Shown here: positions 1-64,000 of the stretch, piece after piece
Layout: each line of letters opens with the position of its first letter
How positions within the stretch are numbered: position 1 is the first letter of the stretch
Assembly: GCA_951813255.1 (NCBI GenBank)
Contig: OX638353.1
Span: 1,550,001-1,614,000 of the forward strand
Reading direction: 5' to 3'
Source of the DNA: an uncultured Dehalococcoidia bacterium
GTDB taxonomy: Bacteria > Chloroflexota > Dehalococcoidia > Lucifugimonadales > JAAXIE01
DNA length: 64,000 bases
Made by a program: the position numbers and the translations under genes
The notes under the pieces: generated by a model
The model's database searches: none
Seen by the model: the letters and a program-made list of their open reading frames with translations, nothing else
What the model was told of the DNA's origin: nothing

Positions 1-21
1 CCATGAGGTGATCAGCAAGGG

Positions 22-1223
22 CTAGGAGGGCCCGTCAGACCTTACGGGCGCACTGCACCCAGGCCGGTCACACCGCCTGAGCGACCCGAGTCCTCTCACA
101 CGCCACCAGATTCGCCATCCGCGCCAGGTTGTAGGCCGTGGCCACCGAGTACCCCGCCAAGCCCGTCCGCTCTACTCCCCGGTACCGTGTCCTCCGCAAT
201 CCTCCCACCGTCTTCATCCACCCGAACACCTCCTCCACCCTCTTGCGCACCTTCTGGCTCGCCCTGTAGCCAGCGTGCCTCGTGGTGCGCCCGTCCATAG
301 CCGAGTGCACTCGCCGGGCCACGTGAGGCGTCACCCCACGATTACGCATGACCCTGACACACTCCCAGGTGTCGTAGCCCCTTATCAGCTCCCAGCGTCC
401 TGGGACGGTACCCCCGCTGCCTCGCATCGTCCAGCATCACGCTCCGCCCTACCCGTGGCCCTGCTAACCACGAAGTCCATCAGCAACCCGTTGCCGTTCT
501 CCATCAACGCGTGGCCCATGAATGACAGTTTGGCCTCCCTACCCTTCCCTTTACGCATCAACCTGGCCTCAGGGTCCGTCCTGCTCTCGTGGGTCTCGTT
601 CTTCAACCCCTGCCCACGGAAGTCCACCCACGGGTTGCCAAGGTCGTCGCCGGGCGGTGGCTCCTGATCTTCACGCCGTCGGAAGCTCTTGATACTGGCC
701 ACTGCCTCTATCAGCATCCCGTCCACGCTGAAGTGCTCGTCCGACAGGAGCCCACGGCGGTCCGCTTCCCATACCACCTCGTCGAACAGCCCCTGGCCTA
801 CACGGTGTTCCAGCAAACGTTTACGGTTCTTGGTGAACACCGTGGGGTCGAAGCTGCGCTCCATCAGGTTCATGTCCAGGAACCAGCGAAAGAGGAGATT
901 GTATTCCAACTCCTCGCAGAAGGCCCTCTCACTGCGTACCGAGTAGAGGGAGATGAGAAGGGAGGCCTTCAGCAGTCGCTCCGGTGGCACCGATGCCCGG
1001 CCCACCCTGGAGTACATCCGGTCGAACTCAGGTAAGAGACGTCCCAGCGCCTCGTCGGACACTTTCTTGGTGGTGCGTAGAGGATGGTCCTTGGGGACTC
1101 GCTCCTCGATGTCCACGTGGGCCAGCATCACTTCCTGTCCCTCATGCCTGCCGCGCATCCCGCACCTCCCCTACGTCTCCCTGGCATCCTAACTCACAAA
1201 ACTCTTTCTCCGCACCCTGCTAG
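22..1223 (-). mobile_element. IS5/IS1182-like insertion sequence, degenerate copy (left)
   Basis: About 1.2 kb carrying a single transposase reading outward (leftward). Imperfect terminal repeats are visible: CTAGGAGGGCCCG at 22-34, matched by CTAGCAGGGTGCG read on the minus strand from 1223 inward. CTAG occurs at both outer ends and may be part of the repeat or a target duplication. A second copy begins at about 63595 in the opposite orientation and shares the same inner end. Family assignment rests on the transposase; the exact ends are inferred from comparing the two copies. Confidence 0.75.
68..1158 (-). pseudogene. Frameshifted IS5-family DDE transposase
   Basis: The first open part (1158-385) carries the N-terminal DUF772-type domain of IS5/IS1182 transposases and the first catalytic Asp (FSVDGMLIEA). 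The second part (427-68) carries the segment around GYDTWECV, expected to hold the second Asp region, and the final Glu motif (RKRVEEVFGWMKT). Between them the reading passes through a third frame encoding MLDDARQRGYRPRTLGADKG, so two compensating single-base lesions lie near 385-445. Start at 1158 is supported by GGAGG six bases upstream. Programmed frameshifting is unlikely because two separate shifts are needed. Probably inactive. Confidence 0.8.
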
Positions 1224-1498
1224 GATTTTGACCTGCAACTCCAGCCACAGAATCACAGTGTGGGAGTCTTTCACGGTTCCGCTGGTGTCTTATGGCATGT
1301 TCGGTAAATGCCATCCTGGTTTCCCGACAGCAACAAAATATTCCGCTACTCGTGGTCGGTAGAATTGTACGATACTACGTGGGAGAGGTTCGAGTCCTCT
1401 TAAGTCGGCCTGACTTGACGGTAGGCAGTACCGTTCTTGAATTGGTGACGGCCTTTTAGCTCGTCACAGATGAGGAGTTCGAAACCGGTCAGGTGGAC
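1224..1498. other. Intergenic; tRNA T-arm-like sequence
   Basis: No gene is seen. Positions 1384-1400 form a perfect T-arm: a 5-bp stem AGAGG/CCTCT around the loop TTCGAGT. No matching acceptor 5' strand or anticodon arm could be found upstream, so this is at most a tRNA remnant. An inverted repeat GTGACG (1445-1450) / CGTCAC (1462-1467) lies just downstream of the dihydrodiol dehydrogenase stop and could be a transcript-end hairpin, though no T-tract follows. Confidence 0.3.
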
Positions 1499-2305
1499 CT
1501 AGGCGGGTAAATCCGGACCCCACCACGGCAAACTTGTACCGGTGTCGTTTAGCACTACCTCACCAGTGATAGTTCCTGATAACTCCGGACATGCCAAGAA
1601 CAGGTAGGTCCCGGACAAGTCATCGGGCCCGAGTGCTATCCGGAGGGGAGAGCTCGACCGCATCTTCTCTGCGAGAGCCGGATCCTCCCAATGAGATGCG
1701 CGGTGTTGGTCCAGGGTGGCCAGCCCGCGCAGATTTGTGACAACGCCCCCTGGCGCCACCCCATTTACTCTAATTCTGGGGGCCAACTCCACCGCCAACT
1801 GTCGGATCATTCCCAACACGGCATGCTTCGACGCGGTGTAGAGCACCCCACCGCCACCCGAGTTCAGACTGGCGACAGAGGCGGTGAGGACCATGCAGCC
1901 TCCACTCTTTTCCAGTTCCCCAACAGATGCTTTGGCTCCTAGAAGAAGGCCTTTAACATTAATCGAGAACTGCTCATCAAAGGCTTCGCTCAGCTTCTCT
2001 TTGGGGATATCTCTGAGGAGCGTAAACATATCAAACACGCCAGCATTCCCCACAAAGATGTCGAGCGTGCCGAAGGCGCTCACCGTCTGCGCTACGGCTG
2101 TCTCATTATCCTCCAAGCGTGATGTATTGCCCAGCACGGCTGTAAGGGAGGAACCAAAGTTAGACTCCAATTCCGCAACTCTTTCGGGCATCCGCTCCAG
2201 CACTCCTACCCGTGCTCCCTCTTGAATGAAGCGCCGGACTACGCTCCTTCCGATTCCGGACCCGCCTCCCGTAATCAGCGCGACTTTTCCGTCCAGAAGT
2301 CCCAT
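1499..2305 (-). CDS. SDR oxidoreductase, BphB-type cis-dihydrodiol dehydrogenase
   Basis: Predicted NAD-dependent short-chain dehydrogenase, 268 aa, that would oxidise a cis-dihydrodiol made by a ring-hydroxylating dioxygenase to the catechol. Visible features are the cofactor motif TGGGSGIG (12-19), an acidic residue ending strand 2 (VLERM, favouring NAD), NAG (87-89), and the tetrad Asn116-Ser143-Tyr156-Lys160 with YTASK. The segments around VLERMPERVAELE, FDEQFSINVKG and RVNGVAPGG follow the pattern of biphenyl dihydrodiol dehydrogenase BphB rather than generic SDRs. It is the last gene of the minus-strand operon, directly after two dioxygenase alpha subunits, which fits the role. GGGAGGA lies about 10 bases before the ATG. 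Substrate is unknown. Confidence 0.82.
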   Translation of the reverse strand: MGLLDGKVALITGGGSGIGRSVVRRFIQEGARVGVLERMPERVAELESNFGSSLTAVLGNTSRLEDNETAVAQTVSAFGTLDIFVGNAGVFDMFTLLRDIPKEKLSEAFDEQFSINVKGLLLGAKASVGELEKSGGCMVLTASVASLNSGGGGVLYTASKHAVLGMIRQLAVELAPRIRVNGVAPGGVVTNLRGLATLDQHRASHWEDPALAEKMRSSSPLRIALGPDDLSGTYLFLACPELSGTITGEVVLNDTGTSLPWWGPDLPA

Positions 2306-2473
2306 GACGTTTCGGTCCTCCCCACATTGTCTGATGCGTAGACGCCTTCGAGTCCGCGGTAGTGCAATATCAACCCGCTACCATCCATGGAAGTGCGGCA
2401 AAATATCGCAACTGTCATTTGGGCTGGTTACCTGGGAGCGTATCTCAGACCAGCTATCGGTGTTGCTTGAGCA

Positions 2474-3778
2474 TCAAGGTGTCATAGGCAGCTTTGCCCA
2501 GCTGCTGGTGTCCATCATCTCAGCCCACCGCCGGTAGAAGGCACGCTGGGCTATTTCGCTGAAACGGTGGTCGCTGACAAGGGCATTCAGGTCCTCGCGG
2601 AACTGCTCGTGCCCTACACCCAACTGCATGTTCATTGGATGACGCTTGGCAACGACGCCTCGGCAGGTAAGGGTGCATTCTTGCCAGTTGTCCATGTCAT
2701 CTTGTTCAAAAGTACCCGCCGGACTAAACCCCCTGACTACTCCTCGGCGTATGGCCTCTTTGACCGCAGGCGGGGCCTTTTTGTCTACGTATCCGTAAGA
2801 CCAGATCTCCGTTTTATCGGGTCCTCGTGGATGCCACACTCGGAAAGTGCGCGAAACTCCACGCAAAATGGCAAAGTTGGGAAACACATTGCCCACAATC
2901 GGCGCGATGTGATTCAGGCGAGGTCCGAGCCGTTCCTCTACTTCTGGACGAATCTCCTCTTCATAAGCCATTAATTCCGGTATCGGAGGTTCAATCGGAT
3001 CCGCTGGGCCCAATGCTCCTATGCCGTGTCCATTTCCGGGCGAAAGTGCAGCCCCTGTCGCCTCAGGTACGAAAGTAGATATGAGGTTAGGCGACACCCC
3101 CGCAGGCTGGGGGAAGGTCTTTAGAGCGGCTAAATGGGTCCATCCAAAGTGATAGGAGTCGCTAGCGAAGTTCTCCGCCGCCAATTTCCAATTGAAGTTC
3201 CCCACCCACTTGTGGACTCCGGGGAGAACCTCAATCCCCCCTTCACGCCGGTCAAAGAACACATCCATGTACCAAGTCATCTCTCCCAGATAGTCCAACA
3301 GTGGCGGTGCCGCAGAGTCGAACGTGGCGAAGTAGAGGCCCTTGTATTGGTCAATTTGAGCTACAGGCACCAACCCCCACTGTTGACGGTCCAACTCGCC
3401 ATAGTAGGCGTCCTGCAAACTGGGCACCGCTACCAGCTTCCCGTCGCTGCCATAAGTCCAGCCATGGTAAGCGCAAGTGAACGAAGCTGCGTTGCCTGCA
3501 TCGGCACGACACACCCGGTTGCCCCTGTGTCTACATACGTTGAGGAAGGCATTTACCTTTCCATCGCCATCGCGCACCACCAGCACAGGGTCGCTTCCCA
3601 AGTAGGTGGATAGGAAGTCGCCGGGATTCGCAATCTGCGTCTCATGGCATAAGAACAGCCAGCAGCGCGCGAATATCTGCTCTAGCTCCTGCTCATAGAT
3701 GTCTTGTTCAATAAATATTTTCCTGCTGACGAACCCCTTCTCGTAGTCCACCAGTCCCCTCATCGACGATGCCACCAT
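2474..3778 (-). CDS. Rieske ring-hydroxylating dioxygenase alpha subunit (copy 2)
   Basis: Predicted oxygenase component (434 aa) adding O2 to an aromatic ring. The Rieske 2Fe-2S ligands are Cys82-x-His84 and Cys102-x2-His105. The mononuclear iron site is Asp207-x2-His210-x4-His215 in [13 protein letters not shown]. The start is set at 3778 because GGGAGGAG lies 5-7 bases upstream; an upstream extension in the same frame would run into the preceding gene. It is a close paralogue of the gene at 3831-5129, with the same motif numbering and 52 bp between them, so a tandem duplication. The region after the iron site differs most (LKTFPQPAG versus MMTLYQPLE), suggesting a different substrate pocket. 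No beta subunit, ferredoxin or reductase gene is present nearby. Confidence 0.88.
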
Positions 3779-3830
3779 CGCACTCCTCCCGCTGAGTAGG
3801 ATAGGTCGCGTTTTCCAATAGCGAACTGCC

Positions 3831-5129
3831 TTAGAGATCTGCCCAACTTTGGCCATCCATCAGGTCGGCCCAGCGCTGGTAGAAGGCACGTTGGCTGCCC
3901 TCGCTGAAGCGGTGGTCGCTGGCCCATGCCCCTAACTCCTCGTGGAAGTGGTCATGTCCCACCCCCAACTGGTAGTTCATGGGGTAGCGTCGTGATACCG
4001 TTCCTCGACAGGTCTGAGTACATTCCTGCCAATTGTCCATATCGTCCTGTTCGAACGTACCTGACGGGCTAAAGCCGCGGACAACGGCTAAACGAAACGC
4101 TTCCTTTACTTCTGGTGGAGCTGCTGTGTCCACAAAGCCATACGACCATATCTGTGTCTTTTCAGCCCCTCTAGGATGCCATACTCGGAAGGTTCGGGAG
4201 ATGCCTCGAAGTATAGAGAAGTTGGGGAAAACATTGCCGACCACAGGGTTCATCAGCTCTAATCGTGACCCCAAACGTTTCTCTACCTCAGGACGAATCT
4301 TCTCTTCGTAGGCCAATATCTCTGCCACCGGAGGGTCAACAGGATCGTTGGCACCCAACACTCCCAATCCATGACCGTTCCCTGGCATGACGGCATGACC
4401 GGTGCCAACCAGTTGGAAGGACGATGGGGAACCCCCGTCCACGAGTTCTTCCAGCGGCTGGTATAGCGTCATCATAGCTGCTAGGTGGGTCCAACCTACG
4501 TGGTAAGAGTCGCTGGCGAAATTTTCAGCAGGGATCTTCCAGTTGCAGTTAGCTACGCATTTGTTCACACCGGCCAGTACCTCAACTCCCCCCTCACGCC
4601 GGTCAAAGAAGACATCCATGTACCATTTCATCTCGCCCAAGTAATCCGACAGTGATGGTGCCTCACGATCGAACGTAGCAAAGTAGAAGCCCTTGTAGTG
4701 GTCTATCTGAGCCACAGGCGCCAAACCCCACTTCCCACGATCCAGCTCTCCATAGTATGCATCCTGGAGGCTGGGCACCCCTGTCAGTTTCCCGTCATTG
4801 CCATAGGTCCAGCCATGATAGGCACAAGTGAAGGATGCTGCATTGCCAGCATCGGCGCGACACACGCGGTTGCCTCTATGGCGGCATACGTTAAGAAAGG
4901 CGTTGACCTTGCCGTAGGTGTCCCGCACCACTACGACCGGGTCTTCTCCCATGTAAGTAGTGAGGAAGTCACCGGGGTTCGGGATCTGTGACTCATGACA
5001 TAGGAAGAGCCAACAGCGAGCAAAGATCTGCTCTAGTTCTTGCTCGTAGATGTCCTGCTCAATGAAAATACGCCTGCTAACCAATCCCGTCTCGCTATCC
5101 ACAAGTCTCCTCATCGCCATCGTAGCCAT
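3831..5129 (-). CDS. Rieske ring-hydroxylating dioxygenase alpha subunit (copy 1)
   Basis: Predicted catalytic subunit of a ring-hydroxylating oxygenase, 432 aa, with complete metal sites: Rieske Cys82/His84/Cys102/His105 and iron site Asp207/His210/His215. The length is typical of class II or salicylate-hydroxylase-like alpha subunits. AAGGAGT lies about 7 bases before the ATG. It sits between livM and its own paralogue (2474-3778). The pair, followed by the dihydrodiol dehydrogenase, suggests cis-dihydroxylation and rearomatisation. Electron-transfer partners must be encoded elsewhere. The two alpha subunits could form separate homotrimers or one mixed oligomer; the sequence does not decide. 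Confidence 0.9.
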
Positions 5130-5391
5130 GTTTCGACTCCTTCAACAATTTTAAAAGGCACCCTATTGGGCGTCGGTATTCGTATCCAGAGACCGGTTAT
5201 ACATACATTATTCGTTTTAACTCTTCGATTCTCGCTAGCAATCTACTATTCTAGCTTCACCCAACAAGGAGTCTACGAAGTTTCGCTACCTCCTGTCAAT
5301 GCCGGAGGGCTTATCAAATCCATTTGAAGATTGGCCATTGCCTCCCTCCGTTGGTCGCTCTACCAGAACCGAATGCCAGTCACAGTGTTTT

Positions 5392-6384
5392 CTATCCTGC
5401 CCCTTCTCGTTCTTGATGTTGTCGCCTCACTTGTAATCCACGTAGCTGGTGGAACCGCTTCATGATCTCGACGGCCAGACCTCCGCGAGCGTACGCTGCG
5501 AAGATGAAAATAGATCCCAACACCAACGGCCACCGTTCTGGGAGGTAATCGCTTGCAAAAAACTGTATGACAATTATTAGTACTGCTCCCAGAATGGGAC
5601 CAAATTTTGTACCAGGTCCCCCCAGGGCGACCATGAGGTACACGTTAGCAGATGTCAGGATTCCTGTATCGTTGGGTACTACTATCCGATTAAGATAGGC
5701 AAAGAGTACCCCAGCAATGGCAGCGAACGCCCCGGCAATAACAAATGCTGCATACTGATACAGCCATGAGTTGTATCCAAGCATGCGCATACGACGCTCG
5801 TTGTCACGAATACCTTGCAGGGCAAGCCCAAAAGGCGAATCTATAATCCGCTGCATTACGAGGAACGATATAATCGATATACTGAAGACGAAGTAATAGT
5901 AACTCAACGCGTTCCAATCAATAGAGACCAACCCCAAGTCAGGACGAGGAATGCCGGCTAGTCCGTTGTCCGCTCCCGTCACGTCGCGCCACTCTCTTGC
6001 AGCCGAGAACACGAGTTGGCCCAGGGCCAAGGTGACTAACAGGAAATAAATCCCTTTGGTCCGCAGGGCGAGCAAGCCAAAGATCGCTGCCAGTAGTGTT
6101 CCTAGTCCTACAGCACCGAGTGCGGCGAACCAGAAGCTCGAGACGTCATATTTGACAGACAAAACACCGACCGTGTATGCGGCTACCCCAAAGTACGCGG
6201 CATGGCCCAGAGATAACAGTCCGGTATAGCCGACAATCAGATTGAGGCTCATAGCCAGTAGCGCAAAGATCAATACCCTCGCAGCCAGGCTCTGATGAAA
6301 TGAGGGTAAGATGGCTGGTAAGACCACTCCAATTACGATGACCGCAAGTACCGGTGGCAATCGTCTTGAGGTGAAGAGACCCAT
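5392..6384 (-). CDS. livM: Branched-chain-amino-acid-type ABC permease LivM
   Basis: Inner-membrane permease of a HAAT-family ABC importer, 330 aa from the ATG at 6384, with about ten hydrophobic segments. The family signatures MSLNLIVGYTGLLSLGHAAY near the N-terminus and VYLMVALGGPGTKFGPILGA near the C-terminus are present. The frame stays open further upstream but that part overlaps livH and makes no membrane protein, so 6384 is preferred; the ribosome site there is weak. It lies 32 bp after livH. Placement among oxygenase genes suggests an aromatic or related organic solute rather than leucine. Confidence 0.88.
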   Translation of the reverse strand: MGLFTSRRLPPVLAVIVIGVVLPAILPSFHQSLAARVLIFALLAMSLNLIVGYTGLLSLGHAAYFGVAAYTVGVLSVKYDVSSFWFAALGAVGLGTLLAAIFGLLALRTKGIYFLLVTLALGQLVFSAAREWRDVTGADNGLAGIPRPDLGLVSIDWNALSYYYFVFSISIISFLVMQRIIDSPFGLALQGIRDNERRMRMLGYNSWLYQYAAFVIAGAFAAIAGVLFAYLNRIVVPNDTGILTSANVYLMVALGGPGTKFGPILGAVLIIVIQFFASDYLPERWPLVLGSIFIFAAYARGGLAVEIMKRFHQLRGLQVRRQHQEREGAG

Positions 6385-6416
6385 CGGATCCAACGTTGGA
6401 ACAAGCCGAAAGATAT

Positions 6417-7274
6417 TCAAGTAGCTTTGCCTAGTAAGCCTTGCGGCCGGAGGACCAGCATCAGCACCAGTACTGCCCAGATGCTGAAAACGGCAAGGTC
6501 CTGAGCGTAGACGGCCACCAGGGTTTGCGTCGAAGCAACCACCATGGCTCCAATGAAAGCTCCCGGAATCGAACCCATGCCACCAACGATTACCACAACG
6601 AGAGCCAACAGCAGAGTATCGAAAGCAAGTGTATGCCACACCCCCATGAGAGGGGCTGCCAAGAATCCGCCAATCCCTGCCATCATCGCGCCTACGGCGA
6701 AAGTCGCCATGGCAATTAAAGGATAATTCAGACCAAGAGCTGAAACCATTTCCCTGTTTTCCAGGCCAGCCCTTACTATAGCGCCTATTTTTGTCCGAGC
6801 CTCGCATAGCCAAAGTATCGCGAACAAGACGAAGCCTACAAATATCAATGCAGTTCGCTGGATAGGGAAAGCGTAGGCCCCAACATCGAACGATCCAGTC
6901 AGATAGCCAGGAAGTACTGGAGGTGGGACCCTTGCACTCCAAATCCAAATCACTATGTTGACGGAAACGTATACCAACCCAAAAGTAACAAGCACTTGCT
7001 CATCGAACCGTTGGTACAGATGCCTCAGCCAGCCCCTTTCAAGCACGAGACCGGCGACACCGGCGGCCAGAGCTCCGCCTAACCCCGCAAACCAATATTC
7101 GACCCCAATCGACTGCAGGTAAACGCCAATATAGGCCCCAATCATAACCAAGGCCCCGTGGGCAAGATTCAGTACGCCCATTAGGCCCATGACCAGAGAT
7201 AGACCGACTGAGATAATGAAAATAACAGAACCAAGGGCGATCGCTGTAAGCGCGGTAGTGGCCCAAAAGTCCAT
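6417..7274 (-). CDS. livH: Branched-chain-amino-acid-type ABC permease LivH
   Basis: Second membrane subunit of the HAAT importer, 285 aa, all-helical. Family marks are MGLMGVLNLAHGALVMIGAY in the first third and VVIVGGMGSIPGAFIGA near the C-terminus. It pairs with LivM just downstream and presumably receives solute from the lipoprotein at 7401-8573. The weak GGGATTGAG sequence precedes the ATG. Confidence 0.9.
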   Translation of the reverse strand: MDFWATTALTAIALGSVIFIISVGLSLVMGLMGVLNLAHGALVMIGAYIGVYLQSIGVEYWFAGLGGALAAGVAGLVLERGWLRHLYQRFDEQVLVTFGLVYVSVNIVIWIWSARVPPPVLPGYLTGSFDVGAYAFPIQRTALIFVGFVLFAILWLCEARTKIGAIVRAGLENREMVSALGLNYPLIAMATFAVGAMMAGIGGFLAAPLMGVWHTLAFDTLLLALVVVIVGGMGSIPGAFIGAMVVASTQTLVAVYAQDLAVFSIWAVLVLMLVLRPQGLLGKAT

Positions 7275-7400
7275 CGATCCGACTCAATCCCGGTAGCTAT
7301 TCAGAAAAGTGTATGAACACTTCATCATAGCCACCGGCCACTCTTGATTTTGCAATCGACCGCTATGCGGCACCTTCAGACTGACTGCCTAGTAACCATG

Positions 7401-8573
7401 CTATTCCCTACCGAAGTAAGAATCAGGGTACTCGTCTATGGGGATCCATAGGTACTCATCGTCGACTTTATCCACACGGAAAATGTAGAACGTGGAACGT
7501 CCCCACTGTGTGTCCGGGTCGAACCTGAACTTACCAGTGAGAGTGTCGAGCTCGGTGCTTTGAATTGCGCTACCCAGGGTCTCGGGGTCGGTATTCCCGT
7601 CCGTACGCTCTAGCGCATCGATAAGTACACTAGCGCTCCTGTATGCCACATAGACGGCGTCGCCATATAAAGGTTCGCCGGTTTTGGCTTCTATCCGCGC
7701 AACCCATTCTTTATTCTCTGGGGTATCTATTGAAGGCGCGTACCAAGCCGTACCAAGCATACCCACGGCTGCGTCACCCATTTCATGGAGGTGTTCCTCG
7801 TTAATAGTGCCGGAGCCCAGAGGCGAGATCATCGGCAAGTCGACTCCGAACTCTTCGGCCTGCTTCACTAGTGACCAGGCGTATGGGGCGATACTCCAAA
7901 CTGCGAACGCGTCTGCGTCATCCAGATTAGTCATATAAGGGGCAAAGTCAAAGACTTCGAATGGGTGCCATTGTTCTTGGACCCGCTTTCCGCCGCGTCC
8001 CTCGAACCCATCCACAAACCCATTGATGAAGTCCCACCCGGCTACATAGTCGATTCCCAAGCTGGTCACCGTACGATAGCCCAGTTCGTCATAGGCGTAT
8101 TGTCCCATTAGGTAAGCTATATCCTTTAGAACACCTCCCACGCCATGGAAATATTTGTACTGACCGAGACCGATATTGTGATTCATCATCGACAAATTAG
8201 GAATTTGCTGCTCGTCGAGGTACGGTATGACGGCCTCGGCGGTATGGCTGTAAAGAGGCCCGATTACAACCTCGACGTTATCCCCCTCTGCCAGTTTTCT
8301 CGCCTTATCAAGGCCAATGGACGGATCGGCAGCCGCATCCTCGACGATGAGCTCGACCTGTCTGCCTGCTACTTCGTAGTTCCGTTCTTCGAAGGCAGCC
8401 TCAATCCCCGTTCTGAGTCTAACGGCGAAGGCTGGATCAGGCCCGGTCAACGGCAGTAATAGCCCGACTCTGATCGGTTCAGTAGGCCCTTCGTCCCCAC
8501 TTCCACATCCAATGCCAAACGCAATCAGTAGTAGTCCAATCCCTAACACTCGCCAGATCGTACTCTTCTTCAC
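7401..8573 (-). CDS. ABC solute-binding lipoprotein, HAAT family (LivJ-like)
   Basis: Extracytoplasmic binding protein of the importer encoded around it. A GTG start at 8573 is chosen: AAGGGGG lies five bases upstream, and translation from it gives a clean type II signal peptide starting MKKSTIWRVLGIG and ending at the lipobox FGIGC. The mature part begins with the periplasmic-binding type 1 pattern IRVGLLLPLTGPD. About 390 aa in all, usual for the family. It lies between a Rieske oxygenase gene and livH, an arrangement seen for transporters of aromatic acids and other catabolised solutes. The ligand cannot be read from sequence. Confidence 0.88.
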   Translation of the reverse strand: MKKSTIWRVLGIGLLLIAFGIGCGSGDEGPTEPIRVGLLLPLTGPDPAFAVRLRTGIEAAFEERNYEVAGRQVELIVEDAAADPSIGLDKARKLAEGDNVEVVIGPLYSHTAEAVIPYLDEQQIPNLSMMNHNIGLGQYKYFHGVGGVLKDIAYLMGQYAYDELGYRTVTSLGIDYVAGWDFINGFVDGFEGRGGKRVQEQWHPFEVFDFAPYMTNLDDADAFAVWSIAPYAWSLVKQAEEFGVDLPMISPLGSGTINEEHLHEMGDAAVGMLGTAWYAPSIDTPENKEWVARIEAKTGEPLYGDAVYVAYRSASVLIDALERTDGNTDPETLGSAIQSTELDTLTGKFRFDPDTQWGRSTFYIFRVDKVDDEYLWIPIDEYPDSYFGRE

Positions 8574-8657
8574 AGCTACCCCCTTTATGCCACTCTTATA
8601 TTGCGCTCTTGTACTCAAGCATAAGTTAAGGTGTGTTCTTGCAGATACCGCCGAGCT

Positions 8658-9830
8658 TCAGGTGCCGCCTTGCACTTCACCACGTGCAGTCTTGTTGCAC
8701 AAATCTATGAAGGCAAGGGGGAAAGAGTCGGGGCGAAAGTCCCTGGACATAGGATTAGCGCCGTCGTCTTCAATCGCCTTTTTCGTTTGTGCCTGCACTA
8801 CCGCACCATCTTGATCAATCAGACGGTGGACTATCAGTGGGGTCACATAGGCACGATACTTGAGGTAACGCCACAGCCTCGTGAAGATACCGCCACGTTT
8901 CTCATGAATGATCTGAGTCAGCTGGTAGTGGGACTCATCTACGGGTACCCACCACTCGTAATACACTGATACATCAGTGGGAAACCGTGTCACACGTACG
9001 ATTCCGGGAAGTCGCATTGACACAGTAGTCGGTTCGGCCTTCTCGTCAAATCGTCCTATCCCGAAGCGTCGCCATGGTCGAGCTGGGGGCCAAACACCCA
9101 GACCAGGATATGTTGCTTGTTTAGCCAGACCTTCGGCCGTCTCCACTACATACAAGCCATCGGGCTCTTCGCGAACGATGGTCCCGGCCCCCGTGGTGTG
9201 TGCCCATAAGGGATTCAGTAAGTTGCTAAGAGCATAACGATGCAGGACCGGAAAATGCCCGACACCGGTATTCTCCGCGTGGTAGCGCCAGTTTCCCGGG
9301 CGCACCTTGTCCTTGTTGTCAGAGAGGCCACGGATGCGGACCAAGACATGGTTGTCATCGTCCAAGATCCCATCTGGGATATCCTGGTCTACGGGTACTG
9401 GGGGCATCCGGCCCATCCATATCCAAACGATACCCTTGCGCTCCTCCACAGGATATGTACGGACACGAGCTTTGCCCACCACAGGTGAGTCCGGGCCGTC
9501 GGTCAAGGCCGCAACGCATACCCCCGTAGCGCAATCGTATGTAAACCCATGATTTGAGCAGGTGATAGTTGTGGAGTCCTTGAACTCGTGCCGTCCCTGA
9601 GAAAGGGGAACTCCTCTATGTGCGCAATGGTCGCTCAACGCATAGACCCTACCGCTGCGTCGCAAGAACACCACGTCCTCCCCACCTAGTTTTGCGGGCA
9701 CGGGCTTCTCACGTACTTCTTTTGAGCTGAGAACGGGCCACCAATAGTTCTTAAGCCCCAAGACTGCACGCTCATACGTACTATCGGTCCGTTCGTGGAT
9801 GCCAGTCTCGCTACCTAGTTGCCCGACCAT
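8658..9830 (-). CDS. Rieske non-heme oxygenase, single-component-like (PAO/VanA type)
   Basis: Predicted Rieske oxygenase, 390 aa from the ATG at 9830, chosen because GGAAGGAG lies five bases upstream. The Rieske ligands are Cys69-x-His71 and Cys91-x2-His94 (spacing of 19 between pairs, slightly long). The mononuclear iron histidines are His192 and His197 in ENTGVGHFPVLHR. The bridging Asp normally three residues before the first histidine is Gly189. It is distinct from the two alpha subunits downstream and resembles the terminal oxygenases of demethylases or chlorophyllide-type enzymes. It lies between livF and the solute-binding lipoprotein, so it probably acts on the imported compound. Confidence 0.82.
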   Translation of the reverse strand: MVGQLGSETGIHERTDSTYERAVLGLKNYWWPVLSSKEVREKPVPAKLGGEDVVFLRRSGRVYALSDHCAHRGVPLSQGRHEFKDSTTITCSNHGFTYDCATGVCVAALTDGPDSPVVGKARVRTYPVEERKGIVWIWMGRMPPVPVDQDIPDGILDDDNHVLVRIRGLSDNKDKVRPGNWRYHAENTGVGHFPVLHRYALSNLLNPLWAHTTGAGTIVREEPDGLYVVETAEGLAKQATYPGLGVWPPARPWRRFGIGRFDEKAEPTTVSMRLPGIVRVTRFPTDVSVYYEWWVPVDESHYQLTQIIHEKRGGIFTRLWRYLKYRAYVTPLIVHRLIDQDGAVVQAQTKKAIEDDGANPMSRDFRPDSFPLAFIDLCNKTARGEVQGGT

Positions 9831-9927
9831 ACTGGCTCCTTCCAGCACCGCTCCTAGCAGTGTCTCCCAGCGGGGATAAGATGAAGCGCCTATAACTGCA
9901 TCTAATTCTGGTCGAATAAAACGACCT

Positions 9928-10638
9928 TCATATGCCCAAGTAATGAGCTCTTAACTGCACATTATCAGCGAGTTCCTGAGGCAGGGATTCGTGAACTATT
10001 CTCCCTTTCTGCATGATGTATACATAGTCCGCGAAGTTTAGCACAAAATCGAGATTCTGCTCAACCAATAGGATAGATAGCCCGTCGTTTTTCAGTTGGT
10101 GGATCAACTTGCCCAACCTCTGTCTTAATAGGGGAGCTAGTCCCTCGGTTGGTTCATCCATCAGCATCAGCTTTGGGTTGCCCTGTAGACAGCGGGCGAC
10201 AGCAAGGAATTGTTGCTCACCGCCAGATAGCTTGCCACCTCTGGTACCGAGGCGCTCCCTGAGTTGAGGAAATACTGAGAGAGCCCTATCTAGTGTCCAG
10301 GGCTCATAGGATTCGTCTTCTTTGCGCCGAGGGCGGCTGGCTACTTGCAGGTTTTCTCTTGCAGTAAGGTCAGAGAAAATTTGCCTACCTTGGGGCACGA
10401 TCCCGACTCCCTTTCGGGCGATCCGATGGGGCGGGATTCTGGTGATGTCTTCTGAACCGAGCAGAATTTGTCCTGTCCGCACTGGTGTTAGCCCCATGAT
10501 ACTTCGTACCAGAGTGGTCTTCCCTACGCCATTTCTACCAACGACTCCGACCACTTGCTGTGGTTCCAATCGAAGTGAAAGGCCTTGAAGAATATAGCTG
10601 TCGCCCCGATAGGCATGAATATCTATGACGTCTAGCAT
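9928..10638 (-). CDS. livF: ABC transporter ATPase LivF
   Basis: Cytoplasmic ATPase of the HAAT importer, 236 aa. Walker A is GRNGVGKTT, the signature is LSGGEQQFLAVAR, and Walker B is LMLMDEPTEGLAP. The LivF-type features NGVGKTTLVRSIMGL and GRQIFSDLTARENL are present. It follows livG by 10 bp and they presumably form the ATPase heterodimer. Confidence 0.93.
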   Translation of the reverse strand: MLDVIDIHAYRGDSYILQGLSLRLEPQQVVGVVGRNGVGKTTLVRSIMGLTPVRTGQILLGSEDITRIPPHRIARKGVGIVPQGRQIFSDLTARENLQVASRPRRKEDESYEPWTLDRALSVFPQLRERLGTRGGKLSGGEQQFLAVARCLQGNPKLMLMDEPTEGLAPLLRQRLGKLIHQLKNDGLSILLVEQNLDFVLNFADYVYIMQKGRIVHESLPQELADNVQLRAHYLGI

Positions 10639-10648
10639 TTAGCAAGTC

Positions 10649-11389
10649 CTAGTCACTACCCAAGTAGACACGCAAGACCTCGGTATTCTGACGAACAACA
10701 TCCCGTGGTCCGTCAGCCAATACAGAACCTTGATGAAGCACTGTGATTGAATCAGCTATTTCAAATACAACATCCATGTCATGCTCGATAAGCAATACAG
10801 TTATATTCGTATCGAGGCTTGTCATCGCGGAAACGACGCTCTGGGTCTCCCCGGGCGATAAGCCTGCTGTGGGCTCGTCCAACAATAGGAGCTTTGGATT
10901 GGAAGCCAAGGCCATCACAATTTCCACTAGACGTTGATCGCCATAGGACAAATCGGGGACCGGAACATCATGCTTATCCCAAAGATGCCAATGCACAAGC
11001 AATTCCTCGGCATGGTCCATGATGTGTGAGTAGGTAGAAACTGAACGGTGGAATTTGAACCGCACTTGGTCCAGACCTTGGGCCGCTAGAATCACATTCT
11101 GCAGCACGGTCAGCCGAGGGAAAAGGCTGGTGATTTGGTAGGTCCTCGCCATACCGAGCGCTGTGCGTTTGTAGGTCGGAAGCGAGGCCGCGTCTGTCCC
11201 AAACAGGTAGATGTTCCCCGTATCTGCCCGTTCTTCTCCACAGATAACGTTGAAGAGAGTCGTCTTCCCAGCGCCGTTCGGACCAAGGATAGCCCTTCTT
11301 TCGCCCTGTTCAACGGTGAAACCAACATCCTGTAGCGCCTGAAGCCCTCCAAAGCGTTTGGACAGGTGCTCTATAGCTACTGGCTTCAT
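10649..11389 (-). CDS. livG: ABC transporter ATPase LivG
   Basis: First gene of the catabolic operon, 246 aa. Walker A is GPNGAGKTT and Walker B is LLLLDEPTAGLSP. The usual signature is shortened to DLSYGDQRLVEIVMAL, typical of LivG. GGAG lies seven bases before the ATG. A perfect minus-strand TTGACA occurs at 11531-11526, but no good -10 box follows at the right spacing. Confidence 0.92.
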   Translation of the reverse strand: MKPVAIEHLSKRFGGLQALQDVGFTVEQGERRAILGPNGAGKTTLFNVICGEERADTGNIYLFGTDAASLPTYKRTALGMARTYQITSLFPRLTVLQNVILAAQGLDQVRFKFHRSVSTYSHIMDHAEELLVHWHLWDKHDVPVPDLSYGDQRLVEIVMALASNPKLLLLDEPTAGLSPGETQSVVSAMTSLDTNITVLLIEHDMDVVFEIADSITVLHQGSVLADGPRDVVRQNTEVLRVYLGSD

Positions 11390-12545
11390 CGCAAGACTCC
11401 GCAGCTTCTGCCCCTCGGCCTCTGATGGACAGGACTAACTTGTCCACACATTACGATATGCTTGCTTCGAAGATTGGACCGTCACAAGAGGGTATGAGCA
11501 CCCTACTACACCTCAAAGGATCAATTGTCAAGAGGGTCGGCTGGCCTTGAGGCAGATGCCATACTGAGAACTTGATGCTTAGTCGATACCTAGGGTGTTG
11601 TCCTATATGGTCGAGGTGGGTTGAAAGACAAGCTCACATCGAACAGTAAAGCAATCTAAGTCGGAGCGTGTTTGAGTTCCCAGCCTTCGGTCCTTTCCCG
11701 CCGCGGGCGAGGTGTGCGTTCTTGGTCAATCAAGAGTCATGCCTCGCTTTCCACTCCGAGGCGTAGATTATCTCTTGGATAGTTACGCCATCCCCCCGGT
11801 CCCGGCGCCGGGAACCCGGACTTCGGAACTCCACGTCTGCCGACGATGCTACCCTGTACCCTGCACGCCAAGGAGGGCCAGCCGCCCCGACCGGAGTTGG
11901 GGGAATACCGCGCACAGGATGACCTCATGGGATATTTGGGGGTTGGGGCCTCCTGAGCTGGGAGGCTGGCCTTCTCTACGTTGGACACTGCCCAAGGAGA
12001 GAACGAACGTACCGCCTCGGAACGGAGAGCATTCCGGCCATTTGGGAGAGGGAAGTGCGCCGGTTCGAGCTAGACGCCAAGACACCGCACATACTGAAAG
12101 CCCGGATAACAGTGAGCGCCTCAAGCGACGGTTCGAAGGCGAGGATCCAATACGTCGCGTTGGACATCGCCGAAAAGGTTGGAACCCAAATACGGTGATG
12201 CTGACCGCGATGCTGGCGAACACCCCCACGCAGGGGAGACTGCCACGTAACGTTACCCTGCCACCCCCAACATGCCACCCTAAGAGGGTACGTCAGCGGA
12301 GTACCAACGACCAAGAAGCTCAACGCTTCCTCGATAACGATGGTGAAACCCAGGTTCGCAGTAGCGAAGACGATAGAAGACGATATAGGGACGCATGCAG
12401 TCTGGGATCATATTATGCAGAATACTCCGGGCATGGCCGCCCCCCGAAGCACGGGCGGTCTGCTCTATACCTCGTCTAAGGCAGGTAGTCTATAATGCGT
12501 GGTGCAGTGTCAAGAAACCCACATTTACCAGGGGGTGGGAGCAAG
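11390..12545. other. Long intergenic region between divergent genes
   Basis: About 1.15 kb between the divergent livG and phthalate-dioxygenase-like gene. Open frames on both strands (for example 11712-12479 plus) have no recognisable domain, are rich in Arg/Pro, and overlap each other. Short stretches in other frames read somewhat protein-like (about 11990-12190 and 12280-12490, plus strand), so a heavily decayed gene is possible. I cannot name it. Confidence 0.4.
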
Positions 12546-13832
12546 ATGACTACACGAGCGAACTTCCTGGACGAGCCCTACGGCGCATACTTTCACCGCG
12601 AGGTGCCCCAACCCGATGACGAACTTGTACGAGTTGGCCCCGGAACGCCTTGCGGGGAGTACATGCGACGCTTCTGGCACCCCGTCGCCGTCTCCGACGA
12701 ACTTAAGGACCTGCCCAAGGCCATTCGCATCCTAGGAGAGGACTTGGTCGTGTTTCGAGACCAGTCAGGTAGGGTGGGGCTTTTGGAGCTTCATTGTGCC
12801 CACCGGGCCACCTCGTTGGAGTTTGGTCTCATCGAGGAGAGAGGAATCCGGTGTTGTTACCACGGTTGGGTTTTTGATGTAGACGGGAAAATACTAAAGA
12901 TGCCTGGTGTGGAGGGCACCCTGAAGGACCGGCTCTATCAAGGGGCTTATCCTGTCATCGAGAAATGGGGCCTAGTGTTCGCCTACATGGGGCCGCCGGA
13001 CAAGAGGCCGGAGTTTCCAGACTCTGCTAACTTCCACATCCCTGGATACCAGCCCGCGATCCCCAGCGTGAACATCTGGCCTTGTAATTGGCTACAAGCG
13101 AAGGACAATAACGTAGATCCAGCACATGCGGCCATCCTTCATGTATGGGAGATTGAGAATGGGGTGGGAACCGGTTTTAATCCTGCCTTCGCCGATATGG
13201 GTGTGATGGACTGGACGGAAACACCTTTCGGTATGGTCTACATCGTCACCAGGCGAATCAACGACAATGTGTGGGTACGGTTAGGGGAATTCGTTCTACC
13301 GATTAGCATGCACATTCCTACGGGCAAAGAGAACGGGCAAAAGGCGCATGACACCGACTTTGTATCTGGGGCTGGTTGGCTGGTACCCATTGATGACGAG
13401 AACACCCTCAGGATAGACCTAGCCCTTATCCCCGACAACGTGGAAAGGTTCAAGCCCGGGATTTACGGTCAAGACGGAGACCGGCCGTATGAGTTGAGAC
13501 AGCGCATCCCCTCTGACTATGATGCCCAGGTGTCGGAACGCCCCATTGCGGTTCACGCTATGGAGCGGCTTGTATCCACCGATAAAGGCGTCATCATGAT
13601 GCGCAAGCAACTAAGAGACGGCATCAAAGCTGTAGCAAGAGGGGAAGACCCCCCCGGCATCATAAGAGAAGAACACACCATCATCCCAACATACGGCAGC
13701 AACACAGTGCTACCCATACCTCTGGCGCCGACTGAAGAGGAGGACCAGTTGCTTCTGAAGGAGACGGGCAAGCGGGTGGCTGCTCAGATCATCAATCAGG
13801 GTGGTAGCCACAAGTTCATCGAAGACCGCTAG
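12546..13832 (+). CDS. Rieske oxygenase, phthalate/phenoxybenzoate dioxygenase-like
   Basis: Oxygenase component of about 428 aa. Rieske ligands are Cys84-x-His86 and Cys103-x2-His106. The iron site is Asp191, His194 and His199 in NNVDPAHAAILH. The opening GPGTPCGEYMRRFWHPVAVS and the motif CYHGWVFD are typical of the phthalate 4,5-dioxygenase / PobA group, which works with a separate reductase. The start at 12546 is chosen over an in-frame ATG at 12495 because GGGAG precedes it and homologues begin near here. It stands alone on the plus strand; no reductase gene is in the window. Confidence 0.87.
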   Translation: MTTRANFLDEPYGAYFHREVPQPDDELVRVGPGTPCGEYMRRFWHPVAVSDELKDLPKAIRILGEDLVVFRDQSGRVGLLELHCAHRATSLEFGLIEERGIRCCYHGWVFDVDGKILKMPGVEGTLKDRLYQGAYPVIEKWGLVFAYMGPPDKRPEFPDSANFHIPGYQPAIPSVNIWPCNWLQAKDNNVDPAHAAILHVWEIENGVGTGFNPAFADMGVMDWTETPFGMVYIVTRRINDNVWVRLGEFVLPISMHIPTGKENGQKAHDTDFVSGAGWLVPIDDENTLRIDLALIPDNVERFKPGIYGQDGDRPYELRQRIPSDYDAQVSERPIAVHAMERLVSTDKGVIMMRKQLRDGIKAVARGEDPPGIIREEHTIIPTYGSNTVLPIPLAPTEEEDQLLLKETGKRVAAQIINQGGSHKFIEDR

Positions 13833-13958
13833 ACCCAGCACAGCTGCCCGTAGTTTTCGTCCCATGAGGCTTATATGGGCGTGTCAGGCGGCGAAAGCAG
13901 CCAGACTGGGCTTTCTGGCCCGATACACCTACTCGCGGTGAACATTGATGCGCTGGCT

Positions 13959-14741
13959 TCAACCCGCCTGATTCACGAATCCGACATCTTCCAAGAAGCC
14001 CCGCACTACGAAATTCCACGCCTCGGGCTGCTCCCAGTACACTGAATGTCCTGACCCTGGAAACTCCACCAGCCTTGATCCCGTGACCAGTTTGTGAGCC
14101 CTGCGTAGCACGTTGGGGTCTGCTACGCAGTCGTTGGCGCCTAGGATGAACATCACCGGTACGCCCGTATCAGCAACCTCTTCCGGTGTCGGTCCCCGAT
14201 AGCCGTCAGCCCTAACGTTGAACCGGTTAGCCTTATTGAAGCTGTTGAGCTGCAGGAACAGCTCGGTTAGGGCCGGGTTCCGTTGTTGGAAATCCTTGGA
14301 CAACGCCCGATCAGCCTGGTTCAGGGTGGCCAGAGCTTCCAGCCAATCTGCAGAAGGCCTTACATCTGGATGATCCATCATGCCCGTGGTATCGGACATG
14401 ACCAAGGCTGCGACTCGTTCTGGGTGCCACGCCGTCATAGCGACACAGGATGTGCCTCCCATGGACTGACCTACTAGTGCAGCGCGATCCACCTCAAGGT
14501 GGTCTAGAAGACCCAGGAGGTCGTCCACGTAGTCCTTGCGGTGGGGGCCCTCTGGAATCTCTCTCGATCGGCCGAAGCCTCGATGATCGAAGGTTACGAC
14601 TGTATACCATTGCGAAAGATACGGGAGTTGCTGCCACCAGATGCCATGGTTACCGCCCACACCATGAGCTAATACCAACGGTGGGCCGCTACCGTGCACC
14701 TCGTAATAAATCTCTGTCCCGTTGACAGCCGCCAGAGGCAT
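13959..14741 (-). CDS. Alpha/beta hydrolase (PcaD / C-C hydrolase-like)
   Basis: 260-aa cytoplasmic hydrolase. The oxyanion-hole region is HGVGGNHG, the nucleophile Ser93 is in GQSMGG, an acid is expected in GANDCVAD, and the catalytic His (about 232) is in GSGHSVYW. The fold subgroup includes 3-oxoadipate enol-lactonases and meta-cleavage-product hydrolases, which fits the oxygenase-rich neighbourhood, but substrate is unproved. AGGAGGT lies six bases before the ATG. Last gene of the minus-strand run 17213-13959. Confidence 0.8.
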   Translation of the reverse strand: MPLAAVNGTEIYYEVHGSGPPLVLAHGVGGNHGIWWQQLPYLSQWYTVVTFDHRGFGRSREIPEGPHRKDYVDDLLGLLDHLEVDRAALVGQSMGGTSCVAMTAWHPERVAALVMSDTTGMMDHPDVRPSADWLEALATLNQADRALSKDFQQRNPALTELFLQLNSFNKANRFNVRADGYRGPTPEEVADTGVPVMFILGANDCVADPNVLRRAHKLVTGSRLVEFPGSGHSVYWEQPEAWNFVVRGFLEDVGFVNQAG

Positions 14742-14803
14742 CCGCTACCTCCTGTTGCCTGGGTAGGGTGTCACGCCCGCGTGGCCCACCCTTCAAGAGG
14801 GCT

Positions 14804-15151
14804 TCATAAGCTGGCTTCGATCACATCGTAGTTCTCGATCTCGGCCGGCCGCGCCAGCGGGCTAGGCAGGTCTCCGTACTTCTCGTGGTACTCAGTGCCC
14901 GGCGGAACCCTAGGCTGTACGCCATAGCTATCGAGGATGTGTTCGTTGTTTTGGCCCCAGTTCCGTAGCGCCTCCTCGTCACGCCAGACGCTCACGGTGG
15001 TTATCTTGTTCGGGTCGGTCTTGGATATCCAGACCATGCGCATCACAAAGCCCGCGGCGTTCTTCATTGCTGCACCATTGTCGCGGTACAACATCTTGCC
15101 TTGGTCCATCGCCTCCGGGCGTATCGTGTGTTCAGCGATCTGTGCGATCAT
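14804..15151 (-). CDS. Small ABM-like (antibiotic biosynthesis monooxygenase fold) protein
   Basis: 115 aa, with the dimeric alpha/beta-barrel pattern of ABM-domain proteins: a first strand MIAQIAEHTIRPE, a middle TTVSVWRDEEALRNW and a C-terminal extension after YGVQPRVPPG. Members include cofactor-free monooxygenases, decarboxylating enzymes and stress proteins. AGGAGGT lies about eight bases before the ATG. It sits between a solute-binding protein (31 bp) and an alpha/beta hydrolase (62 bp), so a step in the same catabolic unit is likely. Exact function is unknown. Confidence 0.6.
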   Translation of the reverse strand: MIAQIAEHTIRPEAMDQGKMLYRDNGAAMKNAAGFVMRMVWISKTDPNKITTVSVWRDEEALRNWGQNNEHILDSYGVQPRVPPGTEYHEKYGDLPSPLARPAEIENYDVIEASL

Positions 15152-15182
15152 ATGTCTTTACCTCCTGGATAGACTCCAGATT

Positions 15183-17213
15183 CTACGTCCCATGAGGCGC
15201 GAACTCCCAGTTGCTCAGGAACGGCGCTTGGCGCGCTTGAATGCCCCACTGATCGAGCTTTTCGCCCAATGGCCAAATGACCTTCCGCGTGTACAACGGG
15301 ATAGCGACAACTTGCTCGAAGGTGAACTGGCCCAGTTCCGCGGTGAGCTGTTTTCGGTTCTCCCAGTCCGCCGCTACCGACATCCTATCCAACAGGTCAG
15401 TCATGAAGGGGTGCTCGAATCCTAAGTTGAAGGCATTCCCTGGGTGATAAAAGACGGGGAAGATGCGCATTGGCTCCACCCAAGCCTGATTGTTGTGGGT
15501 GGATATGGCCTTGCAACTCCGGTCCACGGTGCAGGGCCTCCACGCCGCGTAGGGTACCCGGTTCAGACTGGCGCGGGCTCCTATCTCCTGCCACATGGTC
15601 GCCACGGCCTCACCAGCGGCGATCGGGCCGGCACTAGCGAACTCCGTTAGCATTAGGTCGAAATCGATGCCATCGGGGTAACCCGCCTCTCCGAGAAGCT
15701 CCTTGGCTCCGGCGGGATCGTATTCATATTCCAAGCTATCCAGCCCCAGCTCTTGGGCCAACCGTTCGTGTCCCGTCCAGTGAAGGAGGTACAGGGGCTC
15801 TCCATCGCCACCGGCCAAGGCATTTACCAGCTTGCCTCGGTCGATGCTTGTGGCCAGCGCTTGCCGGACCTTAAGGGCATTCTGCCACTCTGTCGAATCC
15901 AGGTTACGGTCGCATGAGACCCACGGAAGGTCGCAATCGCCGGCGCTCTCCGCGACAGCCACCTTCACATCGCCGTTGGCATCCGGCAGATGGTCGGGGT
16001 GATCAAGGTGGTGCTGCATCCCGTAAATTGGAAGGTAGATGTACTCTCCGCCCGGCAGACTCATGTATTCGATCCCGGGTAGATTTTCTGTCCTGATACC
16101 CTCTACCGTATCCGGGGTGAAGGAACCTGTGTCGATGAGTCCGGTGAGGAAGTTAGCTAATCGGGTTGACTCCTCCTGTAGCTCCCACACCGTCAATTCG
16201 TCGAAATTAGGGGTCTTGGCCCAATGCTCGCTTCGGGCCTTTAGCCTTCTAAAGGAGTCTGGGCGGAAATCCACAAGCTCCCAGGAGTTTGTGCCCACCG
16301 ATTCGCGGTTTGCCTGCTCTTTTCCGACGGTATCGAAGTGCCGCTTGCTCTGCATATTGAGATGCGACTCATTGTTCCAGGTAATCCCCGCGATAGTAGT
16401 AGGCCCTGTGAGTCGGACCGTGTAGTCATCGATCTTGACCAAGTCACACTCATCGCACGTGAAGATCCGTCTGGTGGCCCCTTTCACGCTGTGGTAGGAC
16501 TCCTCGGAGCTCACCTGCTCCATGGAGAAGATGAGGTCATCGGCCGTGAACTCTCCCCATCCTCCGCTGAACATCGCTCCTTCCCGGAGGCGAAAGGTGA
16601 AGATGCGGCCTGTGGGGTCCACCTCCCAGTCACGGACCAGCCTGCCTCGGTTTACCCCGTCGGTATCACTGATCCACATATCGTCATGGGTGAAGACGGA
16701 GTCAAACCGAGATTGGGTAATGCCTTGGTTCGTGAGGTTGAATTCCGCTGCCCCAAACAGAATGCTCACTGCTACGTTCAAGCTACCTGTCGGCTCTACC
16801 GTGGTGGGTGAAGGGGTTGTGGGGGCAGGGGCAGCCGTGGGAGTGGGGAGAGAGGCAGCAACTACCTGCTGCACCATTCGCGCTAGCTCCGCAGCCGATG
16901 TGTCTTCCGGCATTGCAGCTTGCACTGCTGCTTCGACCTGTTGAGCGATCTCCTCGGCCGAAGGAGAGCCGTCCTCAGGGGCTGTCGCCCTGACTGCGGC
17001 TTGTATTTGCTCGGTTATCTCCTCTGCCGATAGCCCTGCGGGCTGTTGGCCCTGTGCGGAAAGGGCTTGTTCTACGGCCTGCTGTATGGCGGCTGTATCC
17101 ACCTGCTGGGGAGTAGGGACAGGAGTCGCCTCGCTTCCGCAGGCTAGGATGAGTCCCAGCAGCAGTATGAAGATAGCGAAGCCCAAGGATTTGGTCCTCT
17201 TCATGAGATGCAC
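15183..17213 (-). CDS. ABC transporter solute-binding lipoprotein, family 5 (DppA/OppA type)
   Basis: Extracytoplasmic binding protein of about 676 aa. A type II signal peptide (MKRTKSLGFAIF) ends at the lipobox LILAC. It is followed by an unusual N-terminal extension of about 110 residues: short helical repeats (AEEIxxQVxAAVxA) and a Pro/Thr linker. The SBP_bac_5 domain then starts at about GSLNVAVS and contains FTFRLREGAMFSGG and the dissociation-helix region IDRGKLVNALAGG. The start codon is GTG with GGAGG six bases upstream; an in-frame ATG nine bases later is too far from the ribosome site. No permease or ATPase genes are next to it. Confidence 0.88.
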   Translation of the reverse strand: MHLMKRTKSLGFAIFILLLGLILACGSEATPVPTPQQVDTAAIQQAVEQALSAQGQQPAGLSAEEITEQIQAAVRATAPEDGSPSAEEIAQQVEAAVQAAMPEDTSAAELARMVQQVVAASLPTPTAAPAPTTPSPTTVEPTGSLNVAVSILFGAAEFNLTNQGITQSRFDSVFTHDDMWISDTDGVNRGRLVRDWEVDPTGRIFTFRLREGAMFSGGWGEFTADDLIFSMEQVSSEESYHSVKGATRRIFTCDECDLVKIDDYTVRLTGPTTIAGITWNNESHLNMQSKRHFDTVGKEQANRESVGTNSWELVDFRPDSFRRLKARSEHWAKTPNFDELTVWELQEESTRLANFLTGLIDTGSFTPDTVEGIRTENLPGIEYMSLPGGEYIYLPIYGMQHHLDHPDHLPDANGDVKVAVAESAGDCDLPWVSCDRNLDSTEWQNALKVRQALATSIDRGKLVNALAGGDGEPLYLLHWTGHERLAQELGLDSLEYEYDPAGAKELLGEAGYPDGIDFDLMLTEFASAGPIAAGEAVATMWQEIGARASLNRVPYAAWRPCTVDRSCKAISTHNNQAWVEPMRIFPVFYHPGNAFNLGFEHPFMTDLLDRMSVAADWENRKQLTAELGQFTFEQVVAIPLYTRKVIWPLGEKLDQWGIQARQAPFLSNWEFAPHGT

Positions 17214-17860
17214 TTTAGACCTCCAATCTCATGTATGCCGGCCTGGCCCTTATCGGTGACATGTTGTCGCCCCAACGACCTGGAACTCATGGGTTCCGCT
17301 ACCATCGTTCTATACGGGTGGGAGACATCTCTTCTTGTGAATTGAATACCGCCTTATAGATGCCTACTACAGTCAGACCTTGGGCGTCATCGCCACCTGC
17401 CCCAGTCTCGGCGCATGCGCCAACATCTCTGCACTTTGGGACGCGGAAGCGAGTCAGGCTGTCCATCTCCCCCGAGGGTCCTCGCACCCGATGATAGAAC
17501 TACTTCTTAAGGTTGGGCAGACTCTATCGCCAGACACCACGCGTGTCAAATCGTTGTCCCCTAGGTTTGACTATGTTCGAAGCATTATATATATACAAAC
17601 TACATATCAAGAATCGTGGCTAGCACCCCCTATACCGTCGAAAATCGTACCAAGGTTTGACTGCAGTTCGGATACTGGACCCGACATGCCATAGATCGTC
17701 GAGTGCGGTCTAGCGTCATAAGGTATACACTCTTCTATGAGCAAATATGTAACGAAATCAGTTGTGGAAACTGGCTTCTGCTAGCGCTTGGACAGACTGG
17801 CGGCTATGATGAGCCTCAATGCTTAGAAGGCAGCAAATGTTCGCCGAGAGGAGCGTTCTG
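17214..17860. other. Divergent intergenic region
   Basis: About 650 bp between the divergent solute-binding lipoprotein and BNR-repeat genes. No gene is recognised. The plus strand has an AT-rich stretch near 17560-17605 with a good sigma-70-like promoter (see separate entry). A second copy of the GGTTTGACT motif occurs near 17652-17662. Confidence 0.4.
17567..17595 (+). promoter_or_regulatory. Candidate sigma-70 promoter
   Basis: TTGACT at 17567-17572, a 17-base spacer, then TATATA at 17590-17595, reading toward the BNR-repeat gene about 265 bp downstream. Consensus-based only. Confidence 0.35.
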
Positions 17861-18922
17861 ATGTCGCAGGACTACAGCATCACCATCGGAACCACGGGAC
17901 GGGGCACCTGGAACAGTCTCGACGGGGGAGAATCATGGATGCTCCAGCGTAAATGGTTCTTCCCTCCCGAAAGCCCCATCGTGAGGGCCCTCACCCTGCA
18001 CCCGTCCGAACCACATACGGTCTATGCTGGCGGCGACCGTGGGGTCCATCGCAGCACTGACAACGGTCGCAACTGGGAGATGATCAACACCCCGGGCCAT
18101 CTCACCAACGTGTGGTCCATCGCCATCTGCCAGGATGATCCTAACACCATGTTCGCCGGTGTCAGTCCCACTGGCCTTCATCGCTCCCGCGATGAAGGCC
18201 ATACGTGGGAGAAGCTCTCGCTGCCTCCCCTTGCCACCGCATGCGAGGTAGGGGATCCCAGGGTTACCGAGATGGTAATCGACCCTGACGACAGCCGGAT
18301 AATCTGGGCCGGCATCGAGGTGGACGGGATACTACGCAGCGTAGACCAAGGTGACACATGGGTCCGTATCCCCGTTCCCAATGAGGACATCCACAGCATG
18401 GTCATCGGGCAGGGTAACCCTAAGAGGGTCTTCGCCCTGACTCCCCGCGAGCTCTATGTCACAATGGATATGGGAGAAAGCTGGGAGGCGACGGGCACCA
18501 AACGCTTTACTAACGGGATAAACGGTGCTCGGTACCAGCGCTGGCTAGTCCAGAAGCCCGACGACCACCGTGTCATGTTCATGGGTACCGGCAGCTTTAA
18601 CGTGGGGGACTGCGGGAACATCTTTCGTAGCATGGACTTCGGGCAAAGTTGGGAGCCCGTGCCCCTCTCCAAGAACACTAACTCCACAGTGTTCGGCATG
18701 CACACCAACGCGGCCGACCCCAACCGGGTCGTAGCCTGCTCCGTCAACGGCGAAGTGTGGGCCAGTGATGATATCGGCGACACATGGCACCTCATCGAAC
18801 AGACCTTCGGAGAGTTGAACTGCATCGCCTGGCAGCCCAATTCCGAGCAGATCAGGGCGGAGCATACGCCTACTGGTATGCAGGCTGGTTTGGGGGGCAA
18901 TGTGATCGTCCCCCGATCGTAG
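17861..18922 (+). CDS. BNR/VPS10-like beta-propeller protein
   Basis: 353 aa built from repeated BNR (Asp-box) motifs such as SLDGGESW, STDNGRNW, SRDEGHTW, SVDQGDTW, SMDFGQSW and SDDIGDTW, spaced as blades of a sialidase/VPS10-type propeller. No signal peptide is seen, so it appears cytoplasmic. The start at 17861 (MSQDYSITIG) is chosen because GAGAGGAG lies about eight bases upstream; an in-frame ATG at 17819 lacks a site. Such proteins are common and mostly uncharacterised in Chloroflexota. Catalytic residues of true sialidases cannot be identified, so it is called structural only. Confidence 0.8.
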   Translation: MSQDYSITIGTTGRGTWNSLDGGESWMLQRKWFFPPESPIVRALTLHPSEPHTVYAGGDRGVHRSTDNGRNWEMINTPGHLTNVWSIAICQDDPNTMFAGVSPTGLHRSRDEGHTWEKLSLPPLATACEVGDPRVTEMVIDPDDSRIIWAGIEVDGILRSVDQGDTWVRIPVPNEDIHSMVIGQGNPKRVFALTPRELYVTMDMGESWEATGTKRFTNGINGARYQRWLVQKPDDHRVMFMGTGSFNVGDCGNIFRSMDFGQSWEPVPLSKNTNSTVFGMHTNAADPNRVVACSVNGEVWASDDIGDTWHLIEQTFGELNCIAWQPNSEQIRAEHTPTGMQAGLGGNVIVPRS

Positions 18923-19359
18923 GCTGTTGACGTACGTCCGGGGTTACTCTGCCAAGCTTGGTGCGGTTCCCTCCCCTTAGAATTCAGCCCTAGCCGTTGA
19001 CCCACAGAGCGCCTTCAGCGCGTGGAAGTCGAGTGACAATGTCAGAATTGCTACAGGCCAAAGACCCCCAACCGCTGGGAGACCGACCAGAGTCCACAAT
19101 GGCAGACGGAGCAAACCGCCCCCCACGAATCGTGGTACTCGCATGCCTGCTCCTCCCCCTCATTTCTCAACAGTTACCGAGAGGGAACTGGGGCTCCCTT
19201 TGGGCTACCGATAGGGGCAGTCGAGCTCGGGACAGGGTCTACGGGCTTCTACGATAGCAACGCCGCAGGCACAGTTGGCCGGACCACGATCCTGACCACA
19301 AGGGCCGGCTTCCCGTACTTCTAGACCGAGACGCTGACGCACGTTAGGCAGAGAACGAC
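18923..19359. other. Intergenic, no recognisable gene
   Basis: About 440 bp. It contains a perfect 10-bp palindrome GACGTACGTC at 18929-18938 just after the BNR gene stop. No open frame with a family signature was found. Confidence 0.4.
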
Positions 19360-19905
19360 ATGCCAGCCGTTTTGGTGGCGGACCTCGCCCGTTGCTCGCG
19401 GCGGGTCATCCGAAAGTAGCCAGTCTTGTGCTGTGGTGCCTTCTCCGTCGTTCTGACGGTCATTACCGCCAGTTCGGCGTCTCTGAATTCCCTACTACCG
19501 CACGGCCCCATCGACGGCGGTGTTGGATGCCAGCCACGGTTCGCATCTGCTATCGCAGAGGGCGAGGTGGTCATCGCCCGGGTTTCGGCAACCACCTTCG
19601 CCATCTTGGCAGAGTCCCATCCTCGCCTATGGCAGAACGCCGCACGCGAGCTGGCTGAGCGTCTCCGGCAGAGGAATCAATTCATCTTGGCCAAGAACCC
19701 AAGCCCCGTGTTGTTCGTGCGGTGTTCAGCTGAGCACTCTCTGTCAGTCGCGCCGGTCGGCTCGAAGCGACGACCCAATCGTGGTCAAGCTCTGGACTGA
19801 CGACATCTTCGAAGCATCGGGCTTTCCCATAGAGTCCGTGGAGCGGGAGTTGTCGAGGTTGATTTTGCTGCGCTCGTCCTATCGCCGGACGATAAGGTAG
19901 TCTGA
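19360..19905 (+). pseudogene. Broken cyclic-nucleotide-binding + TIR-like protein
   Basis: Coding signal runs through three frames. The first part (to about 19755) ends a Crp-type cyclic-nucleotide-binding domain: CQPRFASAIAEGEVVIARVS, then TFAILAESHPRLW, ARELAERLRQRN, and PSPVLFVRCSAEHSLSVA, the start of a TIR-like nucleotide-binding domain. After a shift near 19760 the frame continues DDPIVVKLWTDDIFEASGF and ESVERELSR. After a single missing base near 19857 it continues VDFAALVLSPDDKVV and stops at 19905, before the rest of the TIR-like domain. CNB-TIR fusions are known as Pycsar effectors (PycTIR) and also occur alone. The upstream frame contains a stop near 19418, so the N-terminus is damaged too. 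Non-functional as sequenced. Confidence 0.68.
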
Positions 19906-20026
19906 GTGACGAGCTGCTGAGGGAGACCCCTGCCTCCTCGGGCGCTCGCTCCACTGGGTCGGCCCCACACGGTACAATTATTATGTCAACGGCCAATCGG
20001 AAATCACGGGGAACAAGGAGGAATCA

Positions 20027-20959
20027 ATGAAATTCGTGGTGTACAACGACAACCAGCCGGGCATTCTGACCGATGCGGGTGTTATAGACATAGGTGACCT
20101 CTGCCCCGGAGGCGGCCAGACCGCAATTGTCCATCTAGTCACCAACTACGACGACCTGAAGTCCCAACTTGAGACCCGCGCCGCCGAGGGCTCGCCGGTC
20201 GCTGGCGCGCAATTGCAATCGCCTCTGCCGCGCCCGAGCAAGGTCCTATGTATGGGCGGCAACTACCGCGAGTTCGGTGCGCGGGAGCCTTCACCAATGT
20301 GGGGCTTCATCAAGAACACCCACAGCATTCTAGGCCCGGGCGGCACCGTGGTCCTCCCTGATATAGACGTCAACATCTTTCACCATGAGGCGGAGCTAGT
20401 GTTGGTCTTCAGCAAGGGCGGCAAGGACATCCCGGCGTCGGAGGCCATGGACTACGTCTTCGGCTACACGGCGGGTGTGGATGTCTCGGCGCGAATGCCC
20501 GCACCCGGCGGCGGCCGGGCGCCAAACACGCTGCCCCTCGCGGAGCACAAATCCCACCCCACCTTCTGTCCCCTTGGTCCCTGCATTGTGACCAAGGACG
20601 AAATCGTGGACCCGGAGAAGTTGCAGGTCACCTTGAGCGTCGACGGCGAGCTGCGCGTTAACTACAACACCGACGACCTCGCCCACTCCATCGCCGAATC
20701 GATCGAGTACGTGGCGGCTATCGAGGAGATCAGCCCCGGCGACGTGCTCTTCATGGGCACCAACCACCAGGGCCTCGGCGCGATGCAGGACGGCGACACC
20801 ATTGAGATCGGCGTCGAAGGTGTGGGCAGATTCACTTTCACCGTTAGCGACCCGCTCAAGCGCCGTTGGCCCAAGGGCGTCGACGAGGCGACGGCCAAAG
20901 ACGTGCGCGACGGCTCCAGCGGACCCGGCCGCCGGGTCCGTCCCCTGCCAGCCGGATAG
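20027..20959 (+). CDS. Fumarylacetoacetate hydrolase family protein
   Basis: 310 aa. The FAH fold is shown by KVLCMGGNYREF, the metal ligands Glu121 and Glu123 (HHEAELVLVFSKGG) and Asp152 (GYTAGVDVS), and PGDVLFMGTNHQGLG near the C-terminus. Family members hydrolyse C-C bonds of beta-diketo acids or decarboxylate/hydrate acyl pyruvates, late steps of aromatic-ring breakdown, which suits the oxygenase-rich surroundings. AAGGAGG lies five bases before the ATG. Monocistronic on the plus strand. Precise substrate is unknown. Confidence 0.88.
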   Translation: MKFVVYNDNQPGILTDAGVIDIGDLCPGGGQTAIVHLVTNYDDLKSQLETRAAEGSPVAGAQLQSPLPRPSKVLCMGGNYREFGAREPSPMWGFIKNTHSILGPGGTVVLPDIDVNIFHHEAELVLVFSKGGKDIPASEAMDYVFGYTAGVDVSARMPAPGGGRAPNTLPLAEHKSHPTFCPLGPCIVTKDEIVDPEKLQVTLSVDGELRVNYNTDDLAHSIAESIEYVAAIEEISPGDVLFMGTNHQGLGAMQDGDTIEIGVEGVGRFTFTVSDPLKRRWPKGVDEATAKDVRDGSSGPGRRVRPLPAG

Positions 20960-21754
20960 CAGAGGTTCGGGGAGTGTCGAATGACCCCGCTCATCCTCGG
21001 CTTCACCTATGAGGGTGTGAATGCCCTGCGTTGGTGGACGACTGCCACGATCCTCGCGTGATATCCGAGAACGGCGACTTTGTTGGATATTGGCAACCGG
21101 ACACATCATACGACCCCGCGACGACAGCGGGGGCGCACAATAGTCATTCTGTAAAGAGGGGTATTGGGCATAGACTCACGTGGACGCCACGGTCTCCCTC
21201 GACGCCACTAATGTTGGAAAGCGAGGGAACAAATGCCGGGCACATACCACCTCATCCATGCGTATGCCCCAGCCTTGTATCAGACTCATTCCACCATGAG
21301 ACGGGCCGATACCATCGGCATTGACTCATATCGAAGAGAGTTTCGTGACTGCGCCCGAATAGCGGGGTAGTGCCCCACCAGATCATATTGAAGGATCAAT
21401 GGGATCAGTCTTGCGCATTCCTCGCGGAGTCCTTCTCCAACACATACAACGCTTTCACGTTAATCTTTCGGCCTGAGTCCAAGTCTATCGGGTTGTTCTG
21501 TAGGCAGATCCATGGGAAGGCACGCGTGAGAGCTGTATGTCCCGCCGCAAAACGGCTGAGTGAAGCAGGCCGACACGGTTCCGAGCAAGGCTTTTGCTCC
21601 GTTCCAGAGTGGGTTACCTCTATCGTTCACGCTTCCACCGCTTACCTAAGCCTGCGAGTGCATCCGAGCAACGGTGTCAACATGGGGCCAACTCCGGAAG
21701 CAGTTCCCATTGCTCCTACCGTTGGACACCCTGCATCAGTGTTTGGTGCCCCTT
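20960..21754. other. Intergenic, no recognisable gene
   Basis: About 800 bp between the convergent FAH-family and TPR/propeller genes. Open frames here (for example 21370-21831 plus) overlap the neighbouring gene on the other strand and show no domain. I see no RNA gene or clear terminator. Confidence 0.4.
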
Positions 21755-23737
21755 CTATATCCTCAGGTCGAATGTGGCGAGGACGCCGGCAGCGCAAACT
21801 AGGCGTCCGTCGTGTACCATGGCATTGCTGACGTTCTTGGAGAATTCCACGCTGTAGACCAACTCTCCCGTCCAGGTCAAGACATCGACCCTCTTCTGAT
21901 CCCAGATGTACGGTCCGCCCGCCCACGTGCCAATGCCGTTCGGTGGGTTCCCAACCTTCGCGATATGGCGAAAATGGTCCTGTTCCCAGCGAAAAATTCT
22001 ATCGCCAGTGCATGCGGCTACGAGGTTGCCGTCCGTATCGTTTACAACCCGGGTACTGTCTCCAGCCAAATCGTGCGCACCAAGGGGTTGGCCAGTGGTG
22101 GACAAGATGAGGACTCTACCATCTGATGAACCCACGAAAACGGATTCCCTCGTCGCGCAGAGGTGCGAAACGGTTGGTTCCATTCCGAGGATGCTGACTG
22201 GGAGATTGAAGAGTGGAGCATCTTCCTCCTCGATGTCTCCCGCGGAAGACTCCACTTTGGTATCGCTGGCAAGCGCCGACTCCGTGACCGGACTAGAGAT
22301 CACCGCCGAGGTGTCGTTGGGTAGTTGGAAATGCCAGTTCGTGGCTCCTCCAGAGCTAATGCAGTATATATCGCCCATGGTTGAAATCACTGCTTGCTGC
22401 CCATCGGACGCAACATGGTACGGACAGGGCCGCGAGTAGACATCGCGGTCGTGGTCACGCGATCCCGGAGTCTCCCAATCCCAAAGAAGTTCTCCCGTAT
22501 TCAGAAAAGCATAGAGGCGACCGTCGCGGCATCCCACGTACCAGAGGTCCGACGCAGCCGCGAAATCCGATATAGCATCGGAGACTCGCGTTGTAGCTAG
22601 GTGCTTCAAGTCTGGAGAGAGGAAGGTGAGCATGGTTTCACCGGACCCAACACGCCCAGTCTGGACAGTTCCCAATCCATATCCGTCCGGCGAGAACCGA
22701 ATAGAACGGAACGCGGGAAGATCGCTATACCGGCTGATCTCCTTTCCGTCAGTGAGGGACACGTCGACGATGGCTCCTATTCCCCTATTGACTCCGAAGC
22801 ACCTCACCGATGACCCTTGGACTTGGGTCAGACGAATAGGAGGTGTGACTCGCGAATGGAATACGGGCAGGACGGCGTCCCCGCCAACGCGCACGGTGTA
22901 GGAAGGTACGTCGCGTTGGCTACGCCCCTCTGTTCGAGACTCGCACCTTTCAAGGCGTTTGCGAAGTTGCTCCTTCGTATTGGGTGGGAGGTCACGGACA
23001 AGGGCCTCTTTGATAATGGCGATCGCACCTGTGTAGTCGCGCGCCCGCTCCCGGTGCATTGATAGCCGGTTCAAGGTTATAGAGTCATCACTTCCCTCGT
23101 TGAACGCTGCAGTCCATAGATAGATCGCGTTATCGAGTTGACCTGAACGTTCCAGAATGTGTCCTAGGACTCCAGTGGCCGCCCAAGATATCGGCCGGTC
23201 GCCCACTTCCCTGGACATCGAAGCTACCCGCTCGGCAACCTGGCCCGCAAACTCTGAGTCGCCTTCGCGGTCTGCTTTCCTCGCGCATGCTAGAAGCGCA
23301 TCCCAAGGCCTAGGTGTGTGAGGGGAGTTGTGATGCCAACGCGAAGCAATATCGAAGAGGGCATCCACGTCCCGGCGACGAGCCGTGATGCCGAGGTAGT
23401 CGACTAGGATAGCTGGGATGACAGTCCCCCTAGTGACCGCTTCGTCAAGCGCCACGACTGCCTCATCTATTCGCCCTCGGTCGACAAGGTAAGCACCTAG
23501 ACGTCCCAGTGCGAAGTCTACGCCGTCCGGCTCGTTACGGCGGTAGGCTTCTACCGCCTGACTCAAGAGGCGCTCCGCCCGATCGTAATTCCCGGCGCTC
23601 CATTCTTCGAGTCCGCTTGAGACGTAGTTGAATGGACGTAAGGAGTACGGCCCTTCCTCAATTGTGAATGAGGGCCCGTCAGGTGTCTCCGGAGCGCCCG
23701 GCCTGCCTAGTCCAAAGATACGCTTTAGCCAACGCAT
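21755..23737 (-). CDS. TPR + PQQ/WD40-like beta-propeller protein
   Basis: 660 aa with two parts. Residues about 40-270 form TPR-like helical repeats (EEWSAGNYDRAERLLSQAVE, DRGRIDEAVVALDEAV, AIAIIKEAL). Residues about 290-660 form a propeller with blades such as LWYVGCRDGRLYAFLNTGEL, AVISTMGDIYCISSGG and VFVGSSDGRVLILSTTGQ, a PQQ-like/quinoprotein pattern. No signal peptide, so cytoplasmic. GAGGAG lies eight bases before the ATG. It is 46 bp downstream of the yhaN-like gene and probably cotranscribed with the yhaO/yhaN pair, suggesting a scaffold or sensor for that complex. That role is inference. Confidence 0.75.
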   Translation of the reverse strand: MRWLKRIFGLGRPGAPETPDGPSFTIEEGPYSLRPFNYVSSGLEEWSAGNYDRAERLLSQAVEAYRRNEPDGVDFALGRLGAYLVDRGRIDEAVVALDEAVTRGTVIPAILVDYLGITARRRDVDALFDIASRWHHNSPHTPRPWDALLACARKADREGDSEFAGQVAERVASMSREVGDRPISWAATGVLGHILERSGQLDNAIYLWTAAFNEGSDDSITLNRLSMHRERARDYTGAIAIIKEALVRDLPPNTKEQLRKRLERCESRTEGRSQRDVPSYTVRVGGDAVLPVFHSRVTPPIRLTQVQGSSVRCFGVNRGIGAIVDVSLTDGKEISRYSDLPAFRSIRFSPDGYGLGTVQTGRVGSGETMLTFLSPDLKHLATTRVSDAISDFAAASDLWYVGCRDGRLYAFLNTGELLWDWETPGSRDHDRDVYSRPCPYHVASDGQQAVISTMGDIYCISSGGATNWHFQLPNDTSAVISSPVTESALASDTKVESSAGDIEEEDAPLFNLPVSILGMEPTVSHLCATRESVFVGSSDGRVLILSTTGQPLGAHDLAGDSTRVVNDTDGNLVAACTGDRIFRWEQDHFRHIAKVGNPPNGIGTWAGGPYIWDQKRVDVLTWTGELVYSVEFSKNVSNAMVHDGRLVCAAGVLATFDLRI

Positions 23738-23782
23738 GGGTGGGCTCCTCGGTAAATTAGCAGGGGTAGTGGCACCACGCCT

Positions 23783-26497
23783 TCAAACGGTGAGAGTCTC
23801 TTCGCCTAATACGGTAAGGTGGTTCTTGTCGCCAGCCAGTCTCTCCTCTGCCCAGGACCTCACATCATCCTCGTGGGTGAATAGGATCACCTGTACCGAC
23901 TCGCTTATCTTGAATAGGGTATCAAGGAGCCGTCGCTTACGGTCGCTGTCCGCCGCACTCACCACGTCGTCGAAGATGAGCGGGCAGACTTCGCCCGAAG
24001 GGTTTGTGAGATGCTGCGCTAGCGCGAGACGCAGTAGCAAATAGAGCTGTTCTGCGGTCCCATGGGACAGCAGGTTGGCTGGGCGCCACCGTCCGTCTCC
24101 GTCTGCAACCTCGACTTGCAGAGAATCAGGGGAAAGCACGCAGTCTACGTAACGGCCTCCAGTCACCTGATCCAGGTGCTCCAGCACAGTGGCTCGCAAC
24201 ACCGGAGCGATGTCGCGGTGCACTCGCTCTTGGGCGGTCCGCAGGAATCCGATCGTGGTGTCCAGTGTCTGATCAAGGCGTCGAACGCGCGCGAATTCAG
24301 CGGCTGCTCTGTCGAGCTGCTCTTGGGCGTCCGCAACATCAGGTAAGCTAGCCTCAAACTCAGTTAGTTCACCTCGTGCCTCGTCGCGCATGCCCCGCGC
24401 ATCTATCAGGTTCTCGTTCAGGGCATCGAGATGCTGCCTGGATGGGCCCTGCTCTTGGGCCCGTGTCATCGCTTCTGGATCTGAGATTGCCTTCAGTGAG
24501 TCGGCTTCTCTACGAAGTCGCCCCGTTTCTTCCTCGAGATCAGTGAGCGTTCGTTCCCCTTGCAATCGTTGAAGCGTTTCCCAGCCGTCGAGCTTGTGGC
24601 GGTTTTCGGCAAGCGTTACGTGGCGGTGGTCGAGCCATTGCTGGATGGCCAATCTCTGCTCCTCCGGCGTCAGGCTGCCATTCCCGATCTGACGCGCCGC
24701 TTCACCTAGCTCGGATGACGCCTCGGTCCGCCTGCGCGTGTCCTCTTGATATCGGCCGTCCTGTTCCCTTCGTATGAGTAGGCGGTTTTGAAGTTCAGTG
24801 TGGTTTACCTCGCTAGTTCGGCTCTTGAGCGCGGCGATTTCAGCGTCGCCAAGAGGCGAGGCCAGAGCGTCCGCAAGTTTGTTGCTATCTGCCATCCCCG
24901 CTAAAGCCACTGCCCTATTTCGGAGGCGGATACTCTCCCCCTCGATCTGAGGCAGGGCATCGGTTCCGAGGAGGCGCTGCAATTGATCCCAGTCCTCAAG
25001 CTTCATGTCGGCTTCGCGCATGCGTTGTGATCGCGTCTGCTGCCACCTGCGCAAGGACTCCGCAAGTGCGTCTGGAGAAGCATCTGGGAGTTGTGCTCTT
25101 AACGCCGCGCTGCGAATAGCGTTTACCGCTCCTTCGAAACGTGTTGCGTTGTCGATTTCGCGTTCGATGATGTGACGGCGCTCGGCAAGCTCCGAGTCAT
25201 CGGAACCGGGGGCTGCTCGTCCAAAACGAAGAAGGCGTCCGAGCCATCTCAGGATGGTCCGAATCGTTGCACCGAGACCGCCTCTCGACGAAGCCGTAGG
25301 ACGAGGTTCGATCTCCTCGAGTTGACGCTTTAGCTCATCGACAGTGGTACCGCTTACCATGGGACGGGTATCCCAAGTGGCGAGCGCAAGCGCCACTTCC
25401 TGAGCGAGTTCATCCTCCTCGCCGGGACGTCTTGGTGCTCCGCCTGGGAAGTTCGCGCTGATTTCACTTGCTAGGGCGAATCGCCTCTCCGCTGCCAGCG
25501 TTTCTACCTCGGCAAGAATAGCGAGCCGCAATTGTTCGTCAGCCAGTTGTCCTTGTAGTTCCTTGACGGTCGGACCTTCCGGCTCCTTGGGGTGCGGAGC
25601 GCTGTTCCAATGCTCCAGGGCCTTCAGGATCTGCTCCGCCAGGCCCTGGTCGTCGGCTGGATGATGCGGTTCCCCATCAGGGAATGACTCAGCGAGGGTT
25701 GCGACCTGAGAAAGCCGCCGTTCTGCAGAGTCGGCTGCCGCCTCCGCGAGCACGGCACGTGTGGCAGTGCCCTCCGATTCCAAGGCCTGCACCTCAATGT
25801 CAAGGACCTCGAGGCCTCGGCGCCGCTGGGCGGCCTCGAATTGAGCGTTACGCGCCAACTCCAGCGTTGCCTGAGCGGTTTCTACAGCCCGTTGTGACCG
25901 GACAAGGGGTTTCGTCGGCGCCCGCTGCGTCCCCACGTTTTCTGCTCGGTAGGCGTTGAGCAATTCCAGTGCCTCCGCTGCGGTCTCACCAGTACGCGCC
26001 GTCGCGGCTGCGCTCTGCAACTCGTCCTGGAGGTCACCGGGATCATCGAGTAGGCCAAGGATGCCCGCCTGTCGTACGCATGCCGTGCTGAGGAACGAAT
26101 TTCGATCTAGTCCCAACCATCGGGCACCGTCAGGTGCACCATCGTTCATGATCTCTGCGGCATAATCGCGCCCGGCGAGGTCCGCGTCACGTGCGCTGCT
26201 GTCAACTCGGCCATCAAGGTCGTGCCTTAGGATCACGCGTCGATCCTTGAGTGCGATCGTAGCTCCGACCTCCCAGCCCTCGTTATACCAAGGCTTATGA
26301 CGGGCCTGGAAATCCCTATCGGGGCGCGACCGTCCGCGTCTGCGGCGCATACCGCATAGGCCCACGTACAGAGCAGCATGCCACGTGGACTTGCCGGCCT
26401 CGTTCGGCCCGAAAATGACGTTCATGCCGGGTGCAAGTTGGAGGGTTTCGCCGCGGAGCCGGCCGAAAACATAGGCTGTCACCGATTCAAAGCGCAT
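23783..26497 (-). CDS. YhaN/SbcC-like SMC-family AAA ATPase
   Basis: 904 aa. The N-terminal ATPase half has Walker A GPNEAGKST (30-38). The long middle is Glu/Arg/Leu-rich coiled coil. The C-terminal half has the signature LLSHGTAEQLYLLLRLALA, Walker B CPLIFDDVV and a His-switch region ILFTHEDDV. The length and the AWHAALY-type N-terminus fit YhaN-type Rad50/SbcC relatives rather than full SbcC. The start codon overlaps the stop of the nuclease gene (TGATG), indicating translational coupling. The pair is predicted to form an Mre11-Rad50-like complex that processes DNA ends. A repair or anti-phage role is undetermined. Confidence 0.88.
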   Translation of the reverse strand: MRFESVTAYVFGRLRGETLQLAPGMNVIFGPNEAGKSTWHAALYVGLCGMRRRRGRSRPDRDFQARHKPWYNEGWEVGATIALKDRRVILRHDLDGRVDSSARDADLAGRDYAAEIMNDGAPDGARWLGLDRNSFLSTACVRQAGILGLLDDPGDLQDELQSAAATARTGETAAEALELLNAYRAENVGTQRAPTKPLVRSQRAVETAQATLELARNAQFEAAQRRRGLEVLDIEVQALESEGTATRAVLAEAAADSAERRLSQVATLAESFPDGEPHHPADDQGLAEQILKALEHWNSAPHPKEPEGPTVKELQGQLADEQLRLAILAEVETLAAERRFALASEISANFPGGAPRRPGEEDELAQEVALALATWDTRPMVSGTTVDELKRQLEEIEPRPTASSRGGLGATIRTILRWLGRLLRFGRAAPGSDDSELAERRHIIEREIDNATRFEGAVNAIRSAALRAQLPDASPDALAESLRRWQQTRSQRMREADMKLEDWDQLQRLLGTDALPQIEGESIRLRNRAVALAGMADSNKLADALASPLGDAEIAALKSRTSEVNHTELQNRLLIRREQDGRYQEDTRRRTEASSELGEAARQIGNGSLTPEEQRLAIQQWLDHRHVTLAENRHKLDGWETLQRLQGERTLTDLEEETGRLRREADSLKAISDPEAMTRAQEQGPSRQHLDALNENLIDARGMRDEARGELTEFEASLPDVADAQEQLDRAAAEFARVRRLDQTLDTTIGFLRTAQERVHRDIAPVLRATVLEHLDQVTGGRYVDCVLSPDSLQVEVADGDGRWRPANLLSHGTAEQLYLLLRLALAQHLTNPSGEVCPLIFDDVVSAADSDRKRRLLDTLFKISESVQVILFTHEDDVRSWAEERLAGDKNHLTVLGEETLTV

Positions 26498-27600
26498 CAG
26501 AGCACCTCAAGGTCGGTTCGGCCCTCAAGTGCTCGCAGTCCGGTCATGAGCACCCTGCGTTCCTCCACTGGGTCCAAGCCCGCGTCCAACACATCCACTA
26601 CAAACCGACCACGAACCGTTGGCTCGCCACGAAGCGCGTCCACGTCATAGCCCGCCCGCAGTTCCGCCTGCCGGATTTGGACAGCGTCGAAAGCGGTCAT
26701 TGCGTCCCGCAAATCGTTCTCGGTGAAACTAACTTCTGGAGCAACCGTGCCACGAACGGTCAGTCTTGCGAAGCCAGAAAGGCCATTCACTCGCTCTGCT
26801 ATACCAGCACGAATCTGTTGCAGGGTGGTGCAATCAGAGACGTCGATGTCTATGTCGTGCACGGCCGTCTGGGCAACCACGTGCCTCTCTCGTGAAATCT
26901 GCCCTTGGGAGTTTAAGGTCGCCACAACTGCACCGCGCTCACCGTCCTCTCCAAACGCAAGTGGGTCGGGGTTGCCAGGATATGTGTGGCGAACTGCATC
27001 GCGTGGGCGGTGGTAGTGACCGAGGAAAACGTGCTGGAGTCCCGATGCAGAAATCTGAGCAGCGTCGAAAGGCGCATAGGGTTGTTTCCCCTCACCTTGC
27101 TCGTGGAGCCATGAGTTCTCTGCTCCGTGAAACAGGGCGAGGTGTATGCCAGGCCCCTCAGTGCGAAAGTCGTCGAGGAAATTGTTGGTATTTGCCGGTG
27201 CGCAGTGAGCCCCTCCCCAGAGTGTTACACTGGGTCTAAGTGCTATGGGCCGAAGTGTGGGTTCGGTAAAAATATGGACATTGGCACTCCAGTCGACCAT
27301 AGCATAGAGACTATCGGGCCCATACCAGTCGTGGTTTCCCGGAGCGATGTAGACTTGGATCGAGCCCAAGCTGTTGAACGTCTGGCGCAGAAACTCCGCC
27401 GTGTCCCGCCCGGCACGCTCATGTTCGTACAGGTCGCCTCCGCAGAAGAGTGCGTCCGCGCCTCCTTCCTGCGCTAGTCGCACGATTCGCAGCAGCGTGT
27501 CTCGCAGTGCCTGACGGCGACGCCTTGCGGCGTCACCCGAGGCACCGGCCCACGCGAATGTCGCGTCGAGGTGTAGGTCCGAAAAGTGAACAATCTTCAT
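26497..27600 (-). CDS. YhaO/SbcD-like metallophosphoesterase
   Basis: 367 aa from the ATG at 27600. Calcineurin-like phosphoesterase motifs in order: FSDLHLDATF (Asp8, His10), CGGDLYEHERAG, APGNHDWYG, and VFLGHYHRPRD with the C-terminal metal histidines. The frame is open for 38 codons upstream, but the conserved start MKIVHFSDLHLD makes 27600 the clear choice. The C-terminal part (about 240-367) resembles the capping domain of Mre11-like nucleases. It is predicted to cut DNA ends in complex with the ATPase encoded immediately downstream with a 1-base overlap. Confidence 0.9.
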   Translation of the reverse strand: MKIVHFSDLHLDATFAWAGASGDAARRRRQALRDTLLRIVRLAQEGGADALFCGGDLYEHERAGRDTAEFLRQTFNSLGSIQVYIAPGNHDWYGPDSLYAMVDWSANVHIFTEPTLRPIALRPSVTLWGGAHCAPANTNNFLDDFRTEGPGIHLALFHGAENSWLHEQGEGKQPYAPFDAAQISASGLQHVFLGHYHRPRDAVRHTYPGNPDPLAFGEDGERGAVVATLNSQGQISRERHVVAQTAVHDIDIDVSDCTTLQQIRAGIAERVNGLSGFARLTVRGTVAPEVSFTENDLRDAMTAFDAVQIRQAELRAGYDVDALRGEPTVRGRFVVDVLDAGLDPVEERRVLMTGLRALEGRTDLEVL

Positions 27601-28051
27601 TGTGGAGAGTCCGGACAAACATCGACGAGTTGTCAACGCCTTGTCTCCAGTTGATTGGGCAGAACGTCTGGGGGTCAGGGCACTATCCCACATCATACAC
27701 CAAGCTAGTCCCAAAGCTCTGGCACTCCGGTTGTCTGCCCAAAGGGGCGCAACGGCCGAAAATCAGATAATTTCAGGCCGATGTTTTGTCCCAACGTGTC
27801 GGCGGCCCCTTTGAATCCGAACCTTGAGCCCGAGCTTTGGCGATGCTCTCTATCATCCGAAGAGGATAGGAGTTCGTTAAACATCTGTCTCTCGTCTTGC
27901 CTAAATCGCATGTTGGAGTTTTCCTATTCGGCCAAGCAACGTAGGTCCCGAAAGCCAGGTACCTGGGGACCCCCCGCATGAACCAAACCAGCATGCGGCT
28001 CGGCGACGGAGCACTCAGTGGTCCTCACGGCAGGTAATTGCGCTTCTTGGG
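27601..28051. other. Intergenic between yhaO-like gene and hsdR
   Basis: About 450 bp with no recognisable gene. It contains the perfect palindrome CCAGGTACCTGG (27955-27966) and the inverted repeat listed separately. It should carry the end of the hsd transcript and the promoter of the yhaO-like gene; no clear promoter boxes were found. Confidence 0.4.
27974..27998 (-). terminator. Hairpin downstream of hsdR
   Basis: Perfect inverted repeat CCGCATG / CATGCGG with an 11-base loop, about 55 bases after the hsdR stop on the minus strand. No T-tract follows in that direction, so an intrinsic terminator is uncertain. Confidence 0.3.
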
Positions 28052-31000
28052 TCAGCTCGCCTTGGTTCCGGCTCTGCCAGCTACGGCGGCCCCTCCTGCG
28101 TAAGTGGCGGCAAAGACCATCTCGGAGAGCCAGCGGTGGAAGGAATCGTTGTCGCTGAACTGCCTGAACAGTTCTGTGTGGTCTGAGAGTAGCTCAGTCA
28201 TTGCGCGTTCCAACGCTTTGTCGTGCTCGATCCGAGCGTTTTGCCGATCGGAGTTGGCCATGGCGTTCTGATAGGCCCTGTCCCCGGAAACCTTTGCTGG
28301 CAACTCCTCGGCTATCACCTTCTCGATTTTGTCCTGGTCCTTCCACTCAATGTTGCCGAACCGGTCATTGAACTCTTTGATGATGTTGGAGAGGCGATCC
28401 ATCTCCGGCTCCGGCTTCTGACCTCCGCCCTCGGTCGGAACTGGCTCGATCTCTGCATCCTCGTCCGGAAGTTGGATGTCCTTCACCGCCTGCTTCTCCA
28501 CCCGGTAGCTGTCCATGTCGATGGCTTCGAGAATGCCCTTGGAGAGGTCGTCCTCGACGGGCGCCGGCAGCTTTGGGACTAGGAAGGTCAGGAAGATTGA
28601 AAGCTTTTCCCACTCGGCGTTGGTGTAGGGCAAAATGGTAGCCAGGAACCCGTAGGCCCGGAGAAACGCCTTTGCCTTGCCCTTGAAGTCAACCTGGCCG
28701 TCTTCGTCCAACTGTTCCCGGTAGACGGCGACACAGGCGTCTAGGATGGGGTCGAGCCGATCGCGGTCAGCGCCAGACAGGTAACGCTCCACCAGATCGT
28801 TGATCTGGGCCGGGCCGTAGACCTGATAGCCGTCAAGTGCTGCCTTGAGGTCGTGCAGCCTGTTGGGGTCGGTCTCCTCCGCCAGAATCGTGGTCCGGTA
28901 GTAGTCGGCGAAACCGGCTTGGATTGTGTCGGCGTCGTTGGCGAAATCCAAGACGCAGGTGTCGTGCTTTTTCGGATGAGCCCGGTTGAGGCGCGATAGG
29001 GTCTGCACCGCCTTGATGCCGGACAACATCTTGTCAACGTACATCGTGTGCAGGAGCGGTTCGTCGTAGCCCGTCTGGAACTTGTCGGCGCAGACTAGGA
29101 ACCGGTACGGCTCGTCCTGAATCCTGTCAGCAATCAGGTTCGACGAGAAGCCGTTCAGGGATGCCTCGGTGACCTTCGCGCCGTTGTACTCAGGCTCGCC
29201 GGAGAAGGCGACAATGGCCCGGTAGGGGCTCTTGCGTTCCGCCAAGTAGTCCCGGATGGCATAGAAGTAGCTGATGGCCCGCTGAACGCTGCTTGCGACG
29301 ACCATGGCACGCGCCTGCCCGCCGATCCTCCGAGGCTCGATCACATTCTCGTGGAAGTGGTCCACCATGATTTCGGCCTTGAGCTGGATGGCGTGGTCAT
29401 TGTCCTCCACGTAACGGCGCAGCTTCTTACCGGCCCGCTTGGTATCGAACTCCGGATCACCCTCCACCGTCTTCACCAGCCGGTAGTAGCTATTCACCGG
29501 CGTGTAGTGCGCCAGCACGTCGATGATGAAGCCTTCCTGGATCGCCTGCTTCATCGTGTAGACATGGAATGGGAGGTGCCTGGTGTTCCCGCCCTCTGGC
29601 GACGGGTCGCCGAAGATCTCCAGGGTCTTGTTCTTGGGTGTGGCGGTGAAGGCGAAGTAGCTGGCGTTGGGCAGCAGCTTCCTCGACTCCATCAGCCGGT
29701 TGATCTTGTCCTCGGTGGTCTCATCTTCTTCCTCGGCGCCAGCTTCTCCCAACGCCATGGACACCGACGCCGACGTCCGCCCACCCTGGCCCGAATGCGC
29801 CTCGTCGATGATGATGGCGAACTTGCGGCCGCGATGCTCGTTGCCCATGGCGTCCAGGATGAAGGGGAACTTCTGGACGGTAGTGATGACGATGCACTTG
29901 CCTTCTTGCAGCAGCCGCCGGAGATGGCCGGAGTCCTCGGCATGGCCAACGACAGAGCCGACCTGGGCGAATTGTTTGATGGTATCCCTTATCTGCTTGT
30001 CCAGTATTCTGCGGTCCGTGACGATGATGGCCGAATCGAAGATCGTTCCACCGTCCCACTCCAGCCCAATTAGCTGATGGGCCAGCCACGCGATGGAGTT
30101 GGACTTGCCGCTGCCCGCCGAGTGCTGAATCAGATACTTGGGGCCGACTCCCCTGATGGATGCGTCAGCCAAGAGTCTGCGCACCACGTCCAGTTGGTGG
30201 TAGCGGGGCCATATCTGCTCTTGCCTCTTGCGCCCCGTCTTCTCGTCCCTCGTCTCCACCATCTGTGCGTAGTTCTCAATGATGTCGGTGAGCCCGTCGC
30301 GGGTGAGAACCTGCTTCCACAGATAGTCGGTCTTGAGGCCGTTGGGGTTCGGCGGATTGCCCTTGCCGTCATCCCACCCCTTGTTGAAAGGCAGGAACCA
30401 CGACGCCTTGCCCTTGAGATGAGTACAGAACTGCACCTCGTGGTCGTCCACGGCGAAGTGGGCCAGGCAGCGGCCAAGTTCGAACAGCTTCTCACTAGGG
30501 TGACGGTCGCGCTTGTACTGCTCGACGGCATCGTCCACTGTCTGCTTAGTTAGGCTGTTCTTCAGCTCGAAGGTGGCGACGGGCAGGCCATTGATGAACA
30601 GGCACAGATCCAGGGCCAGTTGGGTCTGATCCCGGCTGTAGTGGAGCTGCCTCGTCACACTGAAGCGGTTCTGCCCGTACAAGCCCGCTGCCTTCTCGTT
30701 CCCCGGCGACGGCGTGCCGTACATCAGGTCGAATTGGTGCGGCCCGTGCTTGACGCCCTTGTGCAGCACCTCTATGGTCCCACGCTTGGCAATCTCTCCT
30801 TGCAGCCGGGCCAAGAACTTGCGCCGCGTCGGACTGTCCTGGCTGAGGTCCAGAGATTCTGCGGCCATGGGCTGGGTGGCGTGAAGGAAGGCGGCCAGCT
30901 TGGCCAAGTCCACGCAGTGCTCACGGTCGTAGTCACGGGAGTCCCCGGCTGTCCAGCCACCCCCGTACGCCCCCGGTCTCTCCCCAACAGCGCGTCCAGC

Positions 31001-31078
31001 CATCGGAGCGGCGGGCACTCCCGTCAGCGACGCAAGGATGAGGTCTTCCAGTCCCTTCTCGCTGGTGTCCGTGGTCAC
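28052..31078 (-). CDS. hsdR: Type I restriction endonuclease subunit R
   Basis: 1008 aa, the translocating nuclease of a type I restriction-modification complex. The PD-(D/E)xK nuclease site is visible as Asp157 and Glu171-x-Lys173 (VATFELKNS). Helicase motifs follow: Walker A HSAGSGKSNS (about 319-328), DEAH in IIIDEAHSGQGG, FAFTATP, and motif VI TLSRLNRAHP. A C-terminal HsdM/S-binding region completes it. The start is GTG at 31078 with GAGG six bases upstream, one base after the stop of the preceding gene. Intact and of normal length. Confidence 0.95.
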   Translation of the reverse strand: MTTDTSEKGLEDLILASLTGVPAAPMAGRAVGERPGAYGGGWTAGDSRDYDREHCVDLAKLAAFLHATQPMAAESLDLSQDSPTRRKFLARLQGEIAKRGTIEVLHKGVKHGPHQFDLMYGTPSPGNEKAAGLYGQNRFSVTRQLHYSRDQTQLALDLCLFINGLPVATFELKNSLTKQTVDDAVEQYKRDRHPSEKLFELGRCLAHFAVDDHEVQFCTHLKGKASWFLPFNKGWDDGKGNPPNPNGLKTDYLWKQVLTRDGLTDIIENYAQMVETRDEKTGRKRQEQIWPRYHQLDVVRRLLADASIRGVGPKYLIQHSAGSGKSNSIAWLAHQLIGLEWDGGTIFDSAIIVTDRRILDKQIRDTIKQFAQVGSVVGHAEDSGHLRRLLQEGKCIVITTVQKFPFILDAMGNEHRGRKFAIIIDEAHSGQGGRTSASVSMALGEAGAEEEDETTEDKINRLMESRKLLPNASYFAFTATPKNKTLEIFGDPSPEGGNTRHLPFHVYTMKQAIQEGFIIDVLAHYTPVNSYYRLVKTVEGDPEFDTKRAGKKLRRYVEDNDHAIQLKAEIMVDHFHENVIEPRRIGGQARAMVVASSVQRAISYFYAIRDYLAERKSPYRAIVAFSGEPEYNGAKVTEASLNGFSSNLIADRIQDEPYRFLVCADKFQTGYDEPLLHTMYVDKMLSGIKAVQTLSRLNRAHPKKHDTCVLDFANDADTIQAGFADYYRTTILAEETDPNRLHDLKAALDGYQVYGPAQINDLVERYLSGADRDRLDPILDACVAVYREQLDEDGQVDFKGKAKAFLRAYGFLATILPYTNAEWEKLSIFLTFLVPKLPAPVEDDLSKGILEAIDMDSYRVEKQAVKDIQLPDEDAEIEPVPTEGGGQKPEPEMDRLSNIIKEFNDRFGNIEWKDQDKIEKVIAEELPAKVSGDRAYQNAMANSDRQNARIEHDKALERAMTELLSDHTELFRQFSDNDSFHRWLSEMVFAATYAGGAAVAGRAGTKAS

Positions 31079-31079
31079 G

Positions 31080-31415
31080 CTACGCCTCGTCTCTCGCCGG
31101 GATGTGGACCTCCCGCACCTCTCCTGGCCCTATTCCTATCAACGCCTCGCGGACAGCCTCGGTCCGCCGCGCGATACGCGGCCATCCGGTATCCATCAGT
31201 ACGACAATGGACACGCGCCTGTTCGCCATGTTTTGCTGGCGCCGCATGTTCTGATCGGTAGTTATCAGGACGTCGTACTCAGCTTCTTCAGCCATGACCA
31301 GCAAGTCCCCGTTGGACAACCTGTCCCAGCCGTGTTGCCGGGCCTCGTCGACCTCATGCCCAAAGAGCCGGCGGCGCAACTGGCGGGGTGTTCCGTTATC
31401 GAACAGGATCCGCAT
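31080..31415 (-). CDS. DUF5615 PIN-like protein (putative toxin)
   Basis: 111 aa from the ATG at 31415 (AAGG six bases upstream; a TTG six bases earlier is less likely). The pattern MRILFDNGTPRQL, then LVMAEEAEYDVLITTDQNMR and VSIVVLMDTGW is that of DUF5615 (Mut7-C/PIN-like) proteins, with conserved acidic residues Asp8 and Asp-Gln-Asn expected to bind metal. Family members are usually paired with DUF433 and treated as VapC-like toxin-antitoxin modules. It overlaps the DUF433 gene by 20 bases and ends one base before hsdR. Confidence 0.8.
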   Translation of the reverse strand: MRILFDNGTPRQLRRRLFGHEVDEARQHGWDRLSNGDLLVMAEEAEYDVLITTDQNMRRQQNMANRRVSIVVLMDTGWPRIARRTEAVREALIGIGPGEVREVHIPARDEA

Positions 31416-31638
31416 ACGCAACCTTGCTTCGGAGGTCTTTCGCCACGTGCTCCAGAACCGCCCTCACCTCTGACTCCTCCACCCCGCCGAACCAGTCGAT
31501 GAAGTCGTACACCGTCGCGCCCTCCGCAAGGTTCTCAAAGAGAACGTACAACGGCAGCCGCGTGTCCTTGAACACCCAAGCTCCGCTCACCTTGCCGGGT
31601 ACGCTCTCGACCACTGGGCACTTGCTCCAGTCCGTCAT
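31396..31638 (-). CDS. DUF433 protein (putative antitoxin)
   Basis: 80 aa, matching the DUF433 winged-helix-like antitoxin pattern: PGKVSGAWVFKDTRLPLYVL, then GATVYDFIDWFGGVEESEV and VLEHVAKDL. It begins in a 4-base ATGA overlap with the hsdS stop and overlaps the DUF5615 gene at its end, so translation is coupled through hsdS, this pair and hsdR. Likely neutralises or regulates the downstream PIN-like protein. Confidence 0.82.
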   Translation of the reverse strand: MTDWSKCPVVESVPGKVSGAWVFKDTRLPLYVLFENLAEGATVYDFIDWFGGVEESEVRAVLEHVAKDLRSKVAYADPVR

Positions 31639-33089
31639 GCGGTCACCTCCTGTCCCACTACCGAATCTTCCACTGCCTCGTCGATGTCGTAAAGGTCTCC
31701 GGACAGGCCATCTGGCAGCGGATCGCTCTCCTCTATTGGGTTCTGGTCGCCGTCCTCATCGGGAAGCTGTGCCGCCGCCTCGCGCACGTCCAGCTTGCCC
31801 GTCACCACGTCGGCGATGAGCCGGGTGCGGTATTCCTGCACCAGCTCGATCTGGCGGCGGGCTCGGGCGATGGCGGCATTGATGCCGGCGGTGGCCTTGT
31901 CCAGGTATTCGACGATGGCGCGCTGTTCGATGCTCGGTGGACATAGCAAGGGAATGTCCAGGAAGGACTCCGGATACAACCGAAGCCGTGAACTAGTGAT
32001 GCCAGTTGATCGAATAAGGTAATTCGTCCTATATGCCTCTATTCTGAGCAATGAGTCGATGTAGTCATGGCTCAGGCTTTCGGCGTTGAGCGGGCGGTAG
32101 ACACCGTAGGATGGACTGACAAGGCCAGTCTGTCGAGCAACACCAAGGGCCGCCATGAATGCCCACATGGTGTTTATCACGATGTCACCAAGCCTACACA
32201 ACTTGTAGCCTATATTGGACTCCGCCTTAAACATGGTCACGGACTTCTTTCGTGGAGTTACGCCGGTGATGTGGGACACCGACATTAACTCCTCTGTGCC
32301 AGTCTTTGAGCGTTCGTCTACTTCACGGTAGAGGAACTTGGCCCGCCGGACATCCCAGTGTTCTGGCACGTCTCCCAACCAATCGACACCAGAGGGCTTG
32401 AGGCGGACGTTGGGGTCAAGGCCGCGGGTGACGGCCCGGTTGACGATGGCCTGCTTCTCCTCCTCCAGCAGCGCGATGAGCTTGCGCTTGGCGCTGACGT
32501 ACCGCCGGATGCGCCGGTCCACGTAGTCCAGGTACCGCACGATGGCGCGTTGCTCCGGGAGGGGTGGGAGGGGCAGCCACAGATTCTTGAGTTGGCCAGT
32601 GTAGATGTGCATGATGGTGATGCCCCGCCCCATCAAGGATTTCTGAGTTTGGGCGGCAGGGCAGTCCAGCACGTAGCCTGCAAACTTGGGTTCTATCGGA
32701 ATCGTCGGACGGAATACGATCAAGTCTCCACCACAGAGGACCTTAGTGTGCATCAAGTTCACTGCGGACTTGCCAATCTCCTCTATTGTCTCTCCTGACG
32801 TAGGGAAGAGAACGTCGCCCCTATTGATTGGCGTATAAGCACTGGCCTTGGTTGGTGAAACGAAACTTCGTGTCTGACTTATGAATGACTTGTGGGTCGT
32901 GTAGAGGTCTCCATACCTGACACAAGGTATTCCCTCGTGGACCTCGTCATCTTTGGTTCCGCCTGAGCCTTTGAAGAAGACGCCAATCCGCCCAAGCTGC
33001 GCCACCTCCCAATGCTCCGGCACACCCTCGATCCAGGAGACGCCAGAGGGCTTGTAGGCGGGGTAAGGGTGTGGAGTCATGAGAGTCAT
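31635..33089 (-). CDS. hsdS: Type I restriction specificity subunit S
   Basis: About 484 aa with two target-recognition domains, each introduced by the same pattern (KPSGVSWIEGVPEHWEV and KPSGVDWLGDVPEHWDV) and each closed by a conserved helix beginning LPEQRAIVRYLD / SIEQRAIVEYLD. This is the classic duplicated HsdS layout recognising a bipartite DNA site. The start at 33089 is chosen: its ATG overlaps the stop of the TIR gene (ATGA) with AAGGG upstream; an upstream in-frame TTG is less likely. The C-terminal tail after LDVREAAAQL is acidic. Confidence 0.93.
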   Translation of the reverse strand: MTLMTPHPYPAYKPSGVSWIEGVPEHWEVAQLGRIGVFFKGSGGTKDDEVHEGIPCVRYGDLYTTHKSFISQTRSFVSPTKASAYTPINRGDVLFPTSGETIEEIGKSAVNLMHTKVLCGGDLIVFRPTIPIEPKFAGYVLDCPAAQTQKSLMGRGITIMHIYTGQLKNLWLPLPPLPEQRAIVRYLDYVDRRIRRYVSAKRKLIALLEEEKQAIVNRAVTRGLDPNVRLKPSGVDWLGDVPEHWDVRRAKFLYREVDERSKTGTEELMSVSHITGVTPRKKSVTMFKAESNIGYKLCRLGDIVINTMWAFMAALGVARQTGLVSPSYGVYRPLNAESLSHDYIDSLLRIEAYRTNYLIRSTGITSSRLRLYPESFLDIPLLCPPSIEQRAIVEYLDKATAGINAAIARARRQIELVQEYRTRLIADVVTGKLDVREAAAQLPDEDGDQNPIEESDPLPDGLSGDLYDIDEAVEDSVVGQEVTA

Positions 33090-33637
33090 TGCCAACCCTT
33101 CCGGTAGTCCCTTGTACGGTTACGCCCGAACGGCCTTCGAGAGTTGTTGGGCGGCGTGCCATCCCTCCGCACATACGCGTTGTGAATCCATTCGGCTACC
33201 TGTGCAGGTGCCCAAGGATTCGGCCAATCGTATATGACCGAATATGAATCACCCTCCGTGCAGTTGTCCGCCAAGCGCGGAGGAATCAGGTGAGGGTCAA
33301 AGTCATCTTTGCCATAACTGGAATGATTCGGAAGCACGATGCCCAGCAGTCCGCATCTGGGGTTCCTCTTGGTCTTGCGAATGCTGGAGCCAATCTCCCA
33401 GTCCACATGTTTCCGTTGCCAAGTGCGCGGGCCTATGAGCACGATGGTAACGGTGGCGTCCCTGATGTACTCGTCGCGAATCTTCTGGCGCACCGTTGCC
33501 GTTTTCAGGCCAGTGTCGTCGATATTGCCCGTATCCACAGACCTATCCACGATGCGCTTTCCCATCATGCGCACGAAATCTTCCTTTTGCTTGATGTCAT
33601 GCTCGTGAAAGCTTATGAATACCTTGTGCCTAGGCAC
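33086..33637 (-). CDS. TIR-like (DUF1863/ThsB-type) protein 2
   Basis: 183 aa from a GTG at 33637 (CCCAGGAG just upstream). The frame is open further up but overlaps the membrane-protein gene and lacks domain signal there. The TIR-like fold is clear: first strand HKVFISFHEHD, variable loop with TATVRQKIRDEYIRDA, strand VTIVLIGPRTWQRKHVDWEI with a candidate catalytic Glu in DWEIGSS, then GLLGIVLP. This matches the MTH538/DUF1863 group that includes Thoeris ThsB, whose members make NAD-derived signals. It ends in a 4-base overlap with hsdS. NADase activity is inferred. Confidence 0.82.
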   Translation of the reverse strand: MPRHKVFISFHEHDIKQKEDFVRMMGKRIVDRSVDTGNIDDTGLKTATVRQKIRDEYIRDATVTIVLIGPRTWQRKHVDWEIGSSIRKTKRNPRCGLLGIVLPNHSSYGKDDFDPHLIPPRLADNCTEGDSYSVIYDWPNPWAPAQVAEWIHNAYVRRDGTPPNNSRRPFGRNRTRDYRKGWQ

Positions 33638-33654
33638 ACGACTCCTGGGCAAGT

Positions 33655-34122
33655 TCAGCCTCCGGGAGGTGGTGTATCCGGCGGGATTATCAGCAACCAG
33701 GTAAGAAATATCGTTACGGCAACCAGTAGGTAGAAGGGCCAAATCGATATCGAACCCGCCATACATCGCCCGACCAAGCACCACCCCATGCCCGTGGGAA
33801 TTACCCGGTACAGGTCGGCAGACTTCAGTTCGCCGCCATGCAACTTGGTTGTGAATGTGTTTTGGGATTTGATAAACGCCCGCTCCAACGCCAGATAGTA
33901 GGAGTCCAAGACCATGAACAACAGGGTTGGTGCCAAGGCAATCAACGAGTGCTGTGGCTCTTCCGTCCTTGCCACCAATACCAGCGTCGCGGCAACCAGC
34001 GTGACGCACCATAACTTGCAGGACCGGCTGTTCTCTGCCATGCGCGTAATCACGCCTTGCATGATGTCAAGGTGCTTCTGAACGGCGGAGGATTCGTGGT
34101 CTAGGTACGACTGCTCAATCAT
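33655..34122 (-). CDS. Small membrane protein between two TIR genes
   Basis: 155 aa. About 33 polar N-terminal residues (MIEQSYLDHESSAVQKHLD) precede two adjacent membrane segments (around LWCVTLVAATLVLVA and LIALAPTLLFMVLDSYYLAL). A loop of about 45 residues follows, then a third segment (PFYLLVAVTIFLTWLLII). I do not recognise a named family; the layout resembles small membrane effectors or sensors in defence loci. The start overlaps the upstream TIR gene by eight bases and the stop lies 17 bases before the next TIR gene, so the three are one coupled unit. A pore-forming effector or TIR-signal receptor is a hypothesis only. Confidence 0.72.
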   Translation of the reverse strand: MIEQSYLDHESSAVQKHLDIMQGVITRMAENSRSCKLWCVTLVAATLVLVARTEEPQHSLIALAPTLLFMVLDSYYLALERAFIKSQNTFTTKLHGGELKSADLYRVIPTGMGWCLVGRCMAGSISIWPFYLLVAVTIFLTWLLIIPPDTPPPGG

Positions 34123-34543
34123 CTGGCTTCCTCATGGAGTTCGCCCAAAATGTTCCGCCCTTCTCACTAGATATTCGGTCCAACTCGGTATTGATGCGTT
34201 TCCACCGCCATGGAACCGGCTCACCAAGGTGGGTTAGGCCGTTGTACGGCCTGCCCTTTGGCCTGACTTGGACAATAGGCTTCCCAAAGCTCCTAGCCAT
34301 GTCCGTTTCCACTTTGACGCCCTGGGCGTTGTGGGTGTCCTGTCCAATTAAGACGACCACGACGTCACACCGGCCTATGGCGTTCCTTGCTTGGTTCTTC
34401 CAAGCCTCATCCTGATAGGATTCATGGAGTGAACGGTCCCGAATCCGATGACTGGTTTCTTCTTTGGCCTGTTGATAGAAGCTGTTCTGGAGATCGTGGT
34501 CTTTGCCGAACTCGAAACTGACGAATATCTTGAGAGTAGCCAT
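34115..34543 (-). CDS. TIR-like (DUF1863/ThsB-type) protein 1
   Basis: 142 aa. TIR-like pattern: first strand LKIFVSFEFGKD, helix with DEAWKNQARNAIGRCD, strand VVVVLIGQDTHNAQGV, then KVETDMARSFGKPIVQVRPKG, where the Glu of VETDMA is the candidate catalytic residue. It is shorter than and diverged from the second TIR protein of this operon, so the two probably have different jobs. GAGGA lies six bases before the ATG, nine bases after the hsdM stop. Predicted cytoplasmic NAD-processing enzyme or signal sensor. Confidence 0.8.
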   Translation of the reverse strand: MATLKIFVSFEFGKDHDLQNSFYQQAKEETSHRIRDRSLHESYQDEAWKNQARNAIGRCDVVVVLIGQDTHNAQGVKVETDMARSFGKPIVQVRPKGRPYNGLTHLGEPVPWRWKRINTELDRISSEKGGTFWANSMRKPDD

Positions 34544-34552
34544 ACTTCATCC

Positions 34553-36505
34553 TCATGCCACAATCTCCGCCAACAGACCCTCCGTCTCCCGCTCCAGGGC
34601 TAGGATGTCAGCCCGTATCTCCTCCAGCGGGCGCAGTGGCTGCGGCTTGTAGAAGTGGCGGGTGAAGCTGATTTCGTACCCCACCTTCACGCTGTCCACC
34701 GGGTACCAAGCGTCAGGAGCATACGGCAGCACCTCGCGGCGCAGGAACTCTTCGATTCCGCCATCGTGAAGCAAGGACACCTGCTCAGTGTCCCGCAGGT
34801 CGGTGTCCGGCTCGTGCTCCACGACGCCCGGCTTGTCCTTGACGGTGGCTGGAAATAGGCCATGTATCGCGTCCGGCTCTGTGCCTCGCGTGTGAATCTT
34901 CCGAATGACCGGTTGTGCAGTCTCCGAACGCTCGCTGGTCTCTTTGAGCGCTTTGATTTCCTTGGCGGTGTAGACCCGTTCCGGATCTATGCCCTCAATG
35001 CGCAGGGGCCGTTCGACGGTCACCTTCCAGTAGCCGAAGGCCTCGTTGGGGAATATCTTCGACTGCTCGGTCTCCTCGAAGGCGAGGAAGGCGTCGCAGA
35101 TGCGCTTGATGTCCTCGTCGGCCAACCCGCAGTTCTTGTTGCCAAGGTTCTTGCGCAGCGGTCTGAACCACTGCGTGGCGTCGATGAGCTGCACCCTGCC
35201 TTGGCGGTGCGCCGACTTGCGGTTGCTGAGCACCCAGATGTAGGTGGCGATGCCGGTGTTGTAGAACATGTTGAGGGGCAGGGCGACTATGGCCTCCAGC
35301 CAGTCGTTCTCGATGATCCAGCGCCGTATGTTGCTCTCGCCCTGCCCGGCGTCGCCGGTGAACAGGGAGCTGCCGTTGTGGACCTCGGCGATGCGGCTGC
35401 CCATCGGCGTGTCCTGCTTCACCTTGCTCAGCATGTTGGCTAGGAACACCATCTGGCCGTCGCTGGAGCGTGTGATGAGGGAGTAGTTGGGATCACCGCT
35501 GTGTTCCACGATGAATCGCGGGTCCTTGATGCCAGACTTGCCGCCCATGCGCTCCAGGTCGGTCTTCCAGCTCTTGCCGTAGGGTGGATTGGAGAGCATG
35601 AAGTCGAACTCGCGGGCGGGGAAGGCGTCGGCGGAGAGGGTAGAGCCGAACTGCATGTTGTCGGCCTCTACGCCCTCTCCCTTCAGGATGAGGTCTGCCT
35701 TGCTGATGGCGTAGGTCTCGGGGTTGACTTCCTGGCCGTACAGGTGGACTGACACCTCCTTGTCCTGCTCGGCAGCCAACTGCGTTAGTGTCTCCTCGGC
35801 GACCGTCAGCATCCCGCCGGTGCCGCAGGCGCCGTCATAGACCAGGTAGGTGCCGGACCTAATCTCACCGGAAACGGGCAGGAAGATGAGGCGCGCCATG
35901 AGCTGCACCACGTCCCGAGGCGTGAAGTGTTCCCCGGCTTCCTCGTTGTTCTCTTCGTTGAAGCGCCGGATCAGTTCCTCGAAGACCGTACCCATGCCGT
36001 GATTGTCCAAGCCCTCTAAACGTACAGAGTCGTCGCCGTTCAAGATTGGCCGGGGACTGAGATTTATGGAGCTATCGAGAAACTTCTCCAACAAGAACCC
36101 CAGCGCGTCCGCGTCCATTAGCGTGGGTATCTGGCTACGGAACTTGAACTTCTCCAGCACCTCCTGAACGTTGGGCGAAAAGCCGTCTAAGTACGCCTCG
36201 AAGTCGCCCTTCAATTGCTGTTGTCTCCCGCGAGATGCAAGGTCCCGGAGCCGGAAGGGCGACGTATTGTAGAAGGCCTCTCCCGAAGCCTGACGTAAGG
36301 CTTGGTCCTGGTTGGTGATGCCGGCGGCGTCCAATTGCTCCTTCATGCGGAGCACAGCATCCTTGGTCGATTCAAGAACCGCGTCAAGGCGGCGAATGAC
36401 CGTCATGGGCAGGATTACGTCACGGTACTTGCCCCGGACGTACACGTCCCGAAGTACGTCGTCCGCGATTCCCCATATGAAGCTGCTGATGTTGAGGGTA
36501 GTCAT
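34553..36505 (-). CDS. hsdM: Type I restriction-modification methyltransferase subunit M
   Basis: 650 aa N6-adenine methyltransferase subunit. An N-terminal HsdM helical domain is followed by the SAM motif DGACGTGG (about 224-231) and the catalytic NPPY (about 306-309). A C-terminal extension (about 500-650) is typical of the long HsdM group. It is the first gene of the operon; GAGAGGAG lies about a dozen bases upstream of the ATG. It would modify host DNA with HsdS and protect it from HsdR. Confidence 0.95.
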   Translation of the reverse strand: MTTLNISSFIWGIADDVLRDVYVRGKYRDVILPMTVIRRLDAVLESTKDAVLRMKEQLDAAGITNQDQALRQASGEAFYNTSPFRLRDLASRGRQQQLKGDFEAYLDGFSPNVQEVLEKFKFRSQIPTLMDADALGFLLEKFLDSSINLSPRPILNGDDSVRLEGLDNHGMGTVFEELIRRFNEENNEEAGEHFTPRDVVQLMARLIFLPVSGEIRSGTYLVYDGACGTGGMLTVAEETLTQLAAEQDKEVSVHLYGQEVNPETYAISKADLILKGEGVEADNMQFGSTLSADAFPAREFDFMLSNPPYGKSWKTDLERMGGKSGIKDPRFIVEHSGDPNYSLITRSSDGQMVFLANMLSKVKQDTPMGSRIAEVHNGSSLFTGDAGQGESNIRRWIIENDWLEAIVALPLNMFYNTGIATYIWVLSNRKSAHRQGRVQLIDATQWFRPLRKNLGNKNCGLADEDIKRICDAFLAFEETEQSKIFPNEAFGYWKVTVERPLRIEGIDPERVYTAKEIKALKETSERSETAQPVIRKIHTRGTEPDAIHGLFPATVKDKPGVVEHEPDTDLRDTEQVSLLHDGGIEEFLRREVLPYAPDAWYPVDSVKVGYEISFTRHFYKPQPLRPLEEIRADILALERETEGLLAEIVA

Positions 36506-37049
36506 TAGCTCGTCATGCTCCTCTCGGGCTGCCTCTGACCTACCAGAGCTAGCTTTCAGGTCCAGGCTGGCTTCTGGACGTTCTCACGGAGCGCCCCTTT
36601 GATGTCCGTCTGGTATCCGCGGCCGCCACAAGCATGGGCCAGTCCAGAAGCCATCCTCATGGACTACCATCACCACCGAGTGCCCACACCGCGCAATTTT
36701 AGTTACCGCATCACTCTAACATCAATAATGACTTGAGTCGTCCGCAGCTGGTCATTGCCCGGTGACATGGGGACTGACAACTAGGGGCGCACAATAGATC
36801 TTATGCCAACCGAGTACGTAGCTGGCGCGTCCCAGACCTCATGGACTACTGGTGCAGGCTACTTTTAGACCGGGCCGATCACACCGTTTGAAGCGGACAC
36901 AAGGTGATGGGGTGCAAGGTGCAGGTGTAGAGCGGCTAGTTCAATGCCTAGCTGACTCTCCGTCTTCCAAGCCTTCCGACCCACCGGCAAACAGCAGCAA
37001 CGACAAAGCCATTGATGACAGCCCTAGCTGCACGCCCCTACGAATGATT
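36506..37049. other. Intergenic upstream of hsdM
   Basis: About 540 bp containing the presumed promoter of the hsd operon on the minus strand. No convincing promoter boxes, RNA gene or protein gene was recognised. Confidence 0.4.
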
Positions 37050-38630
37050 TCAGTTTTTAATCAGGACGCCCTCATCATCAATTTCCGCTACCCTTCCAAA
37101 CGCAGCTTGAAGTTCTCCTTCTTCATCGTTCAGTTCCACCAGTACGCGTAGATCAGTGCCATCTCGGTTCATCACATAGATGACACCTTCCTCCCATAAG
37201 GCCCGGCGCGGCTCAGTAACCCGTATAGCGATTTTCATGCCATCGGGAGACCAGACCGCCGTCGGCCAAAGAGAAGTAAGAACCTCTGCGTTCCCTTCTA
37301 CCCCGACAGTGCATATCCCTTCATCGAGAGCCGACTCGTCAGGAAAGTGTTCGTATGTGTACAGACAGGGATATAGAATAAGCTCCCCGTCAGGTGACCA
37401 TGACGGCTTATGGGCCCCGTCGCGATCGAAGTAGGACGGATAGGGCGTAGTTGTCACGTTAGTGAACAGTGTCCGAAGATCGGTCCCGTCAGAAGCGATG
37501 GTATAGAGGGAGACGGGGTACCGGTATCGGCCGAAGTGGGGCTTCCGAGAGGCGTAGAAGGCTAGTCTGCTCCCATCGGGAGACCACACAGGCGGTCCCG
37601 CGGGGTGCAGCTCTGACATTTTCTCCAGCCCTTCACCATCTGCCCCGATTACGTAAAGCCTAAGCTCTTCCGAAAGATCTGGGTCCGCTAAGAAGGCAAT
37701 TCTGCTGCCGTCAGGAGACCAAGTCGGAAAACGAATTTCCAGCACTTCCTTATCTGAGCCATAGACTACGGTTTCACCAGTGCCATCGGCCCCCACCACG
37801 TACAGGAGCACTCCCGTGGGGTGACGCCACACGGATGGATCGTTGCCCTGTACGAATGCGATCAGCGAGCCATCGGGGGACCACTGGGCCCAATATTCAT
37901 CAGCAGAGTCGTAACTTTCGAACATCGAGCGTTCGGGGCCGTATTCGAAGGCCTGCGACTGACCGGAATCGAGGTCCAGTATCCTCAGTGTATACGCCCG
38001 TGTTCCAGATGGCTCATCATATAGGCATGTGGAGCGGACGAGTTGGCTTCCATCAGGAGACAGATGAAATGGAATTTTCCAACCTGCACCGTATTCAGGT
38101 TCTTCCATAAGCCTTCTTAGAGAAGAGCCATCGGCCGCAACCTCAAATATCTCCGGGTCAGGCCACCGCCCGCCATCGTAGCGCGCTCGCTGCTCTCTTC
38201 CCGATTTATCGTGTTCTATGGCGTAATCGAACAGGATCGCCGAGCTGTCGGGCTTCCACTGAAGCCAATTTAACCCCACGTCGTCTCCCAAATAATAACA
38301 GCGATATTCGATGGGTGTAACTATAACTTCGGCTGGGGGGACTGTGGTCCTCGCGGTTGGCTGTGGTACGCTGCTGGGTTTTGAGACTGATGCCTGTTCA
38401 ATTGGCCTCGTGCGTCCGGCCGTTTCAGGTAAGCTCGACTCCAGCTCTGGGCGTTGCGTCGTTTGGGCCCTGTTTGTCGGATCTGATGCTTTCCCTTCGC
38501 AGGAGCCTGACCCCACGAGGCACAGCATCGTGAATAGCAAGACAATGACGGCACGTCTCTTGGAGGGAGTTTTGTGGGCGACTGACAGATTCTTGGACAA
38601 TTTCTCAATCCGTCGACTGATATAACGCAT
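37050..38630 (-). CDS. TolB-like beta-propeller lipoprotein
   Basis: 526 aa. A basic N-terminus and hydrophobic segment (AVIVLLFTMLCLVGSGSC) end in a likely lipobox, so an exported lipoprotein. A Pro/Thr/Ser-rich linker runs to about residue 110. Six or more PD40/TolB-type blades follow, with WSPDGSLIAF, WSPDGSRIAF, WSPDGSRLAF, WSPDGELILY and WSPDGMKIAI. No Tol-Pal genes are nearby, so it is a general propeller, not TolB itself. The start is uncertain: no good ribosome site precedes the ATG at 38630, which overlaps the end of a decayed ATPase gene. Confidence 0.82.
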   Translation of the reverse strand: MRYISRRIEKLSKNLSVAHKTPSKRRAVIVLLFTMLCLVGSGSCEGKASDPTNRAQTTQRPELESSLPETAGRTRPIEQASVSKPSSVPQPTARTTVPPAEVIVTPIEYRCYYLGDDVGLNWLQWKPDSSAILFDYAIEHDKSGREQRARYDGGRWPDPEIFEVAADGSSLRRLMEEPEYGAGWKIPFHLSPDGSQLVRSTCLYDEPSGTRAYTLRILDLDSGQSQAFEYGPERSMFESYDSADEYWAQWSPDGSLIAFVQGNDPSVWRHPTGVLLYVVGADGTGETVVYGSDKEVLEIRFPTWSPDGSRIAFLADPDLSEELRLYVIGADGEGLEKMSELHPAGPPVWSPDGSRLAFYASRKPHFGRYRYPVSLYTIASDGTDLRTLFTNVTTTPYPSYFDRDGAHKPSWSPDGELILYPCLYTYEHFPDESALDEGICTVGVEGNAEVLTSLWPTAVWSPDGMKIAIRVTEPRRALWEEGVIYVMNRDGTDLRVLVELNDEEGELQAAFGRVAEIDDEGVLIKN

Positions 38631-39617
38631 AGACCGCCGTCACATCCAATGGCTCAGGTCCACAATTGGCTTCAATCGAGCGCTCCTGTTTGCTCATTAT
38701 TGAGTCGAACACCGCTGCAGCATCACCAAACCCCAGCGCATGGCCCAACTCTGGCTCCTCAATGGCAACCAGTGGAGGAGGGTCGGGGTCAAGCAGCACT
38801 GTCAGCAAGCTCAGGTAGCGCAGTGTGCCGTCGGAAAGCCTCTCCGCTGGAATTTGCCGGCCGCCCCTTCCTCAACCATAACGGTCACCTTGCCGTCAAT
38901 GAACGGCGTGGTTATTCCCACAATTCCATCGTAGAGCCTGTTCAGGTATTTCCCCAGAGCGACCTGCCTGTCGGACGAAAACCGCGAAATGACGCCGGGC
39001 AGGTTTCCACCGGTTTCCGGAAGCCACTTATCATCTTCATGGGGCCAAGAAGCAATCGGATTGTAAAGGTCACGTTTGTATCTGACGTCGTTGCCTTGCC
39101 CCACTACGGGTATTGAGCCCGAGCCTGCCGTATCAGTCGACCAAGACGGCTTTGATGGAGGTCCTTGCCCGTCGCGTATAGATGCCAGTGACCCGAACGC
39201 CCAATTGCTGTACAGGCGGATATCGCTATAGTGACCGTGCAGGACGGCTAGCTCGTTTTCCCCAGCCATTAGTACATATTCGTGTGCATACCCTCCAGTA
39301 GAGGGAAAGAGTTCTAGATGATACTCCCATTGCCATTCCGTTCCCGGCGGTTTGACATCGGCAACCACCCTCGCTTTAGCTGGAGCGTCGTCGCTCACGT
39401 GCGGGGGGCCATCCCATAGCAATTTCTCCCAATCCCTGCCGTCAAACAGCGCTCTGTCGCCTCCGGCTGCGGTTCGCAGCAGCCCAAGCACTTGTAGCAG
39501 GTTCGACTTGCCGGAGCCATTCGGCCCGATGAGTAGATTGAGCGGTTCCAAAGGCAGATCAATGCCGTCCGGCCCAAATGACAGGAGCCCTTGAACCCTC
39601 AATCGTTCAATCAGCAT
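38605..39617 (-). pseudogene. Frameshifted and truncated AAA (RecF/OLD-like) ATPase
   Basis: The first part (39617 to about 38860) begins MLIERLRVQGLLSFGPDGI with Walker A GPNGSGKS (31-38), as in AAA_21-type predicted ATPases. Near 38855 the frame shifts; the correct continuation PAERLSDGTLRYLSLLTVLL (signature) and LVAIEEPELG (Walker B) is read in another frame from about 38855 to 38750. The expected lid after EEPELG (normally HPDxx...) is replaced by unrelated sequence, so the C-terminus is also damaged. Family members act in DNA metabolism or phage defence. Not functional as sequenced, unless the shift is a sequencing error. Confidence 0.75.
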
Positions 39618-40009
39618 GATGACACCGTCCGTAACACATCCCGTCGTCTCAGATTGCCTCTGTATCCCATTCTATCAAAGACCTCGTTGCCCCAATCCAG
39701 GCTATACTCGGGAATCTCACGCCTGACCACCCGGCGTGCCGACGGGTACGGGGCGGCCCTGATGGAACTATGCTAGCCCGACGAATGTCCGCTGGCGATA
39801 TAGTGCGGGCCTAAGCGGATGACCCTCTGCGGGCCACTAGCCAGACCCACCACGAGGTTCAGTGAAGGGGACCCCCTGCTTCAGGCTGCATCAAGATTCC
39901 TCTTAGCGGTCCCACGCGGAAGAGACGGAATCTTCGCGTTGCGAGGCGGTAGATTCAGCCGGGGCCCCTGCCACAAGCCTGAGACCTGCCTGCAGTCGCC
40001 TCCTCGTCG
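39618..40009. other. Intergenic, no recognisable gene
   Basis: About 390 bp between the decayed ATPase and the stop of the giant gene. No gene, RNA or clear terminator is seen. Confidence 0.4.
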
Positions 40010-43000
40010 CTAGGGGTCAGCGGTAGCATAGTTGGAGCGGCGTCCCACACCAGCCGCGTTGATGGCCTTCACTCGGTAGGTGTGGCGAGTGCCCTCGGTA
40101 ACGTCGGTGTCGGTTAAGGTAGTCGCAGTGTTCCCGGTGTCGGCAACATACACGAGGAGGGTATCTTCGCCCAGATGAGGTCGACGCCGCATTATTCGAT
40201 ACCCAGTGACGCTGTCGTCGTTGGGTGCATCCCATGTGAGAGTGATTGTGCCGTCTTCGTTTACCGTTGCGACAAGGTTACTGGGGGCAGGTGGCTTTTG
40301 TAGAGGTTCCGGCTCAGGGTCCATAGGCCGGGCCTGTACGACTGCGGTATCCGCACTGGTCAAAGTTTCCTCATATCCTCCGTCGTCGGTGAAGGACACT
40401 TGGACTCTGATTCGCTTGTCGACATCGGAGTCGGTAAGGGTGTAGCTGGAAGACGTGGCTCCTGATAAGTTGGAACCATCTCGCTGCCACTGGTAGGTGA
40501 AGGAAGCGTTGTCCAAGCCATCGTCGTCGGCAATCCCCGATGTGTCAGCCCACAGGGTCTCGCCTGCCTGCACGGTGCCACTGATGGAAGGAGCGCCTGT
40601 GGCCGGGGAGTTGCTTGGGGGCTCAGGCGGAGTGGCCTCTGCCTTGTTGGATCTCTCGCTACTCCCGACGTCGTTGATGGCCTTCACTCGATAGATGTAC
40701 CTGATACCGGGGGTAGTGTCGGCATCGGTGTAGCTCGTGTCGGTATTGCCTGTGTCTTGGACGTGGACCAGTAAAGATCTCTCTCCCTCACTGGGCCTCC
40801 GCCGGAGAATCTGATATCCGGTGACGGAATCATCGTCGGGGTCGTCCCAAGTCAGGACTACAGAGCCGTCATCGTTGGCCCTGGCGATGAGGTTTTCTGG
40901 GGCTGATGGTGGAGTCTTTTCTTCGTCTCCGGTTTCCTCTTCCACGCTCTCGGATTTACCATCCTTTGAGGTGTCATCAGCCCCCTCATCCAGATTCTCG
41001 CCTTTAGGATCCAAGGAACGCGGACCTCTTGCCCCATCGTCGCCGGTGATGGTGTGTTCCAGCCTGGTCGTCAGCTTCCGGTCGCCGCTGGCACAGGGCC
41101 CTCCACGCACGTTCTGGTCAATGCAGGGGCGTCCTGCCGGCAGGGTGACGGTGATATCGTGGTCATCCTCTGGTACCAGGACTATCTGCCACAGGGTGGT
41201 GTCCCTCTCCACCCACCAGGCGCTGGTGACCCTGCCTCCCTCAACCTCCAGAAGGTAGCCGTGGGGCGGTCCCGAGTCGATCCTGACCGGTTCGCTGAAC
41301 CGGATTTTGAACCGGAGTTCGTCGCCCGCGCCGTCGTGGTTGGAGGGGATGCCCACGAACTCGGAGGTCAGGTCCTCGACTCCCGCCGGATCGGTCAGGT
41401 TTTCGACCACCAGCTGGCCAGTGCGCGAGTCGATGGTGTAGGCGTACCGCCCGGTGGTGTCCCTGATGGCCTCCTCGTCCGGCACGGGCGGGACGATGTA
41501 CCGGACAGTCACCCTGTCTGCGGCATTCACCCCGGATTCCAGGGTGAGGTTGACGTTCCTCCCGGAGATGTCGACTGAGCCTATGGGTCTCAGTCCGCTG
41601 TTGGCCAGAACGATGAACCTTCCCTTGTCCGGGACAGAGGTGGTGTCCAGTGCGTGGTTGTAGGTGAGGGTGACGACGTCGCCGTTCACGGTCTTGCGGA
41701 CGGCCTTCAGTCCGTTCTTCTGGGGCATGCCGAAATGCTCGTTGGAGGGAGGGCTTTCCCCGTGGGCGTTCACGGCTATGACCCTCAGGTCGTATATGGA
41801 CTCGTTGGTCAGCCCGCTGATCAGGTGCCCGGGGAAAGAATGTATGGAACTTGGTGGGTTGACCGCCACCTCGGATACGGCGTTCTGGTCGCTCCAGCTT
41901 TCCGAGCGGAGTTTCCACTGCAGCAGGTAGTGAGTCACGGGAGAGTTCCCGTCGTCCAGTGGCTCATGCCATAAGGCCGCCAGCCCGTGATCGGTGTTGA
42001 TGACCTCCAGGTGCCTGGGTGCCGAGGGCATGGTCGGGGCCTGTGCTGGCCGCTCGCTTAGCGGGCTGTCCTCGATCATCAGCCGGTAGGTCTTGCCCTC
42101 CCTCCAGCCGGCGTACAGGTCGAAGAACGCCTCGTCCAGCCAGACGAAGGTCATGCCGTTCATCCCGTCGGTCTCACTCAGCGGGAAGGGCTCATCCCCG
42201 ACCCAGAGGATCCAGTCCTGGTAGTGTTCCTTCTTGGGCCTGCCGGAGAACCGCTGGGTACTGTCCCAGCGCCCCAGGGTGATGGAGAACACGGAGCGTT
42301 CGGGCACGCTGGCGGATGCTCTTGGCAGGACATCCGGGTGGACTCCCGGATATGTGCTGACATGCCATATGAAGTATTCATCATCCCCGAAGTCGAACCG
42401 GTCATCGGAAATGGATGACCACTCTGGGCCCGGGTCCTGATTGGGGTGATAGAACAGGTCCATCCGGCCCCAGTCGTCGTCGGACTTGTCGGCGAACTCG
42501 ACGTCGGCGCACCACACGGCGTCCTCGCAGGACGGCGGCGTAAGTTCTTCGGTGTTCATGAGCTCCACGGTCGCGGCGCCTGGCGTTCCGGCGGCTACTC
42601 CAGCGGGAAGGGTGCCGAAGGTCAGCTCCACGGTCTCCCCGTCGTCCTCCACATCGTCGTCGTAGGCCATGACCGTGAACGACTTCTCGGTGTTCCCCGC
42701 GTCGAAGGTCAGGCTGGCTGGCACCCCGGTCCAGTCGTCCGCGGTCGCCCCGTTCATTCCGGTCGCCATGATTGGTATGACCGTTTCGGCCGGGGCAGCT
42801 TGGTCGAGTTCGACAGTCACCAAGGCGCCGGCTCCGCCCTCGTAGGCCTCGTAGGTGGAGGCGTCGAAGGACACATGCACCGAGTCGAGGATGGTGACGA
42901 TGGCTTGGGTGTTATCGCCGCCGCGCAGGCCGGTCAGCAGTGGGCCGAACCCGATGGTCAGGGTCTCGTCGCTCTCGTCCTGCTGGTCCTGGACGGCGGT

Positions 43001-46000
43001 GAGCATGAAGGTCTTCTCCGTCTCTCCGGAGACGAAATCTACGGTGGCCGGGAGGCCCGAGTAGTCGCTGGAGCTCAGGCCAGTGCCATCGGTGGGGGTG
43101 AGCGGCATGCTGAAATCCGTTTCCGGGTCGGCCGACAGGGTCACCTTGATCACGGTGGTACTTCCCTCCCGGACTTGGTAGGAACCCTGCTCGAAGCCGA
43201 TGGCCACGCCGTCGTCCCCGCCCCCGGAGATCTCCTTGTTGGAAAACTGCCGTCCGCTGTCGTCGTCGCCTATGGAGATCACGGTCTCCTTGGTGGTTCC
43301 TTCGGAAACCCTGGTCGGCAGCGTACCGAAGGTGAGTTTCACCTTCTCGTTGTCGTCGTCCACGTTGTCGTGGGTGGCCGAGAACGTGAAGGTCTTCTCG
43401 GTGTCGCCGGACTCAAAGGTCACGCTGGTGGGGACTCCGGAGTAGTCGGCGCTGGACGCACCGTCCTGGTCCATCTTGGAGATGGGAATCGTCACGGTCC
43501 TCTCCGGGTCTGCGGAGAGTTTCACCTTCACCGTAACCTCATTCTCGGTCACGTCGGTGGTGCTGGCGTCGTCGCTCTCTGCCACGCTGTACGTTGCGCT
43601 GCCGAAGCTTACCGTCACGGATGGATCGTCGTCGTCCATAATGGACACGACGGCTGCCTTGGTCGAGCCTTCCTGGACCCCGGTGGGGAGAGTGCCGAAG
43701 GTCAGCTTGACTCTCTCATCGTCGTCGTCCACGGTATCGGCCGTGGCGCTGAGGGTGAAGGACTTCTCGGTGTCGCCCGAGTTGAACACCATGCTGGCCG
43801 GAACGCCGCTGTAATCGGCGTTTGTGGCGCCGCCTTGGTTGTTCTTGGTGATCGGTATCGTCACGGTGCGTTCGGGGTCGGCGCTCAGCGTCACCTTCAC
43901 CGTGGCCTCGTTTTCAGTGGCGTCGGTGGTGTCCGGGTCATCGCTCTCGGCCACGCTGTAGGTCGCGCTGCCGAAGCTGACGGTGACCTGGGGCACATCG
44001 TCGTCGGTGATCGACACCGTGGCCTGGGATGGAGCGGCGGAGCTGACCCTGGCCGGCAGGTTGCCCAATCCCAGCAGGATATACTCTCCGTCATCGTTGT
44101 CGGTATCGTCCGTTGCGGCGAAGCTGAAGGATTTCTCCGTATCCCCGGCCTGGAAGGTCACGGTGCCGGGTACGCCGGAGTAGTCAGCTCCTGAGACGCC
44201 GTCAAAGTGGGTGATGGTGATGGGAACTGCCACGGTCCTCTCCGGGTCCTTGTTGAGTTTCACCTTGACGGCCACCGTGCTTCCTTCGTCGACCGTGTAG
44301 CCCGTTGTCCCGAAGCTGACGGTTACCCTCGGGACGTCGTCGTCGCCTATGGATACGACTGCCTCTTTGGTGGTTCCTTCGGAAACCCTGGTCGGCAGCG
44401 TACCGAAGGTGAGTTTCACCTTCTCGTCGTCGTCGTCCACGGTGTCATGGGTGGCTGAGAAGGTGAAGGACTTCTCCGTGTCTCCGGAGTTGAACGCCAC
44501 GCTGGCAGGGACGCCGGAGTAGTCGGCGCCCGTGGCGCCTCCCTGATGCGTCTTGGTGATGGGAACGGTGACGGTTCTCTCTGGGTCCGCACTGAGTTTC
44601 ACCTTCACCACTACCTGATTCTCCGAGACGTCGGTGGTGTCGGCGTCGTCGCTCTCGTCCACGGAGTAGGTGGCGCTCTCAAAGCTGACGGTCACTTGGG
44701 GCACGTCATCGTCGGTAATGGAGACCACCGTTTCCTTGGTGGTGCCCTCCGTGACCCTGGTCGGCATCGCTCCGAAGGTCAGTTTCACCGACTCCCCGTC
44801 GTCGTCCACGTTGTCCGATGCCGCCAAGAATGAGAAGGTCTTCTCCGTGTCGCCGGAATTGAATGTGACATTGTTGGGGACCCCGGAATAGTCCGAGCCG
44901 GTGGCTCCGCCCTGGTTGTCCTTGCTCAGAGGTATCGCCACGGTCCGCTCCGGGTCCCCGCTCAGTTTCACCTTGATGGTCACCGAACTTCCCTCGGCCA
45001 CGGTGTAGCTGCTCTGCTCGAAGCTGACCTTGACCTGGGGGACCTCGTCGTCGGTTATGGCCACGGCGACGCTGCTGGCGGAGATGCCCTCGTAGTCCGC
45101 GTCGTCGTCGGAGGCCACCGTGTGGGTGATGGTGGCGGACTCGTCGTCGGAGCCGTCGTCATGGGCCACCGTGACCTTCACGCTCTGGGCCGTGTCCCAG
45201 TTGGAATCGGTGAAGGTGAGGGTGTCCTTGCTCAGCGTCAGGTCCGTGTCGGTGATGCCCCCGGGGGTGACGGCCACGTCCCCTGCCGGCTCCGAGTCCA
45301 GCACCACCGTGTAGGTCTTGTTCCCCCCCTCGGTTATATCCAGGCTGGTCGGGGTCACGGTCACCCCGGCGGTGTCGTCGTCGGTGATGCTGATGGTGCC
45401 GACCTCGGCCCCGGCAGGCACGGTGGCGTTCACCGGGTCGCTGAGAGTGACCTTGAGGGTCTCCGTGTCCTCGTCGATGTCGTCGTCTGTGACTGCGACG
45501 CTCACAGTCTCGGTGAGGTCCCCGGGGCTGAAGGTGACGGTCCCGCTGGCCGCCGTGTAGTCCGCGCCGGCAGTGGCGGTGCCGTCGCTGGTGGCGTAGT
45601 CCACGGTTACGGTCTGCAGACTGGCGGCGCTGAGCCGGACGGTCACCCCGATGGTCCCCGCGTCCTCCAGGTCGGTGGCGCTCCCGATGGACAGGGTTGG
45701 CTGGCTGCCCTGGGCTGATCGCCAGGGCAGGGTCAGGCTGACCTCGGCGGAGGTGGTCCCGCCCAGGGTGGCGGAGGCAGTGTTCTTGACCTCACCCTCG
45801 TCCACGTCGTCCTGGGTCACCGTGTAGTCGGCGGTGCAGGTGAGGGCCGCGCCCGGCGCCAAGCCTACGTCCGGCACCGTGGGGCAGGTGATGTCGTCAG
45901 CGTCCACCTTGTCGTCGGTCACCGAGAGCGTGCCCTTCAGGGTGACCGTTCCCGAGTTGGTGGCCTTGTAGGAGTAGGAGAGCTCGTCATCCTTCGCGCC

Positions 46001-49000
46001 GAAGCCGGACTCGGTGCTGGTCTTTTCCAGGGTGAGTTTCCTGATCTGGTTCACGTCCGTGGTCCGGGTGTACCCCTTGGGCGAGGCGCCGTCCGCCGAG
46101 GCGGTGGCTGTGTTCTTTACCTCTCCCGCGTCCACGTCGGCTTGGGTGATGGTGTAGACCCCGGTCAGCTTGCACTCAGCCCCGATGGCCAGGGTGGCGC
46201 AGTCGGTGCCCGACGTATCGGTGAGCAGGTCCTTGACGTTCACGTTCTCCAGGGGCACGTTGCCGGAGTTGGTGGCGACCGCGGTGTAGGCCAGGGTGTC
46301 GCCCAGGTCCACCTCTCCGGAGCTGTCCACGTCGGTGTGGACCGGCGCTGCCATGGTCAGGGTGGTGGTCTTGGTCACGGTCTCGTTGTCCAGCACGGTC
46401 ACGTCCAGGCTGGGTGTGGCCAGGTCGTCGTAGAGGGCGTCATCATCGGAGGCCACCGTGTGGGTGATGACCTCCGAGTCGTCCAGGGCGTCGGCGTCCT
46501 CCCCGGCGGACACGGTTACGGTCTGGGCGCTGCCCCAGTCGTCCTTGGTGAAAGTCAGCGACGTCTCATCCAGGGTCAGGTCGGTCCCGGAAAAGCCGCC
46601 GATGGTTACGCTCACGTCGCCGGTGGGCTGGGAGTCCAGCTTCACGGTGTAGGTGCTACTCCCCCCCTCCGGGACCTCCAGTTCCGTCTCGGAGATGTTC
46701 ACCCCTGCGGTGTCGTCGTCGTTGATGGAGATCACCGCCTGGGAGGGGCTCGTTGTTCCGACCCTGTGGGGCAGGGTGCCGAAGGTCAGCATCACCCTTT
46801 CGCCGTTGTCGTCGATGGAGTCGCCGGTGGCCGTGAGCGTGATGGTTGTCTCCGTGTCGCCGGAGTTGAACGTCGCCTTTCCGGGGGCCAGGGAGAAATC
46901 GTCGTCGCTGACCCCGCTCAGCTTGGTGACCGTTATGGGCACCTCCACCGTCCGTTCCGGGTCGGCGCTGAGCTTGACCTTGATGGTCAGCTCGTTCTCC
47001 GCCGTGTCCGTGGTGTCGGGATCGTCGCTCTCGGCCACGCTGTAGGTGTGGTTTCCGAAACTGACGGTCACGCTCGGCACGTCGTCGTCGGTGATGGACA
47101 CGGTTGTATTTCTGGGAGTGGCACTGGACACCCGGGTGGGCAGGGCGCCAAAGGTCAGCTTTACCGACTCGCCGTCGTCGTCCACCGTGTCGTGGGTGGC
47201 GCTGAACGTGAACTCAACGCTGGTGTCCCCGGACTCGAAGGTCACGCTCGTCGGCACTCCCGAGTAGTCGGCGGCTGTGGCCCCGCCCTGCAGGGTGGTG
47301 GTCAGCGGTATCACCACCTGCCGCTCCGGGTCTGCGGAGAGGACGACCTTGACGGTCACCTCGTTCTCGGTCGCGTCGACGGTGTCTGGGTCGTCGCTTT
47401 CGGCGACGGTGTAGGTGGCGCTCTCAAAGCTGACGGTCACGGCCGGGTCGTCGTTGTCGACGATGGAGACGGTGGCCGGGGAGTTGCTGCCAGCGTTTAC
47501 CTGGGCTGGCAGGGGCGCGAAGGTCAGCCTGACCCCCTCGCCGTCATCGTCCTGGGCATCGTCGTAGGCGGCGAAGGTGATGGTCTTCTCCGTATCGTCC
47601 TTCCCGAAGTTCAGGGTGGCTGGCGCGCCGGTAAAGTCCGGGACGCCTGCCCCGTCCAGGAGGGTGGCCGCGACCGTGATGGTTACCGCCCTCTCCGGCT
47701 TGGCCGAGAGAATGACCTTGATGTTCTCGGAGTCGCCTTCTGTGACCGAGTAGGCGGTCTTCTCGAAACTGACGGTGACCGTGGGCACGTCGTCATCGTT
47801 GATGGCAATCACCGTCTCCTTGACCGTGCCCTCTGATATTCCGGTGGGCAGTGTGCCCAGGACTACCTTCACGCTCTCGTCGTCGTCGTCCACCGTATCC
47901 TGGGTGGCCGTGAAGGTGAACGTCTTGGATGTGTCCTCGGCCCCGAAGGACAGGCTCGTCGGCACTCCCGAGTAGTCTCCCGACGATGCTCCGCCCTGGT
48001 TGGTCTTGGTTAGCGGGATGGTCACCGACCTTTCCGGCTTGATGCTGAGGGTGACCTTCACCTCCACGGTGCCGCCCTCGTCGGCCGAGTAGGTGGCGCT
48101 GCCGAACTCCGCCGTGACCGTTGCGGGTACGTCATCGTCGCCGATGGAGACGATGGTCTCGCTGTTGGTGCCCGGGTTCACGCCGGCGGGCATGGTGCCG
48201 AAGTTGAGTTTCACCTCCTCCCCGTCGTCGTCGGCAGTGTCGTCGGTGGCCGAGAAGGTGAACGATTTCTCGGTGTCCCCCGAGCCGAAGTTGAGGGATG
48301 TCGGCACTCCCGAGTAGTCGCTGTTGCTGGCGCCTCCCTGGTTGGTCTTGGTCAGGGGTATGACCACCTGTCTCTCCGGGTCGGCGGAGAGGATGACCTT
48401 GATGGAGACGGTTGAGCCCTCGTCGACGTCGTAGCTGGTCTCCTCGAACTGGACGGTGACGGTGGGGTCGTCTCCGTCGGTGATGTTCAGGATGCTCTGC
48501 GCGGTGGTGCCGGCCGCAACCTGGCTCGGGAGGGTGCCGAAGGTCAGCTTGACCGATTCACCGTCGTCGTCCACGGAGTCGTCCACCGCGGAGAAGGTGA
48601 ACTTCTTCTCGGTGTCGGTGGCGGAGAATGCGACGCTGGTGGGTATCCCCGAGTAGTCCGAGTTTGTGGCTCCGCCCTGGTGGGTCTTGGTGATGGGTAT
48701 GGTCACCGCCCTTTCCGGGGCCTTGTCCAGGGTCACGGAGACTTCCACGGAGCTGCCCTCCTGGGCGGAGTAGGACCCGGCCCCGAAACTCACCTTGACG
48801 TCCGGCAGGTCGTCGTCGGTTATGGAGATGACGGTCTCCTTGGTCGTGCCCTCGGCAACCCCGGGAGGCAACGTGCCGAAGGTGAGTTTCACCTTCTCCC
48901 CGTCGTCGTCCACGGTGTCGTGGGTTGCAGCGAAGGTGATCTCCTTTTCGGTGTCCCCGGAGGCGAACTGGACGCTGGCCGGCACCGAGTAGTCGGCTGT

Positions 49001-52000
49001 CGTGGCACCTCCCTGGTTGGTCCTGGTGATGGGGACGGTCACTGTCCGCTCGGGATCAGCCGAAAGTATCACCTTGATGGTCGCCTCGTTCTCGGTGGCA
49101 TCGTCGGTATCCGGGTCGTCGCTTTCAGCGACCGTGTGGCTCGTCTGCCCGAAGCTGACGGTCACCGCTGGGTCGTCGTCATCGGTGATGCTCACCGTCG
49201 TCTGGGAGGGAGCCGTGGACGTGACCCTTTCGGGCAGTGTGACGAATCCGATCAGGACGTACTCTCCGTCGTCGTCCACGGTGTCCTGGGTGGCGGCGAA
49301 GCTGAAGGATTTCTCCGTATCGCCGGCCTGGAAGGTCACGGTGCCGGGTACGCCGGAGTAGTCCGCGCCGGAGGCGCCTTCAAAGTGGGTGATGCTCAGG
49401 GGCAGTGCCACGGTCCTTTCCGGGTCCTTGTTGAGTTTCACCTTGACGGCCACCGTGCTGCCCTCGTCCACCGTGTAGCCCGTTGCTCCGAAGCTGGCGG
49501 TCACCCTCGGGACATCGTCATCGTTGATGGAGATGACCGTCTCCTTGGTGGTTCCTTCCGAGACTCTCGTGGGAAGGGTGCCGAAGGTGAGTTTCACCTT
49601 CTCATCGTCGTCGTCCACGGTGTCATGGGCGGCTGAGAAGGTGAAGGACTTCTCCGTGTCTCCGGAGTTGAACGCCACGCTGGCAGGGACGCCGGAGTAG
49701 TCGGCGCCCGTGGCGCCTCCCTGATGCGTCTTGGTGATGGGAACGGTGACGGTTCTCTCTGGGTCCGCACTGAGTTTCACCTTCACCACTACCTGATTCT
49801 CCGAGACGTCGGTGGTGTCGGCGTCGTCGCTCTCGTCCACGGAGTAGGTGGCGCTCTCAAAGCTGACGGTCACTTGGGGCACGTCATCGTCGGTAATGGA
49901 GACCACCGTTTCCTTGGTGGTGCCCTCCGTGACCCTGGTCGGCATCGCTCCGAAGGTCAGTTTCACCGACTCCCCGTCGTCGTCCACGTTGTCCGATGCC
50001 GCCAAGAATGAGAAGGTCTTCTCCGTGTCGCCGGAATTGAATGTGACATTGTTGGGGACCCCGGAATAGTCCGAGCCGGTGGCTCCGCCCTGGTTGTCCT
50101 TGCTCAGAGGTATCGCCACGGTCCGCTCCGGGTCCCCGCTCAGTTTCACCTTGATGGTCACCGAACTTCCCTCGGCCACGGTGTAGCTGCTCTGCTCGAA
50201 GCTGACCTTGACCTGGGGGACCTCGTCGTCGGTTATGGCCACGGCGACGCTGCTGGCGGAGATGCCCTCGTAGTCCGCGTCGTCGTCGGAGGCCACCGTG
50301 TGGGTGATGGTGGCGGACTCGTCGTCGGAGCCGTCGTCATGGGCCACCGTGACCTTCACGCTCTGGGCCGTGTCCCAGTTGGAATCGGTGAAGGTGAGGG
50401 TGTCCTTGCTCAGCGTCAGGTCCGTGTCGGTGATGCCCCCGGGGGTGACGGCCACGTCCCCTGCCGGCTCCGAGTCCAGCACCACCGTGTAGGTCTTGTT
50501 CCCCCCCTCGGTTATATCCAGGCTGGTCGGGGTCACGGTCACCCCGGCGGTGTCGTCGTCGGTGATGCTGATGGTGCCGACCTCGGCCCCGGCAGGCACG
50601 GTGGCGTTCACCGGGTCGCTGAGAGTGACCTTGAGGGTCTCCGTGTCCTCGTCGATGTCGTCGTCTGTGACTGCGACGCTCACAGTCTCGGTGAGGTCCC
50701 CGGGGCTGAAGGTGACGGTCCCGCTGGCCGCCGTGTAGTCCGCGCCGGCAGTGGCGGTGCCGTCGCTGGTGGCGTAGTCCACGGTTACGGTCTGCAGACT
50801 GGCGGCGCTGAGCCGGACGGTCACCCCGATGGTCCCCGCGTCCTCCAGGTCGGTGGCGCTCCCGATGGACAGGGTTGGCTGGCTGCCCTGGGCTGATCGC
50901 CAGGGCAGGGTCAGGCTGACCTCGGCGGAGGTGGTCCCGCCCAGGGTGGCGGAGGCAGTGTTCTTGACCTCACCCTCGTCCACGTCGTCCTGGGTCACCG
51001 TGTAGTCGGCGGTGCAGGTGAGGGCCGCGCCCGGCGCCAAGCCTACGTCCGGCACCGTGGGGCAGGTGATGTCGTCAGCGTCCACCTTGTCGTCGGTCAC
51101 CGAGAGCGTGCCCTTCAGGGTGACCGTTCCCGAGTTGGTGGCCTTGTAGGAGTAGGAGAGCTCGTCATCCTTCGCGCCGAAGCCGGACTCGGTGCTGGTC
51201 TTTTCCAGGGTGAGTTTCCTGATCTGGTTCACGTCCGTGGTCCGGGTGTACCCCTTGGGCGAGGCGCCGTCCGCCGAGGCGGTGGCTGTGTTCTTTACCT
51301 CTCCCGCGTCCACGTCGGCTTGGGTGATGGTGTAGACCCCGGTCAGCTTGCACTCAGCCCCGATGGCCAGGGTGGCGCAGTCGGTGCCCGACGTATCGGT
51401 GAGCAGGTCCTTGACGTTCACGTTCTCCAGGGGCACGTTGCCGGAGTTGGTGGCGACCGCGGTGTAGGCCAGGGTGTCGCCCAGGTCCACCTCTCCGGAG
51501 CTGTCCACGTCGGTGTGGACCGGCGCTGCCATGGTCAGGGTGGTGGTCTTGGTCACGGTCTCGTTGTCCAGCACGGTCACGTCCAGGCTGGGTGTGGCCA
51601 GGTCGTCGTAGAGGGCGTCATCATCGGAGGCCACCGTGTGGGTGATGACCTCCGAGTCGTCCAGGGCGTCGGCGTCCTCCCCGGCGGACACGGTTACGGT
51701 CTGGGCGCTGCCCCAGTCGTCCTTGGTGAAAGTCAGCGACGTCTCATCCAGGGTCAGGTCGGTCCCGGAAAAGCCGCCGATGGTTACGCTCACGTCGCCG
51801 GTGGGCTGGGAGTCCAGCTTCACGGTGTAGGAGCCGTCTCCCCCTTCCGGGACCTCCAGTTCCGTCTCGGAGATGTTCACCCCGGCGGTGTCGTCATCGG
51901 TGATGCTCACCGTCGTCTGGGAAGGGGTGGCGGACGTGACCCTGGGGGGCAGTGTGACGAATCCGATCAGGACGTACTCTCCGTCGTCGTCCACGGTGTC

Positions 52001-55000
52001 CTGGGTGGCGGCGAAGCTGAAGGATTTCTCTGTGTCGCCGCCTTGGAAGGTCACTGTGCCGGGTACGCCGGAGTAGTCCGCGCCGGAGGCGCCTTCAAAG
52101 TGGGTGATGCTCAGGGGCAGTGCCACGGTCCTTTCCGGGTCCTTGTTGAGTTTCACCTTGACGGATACCGTGCCTCCTTCGCCGACCGTGTAGGTCCCGG
52201 CGCCGAAGCTGACGGTGACTTGTGGCACGTCGTCATCGGTGATGGAGATGACCGTTTCCTTGGTGGTTCCTTCCGACACACCCGTGGGCAGGGTGCCGAA
52301 GGTCAGCTTGACGCTCTCATCGTCGTCGTCGATGACGTCGGAGGTAGCGGTAAAGGTGAAGGATTTCTCAGTGTCCCCAGAATTGAAGACGACATTAGCG
52401 GGGACGCCGGAGTAGTCGGAGGCTGATGCCCCGCCCTGCTTGGTCTCGGTAAGCGGGATGGTCACCGTGCGCTTCGGGTCGGCACTGAGCACGACCTTTA
52501 CGGCCACCTCGTTCTCGGTCACGTCGAGGGTGCCGGCGTCGTCGCTCTCGTCCACGGTGTAGGAACCCTGCCCAAAGCTGACCGTGACTGCGGTGACGTC
52601 ATCATCGGTGATGGAGATCACCGTCTCGTTGGTGGTCCCCTCTGATACATCGGTGGGAAGTGTGCCGAATGTGAGCTTGACCGACTCTCCGTCGTCGTCC
52701 TCGGTGTCGCCGGTGGCGGTGAACGTGAAGGTCTTCTCCGTCTCGCCGGAGTTGAAGGTCACGGTGGCCGGGACTCCGGAGTAGTCGGCGTCGGTGATCC
52801 CGCCCTGCGGGGTCTGGGTCAGGGGGATGGCGACCGTGCGTTCCGGGTCGACGTCCAGTTCGACCGTAACCTCGACCTCGTTCTCGGTCACGCCTGTGGT
52901 GCTGGCGTCGTCGCTCTCGGCAACCGTGTAGGTGGCTGCTCCGAAGCTGACGGTCACCGCCGGGTCATCGTCGTCCCTCACGGTGACGGTCACGTCGTCC
53001 GTGGCCGCGTTCTTGTACAGGCTGTCCGAGGTGGTGATGGAGTGGGTGATGGTTGCCGCCGGTTCGTCATCTGCGTCGGCGTCCTGCTTGCCGCGCACGG
53101 TCACGGTTCTGTTGCCCCACCTCTGGGGGGTGAAGTTCAAGTGGCCCGGGCTCACGGTGAACCCCGCGTTTGGCGGCAGGTCGATGAACACCGTCACCGC
53201 CGACGTGGGTTCCGAGTCCAGTCTCACGGTGTAGCTGGTTCTGAGTCCCTCCGTAACGCTCAGCGACGTGGGACTGATGGTTACGCCGTAGGTGTCGTCG
53301 TCTTTGATGGTGAGCGTGGCCTCGGTCACCATGAGGTTCGGGTCGGAGGCCATGCCCCTGACGGTCACGGTCTCGTCGTCGTCGTCCACATGGTCGTTGA
53401 TGTCGATGATGACCAGGGTCACTTTGCCGGTGGACTCCCCCGCATCTATCTTGAGGTCATCCAGGAAGTAGCCGAAATAGGTGCGTGCCGCGTTCCTGGT
53501 GCTGTCGACCTGGGAGAAGATCTCGGTGTCGGTGGTGAGGGTGCTGTCTCCCTCCAGGGTGGCGGTGACGTCCAGGAGGGCCACTCCGGCAGTCTCGGGG
53601 ACTTCCTCCTTGCTGAGGGACAGTGCGATGGTGGTCGGCTGGGGGTCGTCGTCTTCGATGGTGAGGCGGACGCCGTTGACCGGGAGGCCGGGGTCGGTAT
53701 TGGTGGCCCGGACCGACATGTGCTCCAATCCCTCGTAGAACGTGTCATCCACCGGGTTGATGGTCAGGGTGATGCTGGCGCTGAACTCTCCCGCCGGGAT
53801 GGTGATGGTCTGCGAGCTCCAGGACGCCGTGTAGTCGTCGCCCACGGTGGCCGTCAGGTCGGTCAGTACGAGGTCGACCTCGGTGTCCTGGGCCCTGGTG
53901 CCACCGCCCAGCAAAGTTGCCTCGACTGGAATGTCAACAGCGCTCCCTCCCTCGGTCATGAGGGAGGCGGTCACTGAGAGGCCGATGCCGGTGGGCGGGG
54001 CGTCGTTGTCCTGGATGGTCACCTCGTCGGCGACTACATCTATGGCTCCCGGCACTGTCCCGGTGATCTCCAGGGTCTCGTCGTCCTCGTCGGTGGTGTC
54101 CTCCAGCACCGTGAGGGTCAGGGCGCCCCTCGCGCTCAGCTTGCCGGCGGGTATCGTCAGGGAGCCGGCGGCGGCCTGGAAGTCTTGCCCGGCGGTGGCG
54201 GTGACCCCCGTGGCCATCAGGGTCACCACGGTGTCCACCTCACGGAGGGACAGGCCCGACAGTGTGGCGGTTACCGTCAGGTTCGTGGCCCCAGACGACT
54301 CGGTCAGGGTGTCCGGCGTGACGGCCAGGACCACCTCGACCGGCTCAGGGTCGTTGTCCTCGATGGTGATTCCCATGGCGTCATCATTGGAGAGGGCCGT
54401 TGACTTGGCGGTCAGCCGGGCTATCTCGTCTCCCTCCGCGATGTTGTCCTCAAGCGGGTCGAAGGTGACCGTTTTGGTCACGCTGGACCGCCCGGCGCGT
54501 ATGACAGTTTCCACCCTCGGAGCCGTGTAGTCCACTCCCGGCTCGGCGTTCTTTGCCACGTTGGGCCGGTTGACGAACTCGAGGGTCACCGGGATGTCGT
54601 GGGTGAACTGGGTCGTGCCGTCCAGGGTCACCGTCACTCTGAGGGGCCAGGCCCCGGCGCTCTCGGCGATGTTGGTGGTATCGGCGGATACACTGAGCCC
54701 GTCCGGGGCCGCGTCGTCGTCCGTGATGGTCCCGGTGGCGTATGTGGCCCCCAGCGGCACCATCTCTGGGGGTACGCCGGTCCCCTTGGTGGCCTCCTGC
54801 AGCAGCACCCGGAAGTACTCGGTTTTCTCGACCAGGGTGTCGTCTGTTGTGGGGATCGTGAGGGTCGCCGAGGTGCTCCCGGCGGGGATGGCCAGGGTTC
54901 CATCGTCTGCGTTGAAGTCCTCGTTCGGCTCGGCCCTCTGGTCATCGGCCACAGCCTCCCCGGGTTCGTCCGTCGCCCAGCCCACGGATACCGTATCGTC

Positions 55001-58000
55001 GCTCGCCGTCGACAGGGTGATGGTGAAGGTGGCGGTTCCGCCCTCTGCGACGCTGGGCGTCCCCTCTACCCCGACTATGAGGGTGTCCTCGTCATGGATG
55101 TTGGCCGTGGCCATGGCGGCGTACTGGTCGATTGTCCCGATCCTGACGGCGGAAGTGGCACTGAACAGCACCACCTCCAGGGTCTCGTCATACTCCTCCA
55201 GAGAGTCCGTCAGTATCGGGTAGGTGATGGTGCCGGTGGTTTCCCCGGCGGGTATGGTCAGCGAACCGGACCTGCCGGTGGTGTCCCCTGCCGGGAAGGT
55301 GATATCTCCGAAGGGAGTGCCGTAGTCTTCCATCTCATCGGCGGTGCCTCCCGTCTCGAAATTAACGCTGACGTCCTCTGACGGGACGCCGCCGGACAGC
55401 GTCACCGCGAATACGGCGTCCTGTCCCTCGGCCACGTTCTCGGTTACGGCGGTGATAAAGGCGGTCAGGGACTCGTCGTCCCGGATGTTGACCTCGTAGG
55501 AGCCTTCCGTCGGGGAGATGGAGACCAGCCGGGTATCCTGGCCGTCCAGGTTCACGCTGAGGGTCTCCAGTTCCGCCTCCACCAGGTTGTCGTCTATGAG
55601 TTGCACGTCCACGAAACCCATGGTCGTGCCCACCGGGAAGGTGAGCTTGCCCCCGGCGGCGTGGTAGTCCTCACCCTCGGTGGCGGTGCCGGCGGTTGTC
55701 TCCCAGGCGACGGCCGGGTTGCGCTCGTGGGTGGTGGTGTCCGTGTGGGAGAGCTCGACCATGAACCTCACCGGCCCTGCCTGGTTCTCGTTGGCCAAGC
55801 CGTAGGCCCGGTAGACCCTGGCGACCAAGGAGGCCTCATCGTCGATGATGGTGCCGGTTGCGGTGTCCTTGAGCAGGGTGGTGTGCGGGGGCGGGTTGCT
55901 CAGGACCACGCTGAAGGTCTCGTTCCGTTCCTGGATGGTGTCGTCCTCTACGGAGACGCTGAAGGTCTTGGTCTGCTCCCCGGCTAGGAACGTGACGGTC
56001 TCGCTCCTTGCGGTGTAGTCCTGGCCCAAGCTGCTGGCGGTCACGAAGGGATAGGAGGTGGCGTCCCCGTCCTCCGTGGCCACGTCTATGGAGATCTCCT
56101 CCGGGGCGGGGGCGTTCAGTTCTACGGTGAAGTCCAGGGTGCCCGCGGACTCGCTGGCCGATACGTCGCCGACGGAGATGGTCAGGTCGTTGTCGTAGAC
56201 GGTGGTGAGGACTGTGGGCACATCGTCGACGCTGACGATGCCCACGTGGGTGTATCCGGCTGAGTATCCGGCTCCGTCGAGCACCTGTATGGTCACGACG
56301 GATGTGGGCTCCAGGACCGCGTCGTTCTGGGTGGGTATCACCAAGTCGTAGAAGATGGCGTCGGGCTCGAAGGTGACCGTAGTGGGGGTCGTCCCGGAGA
56401 TCATGTCCCCGCTCTCGGTCACCTTGATGTTGATCGTGAGGGGAATGTTTCCCGTGTCGGCGTCCAGCGATTCGTTGAAGCAGGCGAGGTCGTCGGGTTC
56501 ATCGAAGCAGGCGTCGCCGGAGCTCAGGGTTTCGCCGGGGGTCAGCGGCGGCAGCCGCCTGATTGTGTATCCCAACTCCTCGCCCTCTACAGCGGATTGC
56601 GTCCACCGGTAGAAGATGACCGCGAAATCCTGCTCGTCGTCCCGGATGGTGCCGGTGGCGGTGGCGTCGCCCAGGGTGGCTTTCTGCGGGTTGCTCAGGG
56701 TGACGCTGAATGTCTCGTGATACTCGTCCTTATGGTCGTCTAGCAGGGCGACGGAGATGGTCTTTTCCGCCTCCCCTATGGCGAAGGTCAGGGTCCCACT
56801 GGCGGCGGTGTAGTCGGTGCCCGAGGTGGCGGCGGTATCGGTGGTGGCGTTTCCGTCGGCGGCGGTGGCCCAGTCCACGCTCACTATCTCCTGGGTGTTG
56901 GGCGCGTCCAGGGAGACGGTGAACTCGATGGTTCCGTCCGGCTCCTTGCCCAGGGCGTCGGCGATGCTGACGGTGGGCAGGAGATAGTCGTCGTCGGTCA
57001 CTGCCGTGGTTACCTCGGTTACCTCCCAGACCGTGCCTGGGTACTCGCCTATGGCGTAGCAGTTCAGCTCGTTGTTGCATGTGGACGGTCTCAGCAGGGT
57101 GGCCGTGATGGTGCCGTTCGCCTCGTCCACCGCGTCATCGTCGGTGGCGACCGTGAGGGTGGCGGTGGCTGTGTTGGCCGCGAAGGTGACGGTCGTGGGC
57201 GGTGTGCCTGAAATGTAGTCCCCCTCCTGGGTGACCTGCACCTCCACCTCCAGGGTCTTGGCCAGGCTGCCGGGCGCCCCGCCGTGGCGGTACAGGGTGA
57301 AGGTGGCCGCCGTGCCCTCGTCCACCGTTGACTGGTCGGCCTCTATCCGCACTCCCATGAAGTCGTTGTGGATGACAAAGTCCTGCTGGTACTGGGTGTT
57401 GTCCCGGTGGTACTGGGGTGCGTAGGCGCAGTTCGACCTGTTCTGGCCGGGGTCGTCGATGCAGATGTGGGGCTTGGTCACCAGTCCGCAGTCCTCGTCG
57501 TCGTCGGGGCAGGAGTCCGGGACCAGCCAGATCCTGCCGGTGGCCCCCAGGGCCCCGACCCCTCCGGTGTATGCAAATCTCCGGGTGCTGCTGGACTCTC
57601 CGGCGCTCACCTGGGTGAAGGGATTCCGGGAGGACTCGGTCTGGTCCTGGAGGGGGGCTGGGTACTTCCGGGTGATCTCCGCCGAGGTGTCCACGTACAG
57701 CAGGACCGTGGTGTCCCCGGTGCGGCCGATGGTGACCTCCATATGGTCGCCTTCCTCGTACTCGGTGGTGGCTGGTCCCAGGGTCACGGTGGGCCGGTCG
57801 TCGTCCTGGACCCAGACCCGGACGTGGTTGTACACGTTCTGTCCTGTATCTTGCAGTGCCTGTTCGACGGTGGTCTGGTCCCGGTAGTATTCCCCGGGCA
57901 TGAGCGCGGCGACGATGGAGGCGTTGCCGTAGTTGATCTGGTCGTCGGTGGTGGTCCGGGTGATGGTTGCGCTGTCGCTGCCGGCGGCGATGGTGACGGT

Positions 58001-61000
58001 GTCCTCTTCCGTGGTCTGGTGGTCACCGGAGTCTCTGGTGTGGAAGAAGAGCAGGTTCACGTCGAGGGTGCCGGTGGTGTCCCCGGAGCGGGTGATTGTG
58101 AACACCACGTCCTCCCCCTCGTTGACCCAGGGCCGGACGGCGGTGACGCGGACCCTCGGCAGGTCTCCGTCGTTGTCATAGATCCAGTGGGATGCGGTAT
58201 CGGGGTTGCCCGCGATGTAGCCGGTGCCGTCCTTCACCGTCACGGTGATGTCCCCGTTGTCCTCGGCCACCGCGTCGTCCTCGGTGGGTATCGTGAGGGT
58301 GAGTTCCCTCACACCCCTGGCCAGTACGGCGGTGGCCGGCAGGGTGCCGCTGGCGAAACCCGCTGCTCCCTCCCACTCCAGGTCCACGGTCAGCTCGCGG
58401 CCTCCGTGGTTGCGCTGGAACAGGAAGTACAGGTTATCTCCCTCGGTGTTGTTGGGCGGCAGGGGTATGTAGTTGTACGCCGTTCCGTAGAGGCCCCCCT
58501 CCCCTTCGTCTTCGCTGCTGACCGGGTAGACCCGGACCTTGGGGAGGTCGGTGTCCCGCACGGTCACTATGGTTGCCGTGTAGTCCTTGTGATAGGTCCG
58601 GGGTTCTCCGACCCTCCCGGGCTCCGCCACGGTCACCGTTATCTCGTAGTTGCCCAGGTCGTCCTGGTCGTCAACCGTCTCTATGGTGTATTCCGCCGTG
58701 TCCGACCCGGCGGAGAACGTTACCTTGGGATAAGTGATGCTCACGGGCTCCCTGCGGTCCACGACCTGGAGCCAGGCGTCCAGGGCCTCCGTGGTGTCCC
58801 CGGTGCGGGTCAGGGTGAGGACGATGTCCGTGCCCTCGTTCACGGCGAGTTCATTGTCCGAGTCGGCGCCCGCGGCCTCCACGCTCACCTCCGCCTCGTC
58901 GTCCTGGATGATGACCCTGTAGCTCAGGGTGGTCCTCTCGTCCTGGAGGTTGGCGCCTGTGGGGTTGCTGAGCACTATGTTGAACTGCTCGTTGCCCTCG
59001 GCCAGGTTGTCCTGGACGATGGGCACCTCTATCACCAACTGGGTGGTGCCGGGCGGGAACTCCAGGGTGCCTGTGGCGTTGGTCAGGTCGATGTCCTCCG
59101 CCGTTGCCCCGGTCACCTCGTAGTCCACGGTCACGGTGCGGATGACGAGGACGCTGCTGGCCAGGTCCACGTCGATCTCGGCGGTGCCGTCCCCCTCGTC
59201 GACGTAGTCGCCCAAGCCGGGGAAGGAGATCACCGGCAGGGGGTCGGTGTCCCGCACGGTGATGGAGGCACTGGCGTGGTCCGGGTCTATCTCGTAACCG
59301 TCCCCGGGCAGCAGCTCGACGGTGAACACGGCATCCCCGTCGCTGCCGTCCTGCCGCTGCGCGATGTAGGCTATTTCCCAGTCCGATGACCCGGCGGGGA
59401 TGTTGTAGAAGACCCCGGTCTCGTTGACCAGCGCCTCCCTGACCGCACTGCCGGTCTGGGAGCGCTCCAGGTTTATCGTGACCCGCTCCCCGGTGTGGCC
59501 GTTGTGAAAATACCGGAAGGGCAGCAGCTGGCCCTCGTCCACAACCGTCTCCAGGGCCTCGACCCCCACCAGGTACACGTCGTCGTCCAGCACGGTGCCC
59601 GTGACGGTGGTTGCGCCGGTGGTCGTCCAGAACTCCGGCGCTTCCGGGTGGAGGGTGGCCTTGTATTCCACGTCCGGTCCCTTAACGTCGTTGTCAAGCT
59701 CGTTGACGGTGATCCTTATCTCGGAACTGCCCGCGTCCATGACCAGGACCATGTACTGCTGGTCGCCCACCGGGCCGGCGGTTATGGGAATCTCCAGCGG
59801 GTTCTTGGTCTCCCCGGTCCTGGTTGCCACCAGCACCAGTTCCTCGGCCTCGCTTACCGGCGTCTGGACGAAGCTGATTCCCACCTGCGGGGCCACGTCG
59901 TTGTCCGATAGCTGCACTGTGAGCGTGTCGGACCCGATGATCTCGTACTCCGGTTCCTGGGCCACGGTGAAGGTCAGGGTGCTGTCCGGTATGTCCCGCC
60001 AGTCGTCGGGGGGCGTGATGGTGATTTCCTTGGTGGCGTCGCCCGGCGCGAAACTCACGCTGGATGGGACCTCCACGGCCTGGGAGGCTGAGTTCCCCTG
60101 CAGGAACCCGCCGGGGTCGTCCACCTGGACGCCGACAATCAGGTCCTGGGTGGTGTTGTTGCCCCGGGTCAGGGTGAAGGTCACCGTGTCCCCCTCGGTG
60201 GCCGTGGTCCTGTCCGCCGACAGGGTGATGGTGGGCTGGTCGTCGTCCGTGATCGAGACCTGGATGGTGTCCTCGGAGCGGTCGTAGCGGACGATGTTTG
60301 CCGGGATCTCGGCCTTGATCACGTCCGAGGTCTCGTAGATGGTGTCCTGGGTGGTCGTGACCGTGATCGTCTGGGTTTGTTCTGCGGCCCGCTGGTGCAG
60401 GCTGGTCACTTCCTCGGCTGGGAAGGTCACGGTGTGGAGCTGGTCGCTGGGGTTGGTCCCGTCGGGGTTGGTCAGGTTGGGTTCCCAGGTGCGTACCTGG
60501 ATCTCCAGTGGCTCGAAGTTGTCGCCCCTCTGCCTCTGGAGGGTGAATGTCACCTCCCCGCCCTCGGCCACCGGGTCCGGCGCCGCCTCCAGGAAGTTGT
60601 ACTCGGGCCAGCCCCTTTCGTTGGGATGGATCGAATGCTCCCGGTAGTTGTTGCCCTGGCTGTTCACCCGCCAGTACTGGGCCTCCTGTTCGTCGGTGAG
60701 TTCCTCCCCGGTATCGGCGTCCGTGATCCGTAGGATCCTCGCGGAGTGCTGCCAGTCGTCGTGGTCGAGCCGGCCGTTGTCTCCCAGGGCCACTCTTCCC
60801 ACGACCTGTCTCTGGTCTCCGGTGAGGGTCAGTTCGAAGTCCTTGTAGTGGTTACCGGTGACCGGGTCCACCGACCAGTCGGTGTGGCGGGCTGATACCC
60901 AGCCCCGGTTGTGTTCCACCCGTACCGTGAAGGTCACGGTCTTGCCGATGTCCGTTCCGCGGCGTATGACCCGGAAGTGGGCTGGCCAATGCTCGTCCAA

Positions 61001-63178
61001 CTCGTGGTCGAAGAGGAAGCTGCGGTTGTCCTCGTAGTAGTACAGTCCCTCCGCCGGGCCCGGTGTGGACCCGTCGTCGGTTTCGTCAAGCCAGGACTCT
61101 CCCGGTTCCCAGGAGGATTCGGCGTACGAGTCCAGGAATCCCCACTTGAACCTCAGCACCTGGAAGGTGTCGTTGTCGGTTACGTTCACCGTCAGGGGAG
61201 AGTTCAGGCCCGGGGCCCCCAGGTAGTAGTCCTCCGATGCCAGCAGCCTCACCCCGATCGTCCCGTCGGTGACGTCCCTCTGGTCGTCCGGTGCGTTCAG
61301 GGTGAAGGTCGCGCTGGCGTCGCCCGCAGGAATGATGATTTCCGAGGGTATGTCCGGGGCAAGGTCCCAGTGGTTGCCCCGGAGCACCTCCTCCGGGTCG
61401 TCGACCTCGATGCCCACCGTCAGGTCCTGGGTGGTGCTCCCGGTCCGGGTCACGCTGAAGGATACGGATCCCCCCTCGTCGATGGTGGTGGCGTTGGCAT
61501 CATCCGGGTCCGCGGTGGTCCCGCTGCCCCACTGGAGCGACAGCGTGGTCGCGCTGCTGGGCGCGTCGCCTATCTCCACGGTAGCGGTGGACGGGCTCCC
61601 GATGGTGTAGCCGGTTACCACGGAGGTGATTTCCGCGTCCAGGGGGTCGGCGCCGGTCTCAGTCGTCATGTCCACGTACGGGTAGACCCGAAGGGTGGCG
61701 GTGGTCTGCCACGGCTCGAAGGCTATCTCATGCTCCTGGAGGCTGGGGTTTGTGGTTACTCCATCTGTGGTCGTCTCCCGTCTTTCCTCCGAGGTCTCCA
61801 CTGTGGCGGTGGTGGACCGGCCCACCGGCCCGCCCTCGCGGGTGAGCGTGAATATCACCTCCTGGCCCTCCACGGCGGTGGTCTGGTCCGTCGTGAGGGT
61901 GATTGTTCCGGTCTTGGCGCCGTTGTCGGTGGGCGAGATCGCCGTCCCGCGAAAATCGGTCTTGACCGTCCAGTACTCGGCCTCCTCCGCGGCGTCGAGT
62001 TCGTTGCCCTCGTGGTCCTCCAGGGTCCTGATGTCGGCCGTGTAGATCATGAGGGCTTCCGCCACTCCATTTTCGACAATCTCGATGACCTGCTCGACCT
62101 GGGTGTCCGAGCCTGTGATCTCCAGGGGGAAGTCCCTGTACCTACGGCTCCTCCCCTCGACTTGTTCCCATTCTTCCAGGACATGGTCAGCTCCGCTCCG
62201 CTCCACCTCGACCCTGACGGTGAATGTCGCGGTCTGGCCCGTGTCCTGCTGGCGGCGTTTCACCACGATCTTGAAGGTGTCTCCCTCGGCGCCGTTTACG
62301 CCGTCTACGCCGTCCTTGCCGAAGTTGAGCTCCAGTTCCTGGGCGGTGTCGTCGTCGGTGACGTCGACGGATTTCAACAGCTCCAGTCCGCTGTCGTTCA
62401 CCCCCGGGGCCAGGAGGTAGTCGTGGGAGGGCAGCACCCTGAACTTTATCTTCCCGTCGGTCCTGTCCCTCTGGTCGTCGGGTATGTCCAGGACGACCGT
62501 CTGGGTCTGGGTGCCGCTCCCTCCGGGGAACTCCACGCCCGTTGGGATATCGGGGGGCTCGTCCCAGTGGTTGCCCCGGAGAAAATCCTGGGGGTCCTCG
62601 ACGTCGAGGTTCACGGTCAGGGGGTTGGTAGTGGTCCCGCTTCTGGTGAGCGTGAATGTGACCGTGTCGCCCTCCGTGGCCGTGGACGATGACGCGGCCA
62701 GGCTGATGGAGGAGAGTCCCTGGGGGGGCTGGTGGATGTCGATCACCGAGATGGATGCGATATCGGGGTCTCCCACCGTGTAGTCGCCGTTGGTCGAGGC
62801 CTGCACCTGGGCCTTCAGGGTCAGTTCCCCCACGTCGAACCAGGTATCGACGTAGGCGGACAGGCTCAGGGTGGCGATTCTGACGCCCACGGGGAAGGTG
62901 ACATCGTGGACCTGGTCGGTCTCATTGGCTCCGAAGGCGTCTATGTGGTCCGGCTCCCAGGTCTTCACCTGGACGGTGATCTCGCTGTCGTACCCACTGG
63001 TGCGGACGAGCTGGAAGACGGCCAGCCCTCCCTCGTAGACGCTGGTCTGGCTGGTGGTGATGGCAACGCTGGACGTGCTGGTCTGAGCGTGGGCAACGAC
63101 GCTCTGTAAAGCGATGGCCGTCACTGCGACGCACGCTACGATCACAAGGGCGGGAAGGATGACCCTTGCAGGTTTCAT
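40010..63178 (-). CDS. Giant secreted Calx-beta/DUF11/FN3 repeat protein
   Basis: 7,722 aa. A Sec signal peptide (MKPARVILPALVIVACVAV, probable cleavage after AHA at about 31) is followed by dozens of Calx-beta-type domains, each ending in a DDD/DDE calcium-binding motif. Domains in the first third are diverse. About twenty in the middle are near-copies of one module of roughly 105-110 aa (VSFGxxxYxVxES...DPERTV...DYSGVP...FNSGDTEKSF...LTFGTLP). Two blocks carry paired DUF11-like domains (NSGNVPLENVNVKDLL). The C-terminus has FN3, a SwmB-like region (VTLTYNHALDTTSVP), an Ig-like domain and two more FN3 domains. No LPXTG, membrane anchor or autotransporter domain is seen. No clear ribosome site precedes the ATG. 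Probably a calcium-stabilised surface or secreted adhesin. Confidence 0.9.
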   Translation of the reverse strand: MKPARVILPALVIVACVAVTAIALQSVVAHAQTSTSSVAITTSQTSVYEGGLAVFQLVRTSGYDSEITVQVKTWEPDHIDAFGANETDQVHDVTFPVGVRIATLSLSAYVDTWFDVGELTLKAQVQASTNGDYTVGDPDIASISVIDIHQPPQGLSSISLAASSSTATEGDTVTFTLTRSGTTTNPLTVNLDVEDPQDFLRGNHWDEPPDIPTGVEFPGGSGTQTQTVVLDIPDDQRDRTDGKIKFRVLPSHDYLLAPGVNDSGLELLKSVDVTDDDTAQELELNFGKDGVDGVNGAEGDTFKIVVKRRQQDTGQTATFTVRVEVERSGADHVLEEWEQVEGRSRRYRDFPLEITGSDTQVEQVIEIVENGVAEALMIYTADIRTLEDHEGNELDAAEEAEYWTVKTDFRGTAISPTDNGAKTGTITLTTDQTTAVEGQEVIFTLTREGGPVGRSTTATVETSEERRETTTDGVTTNPSLQEHEIAFEPWQTTATLRVYPYVDMTTETGADPLDAEITSVVTGYTIGSPSTATVEIGDAPSSATTLSLQWGSGTTADPDDANATTIDEGGSVSFSVTRTGSTTQDLTVGIEVDDPEEVLRGNHWDLAPDIPSEIIIPAGDASATFTLNAPDDQRDVTDGTIGVRLLASEDYYLGAPGLNSPLTVNVTDNDTFQVLRFKWGFLDSYAESSWEPGESWLDETDDGSTPGPAEGLYYYEDNRSFLFDHELDEHWPAHFRVIRRGTDIGKTVTFTVRVEHNRGWVSARHTDWSVDPVTGNHYKDFELTLTGDQRQVVGRVALGDNGRLDHDDWQHSARILRITDADTGEELTDEQEAQYWRVNSQGNNYREHSIHPNERGWPEYNFLEAAPDPVAEGGEVTFTLQRQRGDNFEPLEIQVRTWEPNLTNPDGTNPSDQLHTVTFPAEEVTSLHQRAAEQTQTITVTTTQDTIYETSDVIKAEIPANIVRYDRSEDTIQVSITDDDQPTITLSADRTTATEGDTVTFTLTRGNNTTQDLIVGVQVDDPGGFLQGNSASQAVEVPSSVSFAPGDATKEITITPPDDWRDIPDSTLTFTVAQEPEYEIIGSDTLTVQLSDNDVAPQVGISFVQTPVSEAEELVLVATRTGETKNPLEIPITAGPVGDQQYMVLVMDAGSSEIRITVNELDNDVKGPDVEYKATLHPEAPEFWTTTGATTVTGTVLDDDVYLVGVEALETVVDEGQLLPFRYFHNGHTGERVTINLERSQTGSAVREALVNETGVFYNIPAGSSDWEIAYIAQRQDGSDGDAVFTVELLPGDGYEIDPDHASASITVRDTDPLPVISFPGLGDYVDEGDGTAEIDVDLASSVLVIRTVTVDYEVTGATAEDIDLTNATGTLEFPPGTTQLVIEVPIVQDNLAEGNEQFNIVLSNPTGANLQDERTTLSYRVIIQDDEAEVSVEAAGADSDNELAVNEGTDIVLTLTRTGDTTEALDAWLQVVDRREPVSITYPKVTFSAGSDTAEYTIETVDDQDDLGNYEITVTVAEPGRVGEPRTYHKDYTATIVTVRDTDLPKVRVYPVSSEDEGEGGLYGTAYNYIPLPPNNTEGDNLYFLFQRNHGGRELTVDLEWEGAAGFASGTLPATAVLARGVRELTLTIPTEDDAVAEDNGDITVTVKDGTGYIAGNPDTASHWIYDNDGDLPRVRVTAVRPWVNEGEDVVFTITRSGDTTGTLDVNLLFFHTRDSGDHQTTEEDTVTIAAGSDSATITRTTTDDQINYGNASIVAALMPGEYYRDQTTVEQALQDTGQNVYNHVRVWVQDDDRPTVTLGPATTEYEEGDHMEVTIGRTGDTTVLLYVDTSAEITRKYPAPLQDQTESSRNPFTQVSAGESSSTRRFAYTGGVGALGATGRIWLVPDSCPDDDEDCGLVTKPHICIDDPGQNRSNCAYAPQYHRDNTQYQQDFVIHNDFMGVRIEADQSTVDEGTAATFTLYRHGGAPGSLAKTLEVEVQVTQEGDYISGTPPTTVTFAANTATATLTVATDDDAVDEANGTITATLLRPSTCNNELNCYAIGEYPGTVWEVTEVTTAVTDDDYLLPTVSIADALGKEPDGTIEFTVSLDAPNTQEIVSVDWATAADGNATTDTAATSGTDYTAASGTLTFAIGEAEKTISVALLDDHKDEYHETFSVTLSNPQKATLGDATATGTIRDDEQDFAVIFYRWTQSAVEGEELGYTIRRLPPLTPGETLSSGDACFDEPDDLACFNESLDADTGNIPLTINIKVTESGDMISGTTPTTVTFEPDAIFYDLVIPTQNDAVLEPTSVVTIQVLDGAGYSAGYTHVGIVSVDDVPTVLTTVYDNDLTISVGDVSASESAGTLDFTVELNAPAPEEISIDVATEDGDATSYPFVTASSLGQDYTARSETVTFLAGEQTKTFSVSVEDDTIQERNETFSVVLSNPPPHTTLLKDTATGTIIDDEASLVARVYRAYGLANENQAGPVRFMVELSHTDTTTHERNPAVAWETTAGTATEGEDYHAAGGKLTFPVGTTMGFVDVQLIDDNLVEAELETLSVNLDGQDTRLVSISPTEGSYEVNIRDDESLTAFITAVTENVAEGQDAVFAVTLSGGVPSEDVSVNFETGGTADEMEDYGTPFGDITFPAGDTTGRSGSLTIPAGETTGTITYPILTDSLEEYDETLEVVLFSATSAVRIGTIDQYAAMATANIHDEDTLIVGVEGTPSVAEGGTATFTITLSTASDDTVSVGWATDEPGEAVADDQRAEPNEDFNADDGTLAIPAGSTSATLTIPTTDDTLVEKTEYFRVLLQEATKGTGVPPEMVPLGATYATGTITDDDAAPDGLSVSADTTNIAESAGAWPLRVTVTLDGTTQFTHDIPVTLEFVNRPNVAKNAEPGVDYTAPRVETVIRAGRSSVTKTVTFDPLEDNIAEGDEIARLTAKSTALSNDDAMGITIEDNDPEPVEVVLAVTPDTLTESSGATNLTVTATLSGLSLREVDTVVTLMATGVTATAGQDFQAAAGSLTIPAGKLSARGALTLTVLEDTTDEDDETLEITGTVPGAIDVVADEVTIQDNDAPPTGIGLSVTASLMTEGGSAVDIPVEATLLGGGTRAQDTEVDLVLTDLTATVGDDYTASWSSQTITIPAGEFSASITLTINPVDDTFYEGLEHMSVRATNTDPGLPVNGVRLTIEDDDPQPTTIALSLSKEEVPETAGVALLDVTATLEGDSTLTTDTEIFSQVDSTRNAARTYFGYFLDDLKIDAGESTGKVTLVIIDINDHVDDDDETVTVRGMASDPNLMVTEATLTIKDDDTYGVTISPTSLSVTEGLRTSYTVRLDSEPTSAVTVFIDLPPNAGFTVSPGHLNFTPQRWGNRTVTVRGKQDADADDEPAATITHSITTSDSLYKNAATDDVTVTVRDDDDPAVTVSFGAATYTVAESDDASTTGVTENEVEVTVELDVDPERTVAIPLTQTPQGGITDADYSGVPATVTFNSGETEKTFTFTATGDTEDDDGESVKLTFGTLPTDVSEGTTNETVISITDDDVTAVTVSFGQGSYTVDESDDAGTLDVTENEVAVKVVLSADPKRTVTIPLTETKQGGASASDYSGVPANVVFNSGDTEKSFTFTATSDVIDDDDESVKLTFGTLPTGVSEGTTKETVISITDDDVPQVTVSFGAGTYTVGEGGTVSVKVKLNKDPERTVALPLSITHFEGASGADYSGVPGTVTFQGGDTEKSFSFAATQDTVDDDGEYVLIGFVTLPPRVTSATPSQTTVSITDDDTAGVNISETELEVPEGGDGSYTVKLDSQPTGDVSVTIGGFSGTDLTLDETSLTFTKDDWGSAQTVTVSAGEDADALDDSEVITHTVASDDDALYDDLATPSLDVTVLDNETVTKTTTLTMAAPVHTDVDSSGEVDLGDTLAYTAVATNSGNVPLENVNVKDLLTDTSGTDCATLAIGAECKLTGVYTITQADVDAGEVKNTATASADGASPKGYTRTTDVNQIRKLTLEKTSTESGFGAKDDELSYSYKATNSGTVTLKGTLSVTDDKVDADDITCPTVPDVGLAPGAALTCTADYTVTQDDVDEGEVKNTASATLGGTTSAEVSLTLPWRSAQGSQPTLSIGSATDLEDAGTIGVTVRLSAASLQTVTVDYATSDGTATAGADYTAASGTVTFSPGDLTETVSVAVTDDDIDEDTETLKVTLSDPVNATVPAGAEVGTISITDDDTAGVTVTPTSLDITEGGNKTYTVVLDSEPAGDVAVTPGGITDTDLTLSKDTLTFTDSNWDTAQSVKVTVAHDDGSDDESATITHTVASDDDADYEGISASSVAVAITDDEVPQVKVSFEQSSYTVAEGSSVTIKVKLSGDPERTVAIPLSKDNQGGATGSDYSGVPNNVTFNSGDTEKTFSFLAASDNVDDDGESVKLTFGAMPTRVTEGTTKETVVSITDDDVPQVTVSFESATYSVDESDDADTTDVSENQVVVKVKLSADPERTVTVPITKTHQGGATGADYSGVPASVAFNSGDTEKSFTFSAAHDTVDDDDEKVKLTFGTLPTRVSEGTTKETVISINDDDVPRVTASFGATGYTVDEGSTVAVKVKLNKDPERTVALPLSITHFEGASGADYSGVPGTVTFQAGDTEKSFSFAATQDTVDDDGEYVLIGFVTLPERVTSTAPSQTTVSITDDDDPAVTVSFGQTSHTVAESDDPDTDDATENEATIKVILSADPERTVTVPITRTNQGGATTADYSVPASVQFASGDTEKEITFAATHDTVDDDGEKVKLTFGTLPPGVAEGTTKETVISITDDDLPDVKVSFGAGSYSAQEGSSVEVSVTLDKAPERAVTIPITKTHQGGATNSDYSGIPTSVAFSATDTEKKFTFSAVDDSVDDDGESVKLTFGTLPSQVAAGTTAQSILNITDGDDPTVTVQFEETSYDVDEGSTVSIKVILSADPERQVVIPLTKTNQGGASNSDYSGVPTSLNFGSGDTEKSFTFSATDDTADDDGEEVKLNFGTMPAGVNPGTNSETIVSIGDDDVPATVTAEFGSATYSADEGGTVEVKVTLSIKPERSVTIPLTKTNQGGASSGDYSGVPTSLSFGAEDTSKTFTFTATQDTVDDDDESVKVVLGTLPTGISEGTVKETVIAINDDDVPTVTVSFEKTAYSVTEGDSENIKVILSAKPERAVTITVAATLLDGAGVPDFTGAPATLNFGKDDTEKTITFAAYDDAQDDDGEGVRLTFAPLPAQVNAGSNSPATVSIVDNDDPAVTVSFESATYTVAESDDPDTVDATENEVTVKVVLSADPERQVVIPLTTTLQGGATAADYSGVPTSVTFESGDTSVEFTFSATHDTVDDDGESVKLTFGALPTRVSSATPRNTTVSITDDDVPSVTVSFGNHTYSVAESDDPDTTDTAENELTIKVKLSADPERTVEVPITVTKLSGVSDDDFSLAPGKATFNSGDTETTITLTATGDSIDDNGERVMLTFGTLPHRVGTTSPSQAVISINDDDTAGVNISETELEVPEGGSSTYTVKLDSQPTGDVSVTIGGFSGTDLTLDETSLTFTKDDWGSAQTVTVSAGEDADALDDSEVITHTVASDDDALYDDLATPSLDVTVLDNETVTKTTTLTMAAPVHTDVDSSGEVDLGDTLAYTAVATNSGNVPLENVNVKDLLTDTSGTDCATLAIGAECKLTGVYTITQADVDAGEVKNTATASADGASPKGYTRTTDVNQIRKLTLEKTSTESGFGAKDDELSYSYKATNSGTVTLKGTLSVTDDKVDADDITCPTVPDVGLAPGAALTCTADYTVTQDDVDEGEVKNTASATLGGTTSAEVSLTLPWRSAQGSQPTLSIGSATDLEDAGTIGVTVRLSAASLQTVTVDYATSDGTATAGADYTAASGTVTFSPGDLTETVSVAVTDDDIDEDTETLKVTLSDPVNATVPAGAEVGTISITDDDTAGVTVTPTSLDITEGGNKTYTVVLDSEPAGDVAVTPGGITDTDLTLSKDTLTFTDSNWDTAQSVKVTVAHDDGSDDESATITHTVASDDDADYEGISASSVAVAITDDEVPQVKVSFEQSSYTVAEGSSVTIKVKLSGDPERTVAIPLSKDNQGGATGSDYSGVPNNVTFNSGDTEKTFSFLAASDNVDDDGESVKLTFGAMPTRVTEGTTKETVVSITDDDVPQVTVSFESATYSVDESDDADTTDVSENQVVVKVKLSADPERTVTVPITKTHQGGATGADYSGVPASVAFNSGDTEKSFTFSATHDTVDDDDEKVKLTFGTLPTRVSEGTTKEAVVSIGDDDVPRVTVSFGTTGYTVDEGSTVAVKVKLNKDPERTVAVPITITHFDGVSGADYSGVPGTVTFQAGDTEKSFSFAATDDTDNDDGEYILLGLGNLPARVSSAAPSQATVSITDDDVPQVTVSFGSATYSVAESDDPDTTDATENEATVKVTLSADPERTVTIPITKNNQGGATNADYSGVPASMVFNSGDTEKSFTLSATADTVDDDDERVKLTFGTLPTGVQEGSTKAAVVSIMDDDDPSVTVSFGSATYSVAESDDASTTDVTENEVTVKVKLSADPERTVTIPISKMDQDGASSADYSGVPTSVTFESGDTEKTFTFSATHDNVDDDNEKVKLTFGTLPTRVSEGTTKETVISIGDDDSGRQFSNKEISGGGDDGVAIGFEQGSYQVREGSTTVIKVTLSADPETDFSMPLTPTDGTGLSSSDYSGLPATVDFVSGETEKTFMLTAVQDQQDESDETLTIGFGPLLTGLRGGDNTQAIVTILDSVHVSFDASTYEAYEGGAGALVTVELDQAAPAETVIPIMATGMNGATADDWTGVPASLTFDAGNTEKSFTVMAYDDDVEDDGETVELTFGTLPAGVAAGTPGAATVELMNTEELTPPSCEDAVWCADVEFADKSDDDWGRMDLFYHPNQDPGPEWSSISDDRFDFGDDEYFIWHVSTYPGVHPDVLPRASASVPERSVFSITLGRWDSTQRFSGRPKKEHYQDWILWVGDEPFPLSETDGMNGMTFVWLDEAFFDLYAGWREGKTYRLMIEDSPLSERPAQAPTMPSAPRHLEVINTDHGLAALWHEPLDDGNSPVTHYLLQWKLRSESWSDQNAVSEVAVNPPSSIHSFPGHLISGLTNESIYDLRVIAVNAHGESPPSNEHFGMPQKNGLKAVRKTVNGDVVTLTYNHALDTTSVPDKGRFIVLANSGLRPIGSVDISGRNVNLTLESGVNAADRVTVRYIVPPVPDEEAIRDTTGRYAYTIDSRTGQLVVENLTDPAGVEDLTSEFVGIPSNHDGAGDELRFKIRFSEPVRIDSGPPHGYLLEVEGGRVTSAWWVERDTTLWQIVLVPEDDHDITVTLPAGRPCIDQNVRGGPCASGDRKLTTRLEHTITGDDGARGPRSLDPKGENLDEGADDTSKDGKSESVEEETGDEEKTPPSAPENLIARANDDGSVVLTWDDPDDDSVTGYQILRRRPSEGERSLLVHVQDTGNTDTSYTDADTTPGIRYIYRVKAINDVGSSERSNKAEATPPEPPSNSPATGAPSISGTVQAGETLWADTSGIADDDGLDNASFTYQWQRDGSNLSGATSSSYTLTDSDVDKRIRVQVSFTDDGGYEETLTSADTAVVQARPMDPEPEPLQKPPAPSNLVATVNEDGTITLTWDAPNDDSVTGYRIMRRRPHLGEDTLLVYVADTGNTATTLTDTDVTEGTRHTYRVKAINAAGVGRRSNYATADP
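44453..46653 (-). repeat. 2.2-kb direct repeat, copy A
   Basis: Appears identical to 49631-51831 (offset 5,178 bp) wherever compared, including several stretches at base level and the encoded peptides. The first mismatch on the left is at 44452 (T versus C at 49630), on the right at 46654 (T versus A at 51832). It encodes about 730 residues: DUF11-like domains, a Calx-beta domain and two array modules. Confidence 0.85.
49631..51831 (-). repeat. 2.2-kb direct repeat, copy B
   Basis: Second copy of the block at 44453-46653, same orientation and frame, separated by about 2,977 bp of further Calx-beta modules. Flanking sequences are similar but diverged on both sides. Confidence 0.85.
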
Positions 63179-63594
63179 CGGGGAGGTGGTGGGGAACTCC
63201 TTGCCGTCGGAATGGTGGGAATAAAGCTCAGAGTTACCGGTCGGGTTGCCCCCAACCGGCTTTTTGTGGAGTCGCCTCTCCTAAGTGGCTCTGCTTGAGT
63301 CCTTTGCGGTATCTACCAGCCTTGTCTCGGGCGAAAGAAGACACGTGTCAGGGAAACGGGGATGGAAGGGAAAACGGGTGCGTCTGAATGCCAGCACAAC
63401 CGTCATCTGTCCTCTACACGCACTGGAGCTAGCTTGCATACCAATCGCAATTGTTTTGCTAGGAACAAGGTACCAAAGGAATGTGAGATGGGCGTGAGAA
63501 AACGAGGCGGTACAGTGAGAGTTATGGTGAGAGTTTCGGGGAGTTGGCGCGGGTGCCCCAGTGTTAGGCGGGCTGTAGCGCTACATGGCTTACT
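63179..63594. other. Upstream region of the giant gene
   Basis: About 415 bp without a recognisable gene. The plus strand has a short hairpin GGTTG / CAACC (63244-63257) followed by GGC and TTTTT, terminator-like for rightward transcription, but no plus-strand gene feeds into it. No clear minus-strand promoter was found. Confidence 0.35.
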
Positions 63595-64000
63595 CTAGCA
63601 GGGTGCGGAAAAAGGATTTTGTGAGTTAGGATGCGAGGGAGACGGAGCGGAGGTGCGGGATGCGCGGCAGGCATGAGGAACAGGAAGTGATGCTGGTCCA
63701 CGTGGACATCGAGGAGCGAGTCCCCAAGGACCACGTCTCTCGCCCGAGTTCGACCGGATGTACTCCAGGGTGGGCCGGGCCTCAGTGCCACCGGAGCGAC
63801 TGCTGAAGGCCTCCCTTCTCATCTCCCTCTACTCCGCTGGTTTTTGGATATGAACCTGATGGAGCGCAGCTTCGACCCCACGGTGTTCACCAAGAACCGG
63901 AAACGACTTCTGGAACACCGTGTGGGACAGGGGCTGTTGGACGAGGTGGTGTGGGAGGCGGACTGCCGGGGGCTGCTGTCGGACGAGCACTTCAGCGTGG
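63595..64000 (+). mobile_element. IS5/IS1182-like insertion sequence, degenerate copy (right, cut by window end)
   Basis: Begins at the CTAGCAGGGTGCGG end and matches the left-edge copy in inverted orientation, including the leader and GGAGG ribosome site. Only the first 400 bases lie in the window. Confidence 0.8.
63660..64000 (+). pseudogene. Transposase remnant with two deletions (partial)
   Basis: Starts MRGRHEEQEVMLVHVDIEER like the left copy. Relative to that copy, 43 bases are missing after about 63734 and 52 bases are missing near 63836, shifting frame each time and not restoring it (total 95). Downstream coding similarity (MNLMERSFDPTVFTKN) resumes in another frame. Dead copy; the rest lies outside the window. 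Confidence 0.8.

Follow-up and report, generated by a model that had tools for sequence, protein, structure and literature searches.

In Thoeris, one ThsA protein goes with one or several ThsB proteins. A membrane version is represented by type II Thoeris, studied in E. coli CFT073, which combines a membrane effector with two TIRs: EcThsB1 hydrolyzes NAD, EcThsB2 showed no NADase activity, in the TM-macro effector ADP-ribose-type ligands cause the macro domain to oligomerize, and the reported model is one of two TIRs and one membrane effector clustered by nucleotide (PMC11204291). Embedding of a second defense module in a type I restriction-modification (RM) operon is described for DarTG2 in enteropathogenic E. 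coli (PMC12255303). In addition, PADLOC-DB 2.0.0 lists PDC-M50A together with a TIR-like partner, PDC-M50B, among its phage defense candidates (PDCs), which are described as unvalidated (PMC12988326).

The locus compared here with these systems lies in the window, a stretch of 64,000 nucleotides of DNA from an uncultured Dehalococcoidia bacterium. Its operon is read from the minus strand in the order hsdM, TIR1, TM, TIR2, hsdS, DUF433, DUF5615 and hsdR, with intergenic gaps near zero (Table 1), so that hsdM, hsdS and hsdR of a type I RM system are all present in one operon. An earlier note on this DNA had seen, in the gap from hsdM to hsdS, a small three-segment membrane protein flanked by two different TIR-like genes, and had considered this trio to be built into the restriction operon. 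The gene order was confirmed, and the near-zero gaps and short or overlapping junctions, including a 4-base overlap of the TIR2 stop with the ATG start of hsdS, bear out the second statement as well. The sole revision of that anatomy concerns the TIR2 start, for which TTG at 33652 (188 aa) and GTG at 33637 (183 aa, E86 becoming E81) are the candidates; the former follows a GGAGG at a distance of six bases and makes TIR2 as long as its nearest homologue, and 117 of the best 120 relatives measure 184-193 aa. For TIR1, 101 of the best 120 relatives have 129 aa, versus 142 aa here. The trio has a GC content of 0.52-0.55, as against 0.605-0.608 in hsdM and hsdR. We take the DUF433 protein to be a probable antitoxin and the DUF5615/PIN-like protein its probable toxin partner, a small pair within the operon.

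Table 1. Genes of the operon in the window (feature; length; coordinates; strand; evidence)
hsdM, type I methyltransferase subunit	650 aa	34553..36505	-	Pfam N6_Mtase 4.7e-54, HsdM_N 5.6e-21; PADLOC MTase_I 2.7e-241
TIR1, first TIR gene, clade A, aligned Glu = E79	142 aa	34115..34543	-	Pfam ThsB_TIR 39.8 bits; predicted TIR fold
TM, small protein, three predicted membrane segments	155 aa	33655..34122	-	PADLOC PDC-M50A 7.2e-25; structure model; hydropathy
TIR2, second TIR gene, clade B, aligned Glu = E86	188 aa	33086..33652	-	Pfam ThsB_TIR 60.9 bits
hsdS, specificity subunit		31635..33089	-	Pfam Methylase_S 3.3e-13; PADLOC Specificity_I 3.7e-93
DUF433 protein	80 aa	31396..31638	-	Pfam DUF433 8.4e-09
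DUF5615 / PIN-like protein	113 aa	31080..31421	-	Pfam DUF5615 1.3e-04, 22.2 bits, under cut-off 23.8
hsdR, restriction subunit	1008 aa	28052..31078	-	Pfam HSDR_N 6.2e-18, SWI2_SNF2 1e-24; NCBIfam hsdR 4.3e-58, under curated cut-off

Both TIR proteins exceed the Pfam ThsB_TIR cut-off of 21.2 bits, and the glutamate of TIR NADases is aligned in both, in agreement with the ThsB group that the earlier note had named; they are the only ThsB_TIR matches in the whole 3.4-Mb genome. Structure prediction of TIR1 returned the TIR fold that had been proposed for it, closest to the B. cereus TIR 8fz9 and ThsB, and TIR1 also resembles nucleoside deoxyribosyltransferases (1.7e-5, under the cut-off of that family). 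Among 46 aligned TIR rows, which include two reference copies of the window's own TIRs, 45 have E in the glutamate column; the other is a fragment from which this part is missing. In an 80-row alignment of TIR1, E79 is invariant, and so is phenylalanine at both candidate strand-A positions, F7 and F10, which by our reading of the alignment would correspond to the position of the tyrosine in EcThsB2. According to the type II Thoeris report, phenylalanine is usual there in NADase-active TIRs and the active-site tyrosine of EcThsB2 is unusual (PMC11204291), and at the position thus placed both TIRs of the window have phenylalanine. TIR1 and TIR2 are predicted to be TIR enzymes. At E <= 0.001, 415 of 419 candidate database relatives were retained for TIR1 and 3568 of 3614 for TIR2.

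The structure model of the predicted membrane protein consists of two long helices, at 12-53 and 56-96, followed by a short helix at 114-123 and the third membrane helix at 128-145. A Pfam scan assigned it to no family at the cut-off and gave no macro domain match, and a known nucleotide-binding domain is absent; Foldseek found nothing in the PDB at E <= 0.001, and Pfam SLATT was matched neither by the window TM nor by five diverse relatives. Database relatives at E <= 0.001 are numerous (1417 of 1469 candidates), and in 58 diverse rows R27, K36 and D73 are kept in 58/58, Q22 and S32 in 98% and L72 in 97%. By hairpin register, the conserved residues of the model would oppose each other near one membrane edge, probably the one that faces the cytosol. 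The conservation fits a shared site for a ligand or a partner. None of 50,697 phage records matched TM at E <= 1e-5, and a scan of viral contigs with the TM alignment, using two short patterns only, gave two pattern matches and zero relatives.

The earlier note had known of no described system with such a layout, and this calls for correction, as two entries come close. TM matches PDC-M50A (profile PDLC04686), and M50B resembles ThsB TIRs. The trio differs from that pair in its second TIR and apparently in the distance of both TIRs from M50B (3e-11 for TIR2 and 1e-5 for TIR1, as bare profile scores). At another locus of our survey, L067, a TIR of a different clade, X, scores 2.1e-63 to M50B and 3e-75 to ThsB, so the weakly scoring TIRs of the window probably fall outside the M50B core. 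The second entry, type II Thoeris, likewise has two different ThsB-family TIRs and a membrane protein at one locus; its ThsA, however, is a TM-macro protein with two membrane segments, whereas TM here has three predicted segments and no macro domain, and the trio sits inside type I RM genes (PMC11204291). The likeness to type I Thoeris is limited to the ThsB-family TIRs, since no SIR2, SLOG or macro domain passed its cut-off among the 8 proteins of the operon, in accord with the previous statement that a ThsA effector is absent. A genome-wide STALD search gave no match, but its controls gave none either. The embedded DarTG2 module differs in lying between hsdS and hsdR, in its cargo and in the operon repressor RptR (PMC12255303). 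In open-access literature we found no mention of "PDC-M50" or "type III Thoeris", the layout did not occur among the open-access titles and abstract openings listed for embedded TIR systems and the hsdM-hsdS gap, and the sections consulted of PMC13142454, PMC11514479 and PMC13092281 do not treat it. We file the trio with the TIR-plus-membrane-effector kind, as a variant of it.

Recurrence was surveyed by searching genomes with profile PDLC04686, because a contig scan with the window TM gave 4 loci only. Matches were present in 41 of 250 genomes of the host order, at 48 places, and in 9 of a 400-genome sample of the phylum. Four places (L097, L099, L100 and L101) were missed by our own TM model and dropped, leaving 44 scored. 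Of these, 31 have a TIR gene no more than 1.5 kb away from TM, a lower bound, as our TIR model misses distant TIRs such as one in Deinococcus; TIRs stood on both sides at 11 places, downstream only at 11, upstream only at 7 and on the opposite strand only at 2. By the same models, 13 of the 44 places have no TIR inside 1.5 kb, among them solo TM genes close to transporter-like genes in one genus. At the level of genomes, ThsB_TIR was matched in 35 of 41 with TM versus 31 of 206 without it, an odds ratio of 33 (247 genomes, kinship and genome size uncorrected). A repeated search of the six TM genomes lacking ThsB_TIR was again negative (0/6); three of them carry solo TM genes, one (G590) is a 99%-complete single contig, and four have TIR_2 matches. 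The reverse case, TIR2-type cargo for which no TM was detected, is seen at L136, L139 and L174. Outside the phylum, plasmid relatives of TM span four other phyla (Vibrio, Nostoc, Pseudanabaena, Arthrobacter and Deinococcus), and for all five a TIR or SEFIR gene stands no more than one gene away, with a HIT-domain gene in between in Arthrobacter.

The neighborhood search called for previously shows that the complete layout, hsdM-TIR-TM-TIR-hsdS, recurs: it is present at 7 of the 44 scored places (the window, L010, L017, L066, L067, L088 and L089), with HsdM of the other six 48-84% identical to that of the window. A tree of 43 TIR rows, from which one fragment was left out (L089 4756-4971), resolved group A (14 rows, support 100/99), X (7 rows, 99/98) and D (2 rows, 100/96), and a group B of 20 rows whose support, 88/96, is below the tree's own threshold. 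At every one of the 11 two-sided loci, which share ancestry and are not 11 independent events, the two TIRs come from different clades: A+B at five (the window, L010, L066, L075 and L088), X+B at four (L016, L067, L085 and L089), A+D at L014 and B+D at L017. The D-clade TIR of L014 scores 1.3e-65 to PADLOC ThsB; the scores of the A and B TIRs in the window are far lower. An exception outside these loci is L064, with two clade-A TIRs, one of them on the opposite strand.

The reading which we prefer, and to which we give about an even chance, is that TIR1-TM-TIR2 is likely a self-contained cargo, in which NAD-derived signals from two TIRs of different clades would trigger TM and so stop the infected cell. 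Phage infection would cause TIR1 and TIR2 to produce the signals, these would open or cluster the predicted membrane protein, and the resulting membrane damage may kill or arrest the cell. By analogy with Thoeris, the two TIRs could serve as separate sensors feeding one effector. Since EcThsB2, in the one two-TIR system that has been characterized, gave no NADase activity (PMC11204291), TIR1 and TIR2 need not both be enzymes. The ligand may bind, or a partner dock, at the conserved polar patch in which, by hairpin register, R27, N31, S32 and K36 would face D73, Y76 and E80, probably where the two long helices reach the cytosol. The TM-TIR association, the kept glutamate, the invariant phenylalanines, the mixed-clade pairs, the TM signature, the GC content of the trio and the type II Thoeris model speak for this reading; against it stand the TM protein without a nucleotide-binding domain or PDB match, TM genes without TIR and TIR2-type genes without TM. 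As the macro domain is absent, TM itself would have to read the signal, and this is the weakest step of the proposal.

The same features of TM may be read differently. The TIRs could be effectors that deplete NAD directly, TM being a sensor or anchor which responds to disturbance of the envelope by the phage and binds the TIRs. Directly acting TIR NADases are known, SpbK being an example, both TIRs retain the glutamate, and a small protein with no recognized ligand domain and an invariant patch would be suited to protein docking. We nevertheless consider this rather unlikely, as it does not explain why each two-sided locus combines TIRs from different clades, and solo TM genes exist.

Another question is whether the cassette and the restriction enzyme work together. 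In the composite system suggested in the earlier note, TIR signaling backs up restriction, the cassette guarding the enzyme and firing if restriction fails or is inhibited. The position of the trio between hsdM and hsdS, with its short or overlapping junctions, would fit, as would the 11 of 44 TM places that lie between hsdM and hsdS and the 3 more that follow an hsdM. However, at 17 of the 31 TIR-linked places neither hsdM upstream nor hsdS downstream was detected, an upper bound, since our HsdM model was grown from the HsdM of the window and some contigs break off close to the gene; L015 and L075, both among the 17, resemble RM operon remnants. Beside the five plasmid relatives no Hsd gene is annotated either (about 6 kb on each side, in incomplete gene tables). 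On a TM tree of 57 rows, 17 of which were given an RM label and L015 and L075 the label of no RM, 10 label changes are needed, at least five of them forced by well-supported branches. None of 500 shuffles was as low (mean 14.7), so that embedding in RM operons is clustered and yet not of single origin. Sister operons with HsdM 81-82% identical hold other cargo in the same gap, namely a protein of 494 aa that matched neither Pfam nor PADLOC (L131) and an AAA_21 protein (L132), and RM operons of the set further contain PIN, KAP (PDC-S20) and HEC-01A/B-like genes and, as judged by eye, AbiEi/ii-like and DarTG-like genes. The hsdM-hsdS gap thus looks like a cargo slot, and a specific failure-of-restriction trigger is not needed. 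The TIR-TM module is not bound to RM operons, being found with and without a detected one, and the composite appears improbable to us. For the self-contained cargo that we prefer, the operon position would provide co-expression with restriction and would require no mechanistic link.

Traces of cargo exchange may be preserved in the RM genes themselves. When HsdM, HsdS and HsdR were tiled in 45-aa pieces against 65 loci, the C-terminal tile alone among 14 HsdM tiles, and none of 22 HsdR tiles, had extra copies; 3 of 10 HsdS tiles repeat, presumably as the usual internal repeats of HsdS. Extra HsdM tails occur in L015, L104, L105, L134 and L136 and a lone tail in L075, while two pieces of one tail in L014 were not counted. 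Across 247 genomes the tail tile was found at 33 places, nine of them without the neighboring tile (three in G013, two in G491 and one each in G480, G591, G004 and G487), whereas all 24 places of the neighboring tile have the tail and none stands alone. Tails flank two TM-TIR2 modules in L105 and TM-TIR2 in L015; in L088 TIR1 is separated by a degraded copy from what by eye is a VapBC-like pair; and in G491, where a full hsdM is absent, the order is tail-TIR1-TM-TIR2-PIN-tail-AAA onward. The operon of the window has a single tail. A site-specific attachment site in the tail was considered and rejected: fourfold-degenerate conservation is 0.475 in the last 30 codons versus 0.44-0.75 elsewhere (14 hsdM genes), and as there is no extra synonymous-site conservation, a recombination scar or boundary, or homologous exchange, is preferred. 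We tentatively suggest, with more doubt than confidence, that in this Chloroflexota order the type I RM operons form cassette arrays bounded by the hsdM 3' end, in which defense modules come in as units of hsdM tail plus cargo and leave extra tail copies behind; TIR-TM-TIR would then be one of these cassettes and an additional Thoeris-like class, with a macro-less membrane effector reading two obligatorily different TIR clades.

Another view is that the trio is passive baggage, hitchhiking defense genes, partly decayed and without joint function. TIR2 of L089 is broken by an in-frame stop, and in G491 the cargo stands without a full hsdM. This seems highly improbable, because the kept glutamate, the TM signature maintained across phyla and the mixed-clade pairing together indicate selection.

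For the restriction operons of this order, the hsdM tail copies give a handle on how embedded defense genes enter and leave, a question prompted by the recurrence of such modules and now testable at defined breakpoints. With no clade shared within any of the 11 two-sided loci, TIR1-TM-TIR2 also brings its own means of testing why two TIRs are needed. If confirmed, the trio would extend the Thoeris-like systems by a simpler route from TIR to membrane.

Among the surveyed loci, extra copies of the 3' end of hsdM were found to punctuate the cargo modules inserted in type I RM operons, or to mark cargo that lies apart from any hsdM. The repeated part covers the last 30-45 codons of the gene, and such additional tails were recorded at L104, L105, L015, L136, L134, L088, L174 and L175, as well as at L171 and L172, both from genome G491. 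In the 247 genomes surveyed, no occurrence of the hsdM stretch neighbouring the tail was found without the tail itself. Further short direct repeats lie close to cargo borders, at the ends of hsdS or TIR2 genes (see table).

In the window, hsdS and hsdR are separated by a DUF433-DUF5615 pair (the DUF5615 match being under the Pfam cut-off, 22.2 vs 23.8 bits), which we take to be a probable toxin-antitoxin; L021 carries such a pair at the same place. The very long frame adjoining the defence operon contains numerous repeated segments, Calx-beta-like by eye. The 67-aa frame looks like a continuation of the ATPase-like one, and the two possibly represent an interrupted AAA gene.

Coordinates of repeats, genes and reading frames
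Feature	Locus	Position	Remark
Short direct repeat	L010	1634-1720 and 3582-3668	
Short direct repeat	L136	5980-6049 and 7055-7124	
Short direct repeat	L066	8222-8274, 8908-8971 and 10337-10400	
DUF433-DUF5615 pair	window	31080-31638	between hsdS and hsdR
ATPase-like frame (268 aa), then 67-aa frame	window	38605-39617	by eye
Single 7722-aa reading frame	window	40010-63178	minus strand; adjoins defence operon
Two separate TM-TIR pairs	L058 (Vibrio chagasii plasmid p1)	5977-10188	within 4.2 kb

The gene of the small predicted membrane protein (TM) and TIR2-type genes also occur apart from each other. Solo TM genes with no adjoining TIR gene are present at L069, L074 and L078-L081, in host genomes all belonging to one genus; at five of the six loci the solo gene has one or two genes close by that, by eye, resemble transporter genes. 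Three of these six genomes, namely G584, G586 and G590, contain no ThsB_TIR match. Conversely, no TM gene was detected near the TIR2-type genes of L136, L139 and L174, which are either operon cargo or stand alone next to an hsdM tail. On the Vibrio plasmid, the TM-TIR pair is present twice.
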